DNA of 45,497 bases from positions 1 to 45,497 of the forward strand of contig ONJJ01000026.1 of assembly GCA_900318115.1 (NCBI GenBank), read 5' to 3'. This document shows positions 1-45,497 of the stretch, one piece after another. Each line of letters begins with the position of its first letter. The first letter of the stretch is position 1. The DNA is from an uncultured Prevotellaceae bacterium (lineage in GTDB: Bacteria > Bacteroidota > Bacteroidia > Bacteroidales > Bacteroidaceae). Both the position numbers and the translations under genes were made by a program. The notes beneath the pieces were generated by a model, which saw only the letters and a program-made list of their open reading frames with translations, was not told the DNA's origin and did not search any database.

Positions 1-45
1 CCTTGTGTTATACTTTAAAAGAATAAAAAGAATGGGGGTATTGCT

Positions 46-828
46 TTGAGAGTCTGCTTTGTTGGCGATATAGTCGGCGGCGCCGGCCGTCGTGCTTTCA
101 AAACCGTAATGCCCGGATTCCTTAGGGATAACCAAATAGACTGTTGTATTGTCAATGCCGAGAACAGTGTTCACGGTCTCGGAGCATCGGTCAATATTCT
201 CAGGGAACTGGAAGAATACGGGGCTGACCTGTTTACGATGGGCAACCATACTTTTTCCAACAGGGAATTCATAAGTCAGATCGCGAAGGTGAAGAATCTT
301 GCCAGACCGGCAAATTTCAGTCCTTCCTGGCCTGGCAATGATTTCTGTGTTTTCGAGAAGAACGGCGAAAAACTTGGCGTGTTCAATCTTTTAGGTCAGG
401 TCTATGCCAATGTGCTTCCCGATAATCCGTTCTCATGTGCCGACAGAATAGTCGACAGGCTTAAGAATGTCGAGAAATGCACATCGGTCTTTCTTGATTT
501 CCATTGTGATGCAACATCTGAGAAGTGTGCTATGGGTTATTATCTTGATGGAAGAGTATCCTGTGTTGCCGGTACTCATACCCATGTTCAGACAGCAGAT
601 GAGACTATCCTTTCCGGCGGAACCGGATATATTACTGACTGTGGCATGAGTGGAGCAAAGGAATCCATTCTTGGAATGACTATCGAGTCTTCGATAAGAA
701 GACTTGCTTATAAACTGCCTGCAAAGTACGAACCTGCCGATGGTCCCGGCTTTGTATGTGGTATTATCTTTGAGACTGATAAAAACGGAAGGTGTACCGG
801 GATTAAACGGTTCTGCGAATATGAATAA
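46..828 (+). CDS. ymdB: YmdB-family metallophosphoesterase (TIGR00282 type)
   Basis: A 260-residue protein of the usual length for the YmdB family, which are calcineurin-like phosphoesterases acting on 2',3'-cyclic nucleotides (B. subtilis YmdB). Visible metal-site motifs are GDIVGGAGR near the N-terminus (residues 7-15), NAENS (about 38-42), GNHTF (about 66-70) and GTHTHVQTAD (about 176-185). The start is TTG at 46, preceded by a strong GGGGG Shine-Dalgarno at about 34-38; such a ribosome site is typical of Firmicutes and unlike the rest of this window. The 3' end overlaps the lspA start by 8 bp. Base and codon use differ clearly from everything right of about 1,020, so I take it to be Clostridia-like DNA not native to the Bacteroidales genome. 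Confidence 0.9.
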   Translation: MRVCFVGDIVGGAGRRAFKTVMPGFLRDNQIDCCIVNAENSVHGLGASVNILRELEEYGADLFTMGNHTFSNREFISQIAKVKNLARPANFSPSWPGNDFCVFEKNGEKLGVFNLLGQVYANVLPDNPFSCADRIVDRLKNVEKCTSVFLDFHCDATSEKCAMGYYLDGRVSCVAGTHTHVQTADETILSGGTGYITDCGMSGAKESILGMTIESSIRRLAYKLPAKYEPADGPGFVCGIIFETDKNGRCTGIKRFCEYE

Positions 829-1020
829 TTTTTTCGATAAGAGATCTGCAAAGGGTTATGAGGTTTGCGTTCTCTATGCTTTTCTTTCAATCATACTGAT
901 CACTGCCGACCAGCTCTTTAAGGTGATGACCGTAAATGAGATAAAGCCTTATGGTCAGGTTTTCATCATTGAGAATTTCTTCTCTCTTCACTATGCGGAG
1001 AATCCGGGCAGTGCGTTCTC
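821..1020 (+). CDS. lspA: Lipoprotein signal peptidase LspA, 3'-truncated at the contig junction
   Basis: ATG at 821 inside the ymdB stop region begins a membrane protein whose first 66 residues match signal peptidase II, the inner-membrane aspartyl protease that removes lipoprotein signal peptides. The first hydrophobic helix holds the conserved TADQLFK motif (about residues 27-33). The box FFSLHYAENPGSAFS (about 52-66) corresponds to the family's F-x-L-x-Y-x-x-N-x-G-x-A-F signature. Homologous reading ends right there: the next codons translate to unrelated sequence that is antisense to the neighbouring carboxyltransferase. The catalytic second half is absent. It is a gene fragment created by the junction at about 1,010-1,025, not a functional gene as drawn. 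Confidence 0.85.
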
Positions 1021-1030
1021 GAGGAGGGTG
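1005..1030. other. Chimeric junction between Firmicute-like and Bacteroidales DNA
   Basis: Within these bases a plus-strand lspA frame loses homology, and a minus-strand carboxyltransferase frame loses its 3' end. Both genes are cut mid-domain at the same place, and G+C content, codon use and ribosome-site style change sharply across it. The shared bases gcgttctcgagg fit both reading frames (AFS on plus; LLENA on minus), so the join could sit in a short stretch of microhomology. No insertion-sequence end or target duplication is visible. A misassembly or library chimera is the simplest explanation; a natural inter-phylum recombination would be extraordinary. Confidence 0.85.
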
Positions 1031-2310
1031 TGGGGATCGGCGGTGGTGAATTCGCGTCCCTGCTTCTTGGCGAGTTCCACGAGTTCGGGGTCGATGGTGC
1101 CGGGGATCTTGCCGCTCTTGCCGAGAATCATGCCCCACATACTGTCGTCCATCATGACAAAGCGGCCCTTGCCCTGTGCCATGGTGAGGAGGTTCATCAG
1201 GGCGATGTTCTTGACGTACTGCGAGAAGGGGGTGACGAGTGGGGGATAGCCGACGCGGGGCCAGACGTAAGCGACTTCGTCGAAGAGCTTGACGAGAATC
1301 TCGTCGGTGGTGAGTTCGGGTTGGCCCTTGGCCTTCAGTGTGCTATTGATGACGCCATGGATGCCGGCGAGATCAGCCATCATAGAGCCCATCATTCCGC
1401 CGGGTAGTCCGCACCCGAGCAGGAGGGACGACATGTGTTTGTTGCCGGGGTTGATGAAGTAGCCGAGCCAGTCGTCGATGAACTCCTGGGTGAGGGAGCG
1501 GGCCTGCATGTAGGCGTTCATATTGATTTCCTTGACCTCGAAGCCCTCGTTCTTCAGCATGGACTGCACGCTGATGATGTCTGGGTGCACCTTACCCCAG
1601 GAGAGGGGCTCGATGGCCGTGTCGATGACGTCGGCACCATTGTTGCAGACTTCGAGGATACTGGCCATGGAGAGTCCGGGGCCGCTGTGGCCGTGGTACT
1701 GGATGATGATGTCAGGGTGCTTGGTCTTGATGGCCTTGGTGAGGGCGCCCAGCAGTGCGGGCTGCCCGATGCCTGCCATATCCTTGAGGCAGATCTCCTC
1801 GGCACCGGCGGCGATGACCTCATCGGCGATTGCAGAGTAGTACTCCACGGTGTGTATGGGGGAGGTGGTGATGCAGAGGGTGGCTTGCGGGGTCATGCCG
1901 GCAGCCTTTGCCCACTTGATAGAAGGAATGATGTTGCGGACATCATTAAGTCCGCAGAAGATACGGGGAATATCCACGCCCTGGGCGTGCTTGACTTTGT
2001 ATTGCAGCTCGCGCACGTCGTCGGGCACCGGGTACATACGCAAGGCGTTGAGTCCGCGGTCAAGCATGTGGGTCTTGATCCCCGCTTCGTTGAAGGGTTT
2101 GCAGAACGCACGTACGGCTGCATTCGGGTTTTCGCCGGCGAGGAGGTTCACCTGCTCAAAGGCACCACCATTAGTTTCCACGCGGTCAAAGACACCCATA
2201 TCGATGATGACGGGTGCGATGCGTTCCAGCTGGTCCTTGCGGGGCTGGAATTTGCCGGAGCTCTGCCACATATCGCGGTAGACGAGGCTGAATTGGATTC
2301 TTTTCTTCAT
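1018..2310 (-). CDS. oadA: Biotin-dependent carboxyltransferase (oxaloacetate decarboxylase alpha / pyruvate carboxylase B type), 3'-truncated
   Basis: About 430 residues of the DRE-TIM-barrel carboxyltransferase domain, which moves CO2 between carboxybiotin and pyruvate/oxaloacetate. The N-terminus MKKRIQFSLVYRDMWQS contains the YRD-x-x-QS active-site motif. CLKDMAG (about residue 175) carries the lysine expected to be carbamylated, and HGHSGP (about 207) the metal-binding histidines. A conserved post-barrel region follows (LGYFINPGNKHMSSLLLG, then YPPLVTPFSQYV). The family usually runs to about 600 residues with a C-terminal biotinyl domain; here the frame is cut by the junction at about 1,020, so the tail is missing. 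A TAnnTTTG box lies 35 bp upstream. Whether the native enzyme was a decarboxylase, pyruvate carboxylase subunit or transcarboxylase cannot be told from this part. Confidence 0.85.
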
Positions 2311-2344
2311 ACTTTTGTGTGTATATTATGCGTGTTTACGTTGG

Positions 2345-2352
2345 CAAAAATA
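2345..2352 (-). promoter_or_regulatory. Bacteroidetes -7 box for oadA
   Basis: Read on the minus strand this is TATTTTTG, matching the Bacteroidetes sigma-ABfr -7 consensus TAnnTTTG. It lies 34 bp before the oadA ATG at 2310, in the 119-bp gap after der. I see no convincing -33 TTTG at the normal 19-21-bp spacing, so this rests on the -7 box and position. Confidence 0.5.
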
Positions 2353-2429
2353 GTTATTTTCCTTCAGACGTCGAAATATATTCGGAAAAATATGGTGCTT
2401 GCGGCCGAAAAAAGTGCTTCCGGGCAATC

Positions 2430-3737
2430 TTATTTCTGCCGGATGAAGATATTGATGGGTGTTCCGCTGAAGTCCCAGCGCTCGCGAATCTTATTCTCGA
2501 GGAAGCGGCGATAGGGCTCCTTGACGTACTGTGGCAGGTTGGCGTAGAAGACGAAGCTGGGGATGCGGGTGTCGGGCAGCTGGGCGCAGTACTTGATCTT
2601 GATGTACTTCCCCTTCATGGAGGGTGGGGGGTAGGCTTCGATCAAGGGGAGCATTTCCTGATTCAATTTAGTGGTACCCACGCGTGTGCGACGGTGCTTG
2701 TCCACGGCGGCTGCCGTCTCCAGTACCTTGAATATGCGTTGCTTGGTGAGGGCAGAGGCAAAGATGATGTCGAAGTCCGTGAAGGGGGCCATGCGCTGGC
2801 GAATGGCATCCTCGAAATACTTTATGGCCGTGGTGGACTTGTCCTCGACGAGGTCCCACTTATTGACCACGACGACGAGCCCTTTCTGGTTGCGCTGTAT
2901 GAGCTGGAAGATGCTGAGGTCCTGCGACTCGATGCCGCGTGTGGCATCGAGCATGAGGATGCAGACGTCAGAGTTCTCAATGGCGCGGATACTGCGCATG
3001 ACGCTGTAGAACTCCAGATCCTCGCTGACCTTGGACTTGCGGCGGATGCCCGCTGTGTCCACGAGCAGGAAGTCGAAACCGAACTTCTGGTAGTGGGTGT
3101 AAATGCTGTCGCGCGTGGTGCCAGCGATATCTGTGACGATATGTCGGTCTTCGCCGATGAATGCGTTTGTAAGGCTGCTCTTCCCCACATTGGGGCGTCC
3201 CACCACGGCAATACGTGGCAGGTCGAGTTCTTCCTGAATCTCATCGACTTGTGGCAGTTTCTGGATGATGAGGTCCAGCAGGTCGCCGGTGCCGCTGCCT
3301 GTGGCGGCACTGATGCAGAAGGGGTCGCCCAGTCCGAGGGCGTAGAACTCTGCGGACTGCCACTGTTGGTCGTTGTTGTCGGTTTTGTTGGCCACGAGGA
3401 TGACGGGCTTCTTGGCGCGGCGCAGTATGCCGGCCACGGCCTCATCGAGGTCGGTGACTCCCGTGTTGTTATCGACGAGGAAGAGGATGACATCGGCTTC
3501 CTCGGTGGCGAGGGTGACCTGCTTGCGGATTTCTTCCTCGAAGATATCATCGCTGTTGACGACCCATCCGCCGGTATCGACGACGGAGAACTCGTGGCCC
3601 ACCCACTCGCACTTGCCGTACTGGCGGTCGCGCGTGGTGCCAGCTTCGTCCGAGACGATGGCATGACGGGTGTTGGTCAGGCGGTTGAAGAGGGTGGACT
3701 TGCCTACATTTGGGCGTCCGACAATAGCTACTAACAT
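2430..3737 (-). CDS. der: Ribosome-assembly GTPase Der (EngA)
   Basis: A 435-residue tandem-GTPase protein, normal length for Der, required for maturation of the 50S subunit. The first G domain has GRPNVGKST (residues 6-14), DTGG (about 55) and NKTD (about 118). The second has GRPNVGKSS (about 181-189), DTAG and NKWD (about 293). The last 85 or so residues form the KH-like RNA-binding domain. It starts 3 bp after the era stop codon, so the two GTPase genes are almost certainly cotranscribed and probably translationally coupled. It is the last gene of the yceD-rpmF-fabH-era-der run; a separate -7 box precedes oadA downstream. Confidence 0.97.
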
Positions 3738-3740
3738 ATT

Positions 3741-4634
3741 TTATTCTAATTGGTATCCATACTGCTTCATGGCGCGCTCGCTGTTGCGCCAGTCCTTATC
3801 GACCTTGACATAGCACTGCAGGAAGATGCGCTTGCCGAAGAATCGCTCGAGTTCGCGGCGTGCCTCGGAACTGACGCGCTTGAGGGCGACGCCTTGGTGT
3901 CCGATGATGATGCCTTTCTGGGACTCACGCTCCACGTAGATGACGGCCTCGATGCGGATCAGGTCGTCGGTTTCCTTGAAACTCTCGACCACGACCTCCA
4001 CGGAGTAGGGTATTTCCTTGTCGTAGTAGAGGAGGATCTTCTCGCGGATGATCTCGGTGACAAAGAAGCGGGCGGGCTTGTCCGTCCACGTGTCCTTGTC
4101 AAAGTAAGCCGGTGACTCGGGCAGCAATTCGCGAATGCGGGTCAGAACCTGATCCACGCCGAAGCGGTGGAGCGCAGAAATCGGAAATACTTCCGCCGCG
4201 GGCAGCACGCTGTGCCACTCATCGACTTTCTGCGTGAGGGCCTGTTGGTCGCTGAGGTCTATCTTGTTGATAAGCACGAGGATGGGGACTTGCAGGTGCT
4301 GCACCTTCTGGAGGAAGTCGGCGTTCTTGTCGGGCGTCTCCACCATATCGGTGACGTAGAGCAAGATGTCAGCATCCTCCAAGGCTTCCTCGGAGAAATG
4401 CAGCATCTGTTCCTGCAATTTGTAGTTCGGCTTAAGCACCCCGGGTGTGTCGGAAAAACAGATTTGCATCTCGGGCGTATTGAGAATACCCATGATGCGG
4501 TGGCGCGTGGTCTGCGCCTTGAAGGTGGCGATACTGATTCGCTCGCCCACGAGGAGATTCATGAGCGTGGATTTCCCGACATTTGGATTCCCAACGATGT
4601 TGACGAACCCCGATTTGTGCTTATTTTCCGTCAT
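3741..4634 (-). CDS. era: 16S rRNA-binding GTPase Era
   Basis: A 297-residue protein of standard Era length. GNPNVGKST (residues 16-24) is the P-loop, DTPG (about 62) the G3 box and NKID (about 125) the G4 box. The C-terminal KH domain includes [17 protein letters not shown] (about 244-260), which in the family binds the 3' end of 16S rRNA during 30S assembly. The ATG at 4634 overlaps the fabH 3' end by 14 bp, suggesting translational coupling, and der starts 3 bp after its stop. Confidence 0.97.
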
Positions 4635-5619
4635 AACCCCATTTCATGTAGGCAGCGCCCCAGGTGAATCCGGCTCCGAAGGCGGTGAAGATGAGGTTGT
4701 CGCCCTTCTTCAGCTGTTTTTCGTAGTCCCAGAGGGCCAGGGGCAGTGTGCCGCTGGAGGTGTTGCCGTATTTCTGGATATTGACCATGACCTTCTCCAT
4801 GGGCAGGTCCAGCCGCTTGGCCACGGCTTCGATGATGCGGATATTGGCCTGGTGTGGAATCACCCAGTCGATGTTGTCCTTATTCAGTCCGTTGCGCTCA
4901 GCGATGCGTGCGCAGGCGTCAGCCATATTTGTGACGGCAAACTTGAACACGGTGCGCCCTTCCTGATGGAGGTAGTGCATTTTGTGCTCCAAGGTGAAAT
5001 AGGAGGGGGGAGTGGCCGATCCGCCGGCTTTCAGACAGAGGAAGGGCAGGCCCTGTCCATCGGTGCGCAAGTAGCTGTCCTGCCATCCAAGGTCCTCTGT
5101 GGTACCCTCGACCAGGGTGGCTCCGGCTCCGTCGCCGAAGATGGCGCAGGTCTGGCGGTCGGTGTAGTCAATGATACTGGACATCTTGTCCGCGCCTATA
5201 ATAACAATTTTCTTGTAGCGCCCGCTCTCAATCATGCAGGCTGCTTGTTCCATGGCATAAAGCCATCCGGAGCAAGCTGCGGAGAGCTCAAAGGCGTGTG
5301 CGTTGGTCATCCCGCATTTGCCGAGGACAATGCTGGCAGTGGAGGGGAAATGGTAGTCCGCAGTGGAGGTGGAGCAGATGACGGCATCCACGGTGAGCGG
5401 GTCCGTGCCGGTCTTTTCCAGCAGTTGTTTCACGGCTTTGCGAGCCATATAGCTGGCGCCCAGGCCTTCTTCGTTGAGTATTCGACGTTCCTTGACTCCG
5501 ATGCGGGTCATAATCCATTCGTCGGATGTGTCGACCATCCGGCTCAATTCATCATTTGTCAGGACGTAGTCGGGCACGTAGCCGCCCACACCTGTGATGA
5601 TGGCGTGAATTTTTTCCAT
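4621..5619 (-). CDS. fabH: Beta-ketoacyl-ACP synthase III (FabH)
   Basis: A 332-residue thiolase-fold enzyme that starts type II fatty-acid synthesis by condensing an acyl-CoA primer with malonyl-ACP in the cytoplasm. The catalytic triad is visible: Cys in [10 protein letters not shown] (about residue 116), His in PHQANIRI (about 257) and Asn in [10 protein letters not shown] (about 287). Length and motif spacing are normal. In many bacteria plsX sits between rpmF and fabH; here it is absent and the 123-bp gap holds an inverted repeat. It overlaps era by 14 bp. Confidence 0.96.
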
Positions 5620-5638
5620 GAAGGGTCGATTTTATGAC

Positions 5639-5729
5639 GAAAGGTTGAAAAGTTGAATCGCTGAAGGCCTCTCTGCCAGATGGATTATCTGCACTTGTGC
5701 CTCTCAACTATTCAACCCTTCAACCTTTC
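5639..5729. repeat. Imperfect 19-bp inverted repeat between rpmF and fabH
   Basis: The left arm at 5639-5657 reads gaaaggttgaaaagttgaa. The right arm at 5711-5729 is its reverse complement at 17 of 19 positions. The 53-bp loop has no ORF. In the minus-strand transcript this lies between the rpmF stop and the fabH start, so it could fold into an intercistronic stem-loop that tunes transcript stability or read-through. No T-run makes it a classical terminator. Confidence 0.6.
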
Positions 5730-5742
5730 AGCTTTCAACGTT

Positions 5743-5925
5743 TTACGCTTCTTCTTTCTCAATAGCGACCTTTCCACGATAGTAGCCGCAGGTGGGGCAG
5801 ACGGTGTGGTAAATGTGGAACTCACCACAGTTGGGGCAAACGGCAAGTGCGGGTGCTACTGCCTTGTCATGAGTTCTGCGCTTGAGAGTGCGCGTCTTGG
5901 ATTGTCTTCTTTTAGGGTGTGCCAT
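5743..5925 (-). CDS. rpmF: 50S ribosomal protein L32
   Basis: A 60-residue basic protein beginning MAHPKRRQSKTRTLKRR, the classic L32 N-terminus. It carries two CPxCG knuckles (CPNCG about residues 30-34 and CPTCG about 43-47), so it is the zinc-binding (C+) form. It follows yceD by 38 bp, the widely conserved yceD-rpmF pairing, and precedes fabH. Confidence 0.97.
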   Translation of the reverse strand: MAHPKRRQSKTRTLKRRTHDKAVAPALAVCPNCGEFHIYHTVCPTCGYYRGKVAIEKEEA

Positions 5926-5963
5926 TTTCTTTGAATGATTATTTTAGGTTTTGTATTATTGCT

Positions 5964-6500
5964 TTATTCATCGAACGTCAGCCCCCTCAGTGCTTCCCAT
6001 CGCGAGTCTGCGGGTTGCTGTGGGGCTTCGCCTTCGCTGCTGTCTCGAACGGGTTCGTCGTCCTCGACGAGGTACTGGCTGACATCTTCTGCACATTCCC
6101 CGTCGGGGTGCACGTGTGAGATGGGTATGGCCAGCGCGATGGTCTCGTAGAGGTTCCAGGCTACGTCGAGTACTGGACGTTCCTCGGGCAGCGTAATGCG
6201 TTCGCCGTCGTCCTCGAAATGATCGCTCAGGCGGATCTCGATTTCGTCCTCGGCATCGATGGGTTGAGTCATCGGCTCGAGGCAGCGGTCGCACGGAATT
6301 TCCACGGTTCCTGTGGCGTGGATTTCGAGTCGGTAGCCGGCAGCTTTCTTTTTCACCCGGAGCGTTGCCGTCAGCTCGCCATGCTCGATTTCCTGTTCGT
6401 CGAGCGCACTGAAGAACGCGTCGCCGAGATGCCACGTACGGGTCATTTCACCCGCTGTGAGCTCTCGGAAATCGACTTGAAAGAGTTCTTGTGCGTTCAT
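5964..6500 (-). CDS. yceD: YceD/DUF177 family protein (23S rRNA accumulation protein)
   Basis: About 178 residues from the ATG at 6500 (MNAQELFQVDFREL). This start is preferred over an upstream in-frame ATG at 6551 because a -33/-7 promoter sits at 6509-6539, which would place the longer start upstream of transcription. The central IPCDRCLEP (Cys-x-x-Cys) and the acidic C-terminus ending DSRWEALRGLTFDE are family hallmarks. In other bacteria YceD affects 23S rRNA accumulation, and the gene is nearly always paired with rpmF, as here. It is the first gene of the run toward der. Confidence 0.9.
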   Translation of the reverse strand: MNAQELFQVDFRELTAGEMTRTWHLGDAFFSALDEQEIEHGELTATLRVKKKAAGYRLEIHATGTVEIPCDRCLEPMTQPIDAEDEIEIRLSDHFEDDGERITLPEERPVLDVAWNLYETIALAIPISHVHPDGECAEDVSQYLVEDDEPVRDSSEGEAPQQPADSRWEALRGLTFDE

Positions 6501-6508
6501 ACGGGCGG

Positions 6509-6539
6509 CAAAAGTAGTGGTTTTTATTGGATTGACAAA
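6509..6539 (-). promoter_or_regulatory. Bacteroidetes -33/-7 promoter for the yceD-rpmF-fabH-era-der run
   Basis: On the minus strand a TTTG (6539-6536) is followed after 19 bp by TACTTTTG (6516-6509), matching the sigma-ABfr consensus TTTG-N19-21-TAnnTTTG. The predicted transcription start is only a few bases before the ATG at 6500, giving a nearly leaderless mRNA. Confidence 0.8.
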
Positions 6540-6642
6540 GGAAAGAGCCAAAAAGTTTGGAGTTTAGGGCGCTCGGTTTAGCGTTTTTTACACTTTTCGG
6601 TCCAAAAGTGGTGCTTTTCGTCTCGTTCTTAGCGCATTTGTG

Positions 6643-7806
6643 TTAGCTTTTCTTCAGTTCGATGCGGAAGGTAGTGCCTTGTCCTACCTCAGAAGATTTG
6701 ACGAAAATGCGGCCGTGGTGATACTCCTCCACGATGCGCTTTGCGAGCGAGAGTCCAAGTCCCCACCCGCGTTGCTTCGTCGTATAGCCCGGTTGGAAAA
6801 CGCTGCTCCATTGTCCTTTGGGGATTCCCTTGCCCGTGTCTGTCACCTCTACAACGTATCGTGCGGGCTCTTCCATGGCGGTGATGGTGATGCTGCCCTG
6901 GCCGTTCATGGCATCCACGCCGTTCTTGCAGAGGTTCTCCACCACCCACTCAAAGAGGGGCGCGGAGAGCTGTACGATGAGTGGCTGGCTGGGCAGGTTG
7001 GTGGTGATCTTGACACGGTTGGAAGTCCTGCGGCCGATGTACTCGGCCACCTGTGCGATGACATCATTGAGGTTTTCGGGCTTGGGTTCCGGCGACGACC
7101 CGATTTTCGAGAACCGCTCGGCGATGCGCTGCAACCTCCTCACGTCCTTGTCCATCTCCGGAAGCAGCTCGTCGTCGGGGTAGGTCTCGCGCAGCACTTG
7201 TGTCCAGGCCATCAGCGATGAGATGGGTGTTCCCAGCTGGTGGGCCGTCTCCTTGGACAGTCCCACCCACACCTTGTTCTGCTCGGCGCGCTTGCTGCTC
7301 AGGAGGGCAAAGATAGCTACGACGACGAAGACGAGCACCACGCCCAGCTGGATGAAGGGGTAGCGGGCCAGGCGCTTGAGCATGATGCTCTCGTCGTAGC
7401 ACACTTCCATGAAGGTTCCTTCGTCCTCGTCCAGCTCTATTCTGATGGAACGCCCTCCGGCTTTCATCGCCAAGGCTTTTTGCAAGACGACCTGGTCGAC
7501 GTCGGCGGCATCGCGAGCACGCACTTCCAGGTTGCGATAGGTCTGCACCTGCCCGTGTTCGTCCAGGACGATTACGGGAATCGTGTTGTTGCCGTTGATG
7601 ACTTTCAGCACGAGGGAGAGGTCGGTCTGGTCGTCCGCCAAATCAAAGGCACGCATCGCCTCTGCCCACACTTCCATGCGACCGCGCTCCTCACGCGCCA
7701 GGTCGGCTACGAGATAGTGGGTCCACGAAAGGGAGGCGGCACAAATGACCAGTGCCGCACAAACCAGCAGGAATTTCACCTGTCGAATGCGATCAGTCCA
7801 TTGCAT
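6643..7806 (-). CDS. Membrane sensor histidine kinase, orphan
   Basis: 387 residues. Two hydrophobic segments (about 11-31 and 152-172) bracket a periplasmic sensor region of about 120 residues. The dimerisation box ETAHQLGTPISSLMAW has the phospho-accepting His at about residue 189. The ATPase domain shows an N box ENLCKNGVDAM (about 292), DTGKGIP and GWGLGLSL. This H-box variant is common in Bacteroidetes kinases. No response regulator gene is in the window, so the partner is unknown. The gene is divergent from the C11 peptidase lipoprotein, and the intergenic region holds a -7 box for each direction. Confidence 0.92.
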   Translation of the reverse strand: MQWTDRIRQVKFLLVCAALVICAASLSWTHYLVADLAREERGRMEVWAEAMRAFDLADDQTDLSLVLKVINGNNTIPVIVLDEHGQVQTYRNLEVRARDAADVDQVVLQKALAMKAGGRSIRIELDEDEGTFMEVCYDESIMLKRLARYPFIQLGVVLVFVVVAIFALLSSKRAEQNKVWVGLSKETAHQLGTPISSLMAWTQVLRETYPDDELLPEMDKDVRRLQRIAERFSKIGSSPEPKPENLNDVIAQVAEYIGRRTSNRVKITTNLPSQPLIVQLSAPLFEWVVENLCKNGVDAMNGQGSITITAMEEPARYVVEVTDTGKGIPKGQWSSVFQPGYTTKQRGWGLGLSLAKRIVEEYHHGRIFVKSSEVGQGTTFRIELKKS

Positions 7807-7811
7807 GGCGG

Positions 7812-7819
7812 CAAATTTA
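7812..7819 (-). promoter_or_regulatory. -7 box for the histidine kinase gene
   Basis: Minus-strand TAAATTTG matches TAnnTTTG and ends 5 bp before the ATG at 7806. Transcription would begin at or next to the start codon, giving a leaderless or near-leaderless mRNA. A good -33 box is not evident. Confidence 0.6.
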
Positions 7820-7883
7820 GCTACTTTTTATTAAAGAAACGAAAAACTTGCCCTTTTTCGTATGTGATGTGAGAAAAAAGTGC

Positions 7884-7891
7884 TAATTTTG
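7884..7891 (+). promoter_or_regulatory. -7 box for the C11 peptidase gene
   Basis: TAATTTTG matches TAnnTTTG and ends 6 bp before the ATG at 7898, again predicting transcription from about the first base of the start codon. This supports the 7898 start over an in-frame ATG at 7880, which lies upstream of the box. The nearest TTG upstream is badly spaced. Confidence 0.6.
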
Positions 7892-7897
7892 CACCCG

Positions 7898-9133
7898 ATG
7901 AGCACGAAAAACGTACACCTTATATATATAATACTCCTGCTGACGGGCCTTTTGGCCGGCGCCTGCAGGGATGATGAGGACGTCGAGCCCCGGCTGCCTG
8001 GAATGTCTGGCGACACGCTGTCCCAGACACTGATTGTGTATATGGCGGCAGAGAATAACCTTCATGGCCATATGCGTACGGACTCACTCGAGATCGCCTG
8101 GGGATTGGATAGCATCGGCGATGATTGTCGGGTGGTCGTGTTCATGGATGACCAGAAGAGCTCGCGTCTCTGCGTGGGGACTCGCAAGGAACCTCTCCAG
8201 ACCGTGAAGACCTACGAGGGCAATCTCTGTTCCACCGACGGCCAGACTATGGCGGACGTCCTCCGTGAGATTGTCCGTCTGTATCCTGCCCGGAACTATG
8301 CTCTTGCCCTGTGCAGCCACGGCTCTGGCTGGTTGTTCGATGACCTCGCATCCGCCTCTCAGTCCGGCTCGCGTCGTTCCTTCGGCGTCGATAACGGCTA
8401 CCGCTCCAGCTCCACTAGCGGTCGCCGGATGAATATTCCCGTGCTGGCCAGCGTGCTCTCCGGTTGCCCGCATTTTGATTACATCCTATTCGACGCCTGC
8501 TTTATGCAGAGTGTCGAGGTCGCCTATGAGCTGCGTCATACGGCAGATTACATCATCGCCTCTCCGGCCGAGATACCTGCATCGGGTGCTCCCTACACAC
8601 AGATGCTGCGCACGATGTGCTCTGTGCCTTCTGACGCGGCGGCTGTCACGGCTTCCTACGCGGATTACTACCACAGCGGCTATGGCTATTTCACCTACGG
8701 GGGTGCAGAGTTGACCGCCGTCCGGACGGATCAGCTGGAGCGGCTGGCTCAGGCCACGGCTCCGCTGATGAACCGCCTGCTCGCCGGACGCCGGGAAATC
8801 GATGTGACGGGGGTCCAGCACTATTGCCTGCTTCCCTCCGCCAGGTACACGGCAGCCTACGACTTGAAGAACCTCTTCTACCACGCCCTGGACTCTGCCA
8901 CGTATGCGTCTTGGGTGCGCGTGTTCGACGAGGCGGTGCCTGTCCAGCTGCTGTCGCCTTCGTGGTTCTCTGCAGCCCAGCAAGGTATTATGCTTCACGT
9001 CGATGACATCCCTCACTGCGGAGGGGTCTCGATTTATGTTCCCTCAGAGCTGCACCAGTCCAGGGGCTGGAACGACGATTATCATCAATTGGAGTGGTAT
9101 CGTGCTACGGGAATGAGTTCAACCGATTGGTAA
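7898..9133 (+). CDS. Clostripain-family (peptidase C11) lipoprotein
   Basis: 411 residues. The N-terminal signal ends in the lipobox LLAGAC, with Cys at residue 22, followed by acidic residues (RDDEDVE) that suit surface export in Bacteroidetes. The caspase-like fold of C11 peptidases is shown by CSHGSGW (catalytic His about 140) and FDACFMQSVEVAYEL (catalytic Cys about 201). Family members cleave after basic residues and usually self-activate. The gene is divergent from a histidine kinase and followed 4 bp later by a small unknown gene and then two more peptidase genes, so a role in protein or peptide use is plausible. Confidence 0.88.
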   Translation: MSTKNVHLIYIILLLTGLLAGACRDDEDVEPRLPGMSGDTLSQTLIVYMAAENNLHGHMRTDSLEIAWGLDSIGDDCRVVVFMDDQKSSRLCVGTRKEPLQTVKTYEGNLCSTDGQTMADVLREIVRLYPARNYALALCSHGSGWLFDDLASASQSGSRRSFGVDNGYRSSSTSGRRMNIPVLASVLSGCPHFDYILFDACFMQSVEVAYELRHTADYIIASPAEIPASGAPYTQMLRTMCSVPSDAAAVTASYADYYHSGYGYFTYGGAELTAVRTDQLERLAQATAPLMNRLLAGRREIDVTGVQHYCLLPSARYTAAYDLKNLFYHALDSATYASWVRVFDEAVPVQLLSPSWFSAAQQGIMLHVDDIPHCGGVSIYVPSELHQSRGWNDDYHQLEWYRATGMSSTDW

Positions 9134-9137
9134 GATT

Positions 9138-9401
9138 ATGCCCCAGAATATTTGTTTCAAACCCAAATCGACGCCAGCTGAGCGCCAGGAGTGCTACGAG
9201 TGGTTCGAGCAGCGTATGGATCGCCTGCCCAAGGAGATGAATCTTTCGGGCCTGAACATCCTGGACCTGCCTCGTTTCGTGCAACACAGTATTCGCTCGC
9301 TGAAGACTCACCTGGCCCAGTCGCCCATCTACGAAGGGCAGTTCTCCTTGCTCCTGTTCGTCCGCGAGATGCTCCGCAAGGACCCGAATTTTGAAGAATA
9401 A
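9138..9401 (+). CDS. Small conserved-looking protein of unknown function
   Basis: 87 residues, starting MPQNICFKPKSTPAE 4 bp after the peptidase C11 stop and ending 19 bp before the aminopeptidase gene, so probably cotranscribed with both. It is soluble, without signal or membrane segment, mostly helical in appearance, and charged at both ends. Codon use agrees with its neighbours, and tight packing supports a real gene. I do not recognise a domain. Confidence 0.75.
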   Translation: MPQNICFKPKSTPAERQECYEWFEQRMDRLPKEMNLSGLNILDLPRFVQHSIRSLKTHLAQSPIYEGQFSLLLFVREMLRKDPNFEE

Positions 9402-9420
9402 TCATTAAAACCCAAAGAAT

Positions 9421-10824
9421 ATGTTATTCAGCAGAGAAACCTATATGGACCGCCGCAGCGTCCTGCGCCAGCGCGTTCAGCACGGACTTATCGTCCTGTT
9501 TGGCAACAATGAGTCGCCAGTGAATTATCCGTCCAACGGCTACAAATTCCGTCAGGACAGCACCTTCCTCTATTACTTCGGCCTCCAGCGTGACGGACTC
9601 GTCGGTGTCATCGATGCTGATTCTGGCGACGAGTGGCTCGTTGGCGACGATATTGATATTGAGGATATCGTGTGGTTTGGCTCCGTAGATAGCGTAGGCG
9701 ATATGGCCGCGCAGACGGGTTGTACCAAGAGCGCCCCTATGAGCCGTCTCGAAAGCTTGTTCCGCGATGCTCAGGACCATGGTCGCGAGATCCATTTCCT
9801 GCCTCCTTACCGCCACGACCTGATGATCCAGCTGATGGATCTCACGGGCATACACCCCCGAGAACAGCGCGCTCGTGCCAGCCTCAAGCTCATTCAGGCC
9901 GTCGTGGACCAGCGCATCGTCAAGTCTCCCGAAGAGGTCGCAGAGATTGAGCGCGCCTGCGCCATCGGGTACGAGATGCATACCACTGCCATGCAGCTCT
10001 GCCGTCCGGGCGTGCCGGAGCAGGAAATAGCCGGTCGCATCAGCGGCATCGCCTCGTCCAAGGGCTGCATCGTCAGCTTCCCCAGTATCCTGTCTATGCA
10101 CGGCGAGATCATGCACGGCTACCCCTCTCCCCGTCCCCTTGAGGCTGGACGTCTGATGCTCTGCGACTGCGGTGCCGAGACGAATGAGAACTACTGCTCC
10201 GACAACACCCGCACCACCCCCATCAGCGGCCGCTTCGATTCGCGGCAGCGCGATATCTATCAGGCCGTCGTCGATGCCCACGACCACGTCTTCGAGATCG
10301 CACGGCCCGGGCTGAAGTGGTGGGATGCTCATTTCGCAGCAGCGCGCGTCATCACCGAGCGCCTGCAGGACCTCGGCCTGATGAAGGGCAACGTGGACGA
10401 CAGCCTGGCGGCTGGCGCTCACGCATTGTTCTTCCCCCACGGGCTGGGTCATGCGATGGGAATGGACGTTCATGATATGGAGGGACTGGGACAAATCCAC
10501 GTCGGCTTCGACGATGAGGTGCGTCCAAACCTCAATCAGTTCGGCACCAATGCCCTGCGCTTTGGCCGCCGCCTGCGCGAGGGCTATGTGATGACCGATG
10601 AGCCCGGTATCTATTTCATCCCTGCCCTCATCGACGAGTGGAGCGCCAAGGGGCATTGTGCCGAGTTCCTGAACTTCGACCGTATCGAGACCTACAAGGA
10701 CTTCGGCGGTATCCGCATCGAGGACGATCTGCTCATCACGGCCGACGGCTGCCGCTACCTCGGGGAGAAACTGATTCCCTATCACATCGACGACCTCGAG
10801 GCTTTCCTCGCCGCGCGCTCATAA
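9421..10824 (+). CDS. pepP: Xaa-Pro aminopeptidase (M24 family)
   Basis: 467 residues, cytoplasmic (no signal). The N-terminal creatinase-like domain is followed by the pita-bread metallopeptidase domain. Metal ligands are visible: CDCGAETNENYCSDNTRT (Asp about 250 and 261), HGLGHAMGMDVHD (His about 343), DEPGIYF (Glu about 395) and IRIEDDLLI (Glu about 433). The family removes an N-terminal residue preceding proline using two Mn or Zn ions. It lies in a row with the C11 peptidase and a C1 peptidase, suggesting stepwise peptide breakdown. Confidence 0.95.
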   Translation: MLFSRETYMDRRSVLRQRVQHGLIVLFGNNESPVNYPSNGYKFRQDSTFLYYFGLQRDGLVGVIDADSGDEWLVGDDIDIEDIVWFGSVDSVGDMAAQTGCTKSAPMSRLESLFRDAQDHGREIHFLPPYRHDLMIQLMDLTGIHPREQRARASLKLIQAVVDQRIVKSPEEVAEIERACAIGYEMHTTAMQLCRPGVPEQEIAGRISGIASSKGCIVSFPSILSMHGEIMHGYPSPRPLEAGRLMLCDCGAETNENYCSDNTRTTPISGRFDSRQRDIYQAVVDAHDHVFEIARPGLKWWDAHFAAARVITERLQDLGLMKGNVDDSLAAGAHALFFPHGLGHAMGMDVHDMEGLGQIHVGFDDEVRPNLNQFGTNALRFGRRLREGYVMTDEPGIYFIPALIDEWSAKGHCAEFLNFDRIETYKDFGGIRIEDDLLITADGCRYLGEKLIPYHIDDLEAFLAARS

Positions 10825-10902
10825 CCTTGGCGATAAACGAATCTCTCCGCGTTCGTAACCTCCGCAATAAAGTAAAAAACACAATAATTAAAATCACAAC
10901 CA

Positions 10903-12099
10903 ATGAAGAAAATCCTTTCTCTTGCCCTCCTGGCCGTGCTTTGTGCCAGTGGGGTCCAGGCTCAGGAAGAGCAGTCCAACAAGAAACCGGTCTTCACCGT
11001 CGTGAAGGAACTGCCGGTCACCAGCGTCAAGAACCAGAATCGCAGCGGCACTTGCTGGGCCTACTCCACCCTCAGCTTCTTTGAGTCCGAAATCCTGAAG
11101 GCCACCGGCAAGTCCTATGACCTCGCCGAGATGTACGTCTGCAACAAGGATTATATGGAACGTGCCGACGTGACTGTCCGCATGCACGGCGACTGCGACT
11201 TCTCGCAGGGCGGTTCGGCCGGCGACGTGCTCATCGTCATCAAGAATCATGGCATCATCCCCGAAGATGCCATGGCCAAGCCGGGCACCATGATTGGCGA
11301 CACGCTGGCCAACTTCAATGAGTTCTTCAGCGTGATGACTCCTTACGTCAAGGCCATCGCCACCAGCAAGAGCAAGACCATCAGCCCGCAGTGGAAGTCC
11401 GGTCTCCAGGGCATCCTCGATGCTTACCTGGGCAAGACTCCCGAGACCTTCACCTATGAGGGCAAGCAGTACACGCCCCAGACCTTCGCTGCCAGCCTCG
11501 GCATCGACTGGAATGATTATGTCAGCATCACCAGCTACACCCACCATCCCTTCTACACCAGCTTTGCCGTGGAGGTGCAGGACAACTGGCGTTGGGACCA
11601 CAGCTACAACGTGCCCATGGACGAGATGATGCAGATTATCGACAACGCCCTCGACAAGGGCTACACCGTGGCTTGGGGCGGCGACGTTTCCGATGAAGGT
11701 TTCACCCGTCAGGGCCTCGGTGTCCTCTACAACAAAGAGACTGCCGACGGCCTCTCCGGCAGCGACCAGGCCCGCTGGCTGAACATGAAACCCGCAGAGC
11801 GCGCCCACCTCATCGACAGCCTCGGCATCGCAGCACCCGAGATCGTCCCCACCCAGGAGCAGCGACAGAAGGACTTCGACAGCTGGGAACTGACCGACGA
11901 CCACGGCATGCACATCTATGGTCTGGCCAAGGACCAGAACGGCCGCGAATATTATATGGTGAAGAATTCGTGGGGCCCCACCGGCGAGTACAAGGGCACC
12001 TGGTATATGACCAAGGCCTTCATCGCAGCCCGTACCATGGACTTCCTCGTCAACAAGAATGCCATCCCCAAGGAAATCCGCAAGAAACTGGGGATCTAA
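10903..12099 (+). CDS. Secreted C1-family cysteine peptidase (aminopeptidase C / bleomycin hydrolase type)
   Basis: 398 residues. A signal peptide (about 1-21, cut near VQAQEE) directs it out of the cytoplasm, unlike cytoplasmic PepC. The papain-like triad of the bleomycin-hydrolase group is present: Cys51 in RSGTCWAYS, His337 in DDHGMHIYG and Asn355 in VKNSWGPTG. The insertion between Cys and His is typical of the family. It is followed directly by a strong hairpin terminator, so the transcript from the preceding peptidase genes probably ends here. Confidence 0.92.
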   Translation: MKKILSLALLAVLCASGVQAQEEQSNKKPVFTVVKELPVTSVKNQNRSGTCWAYSTLSFFESEILKATGKSYDLAEMYVCNKDYMERADVTVRMHGDCDFSQGGSAGDVLIVIKNHGIIPEDAMAKPGTMIGDTLANFNEFFSVMTPYVKAIATSKSKTISPQWKSGLQGILDAYLGKTPETFTYEGKQYTPQTFAASLGIDWNDYVSITSYTHHPFYTSFAVEVQDNWRWDHSYNVPMDEMMQIIDNALDKGYTVAWGGDVSDEGFTRQGLGVLYNKETADGLSGSDQARWLNMKPAERAHLIDSLGIAAPEIVPTQEQRQKDFDSWELTDDHGMHIYGLAKDQNGREYYMVKNSWGPTGEYKGTWYMTKAFIAARTMDFLVNKNAIPKEIRKKLGI

Positions 12100-12126
12100 T
12101 GACGTCATTTGGTCCTAAAACCTATA

Positions 12127-12168
12127 GACTGCACCTGCTTTTTGGCGGGTGCAGTCATTATTTTTAGG
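12127..12168 (+). terminator. Intrinsic terminator after the C1 peptidase gene
   Basis: A 12-bp stem (gactgcacctgc at 12127-12138 pairing with 12145-12156, one G-T wobble) closes a 6-nt loop and is followed by attattttta. It starts 28 bp past the stop codon. Confidence 0.85.
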
Positions 12169-12300
12169 TAAAAAGGACTCTTTTATGGATTTATAACGTA
12201 GTTCTGTGACGCCGTTTGCGTTTTTTTTACTACCTTTACGCGCTGATATGGCCATTTGCGTGGCTCTTCGCGAAAGAAATAGGATAAAAACAACATATAA

Positions 12301-14025
12301 ATGAACTACAAATGGAATTACGAACCTCCTACACAAGAACGACAGGAAGCAGCTGAGGCACTGGCTCACGAGGTGAACATCCACCCCGCGCTGGGCAAGT
12401 TGCTCCTGGACCGCGGCATCACCACGGCCGCCGAGGCGAGGCGCTTCTTCCGTCCGCAGCTCACGGGATTGCTGGATCCTTTCCTCTTTCGTGACATGCA
12501 CGTGGCGGTGGAACGTCTCAATAAGGCTCTGGGCCGCAAGGAGCGCATCCTCGTGTACGGAGACTACGACGTCGATGGCTGCACAGCTGTCGCACTCGTC
12601 TATCGGTTCTTACAGCAGTTCACGACCAACATCGATTTCTACATCCCCGATCGCTATGAGGAGGGGTATGGAGTCAGTCACAAGGGCGTGGACTACGCCC
12701 ACTCGACCGGAGTGGGACTCATCATCGTCCTCGATTGTGGCATCAAAGCTATCGAGGAAATCGCTTATGCCAAGGAACTGGGCATCGATTTCATCATCTG
12801 CGACCACCACGTGCCGGATGATGTGCTGCCGCCTGCCGTGGCGATTCTCAATGCCAAGCGGGTGGACGCCACCTATCCCTACGAGCACCTGTCGGGCTGC
12901 GGCGTGGGGTTCAAGCTGATGCAGGCCTTCGCCCAGAACAATGGCATCCCCTTCAGCCAGCTCACTCCCCTGCTGGACCTCTGTGCCGTCAGTATTGCCT
13001 CAGACATCGTGCCCATTCTCGGCGAGAACCGCATCCTCGCCTACCACGGCCTGAAGCAGATCAACGCCAGTGCCAGCGTTGGTCTCAAGGCGATCATCGA
13101 GATTTGCGGCCTGGGCGACCGCGAGATTACCATGAGTGACATCATCTTCAAGATCGGTCCTCGCATCAACGCTTCCGGGCGCATGCAGAATGGCGGCGAG
13201 GCAGTGGCACTGCTGGTGGAGCGCGACCCCGCCAAGGCGCATCGGATGGCTCTCCAGATCAACGCCTACAACGACCAGCGCAAGGACCTCGACAAGGAGA
13301 TGACCCAGGAGGCCAACGACATCGTCGAGCGTCTGGACCCTGGCCACGAGCACAAGGCCATCGTCATTTACAACGAGGAGTGGCACAAGGGCGTCATCGG
13401 TATCGTGGCTTCGCGCCTGACGGAGATCTACACACGTCCCTCTGTGGTGCTCACGCGCACCGATGGAATGGCCACCGGTTCTGCCCGCAGCGTGTCGGGC
13501 TTCGACGTGTATCGCGCCATCGACAGCTGCCGTGACCTCCTGGAGAACTTCGGCGGACACACCTACGCAGCGGGACTCTCCATGCGCGTGGAGAACGTGC
13601 CGGAGTTCAAGCGCCGCTTTGAGGAATACGTGGAGGCCAATATACTGCCTGCGCAGATCCAGTCCGAGCTCACCATCGATGGGATGTTGGATTTCAAGGA
13701 CATCACCCATCGCTTCCTGATGGACCTGCGTAAGTTTGCCCCCTTCGGCCCCGACAACCAGAAACCCCTCTTCTGCACCGAGCACGTCTATGACTACGGC
13801 ACCAGCAAGGTCGTGGGTCATCATCAGGAGCACATCAAGCTGGAACTCGTGGACAACAAGAGCTCCAATGTCGTCAGCGGCATCGCCTTCGGTCAGAGCT
13901 CGCAGGCCCGTTACATCAAGAGCAAGCGCGCCTTCGACATCTGCTACACCGTGGAGGAAAACACCCACAAACGCGGTGAGGTGCAGCTGCAGATAGAGGA
14001 CATCAGACCTTGCACGGAAGAATGA
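12301..14025 (+). CDS. recJ: Single-stranded-DNA-specific exonuclease RecJ
   Basis: 574 residues, standard length. The DHH phosphoesterase core shows YGDYDVDGCTAVAL (about residues 84-97), LDCGIKAI (about 144-151), CDHHVPDD (about 167-174) and a DHHA1 motif GGHTYAAGLSM (about 417-427). RecJ degrades 5' ended single strands in RecF-pathway recombination and mismatch repair. Its stop overlaps the recQ start as ATGA. The pairing fits the known joint action of RecJ nuclease and RecQ helicase. Confidence 0.96.
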   Translation: MNYKWNYEPPTQERQEAAEALAHEVNIHPALGKLLLDRGITTAAEARRFFRPQLTGLLDPFLFRDMHVAVERLNKALGRKERILVYGDYDVDGCTAVALVYRFLQQFTTNIDFYIPDRYEEGYGVSHKGVDYAHSTGVGLIIVLDCGIKAIEEIAYAKELGIDFIICDHHVPDDVLPPAVAILNAKRVDATYPYEHLSGCGVGFKLMQAFAQNNGIPFSQLTPLLDLCAVSIASDIVPILGENRILAYHGLKQINASASVGLKAIIEICGLGDREITMSDIIFKIGPRINASGRMQNGGEAVALLVERDPAKAHRMALQINAYNDQRKDLDKEMTQEANDIVERLDPGHEHKAIVIYNEEWHKGVIGIVASRLTEIYTRPSVVLTRTDGMATGSARSVSGFDVYRAIDSCRDLLENFGGHTYAAGLSMRVENVPEFKRRFEEYVEANILPAQIQSELTIDGMLDFKDITHRFLMDLRKFAPFGPDNQKPLFCTEHVYDYGTSKVVGHHQEHIKLELVDNKSSNVVSGIAFGQSSQARYIKSKRAFDICYTVEENTHKRGEVQLQIEDIRPCTEE

Positions 14026-15926
14026 GTGCGAGCCAGGATTCCGTCTATCTCTCTATCCTGAAGGAGTACTGGGGCTTTGACGCCTTCCGAGGTATCCAGC
14101 AGGAAATCATCGAGAGCATCGGAGCCGGGCGGGACACCCTCGGCCTGATGCCCACGGGAGGGGGAAAGAGCATCACCTTTCAGGTGCCGGCGCTGGCCAA
14201 GGAAGGCCTCTGTCTGGTCATCAGCCCCCTGATAGCGCTGATGAAGGATCAAGTGGAGCACCTTCGCCGCAAGGGCATCAAGTCCGTGGCCGTTTATACG
14301 GGCATGTCCCGTGAGGAGGTCATCGTGGCGCTGGAGAACTGCATATTTGGCAACTTCAAGTTCCTCTATGTCTCGCCCGAGCGGCTGTCCTCCGAACTCT
14401 TCCTTGCCAAGCTTCACCACATGCATGTCAGTTTCATCGCGGTGGATGAGGCTCATTGCATCTCGCAGTGGGGCTACGATTTCCGCCCTTCCTACCTCAC
14501 CATCGCCAAGGTGCGCCGTGTGTTGCCCAACGCTCCCGTGCTGGCACTGACGGCCACCGCCACCCCCGCCGTGGTGCGTGACATCCAGCGGCAGCTCGGC
14601 TTCGCCCGCGAGAATGTTTTTCGCATGAGCTTCGAGCGCAAGAACCTCATCTACAGCGTCTGTTCCTTCGCCGGCACGATGGAACAGCAGGTGAAAGAAC
14701 TCCTCCAGGAGACCGAGGGCAGCGCCATCGTCTATATCCGTAGTCGCCGTGGCGCCCGCGAGCTGGCGGAATGGCTCGCCGCCGAGGGCTTCCGGGCTAC
14801 GTTCTACCATGCCGGACTCACGAATCAGGAGAAGAACGACCGCGCCCGCAGCTGGCAACAGGGCGACGTCCGCATCATGGTGGCGACTAACGCTTTTGGC
14901 ATGGGTATCGACAAACCGGATGTGCGACTGGTCATTCACGCCGACGTGCCCGATTCGCCCGAAGCCTACTTCCAGGAGGCCGGCCGTGCCGGTCGCGACG
15001 GCTTGCCCGCGCACGCTGTGCTGCTGCGGGGTCCTCGTGCCGAGGCTGTGCTGCGGCGGCGCGTCGATGAGACCTACCCGCCCGAGGAGTATGTCGTGCA
15101 GGTCTATGAAGATATGTGCTGCTACCTCCAGATTGCCGTCGGCGATGGCTTCGGGGTCACTCGTGAGTTCTCCCTCGAGGAGTTCTGCCGCAACTTCCGC
15201 CACTTCCCGGTGCGGGCCTACAACGCCCTGCAGCTCCTCTCGCGAGCTGGTTATATCGAGTGGGCCGACGCCGAGGAGAACCAGAGCCGCGTGATGATCA
15301 CCTGCCGGCGCGAGGAGCTCTATGGCCTCCATCTGCCGCCTACGGCCGACCGCCTGCTGGGCCTACTGCTGCGTTCCTACACAGGCATCTTCAGCGAGTA
15401 CTCCTTCATCGACGAGTCGCGCCTCGCCGTGGAGCTCGCTGCCACCCAGGAGGAGGTTGGCGAGGCACTTATCACCCTCAGCCGTGCCCACATACTGAGC
15501 TTCATTCCTCGTAAGTTCGTCCCCTATGTGACCTTCGTCCAGCGGCGCCTGGACAACGACGAGATCGTGCTCCCGCGTGCCGTCTATGCCGACCGCCGCC
15601 TCGAGCTGGAGCAGCGCCTGCAGACCATGATCGGCTACCTCAACACCGCCGAGTGCCGCAGCCGCTATCTCCTGAACTATTTCGGCGAGACCAAGGCCCG
15701 CGAATGCGGACAGTGCGACAACTGCCTCGGCACCCACGGCCTCCTGCCCGCCCGGCAGCCCGCCCAGGTGGCTGAGCTCGAGACTATCCGCCGCCGCATC
15801 CTCGACCTCGTCCGGCAGCAGGGTAGGGGAGTCCTCGGCAACCTGCATCTCCCGGGTGTGGCGGACAGTAAAGTGGCCGAAGTGCTTCATCAGATGATGC
15901 TCGAAGAGGACTTTCTTGCTCTTTAG
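14022..15926 (+). CDS. recQ: ATP-dependent DNA helicase RecQ
   Basis: 634 residues from the ATG at 14022; a TTG at 14010 is also in frame, but the ATGA overlap with recJ is the natural coupled start. Helicase motifs: GGGKS (46-50), DEAHCISQWGYDFRP (about 142-156) and the second helicase domain with ATNAFGMGIDKPDVR and QEAGRAGRDG. A RecQ zinc site follows (ECRSRYLLNYF, then CGQCDNC, about residues 545-570). The C-terminus is short for an HRDC domain. The stop codon is embedded in a small inverted repeat and followed by a hairpin terminator. Confidence 0.95.
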   Translation: MSASQDSVYLSILKEYWGFDAFRGIQQEIIESIGAGRDTLGLMPTGGGKSITFQVPALAKEGLCLVISPLIALMKDQVEHLRRKGIKSVAVYTGMSREEVIVALENCIFGNFKFLYVSPERLSSELFLAKLHHMHVSFIAVDEAHCISQWGYDFRPSYLTIAKVRRVLPNAPVLALTATATPAVVRDIQRQLGFARENVFRMSFERKNLIYSVCSFAGTMEQQVKELLQETEGSAIVYIRSRRGARELAEWLAAEGFRATFYHAGLTNQEKNDRARSWQQGDVRIMVATNAFGMGIDKPDVRLVIHADVPDSPEAYFQEAGRAGRDGLPAHAVLLRGPRAEAVLRRRVDETYPPEEYVVQVYEDMCCYLQIAVGDGFGVTREFSLEEFCRNFRHFPVRAYNALQLLSRAGYIEWADAEENQSRVMITCRREELYGLHLPPTADRLLGLLLRSYTGIFSEYSFIDESRLAVELAATQEEVGEALITLSRAHILSFIPRKFVPYVTFVQRRLDNDEIVLPRAVYADRRLELEQRLQTMIGYLNTAECRSRYLLNYFGETKARECGQCDNCLGTHGLLPARQPAQVAELETIRRRILDLVRQQGRGVLGNLHLPGVADSKVAEVLHQMMLEEDFLAL

Positions 15927-15929
15927 CAA

Positions 15930-15956
15930 GTTTTTGTGTAACAAAAACGTTTTTCC
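15930..15956 (+). terminator. Hairpin terminator after recQ
   Basis: gtttttgt (15930-15937) pairs with acaaaaac (15941-15948) around a 3-nt loop and is followed by gttttt. A second hairpin, cttgct/agcaag (15915-15930), spans the recQ stop codon. Together they probably separate recJ-recQ from the threonine operon. Confidence 0.6.
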
Positions 15957-15991
15957 GTCCTCCTTTTAGCGAAAGTTTGAAGGATAATTTG

Positions 15992-15999
15992 TATTTTTG
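15992..15999 (+). promoter_or_regulatory. -7 box for the threonine operon
   Basis: TATTTTTG matches TAnnTTTG, 22 bp before the thrA ATG at 16022. This supports that ATG over an upstream in-frame ATG at 15977, which lies before the box. A clear -33 box at 19-21 bp is not visible, and I see no leader peptide or attenuator. Confidence 0.55.
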
Positions 16000-16021
16000 C
16001 GCTCAAATTCTAATCAGACAC

Positions 16022-18451
16022 ATGAAAGTACTCAAGTTTGGAGGAACCAGCGTAGGTTCCGTCGAGAGCATCCTCAGCGTTAAGAATATTGTGGAGTCGC
16101 AGACCGAACCCGTCATCGTCGTCGTCTCCGCTTTGGGAGGTATCACCGACCAACTGCTCCGCACCGCCCAGCAAGCCCTGGCGGGCGATGTCGCCTACCT
16201 GGCGTCCTATGCCGAGATGGCGCGACGCCATCACGACCTCATCGCCGCCATCATCCCCGCAGGTGCCGACCGCGACACCCTCATCCGCATCGTCGATGGT
16301 CTCCTCGAGGAACTGCGCAGCATCTACCAGGGCGTCTATCTCATCCGCGACCTCTCCTCGAAGACCCAGGCCGCCATCGTCAGCTATGGCGAACGCCTCA
16401 GCAGCCGCATCGTAGCCACCCTCGTCTCCGACGCCGTATGGTTCGACAGCCGCGAGTTCATCAAGACGGAGGTCAAGGCCGGGCGCTCCCGCCTGGCCAG
16501 CGAGCTCACCGCCGATCTCGTCCGAAAGAACTGGACCACGCTGCCCCGCATCTCCCTCGTGCCAGGCTTCATCAGCACCGACGCCGAGAGTGGCGAGACC
16601 ACCAACCTCGGACGAGGCGGTTCGGACTACACCGCCAGTATCATCGCGGCTGCCCTCGGAGCCCGCGTGCTGGAGATTTGGACAGACGTCGATGGCTTCA
16701 TGACAGCCGACCCGCGGGTCATCAGTGGAGCCTACGTCATCCCCGAACTCTCCTACGTCGAGGCCATGGAGCTCTGCAACTTCGGCGCCAAGGTAGTGTA
16801 TCCGCCCACCATCTATCCCGTCTGCGTCAAGGATATCCCCATCCTCATCAAGAATACCTTCAACCCCGATGCCCCCGGAACCATCATCCAACGTGAAGCC
16901 TCCGATGACCAGCGCCTCATCAAGGGCATCAGCAGCATCAAGGGCACCACGCTCATCACCGTCTCCGGCCTCTCCATGGTCGGCGTCATCGGCGTGAACC
17001 GGCGCATCTTCTCCGTGCTGGCGGAGAATGGCATCTCGGTCTTCATGGTCTCGCAGGCCTCCTCCGAGAACAGCACCAGCATCGGTGTGCGCGACGAGGA
17101 TTCCGAGGCTGCCTGCCGCGTGCTCAACGAGGAGTTCGCCAAGGAAATCGAGACGGGAGCAATGTTCCGCATGCAGGCCGAGGGAGGGCTGGCCACCGTG
17201 GCCGTCGTCGGCGAGCGCATGAAGCACACACCCGGCATCGCCGGAAAGCTCTTCGGAACCCTCGGACGGTCGGGCATCAGCGTCATCGCCTGTGCACAGG
17301 GAGCCTCGGAGACAAACATTTCCTTCGTCGTCGATTCCCGATACCTGCGCAAGACCCTCAACGTCATCCACGACGCCTTCTTCCTCTCGGAGTACCAGGT
17401 GCTCAACCTCTTCCTCTGTGGCGTCGGCACCGTGGGCAGCTCGCTCATCGAGCAGCTGGCACAGCAGCAGGAGAAACTCATGCGCGAGCAGGGATTGAAG
17501 CTGAACGTCGTAGGACTGGCCAGCAGCAAGCGCGCCGTCTTCTCGCGCGACGGGTTGGACCTCAGCCACTACCGCGAACTCCTGGATGCTGCCCCCGCCA
17601 GCGACGTACGCCGGCTGCACGACGAGGTCATCGGAATGAACATCTTCAACTCCGTCTTCGTCGATTGCACCGCTTCACCCGAGGTCGCCAGCCTCTACCA
17701 CGACTTCCTCGAACATAATATCAATGTCGTGGCGGCAAACAAGATTGCTGCCAGTTCCGACTATGCCAACTACCACGAACTGAAGGCCACCGCCCAGCGC
17801 CGCGGCGTCAAGTTCCTATTCGAGACCAACGTTGGTGCCGGACTACCCATCATCCGCACCATCAACGACCTCATCCACAGCGGCGACAAGATACTCCGCA
17901 TCGAGGCCGTGCTCAGCGGCACTCTGAACTTCATCTTCAACAAGATATCTGCCGACGTGCCCTTCAGCCAGACGGTGCGATTGGCCCAGGAACAGGGCTA
18001 CAGCGAGCCCGATCCCCGCATCGACCTCTGCGGCCACGACGTCATCCGCAAACTCGTCATCCTCACCCGCGAGGCCGGCTACCAGATCGAGCAGTCCGAC
18101 GTCGAGGCCGAACTCTTCATCCCTCAGGCCTTCTTTGCCGGCGACGTAGAATCCTTCTGGCAGCACCTGCCGGAGCTCGATGCCGACTTCGAGGCGAGGC
18201 GCCGGCAGGTCGAGGCACAGGGCAAGCGGTGGCGCTTCGTGGCGCGCTACGAGGACGGCCATGCACGCGTTGCCCTGCTGGAGATTCCCGAGAACCACCC
18301 CTTCTACAGGCTCGAAGGATCAAACAACATCGTCCTCCTCACCACCGAGCGCTACCGCGAATATCCGATGCTCATCCAGGGCTACGGAGCAGGAGCCAGC
18401 GTCACCGCCGCCGGCGTCTTCGCGGATATCATGTCGATAGCAAACATCTGA
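16022..18451 (+). CDS. thrA: Bifunctional aspartokinase / homoserine dehydrogenase I
   Basis: 809 residues, the usual length of ThrA. The N-terminal aspartokinase domain begins MKVLKFGGTSVGS, with the catalytic KFGGTS motif at residues 5-10 and tandem ACT regulatory domains at about 310-450. The homoserine dehydrogenase begins near 458 with the Rossmann motif LCGVGTVGSS and holds the catalytic stretch GAGLPIIRTINDLI. The fused enzyme catalyses the first and third steps from aspartate to threonine and is usually inhibited by threonine through ACT binding. The next gene is 212 bp downstream; that gap shows no gene. Confidence 0.96.
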   Translation: MKVLKFGGTSVGSVESILSVKNIVESQTEPVIVVVSALGGITDQLLRTAQQALAGDVAYLASYAEMARRHHDLIAAIIPAGADRDTLIRIVDGLLEELRSIYQGVYLIRDLSSKTQAAIVSYGERLSSRIVATLVSDAVWFDSREFIKTEVKAGRSRLASELTADLVRKNWTTLPRISLVPGFISTDAESGETTNLGRGGSDYTASIIAAALGARVLEIWTDVDGFMTADPRVISGAYVIPELSYVEAMELCNFGAKVVYPPTIYPVCVKDIPILIKNTFNPDAPGTIIQREASDDQRLIKGISSIKGTTLITVSGLSMVGVIGVNRRIFSVLAENGISVFMVSQASSENSTSIGVRDEDSEAACRVLNEEFAKEIETGAMFRMQAEGGLATVAVVGERMKHTPGIAGKLFGTLGRSGISVIACAQGASETNISFVVDSRYLRKTLNVIHDAFFLSEYQVLNLFLCGVGTVGSSLIEQLAQQQEKLMREQGLKLNVVGLASSKRAVFSRDGLDLSHYRELLDAAPASDVRRLHDEVIGMNIFNSVFVDCTASPEVASLYHDFLEHNINVVAANKIAASSDYANYHELKATAQRRGVKFLFETNVGAGLPIIRTINDLIHSGDKILRIEAVLSGTLNFIFNKISADVPFSQTVRLAQEQGYSEPDPRIDLCGHDVIRKLVILTREAGYQIEQSDVEAELFIPQAFFAGDVESFWQHLPELDADFEARRRQVEAQGKRWRFVARYEDGHARVALLEIPENHPFYRLEGSNNIVLLTTERYREYPMLIQGYGAGASVTAAGVFADIMSIANI

Positions 18452-18663
18452 CGACGAAGACCCGAAGGGATTTTTTGTGGGCTGCGAAGAAACGATTGAG
18501 TACCGTTTCTGAAGCAGACCTCCCAGCGCTCTGAGAATGCAAGATAGGTTTATCCTTATCGATGCAGTCGAGGTTAAGCGCGAGAGTGAATGCAGGATTT
18601 TTACTGATTAACGGAAAATCCCATCGTACATCGTCAAATCGTAAACCGTCAAGTAAAACTGGA

Positions 18664-20562
18664 ATGACAATGGAGAAAGAACCACATCATGATATAAATA
18701 GCACCCTCCCTGCCGACGGTGACCCGGGCAGGCTCCGCCACCTCATCATCCTTGGCGACGGTATGGCCGACTGGCACGTGCCCGCTCTCGGAGGCAAGAC
18801 CCTCCTCCAGCACGCCTACACGCCCGCCATGGATTGGCTCGCGGCCCACGGTCGCTGCGGACTGCTGAAGACCGTCCCCGACGGCTTCCATCCCGGCAGC
18901 GAAGTCGCCAACAGCAGCATCCTCGGCTACGACCAGCACCTCGTTTACGAAGGCCGCGGACCCCTCGAGGCCGCTGCCATCGGTGTAGAACTCCAGCCCG
19001 ACGACCTCGCCCTGCGCTGCAACCTCGTCTGCATTGAAGGCGATATTCTGAAGAATCATTCCTGCGGCCGGCTCGAGACCGAAGAAGCCGCACCCCTCAT
19101 CGACTTCCTCAACGAACACCTCGCCTCCGACCCCAAGTACGGCGGCCGTGTCCGCTTCTACACCGGCGTCCAGTACCGCCATCTCCTCGTCATCCGCGGC
19201 GGCAACAAAAACCTCCTCTGCACCCCGCCCCACGACATCCCCCTCCAACCCTGGCGCGATAAACTCCCTGCCCCCGCTTCCTCCGCCTCCGCCTCTTCCC
19301 CCGCCTCTTCCCCCGCCGTCCCCTCTTCCCCCGCCGTCCCCTCTTCCCCCGCCATCCTCTCTTCCCCCGTTTCCTCCCCCTCCGCTTGTCGGTTGGGTGC
19401 CGCGCGTATTCGCGCGGACATCCTCTCCCCCGCCGCCACCGCCGCCCTCCTTTGCGACCTCATTCTTCGCTCCCAGGAACTTCTTCCGCAGCATTATATA
19501 AATAAGGAACGCGCGCGCGAAGGGCGCGACCAAGCCTCCAGCATCTGGCCCTGGGGCGGCGGATATCGTCCTCAGATGACGCCCCTCACCCAGCGTTTCC
19601 CCTCTATCCGCCGCGGTTCCGTCATCACCGCTGTCGACCTCATCCGTGGCATCGGTCACTACGCCGGCCTCCGCGTCATCCACGTCCCCGGTGCCACCGG
19701 CCTCTTCGACACCAACTTCGAAGGCAAGGCTCAGGCCGCCATCGACGCCCTCCTCGGCAACACCCTCGCCTCCCCCTCCCACGAGGCGCAGCAAGCCGCC
19801 GCCCCCGCTGCCCCCGCCGCTTGTCAGTTTGGTGCCTCGCATATTCGCGCGGACATCCCCTCCGCTGCCCCTTCTTCCTCCGATGGCAACGCCGCCTCCC
19901 CCTCTTCTCCTTGCCCCTCCGCAGGCGATGACTTCGTCTATCTTCACGTCGAGGCCAGCGACGAAGCCGGCCACGACGGTTCCGTGGCCCTCAAGCTCCA
20001 GACTATCGAAGACCTCGATCATCGCCTCCTCCAGCCCATCCTCCGCACCTTCTACGGAGTCACATTCCCCCCTGCCCCCTCTTCCCCCGCCTCTCCCTCT
20101 TCCCCTGCAGAATCCTCCTCCCCCTCTTCCCCTGCAGAATCCTCCTCCCCCTCTTCCCCCGCAGAATCCTCCTCCCCCTCTTCCCCCGCAGAATCCTCCT
20201 CCCCTGCAGAATCCTCCTCCCCCTCTTCCCCTGCCTCCCCCTCTTCCCCCGCCTCCCCTTCTTCCCCCGCAGAATCCTCCTCCCCCGCCGTTTTCCCCTC
20301 CTCTTCCCACAAGGCCTGCCGGTTGGGTGCCGCGCGTATTCGCGCGGACATCCCCCTCGCCATCGCCCTCCTTCCCGACCATCCCACTCCCTGCGAGCTT
20401 CGCACTCACACTGCCGACCCCGTCCCCTTCTGCATCTACTATCCCGGCATTGTCCCCGATTCCGTGCAGACCTTCGACGAGGACGCTGCCAAGTCCGGCT
20501 CCTACGGCTCCCTCCAGGGCGACGATTTCATCCGGGAGTTCATGAAAGCGTCAGGGAAATAA
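18664..20562 (+). CDS. apgM: ApgM-type phosphoglycerate mutase-like protein, probable homoserine kinase substitute, with three loop insertions
   Basis: 632 residues from the ATG at 18664 (another ATG lies at 18670), against roughly 400 for the family. Conserved blocks of the alkaline-phosphatase-superfamily fold are intact: HLIILGDGMADW near the N-terminus, DGFHPGSEVANSSILGYD, SIWPWGGG, GATGLFDTNFEGKA, HVEASDEAGHDG and LLPDHPTPCELRTHTADPVPF. No thrB is in the operon, and in Bacteroidetes this family between thrA and thrC is the predicted functional analogue of homoserine kinase; that role is inferred from context. The excess length lies in three Ser/Pro/Ala-rich insertions at about residues 203-257, 363-420 and 468-566, all between conserved blocks. 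Each carries one copy of the same 13-residue peptide (ACRLGAARIRADI or variant). The frame is kept throughout, so the enzyme may remain active. Confidence 0.85.
   Translation: MTMEKEPHHDINSTLPADGDPGRLRHLIILGDGMADWHVPALGGKTLLQHAYTPAMDWLAAHGRCGLLKTVPDGFHPGSEVANSSILGYDQHLVYEGRGPLEAAAIGVELQPDDLALRCNLVCIEGDILKNHSCGRLETEEAAPLIDFLNEHLASDPKYGGRVRFYTGVQYRHLLVIRGGNKNLLCTPPHDIPLQPWRDKLPAPASSASASSPASSPAVPSSPAVPSSPAILSSPVSSPSACRLGAARIRADILSPAATAALLCDLILRSQELLPQHYINKERAREGRDQASSIWPWGGGYRPQMTPLTQRFPSIRRGSVITAVDLIRGIGHYAGLRVIHVPGATGLFDTNFEGKAQAAIDALLGNTLASPSHEAQQAAAPAAPAACQFGASHIRADIPSAAPSSSDGNAASPSSPCPSAGDDFVYLHVEASDEAGHDGSVALKLQTIEDLDHRLLQPILRTFYGVTFPPAPSSPASPSSPAESSSPSSPAESSSPSSPAESSSPSSPAESSSPAESSSPSSPASPSSPASPSSPAESSSPAVFPSSSHKACRLGAARIRADIPLAIALLPDHPTPCELRTHTADPVPFCIYYPGIVPDSVQTFDEDAAKSGSYGSLQGDDFIREFMKASGK
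19384..19423 (+). repeat. 40-nt in-frame module, copy A (apgM)
   Basis: Encodes A-C-R-L-G-A-A-R-I-R-A-D-I at ApgM residues 241-253. The core ccgcgcg-tatt-cgcgcgg is a perfect 7-bp hairpin with a 4-nt loop. It matches copy C at 38 of 40 bases and copy B at 36 of 40. Confidence 0.85.
19774..19800 (+). repeat. 27-nt PSHE(V/A)QQAA module, copy 1 (apgM)
   Basis: Encodes PSHEAQQAA (ApgM residues 371-379) and differs by one base from the two copies in thrC (gcg instead of gtg). It lies 18 bp before copy B of the 40-nt module, so the two module types occur together here. Confidence 0.8.
19819..19858 (+). repeat. 40-nt in-frame module, copy B (apgM)
   Basis: Encodes A-C-Q-F-G-A-S-H-I-R-A-D-I at residues 386-398. 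Four substitutions from copy A, two of which break the hairpin arm, while the reading frame and the last 18 bases are unchanged. Confidence 0.8.
20072..20306 (+). repeat. CT-rich minisatellite (27-bp unit) in apgM
   Basis: Tandem and partly degenerate 27-bp units encode repeats of SPSSPAESS; about four well-conserved units (20103-20200) are followed by shorter SPA/SPAES variants. The coding strand is almost pure pyrimidine except for the gcagaa of each unit. The 9-codon unit means copy-number change by slippage or recombination would alter linker length but not frame. Confidence 0.85.
20314..20353 (+). repeat. 40-nt in-frame module, copy C (apgM)
   Basis: Encodes A-C-R-L-G-A-A-R-I-R-A-D-I at residues 551-563, directly before the conserved strand IALLPDHPTP. 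It is identical to copy A over the last 33 bases, including the hairpin core. The codons just before it read SSSHK, resembling the SHE start of the 27-nt module. Confidence 0.85.
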
Positions 20563-20602
20563 ATCGCAAATCGTGAATTTCATAAAAACTATATAATTCT
20601 CT

Positions 20603-22117
20603 ATGTCATTCTACTATAGCACCAACCACACCGCCTCCCGCGCCACCCTCCGCGACGCCGTCGTCCGCGGCCTTGCCGAGGACCGGGGCCTCTATATGCC
20701 CGAAGTCATCAAGCAGTTGCCCGCCACCTTCTGGCAGGAGATTGCCGACCTCACCTTCCAGGAAGTAGCCTGCCGCGTCGCCGACGCCTTCTTCGGCGAG
20801 GACGTCCCCGCCGAGGACCTGCGCCGCATCGTCTGCGACACCCTCTCTTTCGACACCCCCTTGGTCCATGTCGAGGACAATATCTACGCCCTTGAGCTCT
20901 TCCACGGGCCCACCCTAGCCTTCAAGGATGTCGGCGCCCGCTTCATGGCCCGCCTCCTGCAATACTTTATACGCCAGAACCCGACCACTTCCCCTGACGG
21001 CCAGCGGGGTGGAAGCCTCAACGTCCTCGTCGCCACCTCCGGTGACACCGGTTCCGCCGTCGCCAACGGCTTCCTCGGCGTCGATGGCATCCACGTCTAT
21101 GTCCTCTACCCCAAGGGAAAGGTCTCTCCCATCCAGGAGTGTCAGTTCACCACCCTCGGCCAGAACATCACCGCCCTCGAGGTCGATGGCGTCTTCGATG
21201 ACTGCCAGCGCCTGGTCAAGTCCGCCTTCATGGACGCCGACCTCAACGCCCACATGCGCCTCACCTCCGCCAACAGCATCAACGTCGCCCGCTTCCTCCC
21301 CCAGGCCTTCTATTACTTCTGGGCCTATGCTCAGATCCTGAAACTCAGCCACCCCGCCCCCTCCCACGAGGTGCAGCAAGCCGCCGTCCCCTCTTCCTCC
21401 TCCTCCTCCTCCTCCTCCGCCCCCTCCCACGAGGTGCAGCAAGCCGCCGCCCCCTCTTCCCCCTCCGCCGATCTCAAATTAGTCTTCTGCGTTCCCTCCG
21501 GCAACTTCGGCAACATCTGTTCCGCCCTCTTCGGCCACGTCATGGGCCTGCCCGTCCACCGCTTCATTGCCGCCAACAACGCCAATGACGTCTTCTACCA
21601 GTACCTCCAGACGGGCACCTACACCCCCCGTCCCTCCATTCAGACCATCGCCAACGCCATGGATGTCGGCGACCCCTCCAACTTCGCCCGCATCCTCGAC
21701 CTCTACAGCCGCCCAGATGTGCAATCCGTCCTGAAATCCCGCGACATCGCCCAGCCCCTTCCCTCCCTGGCAGACCAGATCGAGGCTGCCCCTTCTTCTC
21801 CCTTCCTCTCCGCCACCACCTACACCGACGCCCAGATCGCCGCCACCATGCGCGACTGCTACGCCCGCACCGGCTACGTCCTTGACCCCCACGGTGCCTG
21901 CGGCTATCGTGCCCTGAAGGAGCACCTCCTGCCCGATGAAATCGGCGTTTTTCTCGAGACGGCGCACCCCGCGAAGTTCAAGGACACCGTGGACACCATC
22001 CTCGGTATCGACCTCCCCGTGCCCGGGAAACTTCAAGCCTTCATGCGCGGCCGCAAGCAGAGCATACCTCTCTCCGCCGACTTCGCCGACTTCAAAGCCT
22101 TCCTCCTCGCGGAGTAA
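20603..22117 (+). CDS. thrC: Threonine synthase with a loop insertion
   Basis: 504 residues, against about 430 for typical Bacteroidetes ThrC. It is a PLP enzyme converting O-phosphohomoserine to threonine. The cofactor lysine lies in HGPTLAFKDVGARF; VATSGDTGSAVANGF and VPSGNFGNICSALFGH are conserved phosphate-binding motifs. Between FYYFWAYAQILKL and LVFCVPSGNFGN there is an insertion (about residues 248-291) made of two PSHEVQQAA modules around a run of nine serines, ending in Ser/Pro-rich sequence. The start is 40 bp after apgM, and an unknown lipoprotein gene follows after 20 bp. Confidence 0.94.
   Translation: MSFYYSTNHTASRATLRDAVVRGLAEDRGLYMPEVIKQLPATFWQEIADLTFQEVACRVADAFFGEDVPAEDLRRIVCDTLSFDTPLVHVEDNIYALELFHGPTLAFKDVGARFMARLLQYFIRQNPTTSPDGQRGGSLNVLVATSGDTGSAVANGFLGVDGIHVYVLYPKGKVSPIQECQFTTLGQNITALEVDGVFDDCQRLVKSAFMDADLNAHMRLTSANSINVARFLPQAFYYFWAYAQILKLSHPAPSHEVQQAAVPSSSSSSSSSAPSHEVQQAAAPSSPSADLKLVFCVPSGNFGNICSALFGHVMGLPVHRFIAANNANDVFYQYLQTGTYTPRPSIQTIANAMDVGDPSNFARILDLYSRPDVQSVLKSRDIAQPLPSLADQIEAAPSSPFLSATTYTDAQIAATMRDCYARTGYVLDPHGACGYRALKEHLLPDEIGVFLETAHPAKFKDTVDTILGIDLPVPGKLQAFMRGRKQSIPLSADFADFKAFLLAE
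21359..21448 (+). repeat. Two 27-nt PSHEVQQAA modules flanking a TCC microsatellite in thrC
   Basis: Copies at 21359-21385 and 21422-21448 are identical over 27 bases and spaced 63 bp apart. Between them eight perfect TCC units (21395-21418) encode part of a nine-serine run. All spacings are multiples of three, so the thrC frame is kept. Confidence 0.9.
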
Positions 22118-22137
22118 AACCATTACAGCCATTAACT

Positions 22138-22947
22138 ATGAAAAAAACTTATTCCATCCTCGGCGCCGCCCTCTTCGTCAGCGCCACCCTCATCCTCCTA
22201 GTCGCCTGCCGGCCTTCAGGCACCGATATCACCCCCGTCAGCGGCACGCTGGAGGCCCCCTTCCCTGTGGACTCCGCCCCCGCCGCCGTCCTCCAGGCCA
22301 TGCAGCGTGCCCAGCGCTTCCACACCTACGAGATCCTGAGCGACACCGCCCATGACATCAGCGTCGAGGCCATCGTCGAGGCCGACACCGCCTCCACCGG
22401 AGGCTATGGCCTCGTCATCGTGAAGGGTGCCACCTCCACCACCTTCCCCCACATCTTCCTCGCGCGCCAGCCCCAGGCCCGCTACTGCGCCCCGTCTGGC
22501 GACCTCTGGCTCAGCGCCAGCGCCACGGAAGGCACCGGCGTGTCCATCAAGCATCTCTGTCAGTTCCGCTTCCTCGAAGGCGACTCGGCCGTCATCGTCC
22601 GCACCGTGGATCCCTACGTCCTCCAGCAACAGCTGCTCACCCGCCTCGGCTATCACATCGACGGAGAGCAGATCACCCTCTACGATGACCGCCGACCCCT
22701 CGCCACCGCCACCAACACCATCACCGATATGGGAGGTTTCGACCCCGAACAACCCCTCTGGATTGGCGACCAGCTGCAGTACGACCTCAGCGGCGACGTA
22801 CCCCGTCTGCTCCTGACCCCCGGTGTCCGTTTCGCCGTGTGCCCCATCCTCTTCTACGATGACATGCCCACCCTCTCTGCCCCCCTCACCTTCTCCCCCG
22901 ACGGCACACCCGTCATCGGCGACCTCCAGCCCGATGCCCAGCCCTGA
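22138..22947 (+). CDS. Predicted lipoprotein of unknown function
   Basis: 269 residues. MKKTYSILGAALFVSATLIL is followed by a lipobox LLVAC with Cys at about residue 24, predicting a membrane-anchored lipoprotein. The rest appears beta-rich, with no domain I recognise and no repeats like those in the two genes upstream. It begins 20 bp after thrC and is likely read through from the threonine operon, though nothing ties it to threonine synthesis. What follows is a long non-coding stretch. Confidence 0.8.
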   Translation: MKKTYSILGAALFVSATLILLVACRPSGTDITPVSGTLEAPFPVDSAPAAVLQAMQRAQRFHTYEILSDTAHDISVEAIVEADTASTGGYGLVIVKGATSTTFPHIFLARQPQARYCAPSGDLWLSASATEGTGVSIKHLCQFRFLEGDSAVIVRTVDPYVLQQQLLTRLGYHIDGEQITLYDDRRPLATATNTITDMGGFDPEQPLWIGDQLQYDLSGDVPRLLLTPGVRFAVCPILFYDDMPTLSAPLTFSPDGTPVIGDLQPDAQP

Positions 22948-23039
22948 GACTTGCCGCCCGCTGTGCCGTGGCTACTCAGATTACCTCATCTGTTTCCGTA
23001 GGCCGCTTGGTCTTTTGGCGGATTGACAGGGACCCATGC

Positions 23040-23195
23040 TTTGACGCCCCTTGGGTCGTCAAGCAGAAGATATGGATCTTTGCGGCAACACGTCCTGATG
23101 CTTCCTTTGACGTCCCAAGGGTCGTCAAAGGAAGCATCAGGACGAAAATCAAAATTCATCTCGATGTATCCTTTGACGACCCAAGGGACGTCAAA
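23040..23195. repeat. Three palindromic units at exact 66-bp spacing
   Basis: A 24-bp near-palindrome (TTTGACG, a CCC..GGG core, CGTCAAA) begins at 23040, 23106 and 23172. The sequence before units two and three also agrees (gatgcttcc, gatgtatcc). Since 66 is 22 codons, one plus-strand frame reads a recurring FD-x-P-x-x-VK motif, but no start signal or codon bias shows that it is translated. Confidence 0.8.
23091..23144. repeat. 26-bp inverted repeat around the second palindrome
   Basis: Bases 23091-23116 are the reverse complement of 23119-23144 except one T-T mismatch, with a 2-nt loop. This is the strongest hairpin in the window. No T-run follows on either strand, so it is not a standard intrinsic terminator, although it might stop or protect the threonine operon transcript end. 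Confidence 0.8.
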
Positions 23196-23688
23196 ACAAA
23201 AAAGCCGATTTGTGCAGAAATATTTTAGGTTTTGAACTACATAACTACACGGAATATTTCATATTTGGCTGGATATAAGTACTTTAGTTTAATTTAGTTT
23301 GTGTACTTCTTACAAATAGAACAATAAAAAGGATGCAAACTATGCAGAAAATACCCTCTATTAGCAAAAAAACAGGCCCTAATTGCACCAAAATAGGCCC
23401 ATACAAGTGCAAAAATACCTCACAAAATATAAAAATCCGACTTCCCCTAATCCTTTAGTCGCTCTTAGGATTTAGTAGAATGGATAAAACTACACAAAAG
23501 TAGCCGAAAACTACATAAAAGTACATCAAAACTGCACTTGTATAGCCTATTTTCGAGGTAGTATGACCCCAAAAGTACACGTATAAAGCCATTTCCATGC
23601 AAAACTACACAAGACTACATTCTTCTAAAAACGTCTAAGTGTTGAATACCAGTCAGATAACTAATAATCTGTGTATTTATGTACCTAA

Positions 23689-23856
23689 ATTCAAATTTCT
23701 TCACGCGATAAGATCTTCAATGCCCTCCGCCAAATCCGTGCCGAAGTTACCGACGAATTCCTCATCTCCTTCTTCTTCCAGTCCGCCACCACCAGAATGG
23801 AGAAAGAACTGGCACAAAAACTCCGCAACACCAACCTCGGCCTCTTCCTCTTCTGA
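23689..23856 (+). pseudogene. Possible 3' fragment of a decayed gene
   Basis: Reads 55 codons to a TGA, with no ATG, after an in-frame TAA. The translation (IQISSRDKIFNALRQ, then TRMEKELAQKL near the end) looks like ordinary soluble protein, and its GC-rich third positions contrast with the AT-rich flanks. I do not recognise the family. Confidence 0.35.
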
Positions 23857-23979
23857 TTGTCGAACAAGCGTAGATACAGCTTCGGCCAGATTATTCCGCC
23901 TTTTTCTTAGTATAGAAGGCTGATTTTGATGCTTTTTGGCCTTTTAGGAATCACTTTCTATCATTTTCTACCTTTATTA

Positions 23980-24011
23980 TTTGGCTCTTGAGACAAGAAA
24001 TGGTACTTTTG
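23980..24011 (+). promoter_or_regulatory. Bacteroidetes -33/-7 promoter for the APH-fold gene
   Basis: TTTG (23980-23983), a 20-bp spacer, then TACTTTTG (24004-24011): an excellent match to the sigma-ABfr consensus. The start codon is at 24048, leaving a leader of about 30 nt. Confidence 0.85.
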
Positions 24012-24047
24012 CACAGGAAAGTTAGAAAAGATGTATAAGAAAAGATA

Positions 24048-24911
24048 ATGAACGAAGAAATACAGTGTATCAATTTAGACGACTACACGCAGATAGGCGA
24101 AGGTGGCAACGGGAAGACCTACGTCAACCCCGCCGCCCCCGGCGAAATCCTCAAGGTGAACAGTGCCCGAATGAGTACCTGGGAGGCTGTGAAGCGCGAA
24201 TACGACATCTCGCGGGCTGTGGCGGATCTGGGCATCGTAGTCCCCGCGACATACCGCATCGTTCGTGTCGGTAAGGCCTACGCCACCATCTCACAGCGCA
24301 TCGAGGGCAAGCGGTCGCTCTCCCGCATCTGCCACGACGAGCCGCAACGTACCGAGGAGATGGCCCGCCTGCTGTGTAGCAAGGGCCGTGAGCTCTTCGC
24401 CACCCAGTGCAACACGCAGTTGTTCCCCAGCCGACGGGACCAGGCCTTGCTGGCCATCAAGCAATCCTCCTTTGTGAGCCGCAAGAACAGGGAACGGCTA
24501 CGCACCTTCGTTGAGAGCATCGCGGAAGACAGCCACTGCCTGCACGGCGACTTCCAGCCGGGAAACATCATCCAGACCGGAGACGACAACTACTGGATTG
24601 ACCTGGACCGCTTTGGCCACGGCGACCCCATGTTTGACATCGGCCACCTCTTCCTCATCTGCCACATCTACGCTCCCATGAAGCGGGTGCAGGACATCTT
24701 CCACATGACTCTGGAGCAGTTCCACCGCTTCTGGGATGCCTTCGCCAAGGAATACACAGGGCAGGACGACCATGCCGCCTTCGATGCCCTGGCCGGTCGC
24801 TTCGCCGCCCTCGACGTCGTCCTCCGCACCGTATTCCAGAAGCCTAACTTTTTCGAGAAGCTTTTTTTCGGCAACTATGTCCGTAAACTGATGAAAGAAT
24901 ACTATTCATAA
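24048..24911 (+). CDS. APH/choline-kinase-fold phosphotransferase
   Basis: 287 residues. GEGGNGKTYVNPAAPGEILKV (about 18-38) is a glycine-rich loop and lysine strand. HGDFQPGNI (about 166-174) is the catalytic loop with the base Asp168, and WIDLDRFGHGDPMFDIGHL (about 183-201) carries the metal-binding Asp. This resembles the group typified by TIGR02172, first seen as a paralogous family in Fibrobacter; the substrate is unknown and antibiotic resistance should not be assumed. The gene has its own strong promoter and sits right after the AT-rich island, so it may be accessory DNA. Confidence 0.8.
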   Translation: MNEEIQCINLDDYTQIGEGGNGKTYVNPAAPGEILKVNSARMSTWEAVKREYDISRAVADLGIVVPATYRIVRVGKAYATISQRIEGKRSLSRICHDEPQRTEEMARLLCSKGRELFATQCNTQLFPSRRDQALLAIKQSSFVSRKNRERLRTFVESIAEDSHCLHGDFQPGNIIQTGDDNYWIDLDRFGHGDPMFDIGHLFLICHIYAPMKRVQDIFHMTLEQFHRFWDAFAKEYTGQDDHAAFDALAGRFAALDVVLRTVFQKPNFFEKLFFGNYVRKLMKEYYS

Positions 24912-24914
24912 TAG

Positions 24915-25010
24915 GATAAACAATACGAAGACAATTTTAATTGGGTGCTCGCCGCCATCCTGATTATCTGCGGCGCAACTTTTCCCTTTTTTTCTCTCTT
25001 TCTTGCATTT
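24915..25010 (+). pseudogene. Possible orphan lipoprotein-leader remnant
   Basis: In the frame opening after the TAG at 24912 the DNA reads NFNWVLAAILIICGATF, closely resembling the hydrophobic leader of many Prevotella-type lipoproteins (WxLAAILxxCG with a following Cys). There is no ATG, no lipobox after it, and the frame continues as low-quality hydrophobic sequence. It looks like a broken-off signal-peptide piece. Confidence 0.35.
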
Positions 25011-25047
25011 TTTCTCAGAAAAAGTGCGAGGAATCAGATATTATTTG

Positions 25048-25055
25048 TACTTTTG
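25048..25055 (+). promoter_or_regulatory. -7 box upstream of the DUF4160/DUF2442 pair
   Basis: TACTTTTG matches TAnnTTTG, about 107 bp before the DUF4160 start. No well-spaced -33 box is seen. Confidence 0.4.
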
Positions 25056-25161
25056 CCGCGGACTCGGATAGTTTAATAGAACTTATGGGTCAAATCTCAT
25101 CGGAAGGGGGACGTTTGCGCACGTAACTTTCGATAGTATAACATCTTTAACCCCTGTAAAT

Positions 25162-25395
25162 ATGCCTACAGTATTTGTATTCTTCGGATATCGTTTCTTG
25201 TTCTATTCCAATGATCATGAACCGATTCACGTCCACATCGTCAAAGACGATTGTGAAGCCAAGTACAATGTATCTCCAATTGAACAGATATATAACCATG
25301 GCTTCAAGAAACAGCAGATAGCTATTATAGAATCTGTCATCGAAGAAAATGTTGAAGTCATCATAGAACGTTGGAAAACTCATTTCAAGCAGTAA
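25162..25395 (+). CDS. DUF4160 domain protein
   Basis: 77 residues, the whole length of a DUF4160 domain. MPTVFVFFGYRFLFYSND is followed by the hallmark HEPIHVHI (residues 20-27), then a short helical C-terminus. It ends 2 bp before a DUF2442 gene; the two domains commonly occur as adjacent small genes, and such pairs have been proposed as toxin-antitoxin-like modules without settled biochemistry. Base composition is more AT-rich than the housekeeping genes, suggesting mobility. Confidence 0.85.
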   Translation: MPTVFVFFGYRFLFYSNDHEPIHVHIVKDDCEAKYNVSPIEQIYNHGFKKQQIAIIESVIEENVEVIIERWKTHFKQ

Positions 25396-25397
25396 TT

Positions 25398-25664
25398 ATG
25401 AACACACCATTGAAAATAGCGAAGGTTTGGGTGGATGATACTCATGTATATGCAGAAACCACTGAAGGCATACGTTGTTCTTATGCCTTTGTAGACTGGC
25501 CACGCCTCGCAAGTGCCACTAACGAGCAGCGTCATAACTTCCATCTCTCCTTTTCTGGAATCCACTGGCCCCTTCTTGATGAGGACCTCAGTTTCGATGG
25601 TATGTTCCGCGACAATCATCTCATTGAGGAAACAGATGGAAGAATAGCTGTGTGCTATTTATAA
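25398..25664 (+). CDS. DUF2442 domain protein
   Basis: 88 residues from the ATG at 25398; an upstream in-frame ATG at 25371 lies inside the DUF4160 gene and is less likely. The sequence SYAFVDWPRLASATNEQRHNF and the later GIHWPLLDEDLSFDGM match DUF2442, whose members pair with DUF4160 proteins. The 2-bp gap means the two are cotranscribed and presumably act together. Confidence 0.85.
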   Translation: MNTPLKIAKVWVDDTHVYAETTEGIRCSYAFVDWPRLASATNEQRHNFHLSFSGIHWPLLDEDLSFDGMFRDNHLIEETDGRIAVCYL

Positions 25665-25767
25665 GAATAAGCCTTATCCTTTTGAGGACTTCACTTCTCT
25701 TCCATCTCTCCGCCCTCTATAAACAGAAAAAGTATTAATAGACCATCGTAATTTGCTATTCATTGCC

Positions 25768-25775
25768 TATCTTTG
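25768..25775 (+). promoter_or_regulatory. -7 box for the TfoX-N gene
   Basis: TATCTTTG matches TAnnTTTG, 30 bp before the ATG at 25806. The upstream TTTG at 25752 is only 12 bp away, too close for a normal -33 box. Confidence 0.45.
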
Positions 25776-25805
25776 CATGTCATACTTCCATAAACGATTC
25801 AAAAT

Positions 25806-26120
25806 ATGGCAAGTAATACAGACTTCGTACAATTTATCGCTGACCAGTGTGGTGGTGCGGGCGAAATAGTCACCAAGAAGATGTTTGGTGACTACGGCAT
25901 CTATTGCGACGGCAAGATCTTCGGACTCATCTGCGACAACCGTTTTTATCTGAAGCCTACGGAAGCCGCACGGGCATTGCTCCGGCTGGAAGAGTTGCGA
26001 CCACCCTACGAGGGGGCGAAGTATTACTTCTACATCGCCGACGTGGATGACCGCGACTATCTCTCGGAACTCGTCCGCGTGACGTGCCGTGCTCTTCCGG
26101 AACCGAAGAAGAGGAAATAG
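25806..26120 (+). CDS. TfoX/Sxy N-terminal domain protein
   Basis: 104 residues covering just the TfoX N-terminal domain: KKMFGDYGIYCDGKIFGLIC (about 24-43) and FYLKPTEAARALL (about 47-59) are its conserved core. The helical TfoX C-terminal domain, needed for the competence regulator role in gamma-proteobacteria, is missing, so the function is open. A basic tail (EPKKRK) ends the protein. It converges with the GH127 gene, with only 15 bp between stop codons and no visible terminator. Confidence 0.85.
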   Translation: MASNTDFVQFIADQCGGAGEIVTKKMFGDYGIYCDGKIFGLICDNRFYLKPTEAARALLRLEELRPPYEGAKYYFYIADVDDRDYLSELVRVTCRALPEPKKRK

Positions 26121-26135
26121 CAGGTGGTCTGGGCC

Positions 26136-29081
26136 TCAGTTGATGACCTGCTTCCTGCCATCGATGATGTAGATTCCGGGGATGGCGGAAGAGGGGAGGG
26201 AGGAGAGGCGGTGACCGGTGAGGGTGTAGGTTCCGGTGGAGCTGTTCTGGGGCGTGGCGGGTTTGTCCTGAGGCGTGGCGGGTAGGATGGCCTGTGGTTG
26301 GTGAATGGCAGTGGGGATGGTGGCGAAGGTGTAGGCGTAGTTGATGCCTCCGACCTTGGTGCCGCTGGTGCTGGATAGCTGGATGCGCACCTGCTGCTTG
26401 CCGGCGGTGAGTTCCTCCGGAATGTCATAGACTTGGTTGAAGTAGTAGCCAGGCTTGTTGTGCTGCAGGCGGGTGGAGCCAATCTTGGTGTTGTCGACGA
26501 GGACGTCGAAGTTGCGCAGGTCGCTCTCGTCGCCCCAGTAGTATAGCATGAGGCTGTTGGTGCCCACGGGCGAAACGTTCATGGTGAAGGAGAGTCCCGT
26601 GGTGCCGCTGCCGTCTGCCCAGATGCGGCCTCGGGCGGTGCCTGTCTGGCCATTGCTGCTGTAGGCGTGTGCCTTGAGGTCCTCTTCGGTGGTGTTCATA
26701 TAGTCCACGATGGTGGCTGTGGGCGGCACCTCGCGCTGCAGGGCAGTCCGGATTCCGAAGATGCCTCCGCAGATGTTGCCGGGGAGGGCTTGCAGGCGAA
26801 TGGTGACGCGTGTCTTGCCCTTGGTCAGGTGGAAGGGGATGGCGTGGTTCTTCTCGTAGTATTCGTTGGGGCGGAAGTTATCTACGTGGTCGTAGGCGAA
26901 CTGCTCGCCGTCGCAGAGGATGTTGAATCGTCGGTCGCCGCCATCGCTGCCCCAGTGCTTGAGGATGACTTCGCAGGGACGGTCGGGGTCCACTCGCATG
27001 GAGTATGAGATCCAGCCGCCGTCGGTGGCATCGCGCCATCCGAGGTCTGTGCCCGTGCGCATGTGTGCTCCGCGGAGGTTGTGGTCGCGCTCGGACTGGG
27101 TATCGCAGACGGTGACTTCGTCGATGATGCAGCTGTCGGGTGTTACGTCGGGTTGCTGGGTGGGAATCCAGACTTTCATCTCGCCATTGCCTCGGTAGGC
27201 GCGATAGAAATATGGAACGAGGGTGACGTCGCCCGCGTGGAGTATGCGCAGGCCTGGCAGGAGGTCGGAATGTGTGGCTTCCACGGTGATGGCGGCTCCC
27301 TCGGGAATGAAGGTCTGGCGCAGCGAGCCTCCGTTGTCGGGGAATTCGGCGCAGTAAACGAGAGGTCCCCGCTCCACGGCCAGACGGCCGGCGTCGGTGG
27401 CGACGGCTTTGTGGGCGCGCACTTGGTGGGGAACCATGGGGAAGGTGATTTCCACGACGTCGCCTGCCTGCCAGGTGCGTGTCAGCAGGGCATAGCCGTT
27501 CTGCATACGCAGCTCCGCAGGCTGCCCGTTGACGGTCAGCAGCACGGGCTTGGCCTGGCTGTCGAGGTAGGTGTAGAGGTCGGAGTCCACGGGTCGGTTC
27601 TGTGCCCATCCGGGGATGCGCAGTTTCAGTGTGAATTCGCCGGCTTCGGTGGCATCGACCCTCAGGCGCACGCTTCCCTCCCAGGGGTAGTCGGTCTGCT
27701 GGGTGAGACGGACGGCGTGGCCGCCGAGGGTGATGTCGGCGGTGTTGCTTACGTAGAGGTTGACGAAGAGGTCGTGGTCGGGGCCTGTGGCATAGACGTA
27801 TCCGGGCACGGAGGGGATGAGGCGGCAGAGGTTGGTGGGACAGCATGAGGTGCCGAACCACTCGCTGCGCTCTTGTCCGCGGGTGCTGGTCTCGAGGCGG
27901 TTGGGGTAGTAGAAGCGGTCGCCATGGAGCGAGAGGCCGTCGAGCACGGTGTTGTAGAGCGAGCGCTCGAGCACGTCGATGTAGCGGGCATCGCCGGTGA
28001 GGCGGAACATCCGGAGCTGGAACATGCAGTTGGCTACGCTGGCGCAGGTCTCGCAGTAGGCTGAGGTGTTGGGTAGCTCGTAGTTCTCACCGAAGGCTTC
28101 GTTGTTGTCGCGGGCTCCAAGACCGCCGGTGATGTAGAACTTCTTGGAAACGATATTCTTCCAGATGGCATCGATGGCTGTGCGGTAGGCCCGGTCGTCG
28201 GAGTAGCGCACCCAGTCGGCCATGCCGGAATAGAAGTAGAGGGCTCGCACGGCGTGGCCCACGGCCTCGCGCTGGCGCGTGGCAGGCAGGTGGTCCTGCC
28301 AGTATTTGCCATTGACGCGCAGGTCGTCGCTGGAGGGATCGAACTTGCGGATTCCGCGGCAGTCGAGGAAGAACTTGCACTCATCGAGGTAGCGGCGCTC
28401 GCCGGTGAGCTCATAGAGGCGCACGAGGGCCATCTCTACCACGGCGTGTCCGGGTGCCATGCGGATACCGTCGTCGTTGAACTTGTCGCAGAGATTGTCG
28501 GCAGCGCGGATGGCGCACTTGAGGAGTTTATCCTTGCCGGTGGCCTGGTAGTAGGCGATAGCACATTCCACGAGTTCACCCACGTTGAAGGTCTCGTGGC
28601 TGAGGTTCCAGTCGTTCATCCACTGCTGGCCCCCGTACCACTCATGGAGGGGGTTGTGAATGGTCCAGTTGGTCTGGAGGTATCCGTCGGGCTCTTGTGC
28701 GGAGCAAATCTTGTCGATGACGCCGTCGATGTAGTTCTCCAGCTCGGGGTCGGGACTGACCATGAGCACGTAGGAGGCTCCCTCGAGGACTTTATAGACC
28801 TCGGCATCGTCGTAGGGCTGTCCGCTCTGGAAGGTGAGGTCGCCCTGCTTCGCCTGGCCGGAAAGGATACGGCCGGCATACTCGAAGTTGCGGATTTGTC
28901 CGGCAGCCTCCACCTTGGAGAAGGCGTAGCGGATGGTGTGGTGTTGCATGGTGTCGAGGCGCTGGCGCCAGAAGACGTCGTTGAAGTGGACGCTGGTGAA
29001 GGGCACGGCTTCGATGACACCTTGTGCGAAGGTGCTCAGGGCCAGCAGGGCTGGTACGATGGAGAGGAATAGTTTTTTCAT
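26136..29081 (-). CDS. Secreted GH127 (DUF1680) glycosidase, probable beta-L-arabinofuranosidase
   Basis: 981 residues from the ATG at 29081, chosen because it begins the signal peptide MKKLFLSIVPALLALSTFAQ; an ORF start at 29180 would add a non-signal extension. The GH127 catalytic domain spans about 25-620. The zinc-site glutamate and cysteines are visible: CETCAS (about 343) and CCPTNLCR (about 410), matching the Glu/Cys arrangement in which a cysteine is the nucleophile. Beta-sandwich domains follow (about 650-940). The last 30 residues (LTGHRL...GIYIIDGRKQVIN) resemble a short type IX secretion sorting tail. Neither SusC/SusD genes nor other glycosidases are adjacent, so it is not in an obvious polysaccharide utilisation locus here. 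Confidence 0.88.
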   Translation of the reverse strand: MKKLFLSIVPALLALSTFAQGVIEAVPFTSVHFNDVFWRQRLDTMQHHTIRYAFSKVEAAGQIRNFEYAGRILSGQAKQGDLTFQSGQPYDDAEVYKVLEGASYVLMVSPDPELENYIDGVIDKICSAQEPDGYLQTNWTIHNPLHEWYGGQQWMNDWNLSHETFNVGELVECAIAYYQATGKDKLLKCAIRAADNLCDKFNDDGIRMAPGHAVVEMALVRLYELTGERRYLDECKFFLDCRGIRKFDPSSDDLRVNGKYWQDHLPATRQREAVGHAVRALYFYSGMADWVRYSDDRAYRTAIDAIWKNIVSKKFYITGGLGARDNNEAFGENYELPNTSAYCETCASVANCMFQLRMFRLTGDARYIDVLERSLYNTVLDGLSLHGDRFYYPNRLETSTRGQERSEWFGTSCCPTNLCRLIPSVPGYVYATGPDHDLFVNLYVSNTADITLGGHAVRLTQQTDYPWEGSVRLRVDATEAGEFTLKLRIPGWAQNRPVDSDLYTYLDSQAKPVLLTVNGQPAELRMQNGYALLTRTWQAGDVVEITFPMVPHQVRAHKAVATDAGRLAVERGPLVYCAEFPDNGGSLRQTFIPEGAAITVEATHSDLLPGLRILHAGDVTLVPYFYRAYRGNGEMKVWIPTQQPDVTPDSCIIDEVTVCDTQSERDHNLRGAHMRTGTDLGWRDATDGGWISYSMRVDPDRPCEVILKHWGSDGGDRRFNILCDGEQFAYDHVDNFRPNEYYEKNHAIPFHLTKGKTRVTIRLQALPGNICGGIFGIRTALQREVPPTATIVDYMNTTEEDLKAHAYSSNGQTGTARGRIWADGSGTTGLSFTMNVSPVGTNSLMLYYWGDESDLRNFDVLVDNTKIGSTRLQHNKPGYYFNQVYDIPEELTAGKQQVRIQLSSTSGTKVGGINYAYTFATIPTAIHQPQAILPATPQDKPATPQNSSTGTYTLTGHRLSSLPSSAIPGIYIIDGRKQVIN

Positions 29082-29180
29082 AGGTTTTTGTGGTTCTATT
29101 GGCAGGTGGTTCTGATGGGTCTCTCGTTCCATGGCATGAGATTTGTGGCTCGGTGGCAGGCAGGTGGTCCTGCGGTCCAC

Positions 29181-29213
29181 AAGAAAGGGAGGATATGCCG
29201 CAGTGGCATATCC
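29181..29213 (-). terminator. Hairpin terminator after recA
   Basis: ggatatgcc (29191-29199) pairs perfectly with ggcatatcc (29205-29213) around a 5-nt loop. In the minus-strand transcript the stem is followed by tccctttctt, a weak U-rich tail. It lies 27 bp after the recA stop. Confidence 0.65.
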
Positions 29214-29240
29214 CCCAGTGTGTGTGGTCGCTGATACTTG

Positions 29241-30317
29241 CTATTCGGCGTTCTCGGCGGTTCCGGCGGATTCGACGTCCTCGGCCGGTTCCTTGCCGCT
29301 CTCGAAGGCGGCGTTGATCTTGGCCTCGATCTCTTCGGCGAGTTCGGGGTTGTCACGGAGAACTTTCTTCACGGCATCGCGGCCCTGGCCAATCTTGGAG
29401 TCGTTGTAGCTGAACCAGGAGCCGGACTTCTTGATGATGCCCAGTTCCACTCCGAGGTCCACGAGCTCACCCGTCTTGGAGATGCCTTCTCCGAAGCTGA
29501 TTTCGAACTCGGCCTTGCGGAAGGGTGGTGCCACCTTGTTCTTGGTTACCTTCACGCGAACTTCATTGCCGATGGCTTCGTCGCCATTCTTCAAGGTGCT
29601 GATCTTGCGGATATCCAGGCGCACGCTGGCGTAGAACTTCAGGGCGTTGCCGCCGGTGGTGGTTTCGGGGTTGCCGAACATGATGCCAATCTTCTCGCGG
29701 AGCTGGTTGATGAAGATGCAGCAGGTCTTGGTCTTGCTGATGGTAGCGGTGAGCTTGCGCAGTGCCTGGCTCATGAGGCGTGCCTGGAGTCCGACTTTGT
29801 TGTCGCCCATCTCGCCGTCAATCTCGGCCTTGGGCGTCAGTGCTGCCACGGAGTCGATGACGACAAGGTCCACGGCGGCGGAGCTGATGAGCTGGTCGGC
29901 GATGGCCAGTGCCTGCTCGCCGTTGTCGGGCTGCGAGATCCATAGCTCTTCGAGGTTGACGCCTAACTTACGGGCGTAGGTTGGATCGAAGGCGTGTTCG
30001 GCATCGATGAAGGCTGCTATGCCTCCTGCCTTCTGTGCCTCGGCGATAGCGTGGATGGTGAGGGTGGTCTTGCCTGAGGATTCTGGACCGAAGATCTCGA
30101 TGATGCGGCCGCGGGGATAGCCGCCGACGCCTAAGGCGTGGTTGAGGGCGATGCTGCCGGTGGGGATGACGTCGATCTTCTCGGCGGCCTGACCGCCCAG
30201 GCGCATGATGCTTCCCTTGCCGAAGTCTTTTTCTATCTTGGCTGTTGCCATTTGCAGGGCTTGCAGGCGTGCTGCCCGCTCGTCCTGGGATTGTTGCTGT
30301 TCTGCTTTCTTTGCCAT
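29241..30317 (-). CDS. recA: Recombinase RecA
   Basis: 358 residues, normal length. The Walker [11 protein letters not shown] lies at about 74-83. The Walker B region [20 protein letters not shown] and the loop-2 signature [20 protein letters not shown] are intact. The C-terminus is acidic, as in other RecA proteins ([10 protein letters not shown]). It is the central strand-exchange and SOS co-protease protein. I do not see a LexA-type operator upstream; the 91-bp gap to the dehydrogenase gene instead holds short direct repeats. Confidence 0.98.
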
Positions 30318-30335
30318 TTGTGGAAGTAGGATATT

Positions 30336-30405
30336 ATTTCGATAATTCGGGATTCTGGGATTTCGATAATTCGATATTTTGCTATCTCGGTATTTCGATT
30401 GATCG
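30336..30405. repeat. Short direct repeats between recA and the dehydrogenase gene
   Basis: atttcgataattcg occurs at 30336-30349 and again at 30360-30373, with a related atttcgattgatcg at 30392-30405. They fill most of the AT-rich intergenic gap directly upstream of recA on the minus strand. Confidence 0.65.
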
Positions 30406-30408
30406 AGT

Positions 30409-31647
30409 TCAGAGCTCGAGGTCGATGTCGTGCAGTTCGTGCCAGGGCAGGCCTTGCTTGTTGAGCTGTTCCATGAAGGGGTCCGGGTCGAATTCCTCGA
30501 CGTTGTGCACTCCGGGCTTCACCCATTTTCCGGTGAGGAACATCATGGCACCGATCATGGCGGGTACGCCTGTGGTGTAGCTGACGCCCTGCATGCCGGT
30601 TTCCTCGTAGGCGGCGCGGTGGGAGCAGTTGTTATAGACGTAGTAGGTGTGTTCTTTGCCGTCGTTCCCGATGCCACGGATGCGGCAGCCGATGGAGGTC
30701 TGTCCCTCGTAGTTCTCTCCGAGGTCCTGGGGGTTGGGCAGCACGGCCTTCAGGAACTGCAGGGGGACAATCTTCACCTTGGCGGTGCCGGTGCCGTCGG
30801 CCAGCGGAGCCTCGTACTCGATCTCGTCGATGCGGCTCATGCCGATGTTCTGGATGACCTCGAGGTGCTTGAGGTACTGCTGTCCGAAGGTCATCCAGAA
30901 GCGTGCGCGCCGGATGGTGGGGTAGTTGATGACCAGCGACTCTATTTCCTCGTGATGGAGGAGGTAGCTGTCGCGGGGCCCTATCTCGGGGTAGGTCAGG
31001 TCCTTGTGTATCTCCAGTGGCTCGGTCTCCACCCATCGGCCGTCCTCCCAGTAGAGTCCCTTCTGGGTGATTTCGCGGATGTTGATTTCGGGATTGAAGT
31101 TGGTGGCGAAGGCCTTGTGGTGGTCGCCGGCGTTGCAGTCCACGATGTCGAGGTACTGGATCTCGCGGAAGTGATGCTTAGCGGCGTAGGCGGTGTAGAT
31201 GCTGGTCACTCCAGGGTCGAATCCGCAGCCGAGGATGGCCGTAAGTCCGGCCTGCTCGAAGCGCTCGCGGTAGGCCCACTGCCAGCTGTACTCGAAATGT
31301 GCCTCGTCCTTGGGTTCGTAGTTGGCAGTGTCGAGGTAGTTGCAGCCGGTCTGGAGGCAGGCTTCCATGATTGTCAGGTCCTGATAGGGCAGGGCGAGGT
31401 TGACGACGATGTCTGGGCGGTAGGCGGAGAGCAACTCCACGAGCTCGGGGACGTTGTCGGCGTCCACGCGGGCTGTGCGGATTCCTTTGTATCCGGTGGC
31501 CTTTTCGACGGCGGCAGCCAGGCGGTCGCACTTCTCCTTGGTGCGCGATGCGATCATTATCTCAGTGAACACGTCGGGGTTCTGTGCCACCTTGTGTGCG
31601 GCTACGGTGGCCACGCCTCCTGCGCCGATAATCAGTACTTTTCCCAT
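30409..31647 (-). CDS. Saccharopine dehydrogenase-family protein, probable carboxynorspermidine dehydrogenase
   Basis: 412 residues from the ATG at 31647, where [19 protein letters not shown] gives a standard Rossmann nucleotide-binding start; the frame extends upstream to 31695, but that stretch lacks family features. Length and the motifs [19 protein letters not shown] and [19 protein letters not shown] fit the LYS9-like group that in many gut Bacteroidetes acts as carboxy(nor)spermidine dehydrogenase in polyamine synthesis. Its usual partner, the decarboxylase NspC, is not in this window, so lysine-pathway activity cannot be excluded. A -7 box lies 67 bp upstream. Confidence 0.85.
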
Positions 31648-31714
31648 AGTTTTCGATATTCTATATAGTTTTGCGTTTTCTTGTTTATTCGCCACTTGAT
31701 GGCTAATTTCGCGG

Positions 31715-31722
31715 CAAATTTA
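31715..31722 (-). promoter_or_regulatory. -7 box for the dehydrogenase gene
   Basis: Minus-strand TAAATTTG matches TAnnTTTG, 67 bp before the ATG at 31647. A -33 box is not clear. Confidence 0.5.
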
Positions 31723-31859
31723 CATATTATTCTTGAAAGGCGAGCAGAAAAAGGCACTTTTCTCGCCCGCGCCCCGTTTTTCCGCTCTTTTTTTCCGTCG
31801 GGGGCAGGAACGGGCGTGTTCTGCTAAAGAACAAATCCATAGGCCCCGTACAGAAAGTT

Positions 31860-31921
31860 CGCCTCCGCGGGGTCCGTGGCACAGACGATGACAGAGTGTG
31901 GCCACGAACCGCGCGGAGGCG
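31860..31921. terminator. Long compound hairpin after the giant surface-protein gene
   Basis: An outer 10-bp stem (31860-31869 with 31912-31921) and an inner 6-bp stem cgtggc/gccacg (31875-31880 with 31901-31906) form one 62-nt imperfect hairpin 22 bp beyond the giant gene's stop codon (minus strand). No strong U-tract follows, so it may be a processing or stability element rather than a classic terminator. Confidence 0.45.
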
Positions 31922-31943
31922 TCCGGTGATTCAGCGGTGAGCG

Positions 31944-34900
31944 CTATTTGACGAGTACTTTCTTGCCGCCCATGATGTAGAGGCCGGGAGCGAGTCCGCG
32001 GACTCCGCTGCCCGCCTTGCGGCGGAGCACGCCGTCGAGGCTGTAGATATCGTCGGTCTGGGGCACGGCGACGTCTGCCACGTGGGTCTCATCGCCGATG
32101 GCTACGCCCATCTGGCGGACCAGGTTATCGCCGTCGGCGTGGAAGTAACCACGGAAGCGGCCGCTGGGCACGCGGGCTGCGGCATCGATGTAGTAGAGCT
32201 GGTCGCTGGAGATGTAGTAGTAGCCGGCGCCGGCAGGCACGAGGGCTGCGCTGTAGCTGCCGATGAACTGCACGCCCTGGTGGGTGTCGTCCACGGGGCC
32301 TCCTGCTCCGGGCTCCTGGATGCTGGTGAGCAGGATGTCATAGACGGCGGTCTTCGTCTGGCCGTCGGCCACGAGGGTGGAGTTCATGAGGCTGCCGGGT
32401 TTGATGAGATACGGGATGTTGGCTTCCATGCGGTTGACGCGTGAGAAGTGCATGACCTCGTCCTCCACGCCCGTGAGGCGTGCCACTTGCGTTCCGCTGC
32501 CGAAGACGCCCTGCGGGTCTTCAACGTCGCAAGGCAGGCAGATGGTGTTCCAGGTGCCCTTGCGGAAGGAGCGCTGCAGCTTCACGTTGGCAACCTCGAT
32601 GGCCTCGGGCACGTAGTCGCGGGTGTCCTGCAGGATGATGTTCTGCGGGCTGAGGTCCTTGAAGCGCACTTCGATGTTGTCGTTGCCGCGGACGGTGTAC
32701 TCGCAGTGTCCGTCCTCGCTGGCGATGTCTTCGCCGTTGATGACAAATCCGAGGAGGCGGTAGCCATCGTTGGCGGCTGCCTCGAGGTTGACGACGGTGC
32801 CGTAGTCGTAGATACCGGAGCCGAAGTTCAGAGTGCCTGCAGCGGCGTCGCACTGCACGGTGACGTTGTATTTCAGCGGCTTGAACACGGCTAAGAGGTC
32901 CTGCGTCTGGTTCATCTCCACCTCGATGGTGGGTTCCGTGGAGATCTGCTCAATTTGGTTCTCGGTGAGGACCCTCTGGGCGGGTGCCCTGCGGGCGCGG
33001 ATTCCACTGGCGTTCTTGTCGAGCCCTATGACCGGCTTGCCCCAGTAGGAGAAGGCGTAGCCTACGCCGGGCTGGGCAGTGAAGGTGAGGTAGGTGCCGT
33101 AGGGATTTTTGCCCGATGTGCTGGATGTGCTGGAGGCGATGGAGCCTGCACTGGGATCGGGCCACGGAGCTACGTTGTACTGCACGAGGGCGTCCTTGAA
33201 GTACATCCACCGGACTTGCTTGCCGGCGTAGCCGAGGAATCCTTCGCGGTCGCGGATATCCGCGGTGTTCACCTGTAGGGAGTAGTAGCCGTTGTCGGAG
33301 AGTGCGCTGGTGTTGAGGAAGAAGATGCTGTCGGAGTCCTCGGCCTTGGTGATGGGGAGGTCGGTGTCCACTTGCTCGCCTTCCATTCGCAGGATGATGT
33401 CCTCGCGGGTGAAGGTCTCTGCCTGGATGGGCTTGTTGAAGCGCACGGCGAGGCGGTCGATGGCCTTCGTGGCGATGTCCTTCTCGTCGGGGATGGTGTC
33501 GATGGACGCCACCTCGAGGCGCACTTCGGGCATGGGCTCGAACTCGACGACGTAGGACTTGGTGACGGGTGCGTCGGCGTAGTCCACGATGTGGAGCTTG
33601 TTCTCGGCCAGGGGGTCGAAGCCGTCCTGCATGGTGTACTGTGTCTTCCAGAAGTTCTGCGGGTCGAGACTCTGGCTGGAGGTCTCGTCGGTGATGGAGA
33701 CAATCTTGGCGATGCCGCCCGTGGGGTCAGCGATGGAGACGTAGAACCACTCGCGCTGGGGCACCTTCAGGCTGATGCGCCATTTGAAGTCGCCGAGGGC
33801 GGTGACGGTGGTGCTGGTGGAGAGGGTCTTCAGGGCCTCATCGGTGCCGTTGCTGAAGTAGATGTGGTCGGGCTCGGCGTGGCCGTCCTCGTAGTCGTTG
33901 CAGACCCATCCGCGGTAGTGGACGTCACCGAAGTGGACGTTGACGCTGTGGATGAGCTCGTGGATGGTGACCTGGTCGAGGAGCGAGAGGTCGGGGTTGC
34001 CGTAGCTGGTGACGTGGCTGACGCTGACGTCGTAGTCCACGAAGTGACCGAGCAGCGAGCTGGTGAGGTCCCAGGTGGCATAGCTGCTGCCACCGGCCTT
34101 GATGTCGCCGAACTGGGTGACGATGGATTTGTCGAGGGCCATGGCCTTCTCTCCGCCGTTGAGGCTGGAGCTGACGATGGCGAAGTCCACCATCAGTCCC
34201 TTCTCGTTCTCGACGATTTGCGGCTGGTTGGTGTACATACGCACATTAGTGGCATCGCCCTTGCCCTTGTTGTGGAGCAGGACGGTGAACTCGGCGGGCA
34301 CGATGGGCTCGATGACGTCCTTCGTCAACGGGTTGTCGCCGTAGATGTCGCGCTGCATGAAGTAGGTGAGGTCGAGTTCGGGCGAGGGCTTCACCTGCAG
34401 CTTCACGGGATAGAGGCTGCGGGACTGCGTGGTGGCGCCGTCATACCAGGTGAGGGTGCCGCCGAAGGAGTAGGTCGTCAGCGTGTCGGGGGCAGCGTAC
34501 TTGGTGGGGATGAAGAGGATGGTGGCCACGCCCTTGCTGTTTCCGGGCAGTGTCCAGGGCCCGGTGACGTTGCCCTCGAATCCGTCGATGCTCTCGAAGT
34601 TGATCTGGAATTCATGGCTGGTGGCCTGCTCGCCGAGCATGTTGGTGACGACGACGGCGAGGTCGATGTCTGTGAGCTGGGTCGAAGTGCCATTCTCCAT
34701 GGTCAGCGTGCCGCGGAAGGCCTGACGGGTGAGGACGAGCTTTTGTTCAATCTCGAGCTTCACGGTGGCGCAGACATTCTTGGACTGTCCCTCAGCGTAT
34801 TCGAGGTAATCGGCGTTGGCACTCTGGACGAGTTCCTCCCAGGTGGCGAAGCCCATGTTGACGAGTGCCATCTTGCAGGAATCCTCGCGTTCGCGGAGCT

Positions 34901-37900
34901 GCTCGATGCGGCTGTTGTCGATGTAGTTGTCGCTGTCAATGGTCTGTCCGAGCAGAAGCTTGTGGGTGTTGATGCACCGCTGGATGTAGCGCCGTACGTC
35001 GAAGTCGTAGAAGACGGCTTGCTTCTGTGGCAGCAGAGGCAGGATGCCATAGGGGTCGGTGACCTCGTCGGTCTCGGCCTCCGGGATTTCCGTGAGGGGA
35101 TCCATGGTCATGAGGCGCCCTTCCTCATCGAGCTCTGCAAGTCGCTGATCGACGAGCTCGATGCCCAGCGAGAGTTCCTCGGTGATATTCTCGACCATCT
35201 CCGATGCGCCATAGCATTCCTTGGCGTAATCGACGTAGCACTGTGCGTGGATGACGTAGGGCTCAATCTTGTTGAAGTAGCTCTGCATCAGCTCTGGAAT
35301 CTTGTTGTTGGTAGCTTTCAGGACGGGAGCGTTGCGCAGGCGAGGAGCGTGATAGAGGCTGGACATGAGGCAGTCGAAGGCAACGCTCATACACGTGACG
35401 ACGGGTACCATTTTGGAGACTACAGGTACGAAACCCACGGCACAGCTCTTGCCGGAGTTCTTGGCAGCTTCGTATTTTTCCTGAGCGACTTCCACGCCGG
35501 CCTTGACGCAGTCGTAGTATGGAATCCACGCGGTGACGCAATCCCAGATGTTGCAGGTATCGGGGGGACAGGGGACGTTTATCTTCGACCAATCAAGTAG
35601 CTTACCACCGCTGGAGGCACCGTTGAGTACCAGTTCACCGGGGTTTCCTACGCCGCCGCCAATGCCGCCGCCGCCGTACCAGCCAGGCCCACCTGAAGAG
35701 CCACCGCCACAGTTAGTGACGCCAGTACCGGTATGGGCGCCCATGCTGGCAGATTTCTTGAAGAGAGAGCATTGCCAGGAGTAGCCTCCGCCGAAGTCAA
35801 GGCCGCAGGGGACATAGCCACCTTCACCTCCGCCTCCGCCGGAACCGCCACCGCCGCCGGAGCCGCCACCGCCACCGGAGCCGCCACCGCCACCGGAGCC
35901 GCCACCGCCACCAGCGCTGCCACCGCCGCCACCGCCAGCGCCGCCACCGCCGCCGCCACCGCCAGTGGAAGTCTGGGAGCCTCCATATTGGACATTCTCG
36001 GCATTGCGGACGATGCGCACGGGGATGGTGTAGCTCTGCTGGGCAGGAATCTTGAAGTCTTTAGCCTCCACGAGGGGTGTCAGGGTAAAGCCTTTCACCG
36101 TGGGAATATCGACATGACAATCCTCGGCGGTGATGAGACCGTCGTTGCGAAGAACGATGTTGATCATTGTTGAGTGTCCGAAGTCGATCTTCTTGAAGTC
36201 GATGACTTCCGGCATGGTCATTCGTACTACAGGCACCGGAACATGCGTCTCGTAGGAGACTGTAGTGACAATCTCGTACTCATCCTCGACCTCCGTTTCC
36301 ACGACATCCCAGCCGACGCTGATGGCCTGGTAGGAGATGACGGCTGTGTGGTCTGTGGTCTCGCCCGGGTTGATGAGGATGTTCTGGCGGTAGCTGTCGT
36401 GCTTGTCGGCTGTGACGTAGAGCTGATAAACACCTTCCGGCACGTTCTCGAAGAGGATACCATTGGAAGAATTGTCGGGTGTCTTGCCACTGACGATGGT
36501 AGCGCCTGTGTTGTAGTCCTTCAGCTGTACGGTGGCATCCTTGACGTAGGGCTTCTCACCATCTTTGTTGCCGTAGATGGTGTTTTCGTCCTGCACACGG
36601 ACGCGCAGATTACCCTTGGACTCGGAGACGACCTTGACGTTGAAATATACCGGTACACCGTTGCCGCGCTCGCAGTTGATGGCGATGTTGCCCTTCTGGA
36701 TGACGTTGACATCATAGTTGCCGGGGTTGAAGCGAAGGATGACCTGTGCTGTGTCGCCGGGCTGCAGGCTGGGCATATCGGCAGGGGTGGCAAGGCTGAC
36801 AAAGCTGGCCATGCTCTGAGGCAGGTCAATGTTGATGCGCCCCGTCTCGGCCATACCGGAGTTCGTCACGTAGATTGGATAGTTGCGTACAACACCCTTG
36901 GTCACCGTCGTGTTGATGCTGGTTGGTGATACCACCAGCTTAGGCGTATGCAGGCGTGTATAATTATAGGTATTGACAACCAGCGTGGCTCCTTCGTCGG
37001 AAGTGAAGGTGATGGCGATGCGCTCCCAATCGTTACCAGTGGATGCTGCGTGGCCGCAGATGCGGTAGTTGATGACAGCTATGGAGTCACCTTTGAGCAT
37101 CGAGACGGAGCCAACCTCCAGCTCATAATTCGCTACATCACCGCTGATGGTAGGCTGAATGTTGTTCAGGGCCAGCGGGCTGAGGTTCTTGATGCTGATG
37201 GTGCCCTCGTAGGGCTCATCCTTGAAGAGCTCGTGCTTGATGTAGTTGTTGTAGACGCGCTCCAGTCCGAAGACATCGAAGGTGCCAGCCTCGGCGGTCT
37301 TCCCTTCGCCGGGGTTGCAGGCGCCGTAGATGAAGTGTCCGCGGAAGCTCACGGGACGCTCATAGATGACGCTGAAGTGTCCGGCCTCGTCGGTCACGCA
37401 GTCCAGGGCGGTGCGCTGGCCGTTGAAGATAACGTAGGGCTCCACGTGGATTCCGCCGACGGAGGAACTGCCGGTGGCAGAGACCGTGCCCGAGAGGGTG
37501 ATGACGTCCTCATCCTTGTAGGCGCTCTTGTCGGAGTGGATAGTGAAGCGGTAGAGCGAGTTGACGGCGAGGGTCTGCTGCTCCGATGAGTTGTTGACGT
37601 AGAGCAGCTCGGCCACGGCGTTCTTGGGGTTGACCACCGCCTGGAGGGTGTAGTCGCCCGGCACGTTGCTGGCCTGCAGGTGAGCGTTCAGAGTGAGCGT
37701 CTGGCCCTGCGGGATGGCTTGCTGGGTGGTCATGCTGCTGACGGCGGTGCCGTTCTGGAGGACCTGAACGAGCGTGCCGGCCGGCAGGGCTGCTGCCCCG
37801 ATGTTCTTGACGACCACGGCCGCGGAGAAGGAACCTCCGGCAGCGATGGTGCCTGCGGGGCTGCCCGCCGGAAGGTTCAGCGTGGCGCTCTCGATGATTG

Positions 37901-40142
37901 CATCGGGCAGGGTGCGGTCGCTGATGAGCAGCCAGGCGGAGCCGCTGCTGAAGTCCGCAGCCTTGGCGATGACGCTGATGGTGCGGTCGCCCTCCTCGGT
38001 GCTGTTGGAGGGAGCGGTGATGACGGCTGTCCCCTTGGTCTGCCCGGCTGGAATGGTGATGGTGGCCGGGAGGATGATGTCGGTGGCATCGCTCTCGAGG
38101 CTGACGGTCAGCGGCTGGCTGTTCTCCGTCGTGTTGCGGGTGACGGTCAGCGTGGCTCCGGTCTCGTCGCCTTCGAGGATTGTGCTGCGGCTGAGGCTGA
38201 GGGAGAGGGCCTGGCCATCGTCGTCGGTGATAGTGATGGGGAGTTCCACGGAGGCCTGCTTGTCGCCGATGGCCGAGCAGTTGCAGTCGGTGATATAGAC
38301 CGCAGCGCGGATATTGACCGTGCGGTCGCCGTCGACGATGGCGTTGTCGCGGACACCCAGGGGGAAGTTGATGGTGGTCGTGCCGGCGGGCATGGTCAGG
38401 GTCGTCTGGGAATAATAGATGTCATTCTGGCCGTCGTCGGAGAGCTTGATGGTAATCTTGTTGTTGGTGACCCCCGTGCGGGTGATGGTGCCAAGGATGG
38501 CGGAAGGGCCTGCCCCCTCGCTGACGGTTGTCGGCGAGAGCGTCAGGGCGATGGCGGGCGTGTCGTCGTCCTTCAGGGTGAAGACCGTGGCGCCCTGCAC
38601 GTGGCGGTCGGCAGTGCCCGTGATGGTGATGTTCATGTCGTTGGCGGGTGTCTGGTCCTGGAGGACATTGACATAGACGAAGGCCGAGGTCTCGCCGTCG
38701 GGGATGACGATGCGCTGCGGGAGCTTGAAGCGCTTGCCCTGCTCGATGGTCAGATAGACGTAGATGTCGCCGGGGTAGTAGTGGTGGGGCACGGTGGCGG
38801 TGACCTTCATCACGTCGCCCTCGTTGTACTCGCCCTTGTCGGTCTCGAGGGTGAGGGGGATGAGGTCGTCGTCCTCGATGAGCACGCTGTCGGTGACGGT
38901 GTCGTAGCCGTTATTTTTGTCCTGGTTGACGATGATGGCCACGCGTGGGTCTACGTTGATATCCTCGTTGTTGAGGGGATAGACGTAGAAGTTCAGCTTC
39001 GATACGTTCTTGTCGAAGCGCACGGTGCCGCTGCCGTCGGAGTTGACCTTCAGACGATTGGTGTTACCGTCGGCATCGCGGGTGGTGATGGCAAAGGTCT
39101 GTGTGACGCTGAGATCTCCCGTGCGTCGCAGTTCGCAGGCGTAGCCGCTGTTGGTGTTTTTCTCGGGAATGGAGTTCTTGTAGGCCGTCAGTTTCAAGAA
39201 CTTACGCACGTTGAGGCTGTAGGCACTGCCCATGGCTGTGTTGTTGTCCTGGTCCAGTGCTATCTCTCCGCAGTTGGCAGCGGGCAGCAGCTGTACTACG
39301 GGCTTGCAGGCTCCGCTGATGCCGGGGTATTCGTCCAGGTTGAGCGAGAAGCTGCGCTGCACGGTGGCTCCCACTTCGAGGGTCCCCTCATAGGCGGTGG
39401 TTCCTACGTAAACGCGGCTCTTGTTCTCGTTCTCGAGGAACAGCTTCTCGGTCCAGCCGGCGCCTGTTGCCAGGTCGCCCTGGTTGGTGACGTTCCAGGT
39501 GAAGTCCAGCTGGTCGCCCGGACGGGCCAGGGTCTGCGTCACCTTCACCTCGGACGGCACGATGTCGGGTCGTGGAATGACCTCGATGGTAATCTTGCCG
39601 TTGACGGAGGAGGAGAGGACGTTGTTGCTCTCGCGGTCGGACAGAATCGTCACGCCATGATCCGAGACGTAGTAGTTGTCCGTGTTCTCGTAGAAGGACA
39701 CGTTGAGCACCTGGCCGTTGGTCAGCGTCTCGGGCATGTCCATCTGCAGGGTGAGCAAGGTGCCGCTGCTGCCGCTGAAGGCTGCGTTCGTTTCCGAGTA
39801 GATGATCACGCGGTAGCGCTTGTAGCTGCTTCCGTTGTAGGTGCGTGTGACGCTGGCGGCATGGTTCGCGGCTCGCTGGGGATTCAGCTTCACCAGTCCC
39901 GTCTCGTTGCCGTTCTCGTCGGTGTAGGCCTTGAGCTCATAGGGCGTGGTGATCACGAACTGGGCTCCGACGATGTCGCTCTGGTTCTCCAGCTCGATGG
40001 GCACCGTAGCCGTCTTTCCCGCCGGAAATGTCACTTCACTTATGCGGAGCACGTTGGTCTGTGCCGTGGCACTTCCGATATTCATTCCCAGCGCAAGCAG
40101 TAGTGCGCCAAGTATCTCGTGGATGCGATGATATGTTTTCAT
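31944..40142 (-). CDS. Giant secreted multidomain surface protein with cohesin-like N-terminus and type IX-like tail
   Basis: 2,732 residues. A signal peptide (about 1-28) precedes a cohesin-like beta-sandwich (about 32-185: TFPAGKTATVPIELENQSDI, and later GTLLTLQMDMPE). Then come a CARDB-like domain (about 190-305), three Calx-beta-like repeats (near 430, 530 and 650, each ending DDD or DDDG), another CARDB-like domain (about 748-850), Ig/carboxypeptidase-regulatory-like domains to about 1385, and a glycine-rich hinge (about 1391-1440). A Cys-containing helical region (about 1440-1720) and further beta domains follow, ending in a short sorting tail (GLYIMGGKKVLVK). No catalytic domain is recognised, so an adhesive or scaffolding role outside the cell is inferred. 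It starts 9 bp after the LRR gene stop, so they form one transcription unit. Confidence 0.85.
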   Translation of the reverse strand: MKTYHRIHEILGALLLALGMNIGSATAQTNVLRISEVTFPAGKTATVPIELENQSDIVGAQFVITTPYELKAYTDENGNETGLVKLNPQRAANHAASVTRTYNGSSYKRYRVIIYSETNAAFSGSSGTLLTLQMDMPETLTNGQVLNVSFYENTDNYYVSDHGVTILSDRESNNVLSSSVNGKITIEVIPRPDIVPSEVKVTQTLARPGDQLDFTWNVTNQGDLATGAGWTEKLFLENENKSRVYVGTTAYEGTLEVGATVQRSFSLNLDEYPGISGACKPVVQLLPAANCGEIALDQDNNTAMGSAYSLNVRKFLKLTAYKNSIPEKNTNSGYACELRRTGDLSVTQTFAITTRDADGNTNRLKVNSDGSGTVRFDKNVSKLNFYVYPLNNEDINVDPRVAIIVNQDKNNGYDTVTDSVLIEDDDLIPLTLETDKGEYNEGDVMKVTATVPHHYYPGDIYVYLTIEQGKRFKLPQRIVIPDGETSAFVYVNVLQDQTPANDMNITITGTADRHVQGATVFTLKDDDTPAIALTLSPTTVSEGAGPSAILGTITRTGVTNNKITIKLSDDGQNDIYYSQTTLTMPAGTTTINFPLGVRDNAIVDGDRTVNIRAAVYITDCNCSAIGDKQASVELPITITDDDGQALSLSLSRSTILEGDETGATLTVTRNTTENSQPLTVSLESDATDIILPATITIPAGQTKGTAVITAPSNSTEEGDRTISVIAKAADFSSGSAWLLISDRTLPDAIIESATLNLPAGSPAGTIAAGGSFSAAVVVKNIGAAALPAGTLVQVLQNGTAVSSMTTQQAIPQGQTLTLNAHLQASNVPGDYTLQAVVNPKNAVAELLYVNNSSEQQTLAVNSLYRFTIHSDKSAYKDEDVITLSGTVSATGSSSVGGIHVEPYVIFNGQRTALDCVTDEAGHFSVIYERPVSFRGHFIYGACNPGEGKTAEAGTFDVFGLERVYNNYIKHELFKDEPYEGTISIKNLSPLALNNIQPTISGDVANYELEVGSVSMLKGDSIAVINYRICGHAASTGNDWERIAITFTSDEGATLVVNTYNYTRLHTPKLVVSPTSINTTVTKGVVRNYPIYVTNSGMAETGRINIDLPQSMASFVSLATPADMPSLQPGDTAQVILRFNPGNYDVNVIQKGNIAINCERGNGVPVYFNVKVVSESKGNLRVRVQDENTIYGNKDGEKPYVKDATVQLKDYNTGATIVSGKTPDNSSNGILFENVPEGVYQLYVTADKHDSYRQNILINPGETTDHTAVISYQAISVGWDVVETEVEDEYEIVTTVSYETHVPVPVVRMTMPEVIDFKKIDFGHSTMINIVLRNDGLITAEDCHVDIPTVKGFTLTPLVEAKDFKIPAQQSYTIPVRIVRNAENVQYGGSQTSTGGGGGGGGAGGGGGGSAGGGGGSGGGGGSGGGGGSGGGGGSGGGGGEGGYVPCGLDFGGGYSWQCSLFKKSASMGAHTGTGVTNCGGGSSGGPGWYGGGGIGGGVGNPGELVLNGASSGGKLLDWSKINVPCPPDTCNIWDCVTAWIPYYDCVKAGVEVAQEKYEAAKNSGKSCAVGFVPVVSKMVPVVTCMSVAFDCLMSSLYHAPRLRNAPVLKATNNKIPELMQSYFNKIEPYVIHAQCYVDYAKECYGASEMVENITEELSLGIELVDQRLAELDEEGRLMTMDPLTEIPEAETDEVTDPYGILPLLPQKQAVFYDFDVRRYIQRCINTHKLLLGQTIDSDNYIDNSRIEQLREREDSCKMALVNMGFATWEELVQSANADYLEYAEGQSKNVCATVKLEIEQKLVLTRQAFRGTLTMENGTSTQLTDIDLAVVVTNMLGEQATSHEFQINFESIDGFEGNVTGPWTLPGNSKGVATILFIPTKYAAPDTLTTYSFGGTLTWYDGATTQSRSLYPVKLQVKPSPELDLTYFMQRDIYGDNPLTKDVIEPIVPAEFTVLLHNKGKGDATNVRMYTNQPQIVENEKGLMVDFAIVSSSLNGGEKAMALDKSIVTQFGDIKAGGSSYATWDLTSSLLGHFVDYDVSVSHVTSYGNPDLSLLDQVTIHELIHSVNVHFGDVHYRGWVCNDYEDGHAEPDHIYFSNGTDEALKTLSTSTTVTALGDFKWRISLKVPQREWFYVSIADPTGGIAKIVSITDETSSQSLDPQNFWKTQYTMQDGFDPLAENKLHIVDYADAPVTKSYVVEFEPMPEVRLEVASIDTIPDEKDIATKAIDRLAVRFNKPIQAETFTREDIILRMEGEQVDTDLPITKAEDSDSIFFLNTSALSDNGYYSLQVNTADIRDREGFLGYAGKQVRWMYFKDALVQYNVAPWPDPSAGSIASSTSSTSGKNPYGTYLTFTAQPGVGYAFSYWGKPVIGLDKNASGIRARRAPAQRVLTENQIEQISTEPTIEVEMNQTQDLLAVFKPLKYNVTVQCDAAAGTLNFGSGIYDYGTVVNLEAAANDGYRLLGFVINGEDIASEDGHCEYTVRGNDNIEVRFKDLSPQNIILQDTRDYVPEAIEVANVKLQRSFRKGTWNTICLPCDVEDPQGVFGSGTQVARLTGVEDEVMHFSRVNRMEANIPYLIKPGSLMNSTLVADGQTKTAVYDILLTSIQEPGAGGPVDDTHQGVQFIGSYSAALVPAGAGYYYISSDQLYYIDAAARVPSGRFRGYFHADGDNLVRQMGVAIGDETHVADVAVPQTDDIYSLDGVLRRKAGSGVRGLAPGLYIMGGKKVLVK
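35815..35973 (-). repeat. Glycine-rich hinge coding repeat
   Basis: Extremely GC-rich tandem ccaccgccg-type sequence on the plus strand encodes GGGGGS and GGGGGA units (about five regular GGGGGS) at about residues 1391-1440 of the giant protein. The 18-bp unit is in frame, so length variation would not break the gene. It splits the Calx-beta/CARDB half from the helical and C-terminal half. Confidence 0.85.
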
Positions 40143-40151
40143 AGCGGTATC

Positions 40152-43100
40152 TTATTTCTTGATTTTAAACTGCTTGTTGCCTTGCTTGACGACATAGACT
40201 CCGGCGGGTGCGTTCTCCAGCGAGAGGATGCGGCGCCCGCTGAGGTCGAAGATTTCGGCATCGGAGGTCACGTCGTCGATGGAGGAGAGGGCTGTCACCT
40301 GGTCGCGCACGGCTACTTCGAGGTAGTCGGCGGCGAGGTCGATGAGGCGGGCTTGGGTGATGACGGCGTCGGCAGAGAGGCCTGTCAGCAAGTCATGCTC
40401 GCCGGCGGCAATGCTGCGCCCGTCGGGGCTGTAGATGATCACTCGGGTGTGGCTGCCCAACTGTCGCGTGGCGAGTCGGAAGTTGCTGACGTCGCCGGCG
40501 AGCGAGAGGTCGTCTGCTGCCTGATTCAGGATGTTCAGTTGCAGGGCTGCCACCTCGTCGGTGTTGGCCAGGCGCAGGCGGTCGGCCTCAATGGCGATGC
40601 CGTTGCGTGCTTCTGTGTACTCTTTATTAAGGAACGGGCGCACGTGCGCGGGAGTCTCGTTTTCCTCGAAGGCCAGGATACCGTTGATGCAGGCCACGAT
40701 GTCGCGGACATCGATGTACTTGTCGTCAATGGCGTTGGCTGCGGTGTAGTTGAAGGCCTTGCCGCTGAGTTTGCTGTAGTTCATGGCGTAGTAAACCACG
40801 CTCTGAAGGTCGGCAACGTCCACTGTCAGGTCGGCGTTGACATCACCGTCGTCCCAATAGAACTGCACGACAATAGGCGTCATGTAAGCACTGCTGGTGG
40901 AAGGTGTCAGGAGCATGGGCTCGTCCCGCAGGGGATAGAGCACGCTGCTGGTTCCCACGATGTAGTGGTCATTGCTGCGTGCATAGTATGTGGGGCTGTC
41001 GTAGGTCCAGGTGCCACTGGAATTGCAGTACATCTTGAAGAGATTGGTGTGGTTGCGGCTGTAGTCCTGCTTGCTGTGGTCGTAGTTCTGCAGGCTGTTC
41101 CACTCAATCTCAAAGGGTTCTCCGAAGCGAACCTGCGAGCAGGGTATTTCTCGCTGACGAAGGGCTTCTGGGTCTTGTAGTCGCAGAACTGGTCGCTGAA
41201 CCATAGCTGGTTGCCGGCGTTCTGCAGCGTGGCCTTGGAAATCGGCTGCGAAATCTCTGTCAGGTTGTTGTACGACACGCTTAGATACGTGAGTGCGCTG
41301 AACTTGGAGGCGAAGGGGTAGAGGTCGCCTTCGAGGTGGTTGCCGTAGAGCTGGATGCGCGTCATCTTCGAATCTGCGAAGTTCTGAGCCAGCACGGTGT
41401 CGATCTGCCCGGTCAGGTAGTTGTTGCCCAGATCGAGAGAGGTCAGGGCCGGCAGGTCGAAGACATCGTGGGTCAGCGGACCGCGCAGATTGTTGTTCGT
41501 GAGATTGATTTTCGAGATGTGGTCGCCTTCGAAGGTCACGCCGTGCCACTTGCCGATGAAGCGGTCGTCGGTCGAGAGGTCCCAGGTGTGTGTCCAGTTC
41601 TCGCCGTCCCACAGCTCGTAGAGGCGTTTGAGGATGGCGTAGTCGATGGCATCGAGTTTGTCGCCGGTGAGGAAGGTGCGGATTTCCTTGAAGTCCTTCC
41701 AAATATTGGCTTCGCGGTAGAGACTATCGACGCCAGCAGGCACCTCGAGGATGCAGTTCTTGTAGTAGCGGTTGATGTAATAGTTGTTCTGCATCGTGGG
41801 TGGTGTGCCGGCGTAGATGCGGATGAGTTTCAGGCTGTCGCATTCATAGAAGTATGTGAAGCTTGTGCTGGTGCCATAATTCATGACACGGCCAAGATAA
41901 GCCGAGCGCAGGCTGTCGCAATCGTAGAAGACATAGCCTTCGACGGTGGTGACGCTGTCAGGTATTTCCACATGACGCAGCTTTGTGCCGCGGAAGGCGT
42001 ACTGTCCGATAGTGCGCAACGAGATGGGAAGATTGATTTCCGTCAGGCCGTAGGCGTACTCGAAGGCCTCCTGTCCGATGGTCTGCAGCGAGGCCGGGAA
42101 GTGGAAGGTCTTGAAATTGCAGTTGTAGAAGGCTTGGTAGCTGATTTCCGTTACCGCATCGGGCAGGTTCGGATCGCTCAATTTATTGCAACCGTAGAAC
42201 GTGTAGTTGGGAACCACCTTCTGGTCGGCAGGCCAAGTGACATCGACCAGCGACTTGCAGTTCTCGAAGACGCTGGTGCCGAAGGTGGTGATACCTTCAG
42301 GAATGACAACGCTGGTGAGGCCGGAGCCGCGGAAGGAATTGGTGTTCAGAACCTTCAGTCCAGAGGGCAGGGCGCCGTTGTTCAGCGAGGAACATTCCCT
42401 GAATGCACCATTCTCGATGTTCTGCAACCCTGCGGGATAGGCGTCGAGCTGCAACTTTGCGCAGCCGTAGAAGGCTTGGCTGTTGACCGTCGTGATGTTG
42501 GGAGGTAGTAGGCGATTGGGGAGCTCGAGGATGGAGCAACCGTAGAAGGCGCTGCTGCCGATGGTGGTGATGCCGTCGTTGAGCTCTATCGTGGGCAGGG
42601 ACTTGCATCCGTTGAAGGCATCGCTGTTGATGCGGTTGATGCCATTGTGCATCACCACTTCCTGCAGCGAGTCGCAGCCGTAGAAGAGGTCCGAGGCGAC
42701 GTAGTCCACGCCCGCGGGCATCTTGGCCCGCTTCAGCGACTTACAATTCCTGAAGGCTGCTGTGAAGAGGGTGTCGATGCGGTCGGGGAGGATTGCTTCC
42801 TGCAGGCCTGTGCCTTGGAAACTATAACCATAGATTTGATTTAGCTTGGGGTAGCGGTCGAAGTCGAAGGACTTCAGGCTCACGCAGCCGCTGAAAGCGT
42901 AGCTGGCTATGCGGCGCACTTTCGAGGAGAGGTTGATGGTGGAGAGCTTGTTGCAATCCATCATGACATATTCGGGAATGATGGTGATGGTCTCCGGGAT
43001 GGTGATGGTCGTCAGCGAGTCGCAGTCGCGGAAGGCGTAGGTTCCTAAGCTCTCTAAGGCATCTGGCAGCGTGACTTCTGCTAAACGGAAACACTGGTCG

Positions 43101-45497
43101 AAGACCTGGCTGCCCATGGTCTTCAGGCTCTGTGGCAGATGCACCTGACGAAGATACTTACACCCGTAGAACCCGCAGGTTCCAATGGTCTTGAGCCCTT
43201 CGCTGAAGGTGATGGTGGCGAGGTTCGAGCAATCTTGGAAAGCGTATTGCGAAATGTTTTCCTGCCCTTCGCTGAAGGTGACCGAGGTGAGGTTGGTGCA
43301 GTTGTAGAAGGCATAGTCCGGAATGGTCTGCAGTGCTGCGGGGAAGGTGATGGAACGTATGGAGGAGTGGTAGAAGGCTCGCTGTCCCATGCTTTCCAGC
43401 GTGGAGGGCAGGTTGATGTCCTGGACGCTGCTGTAGTAGAAGGCGTTCTGACTGATGGTCTTCAGCCCTTCAGGCAGGGTCACGTTGCGTACGCCACAAT
43501 ACCCGAAGGTGTAATCGTTGATGGTTTCTACGCCGGCGGGAATCTCGATGCTCTGGGGTGACTTCATATAATAGAACGCGTAGGAGCCGAGGCTGGTCAG
43601 CTGAGAAGGCAGGTGCAGCGAGCTCGGGCGGGGGCAGTTGCTGCTGTTGAAGGCGTAGCTGAAGGCATAGCTGCCGATGGAGGTCACGCCGTCGGGGATG
43701 GTGATCTCCGTGAGGCGCCCGCAGTCGGAGAAGGCGTAGCTGCCGATGGAGGTGACTCCGGCCGGAAGCACCAGCTTACGCAGTCCCGTGAGATTGGCGA
43801 ACATGAAGTTGCCTACGACATTGTTCTGGGTGTTGTAGCTGCTGCTCTGGTACTGGGTGGAGGTGTTGCCGGCGTGCTGCCAACGGTGGTAGCTGTCGCC
43901 GCCGTTGACGATTTCTGCCTCTCCCAGATCCAGCACCTCGATGTTGGTGAGGTAGCGGTGGATGTAATCGATGTCGGTGCCGTTGATGGGACCGATGATT
44001 TTCAGCTCCATCACCTGGTCGGCGCTGGCACCTTCCTCGATCTTCTCTTGCAGCTGGCCGCCCTCGGTGGTGGTGATGACGAAGTCCTCACTGGCGCCGA
44101 TGGCCATGAAGCGGAAACGGGCATACTTAGATTCTGCACGATAGGTCTCCAGGAGTTCTGCGGGCACATAGATCAGCAGACCCGTGGGCAGACCGTTGGT
44201 GCCGCTGGACGTGAAGGGGTCGGCAGCGCTGGGTAGGGTCAGGTAGCGCAGGGCTGAGGGACCATAGGAATCGGTATAGTTGCTCTGATAAGAGAAGGAG
44301 GTCAAGGCAGTGCCGAAGGTGAGCTCCGTCAGAGCCGAACAGTTGTACAGGGCGTAGTAGCTGATGGTCTTCACGGCTTCCAGGCCCTTCAGTTCTGCCA
44401 AGGCGTAGCAGTTGTAGAAAGCATTGTCGTTAATGGTTTCCAGGCTGTTGTGGCCGTCGAAGGTTTGCAGCTTGTAGCAATTGCGGAAGCCATAGCTCCC
44501 GATGGACTTCAATGCGTTGCCGCCCGAAACTGTCGTCAGTTGCGGGCATTGCTCGAAAGCGTAGGTGCCAATGGTCTGGAGACCAGAACCGAGATTCACG
44601 GACTGAAGCTTGTCGCAGCTGGCAAAGGCTGAGTTACCGAGGGATGTCACGCTGTTGGAGAGCGTTAAGCTGACCAGGCTGTCGCAGTTCGAGAAGGCGC
44701 TGCTCTCGATGGTCTGTACGTTGTCTCCAATCACCAGTTCCTTGATTTTCCAATAGGAGAACATACTGCTGGGAATTTTGGTGAAGGTACCGTTGATGAC
44801 CAGCCGTTCGACGCCGATGACATCGGAGGAATAATTCTTGAAGATGCTGTAGCTGATGCTCTGTACGTTAGGTCCAAAGACGACTTCTTTCAGGGGACAA
44901 TAGAGGAAGGCACCTGAGCCGATGGTCTGAAGGGCCTCGGGCAGAAAAGCCTTCGTCAACCCTGTGTAGCTGAAGGCTCTGGACCCCAGTGAGGTCACAG
45001 CTTCACCGCCGGTGACGGTGGTCAGCGCGCGGCAGTTGTTGAAGGCGTAGTCGCTGAGGGTTGTCACTCGCTCGCCCAGCGTCACCTGCTTCAGGCTGTC
45101 GCAGTTCTGGAAAGCATAGGTGCCGATGGTGGTCACACCATCCGGAATGACGATGCTCTTGAGGCTGTCGCAATTCTCAAAGGCGCTGCTGCCGATGCTG
45201 GTGATCGACGCTGACAGGTTGACTTCCGTCAGGGGTGCAGCTGCGAAGGCGCTGCTGCCTATCGAGGTGATGTTCTCGCCCAGCACGACTTCTTTCAGCC
45301 GAGGCATGTTGCTGCAGAAGCTGTTGGGGATGGCCGAATAGGTGCCGTTGAACACGATTCGCTCGATGTTGAGTACCGTTGAATTGTAGTCACGGAACTG
45401 ACTGTAGCTGATGCTCTCCACGTTAGGTCCGAAGACGACTTCCTTTAAGGGGCATCCGATGAAGGCTCCCGAACCGATAGTCTTCACGGCGTCGGGC
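40152..45497 (-). CDS. BspA-like leucine-rich-repeat surface protein with dockerin-like module, 5'-partial and frameshifted
   Basis: The 5' end lies beyond the right edge. About 1,300 residues are BspA-type LRR_5 repeats of about 23 residues (consensus x-IG-x-x-AF-x-x-C-x-x-L), followed by a plant-like LRR segment (WKDFK...DYAILKRLYELWDGENW, then NNLRGPL and NNYLTGQI). Near 41,131-41,137 the frame breaks: one frame reads FVSEKYPAR and the other resumes VRFGEPFEIEW; one added base restores it, so a 1-base deletion or sequencing error is likely. Downstream are a dockerin-like pair of F-hand repeats (DVNADLTVDVADL and the weaker NAIDDKYIDVRDI) and a tail EIFDLSGRRI...GVYVVKQGNKQFKIKK resembling a type IX sorting signal. 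BspA-type proteins bind host or bacterial partners. The giant protein gene follows after 9 bp. Confidence 0.85.
44906..45480 (-). repeat. 555-bp (185-residue) higher-order duplication in the LRR gene
   Basis: The block IGSGAF-x-x-CPLKEVVFGPNV, followed by SISYS and an NGT segment, occurs twice, starting near 45,480 and near 44,925. DNA landmarks of the two copies are 555 bp apart. It is a super-repeat of eight 23-residue LRR units, pointing to recent block duplication in addition to the single-unit repetition. Confidence 0.75.

Follow-up and report, generated by a model that had tools for sequence, protein, structure and literature searches.

REPs are repeats of 20–40 nt that consist of a 5' tag and a hairpin with a GT[AG]G tetranucleotide at its foot, and they are associated with RAYTs, which have an HUH motif and a catalytic Tyr. 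The parts of PMC2817692 and PMC3733652 that deal with REPs in general give them a high copy number, usually >100, and a mainly extragenic location. The closest described relative of the system reported here is TnpA_REP subclass 2.4, which the sections of Quentin et al. 2018 (PMC6006769) on this subclass describe as common in Bacteroidetes and Cyanobacteria, as being without a core extension and as having REPs in frame inside the transposase gene, generally between HUH and Tyr. In its passages on intragenic copies, Di Nocera et al. 2013 (PMC3733652) place GTAG and CGTC REPs within many genes, and the cleavage results given in a 2021 paper (PMC8266576) are cutting at CT or CA; with the tetranucleotide changed, CC was cut. 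In-frame REPs, also those within RAYT genes, are therefore already known from published work. Rickettsia palindromic elements use several reading frames, and we know of no transposase link for RPE-1.

This report concerns a window of 45,497 nucleotides, i.e., the whole stretch of DNA that was analysed, from an uncultured Prevotellaceae bacterium (assembly GCA_900318115.1, contig ONJJ01000026.1; the source genome, G000). The relatives G010, G018, G071, G123, G127, G153 and G393 are referred to by these labels; judging from identical loci, G123 is probably RUG11694, G127 RUG12444, G018 RGIG3623 and G393 RUG13587, and a further genome, G093, is probably RGIG8060.

Three Copies in the apgM Gene

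An earlier note on this window claimed that a 40-nt module is inserted three times, in frame, in the gene apgM. Re-examination of the window showed that the positions and identities are correct (Table 1): copy 3 is identical to copy 1 at 38/40 bases and copy 2 at 36/40, i.e., 2 and 4 bases differ. The spacings of 435 and 495 nt preserve the reading frame, as had been said, and the peptide is ACRLGAARIRADI in copies 1 and 3 and ACQFGASHIRADI in copy 2. A 28-mer from the module has three matches in the window versus none in 100 dinucleotide shuffles. This test (0/100), together with the counts of the reversed pattern given below, rules out a chance repeat. The perfect 7-bp hairpin attributed to two of the copies is present in copies 1 and 3 when the folding of single-stranded DNA is computed (−13.4 kcal/mol for either copy; z −4.1 for copy 1 and −3.2 for copy 3). 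The substitutions in copy 2 break the stem region and the hairpin is gone (−3.6 kcal/mol, z 0.2).

The product of apgM is a 2,3-bisphosphoglycerate-independent phosphoglycerate mutase (PF10143, E=1.3e-51; PF01676 also matched). The ORF is listed as 666 aa, and the real start is probably further downstream. The protein aligns to structure 2zkt as four blocks with the three inserts as gaps, which agrees with the claim that the inserts lie between conserved blocks. The dN/dS of the core is 0.12, 0.14 and 0.13 for the source genome versus the sister species G123, G127 and G018 (430 codons), i.e., about 0.13. Since its blocks evolve under purifying selection, apgM looks functional.

A second in-frame module is common to apgM and the next gene, which encodes threonine synthase (thrC), and it is absent from the other examined stretches of G000, G123, G127, G010 and G018. 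A CT-rich 17-mer of insert 3 was considered as a genome-wide module and rejected: it occurs four times in G000, once in G127 and not at all in 137 other genomes. It is therefore private to apgM, which says nothing about CT-rich tracts generally. A known structured RNA was also discarded for positions 18500–22200, where an Rfam scan gave no family over threshold and one chance-level match (sR14, E=0.14).

Table 1. Positions of the features discussed in the text (window coordinates unless a contig is given).
Feature	Position	Strand	Remarks
apgM-like phosphoglycerate mutase ORF	18562..20562	+	host of the three copies; Pfam PF10143, PF01676
Insert 1	19261..19437	+	59 aa; Ser/Pro/Ala-rich; tandem 18-nt units; between PLQPWRD and TAALLCDL
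Copy 1 of 40-nt module	19384..19423	+	tag from 19391; stem 19400-19406/19411-19417; loop 19407-19410
Insert 2	19756..19926	+	57 aa; between AIDALL and DDFVYLHV
Second in-frame module CCACGAGGCGCAGCAAGCCGCC	19779..19800	+	peptide HEAQQAA; common to apgM and next gene
Copy 2 of 40-nt module	19819..19858	+	tag from 19826; hairpin region 19835-19852, broken by substitutions
Insert 3	20050..20358	+	103 aa; 27- and 18-nt tandem units; between QPILRT and AIALLPDH
Copy 3 of 40-nt module	20314..20353	+	tag from 20321; stem 20330-20336/20341-20347
Threonine synthase (thrC) ORF	20603-22117		neighbour of apgM
HEVQQAA module, two further copies	21364..21448	+	21364-21385 and 21427-21448; threonine synthase insert
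Candidate cognate RAYT (A-type)	G000:C42:68696-70054		inverted hairpin pair in ORF; third copy just upstream

A Conserved Hairpin

The 40-nt module is repeated in the window, but elsewhere only about 26 nt of it, the tag plus the hairpin, are conserved. This follows from 102 distinct copies that were picked by T[TC]GGGTG, seven free bases and then TA[TC]T, so that the conservation of tag and loop is imposed by the search and only the stem bases are free. Counted from TTGGGTG, the conserved stretch extends from −2 to +23, and conservation falls off beyond it. In the element, a 9-nt 5' tag, GGTTGGGTG, precedes a hairpin whose stem has up to 7 bp and whose loop is TATT.

Stem pairs 1–7 are formed in 100, 99, 101, 98, 101, 69 and 62 of the 102 copies, which include relatives and hence are not independent. 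When the 3' arms were re-dealt 1000 times, the maxima for the same pairs were 84, 100, 101, 98, 92, 59 and 64. Thus, pairs 1, 5 and 6 are above every shuffle and pair 7 is not, while pairs 2–4 are nearly invariant and so carry little information on covariation. The pairs are also exchanged, with G-C/A-T at 60:38 next to the loop and G-C/C-G at 92:8 at pair 5. A core of about 26 nt with a covarying stem is the type of unit expected of a REP. The tetranucleotide expected at the foot of the hairpin is not the rule here: GTAG is present in 27 of the 102 copies and GTGG in one.

Judging from these alignments, the unit that is kept is the DNA hairpin and not the peptide, because the covariation of the stem exceeds that of the shuffles and copies occur in each of the three forward frames. 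When the consensus is read, a stop is introduced only by TAG variants, and in a single forward frame; therefore, insertions of 3n bases can survive.

Distribution among Genomes

A search for the module in the source genome and its relatives, as the earlier note had proposed, found a dispersed repeat that is present well beyond apgM. The source genome (3.3 Mb) has 21 places by blastn and 32 by pattern (≤2 mismatches), and none with the reversed pattern. Fourteen of the 139 same-genus genomes, including G000, are carriers with 1 to 37 copies each at ≤2 mismatches, and the reversed pattern has one match over all 139. The highest number is in G018 (37 copies); G010 has nine, and the carriers G071 and G153 rest on two-mismatch places only. 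These numbers, 32 in G000 and 37 in G018, are below those usual for REPs.

Outside of the genus the element is rare. A draw of 399 genomes from the family (≤1 mismatch) gave four carriers, three among 34 of the same genus and one among 365 of other genera, and blastn against 24 genomes of other families in the order gave no match. The exact pattern occurs in 49 stretches among 84,980 species, all with titles that name Bacteroidaceae, Prevotellaceae, Prevotella or Bacteroidales MAGs, and the titles that give a source name rumen or abomasum. Viral contigs have no exact match to the pattern, and plasmids and phages have no match to one A-type RAYT (L060); with both searches empty, a phage or plasmid origin was dropped.

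Genomic Context of the Copies

The context was examined for 31 copies of the source genome, in stretches selected for holding copies. Seventeen of the 31 are within genes supported by Pfam; all 17 are in the sense orientation, and they are divided 14/2/1 among the three frames. In addition to the three in ApgM, there are two in a radical SAM/TRAM protein and one each in YidC, an S9 peptidase, a TonB-dependent receptor, an AMP-binding enzyme, IlvD, GH97, a sulfatase, a methionine synthase activation domain, DUF6057, GH2, an alpha-2-macroglobulin and a peptidyl-arginine deiminase. At the GH97 copy, a further sense frame is open as well. The remaining copies are two inside a RAYT, four just upstream of ORFs (a RAYT, an MFS transporter, an amino-acid kinase and one further ORF) and eight without family support. 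Away from the RAYT locus, 17 of the 28 located copies are within other genes, as opposed to the extragenic location that is the norm for REPs. Many of the copies in G018 are outside convincing ORFs, as judged from the reading frames themselves.

The flanks on the strand of the element are rich in pyrimidine compared to a background of 0.50. The 5' and 3' fractions are 0.75 and 0.75 in G000 (31 copies), 0.75 and 0.78 in G123 (19 copies), 0.58 and 0.67 in G018 (26 copies) and 0.71 and 0.60 in G393 (12 copies). In G018, CC is at a fixed downstream position in 13/26 copies (p=0.0007, with C at 0.45), and in G000 the most frequent first CC sits four bases beyond the G018 position (12/31). No cleavage dinucleotide that is fixed in all lineages is visible in the flanks of G000, G123, G018 and G393.

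RAYT Genes and Their Hairpins

Several of the loci found by way of the element turned out to be RAYT genes. NCBIfam REP_Tyr_transpos (NF047646) is the top family for 4/4 proteins (E 5.5e-9 to 6.5e-14; 1.1e-10 for the A-type tested), with scores of 36–52 bits that are below the curated cut-off of 80, the match being split by an insert. The B-type has a weak match to Pfam Y1_Tnp, with 21 bits against a cut-off of 23, a Pfam scan of the A-type RAYT gave no match, and a PF01797 profile search of G000 found three other places and missed the A-type RAYT. The motifs MPDHxH and Y..DNPRR, corresponding to the HUH motif and catalytic Tyr of RAYTs, are invariant in 18 aligned proteins. The A1 RAYT has roughly 155–190 residues beyond the Tyr motif, which are partly conserved and have a weak resemblance to DprA (E=0.45).

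Among the matches listed, in order of E-value, for the 139 genomes, A-type RAYTs at least 60% identical are present in seven of the 14 carriers and in none of the 125 non-carriers (Fisher 2e-8), an association that is partly circular because the RAYT gene and the query both include residues encoded by the element. All seven of the A-type RAYTs from this protein search hold the hairpin, and one of them is represented by two loci. It is also near two B-type genes (in G000 and G123) and absent from the other 50 of the 60 RAYT loci, a set that includes a few overlaps.

The pattern within the ORFs is more specific. The hairpin is between HUH and Tyr in 11/11 A-type ORFs, from 11 MAGs and all retrieved on account of the element; nine have an inverted pair, and five have a copy ≤400 nt upstream. 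It is absent from the three D-type and four B-type ORFs. The B-type ORFs have a hairpin of their own, GCGGACNNACCGC, in 4/4 and the D-type ORFs a GTAG-tagged hairpin in 2/3, counts that are descriptive, since those hairpins were picked by inspecting such loci. Thus, an in-frame hairpin of its own type between HUH and Tyr, a trait of subclass 2.4, occurs in the A-, B- and D-types. The B-type RAYT was considered as the cognate enzyme for its proximity to the element in G000 and G123 and was set aside because its ORF bears another hairpin. We regard this specificity of one hairpin per subfamily as the strongest argument for a predicted cognate REP/RAYT pair.

Seven of the 14 carriers are without an A-type RAYT at least 60% identical, including G018 (assembly completeness 80%) and G010 (88%). 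In G018 there is a B-type RAYT, with a different hairpin in its ORF, and G393 (99% complete, 13 copies) has an A-type RAYT only as a broken piece with one stop.

History of the Sites

Empty sites were sought by comparing apgM loci, the best 30 of 114 same-genus matches, two of which end before sites 2 and 3. They were found: the element is at sites 1, 2 and 3 in 3/30, 1/28 and 2/28 loci, respectively. The place of insert 1 has 11–31 aa in 26 of the 29 other relatives aligned, and in the 27 others that reach so far the place of insert 2 is 2 or 10 aa long. Site 1 of G018 has two hairpin-B copies instead, so that at this one site three species have hairpin A and a fourth has hairpin B. Site 3 of G123 has, by eye, a different repeat-like insert. 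Site 2 of the source genome exceeds that of G123 and G127 by 141 nt, and this difference is a composite tract, not a clean insertion. The ilvD element is in one of 30 loci, that of G000.

The sister species G123 allows twelve places of G000 to be compared, in stretches selected for a G123 copy plus apgM and ilvD, a selection that favours shared places. Eight are shared by position (the sulfatase, arginine deiminase, alpha-2-macroglobulin, one spacer, radical SAM copy 2, the RAYT-A loop, the place upstream of RAYT-B and apgM site 1). Of the other four, radical SAM copy 1 has decayed, and apgM 2, apgM 3 and ilvD are without the element in G123. Since eight of the twelve comparable places are common to both genomes, the element family is old and here mainly inherited, with some turnover and rare recent movement.

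Proposed Explanation and Its Alternatives

We think it likely that the repeat is a REP-type element of a RAYT system that resides in pyrimidine-rich (Ser/Pro) linkers. Its dispersion, the conservation of its hairpin, its residence in genes in the sense orientation, its use of all forward frames, the empty sites and the subfamily-specific hairpins are seen in the sequences and support this reading. The cognate protein is most likely the A-type RAYT, a predicted Y1/HUH enzyme, and we infer that it moves the element. The RAYT would recognise the hairpin on single-stranded DNA, with the tag acting as a guide, cut at pyrimidine dinucleotides and paste copies, mobilised in trans, into single strands rich in pyrimidine. 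A pyrimidine-rich coding strand would encode a Ser/Pro/Ala linker, so that sense copies would end up in tolerant and presumably disordered loops. Recombination among local pyrimidine-rich tracts would make the inserts grow and possibly copy the 40-nt cassette between sites.

That recombination could also do more of the work. Pyrimidine-rich Ser/Pro tracts might pass the cassette on to one another by gene conversion or template switching, with no transposase. The hairpin would travel passively and perhaps promote fork stalling, and the common codon phase of the tracts would preserve the frame. For example, ilvD and apgM copy 1 of the source genome differ at one of 40 nt, and the ilvD of G123 has a Ser/Pro tract without the element; this likeness of the cassettes fits gene conversion as well as transposition. 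Furthermore, GGACATCC is common to ilvD and the three apgM copies of G000 and GGAAATCC to sites 1 and 3 of G127, apgM has the second module in common with the adjoining thrC, the tracts consist of tandem repeats, and the frames are biased 14/2/1. Such recombination leaves unexplained the G018 copies outside of Ser/Pro tracts, the copies in three frames and the hairpin within one RAYT subfamily in 11 MAGs. We consider it quite possible, and a serious partner or rival to the REP/RAYT reading for the spread within genes; the two are not mutually exclusive.

A regulatory RNA hairpin or a DNA uptake signal, instead of a mobile repeat, is improbable. Uptake sequences are short dispersed repeats on the sense strand within genes, and the element is similar; in addition, four of the 31 copies are just upstream of ORFs, and the one at the amino-acid kinase is also there in G018. 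However, 32 copies per 3.3 Mb, the absence from 125 of 139 same-genus genomes, the empty Rfam scan of 18500–22200 and the tie to one RAYT subfamily all speak against this.

It is even harder to believe that the peptide (A)C(R)LGAARIRAD is selected as a duplicated functional motif. One frame does account for 14 of the 17 genic copies, and one copy is within an apparent signal peptide in three species, but the three forward frames, an antisense copy in a RAYT, copies outside of convincing ORFs, covariation of the stem at the DNA level and sites that are empty in most relatives led us to reject the peptide as the main unit. Finally, an assembly artefact of CT-rich repeats, which repetitive inserts in draft genomes might suggest, has a negligible chance and was rejected, as the copy recurs at one ApgM site in separate genomes, G123 and G127, whose repeats around it differ, and the apgM ORF is uninterrupted and under the purifying selection noted above.

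Returning to the REP/RAYT reading, the tag ends in GGTG, which could favour CC or CA, because of the cleavage sites given in the relevant part of PMC8266576, and this could tie the element to pyrimidine-rich strands. A stronger version, that the RAYT reads the non-canonical guide when choosing pyrimidine dinucleotides and so steers REPs to pyrimidine-rich coding strands, is a doubtful but possible extension.

Comparison with Known Systems

As far as the account of subclass 2.4 in PMC6006769 extends, the A-type system resembles it in having a variable insertion domain between HUH and Tyr, in-frame REPs in the gene and REPs nearby. It is unlike the subclass in its tag, which is not GT[AG]G, in the residence of most located G000 copies in genes beyond the RAYT locus and, by the same account, in the long conserved part after Tyr. 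We conclude that its workings are like those of a REP/RAYT system of subclass 2.4. We do not assign it to that subclass because it departs from the REP criteria on two counts and from those of subclass 2.4 on one. The intragenic REPs described in the pertinent passages of PMC3733652 are also palindromes in genes for known proteins, sometimes two per gene and in presumed linkers. However, those REPs are mainly intergenic, whereas here more than half of the examined G000 copies are in Pfam-supported genes, with three in one gene; the setting of expanded Ser/Pro tracts and the tag are different as well.

The earlier note had likened the module to the in-frame palindromes of Rickettsia. This holds for a dispersed element in loops with empty sites, and the likeness, going by what PMC3733652 says of those elements, is that of in-frame palindromic inserts in unrelated proteins. 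The closest kind is nonetheless REP/RAYT, with the hairpin within the RAYT gene: one transposase subfamily here bears the hairpin, and no such link is known to us for RPE-1. The same note knew of no description in this setting, which stands for the element family and its host but not for the principle, to judge from the portions of PMC6006769 and PMC3733652 cited above. A literature search, with most subscription journals outside of its range, found no paper on this element family in rumen Bacteroidaceae. What is new is a REP-like family, its mainly genic location here and one gene loop with different hairpins in different species.

Conclusions

These results link the in-frame palindromes of bacterial core enzymes to a candidate enzyme, and they come with a built-in control, in that the RAYT subfamilies have their own hairpins in their own ORFs and one gene has different hairpin families in the same loop in different species. 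How low-complexity inserts of bacterial proteins originate thereby becomes a testable question, and natural REP/RAYT pairs are available for studies of specificity in the Bacteroidota. If the RAYT does read the tag as a guide, the Ser/Pro linkers of core enzymes would be the habitat of the element, several RAYT subfamilies would compete for the same protein loops, and low-complexity insertions in bacterial proteins would arise directly from the target choice of a transposase.

Hairpins at apgM Site 1 and Elsewhere

The first of the three apgM insert positions (site 1) does not carry the same element in all of the genomes compared. Hairpin A, the TATT-loop hairpin with its tag, is present in the genome of the window (G000) and in two genomes of the same genus (G123 and G127), whereas a third, G018, has two in-frame copies of hairpin B at this site, and these encode the peptide SVPGGSSARSS. 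G018 also has a B-type RAYT (REP-associated tyrosine transposase), the subfamily whose ORFs carry hairpin B. Hairpin B (GCGGACNNACCGC) is itself dispersed and occurs in 26 distinct contexts over all of the loci compared, although many of these are RAYT or element loci and therefore the number is not a genome-wide count; a scrambled control had no matches.

Hairpin A displays two other patterns outside apgM. The five copies of a tandem array in RUG13587 together use all three reading phases. In three species (L246, L261 and L051), an orthologous secreted protein (AATYT.DNLPIPYLQDK) has a hairpin A copy as part of what looks like its signal peptide, and this copy is possibly a domesticated REP.

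Positions of the repeated modules
Feature	Sequence	Position	Setting
SHEVQQAA module	window	19779-19800	apgM insert 2
SHEVQQAA module	window	21364-21385	threonine synthase insert
SHEVQQAA module	window	21427-21448	threonine synthase insert
Hairpin A, five tandem copies	L069 (RUG13587)	2600-2790	41-43 nt spacing
Hairpin B, two copies	L132 (G018), reverse complement	830 and 875	apgM site 1, in frame
Hairpin B	L176	4062	

Other Modules and Domains

A second in-frame module, which encodes the peptide SHEVQQAA, is common to apgM and the adjoining threonine synthase gene (one and two copies, respectively), and it had no match in the 60 other stretches checked.

The RAYT proteins continue for roughly 155-190 residues beyond the tyrosine motif in the 18-protein alignment. 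This C-terminal region, which resembles DprA at most very weakly (E=0.45), may be a fused Rossmann-like domain. In apgM ORFs of other genomes (L130, L136 and L140), the frame continues via repeat-like sequence into an endonuclease-like domain, presumably of the DUF559-like type, and so apgM appears to be fused at its C terminus to such an endonuclease.
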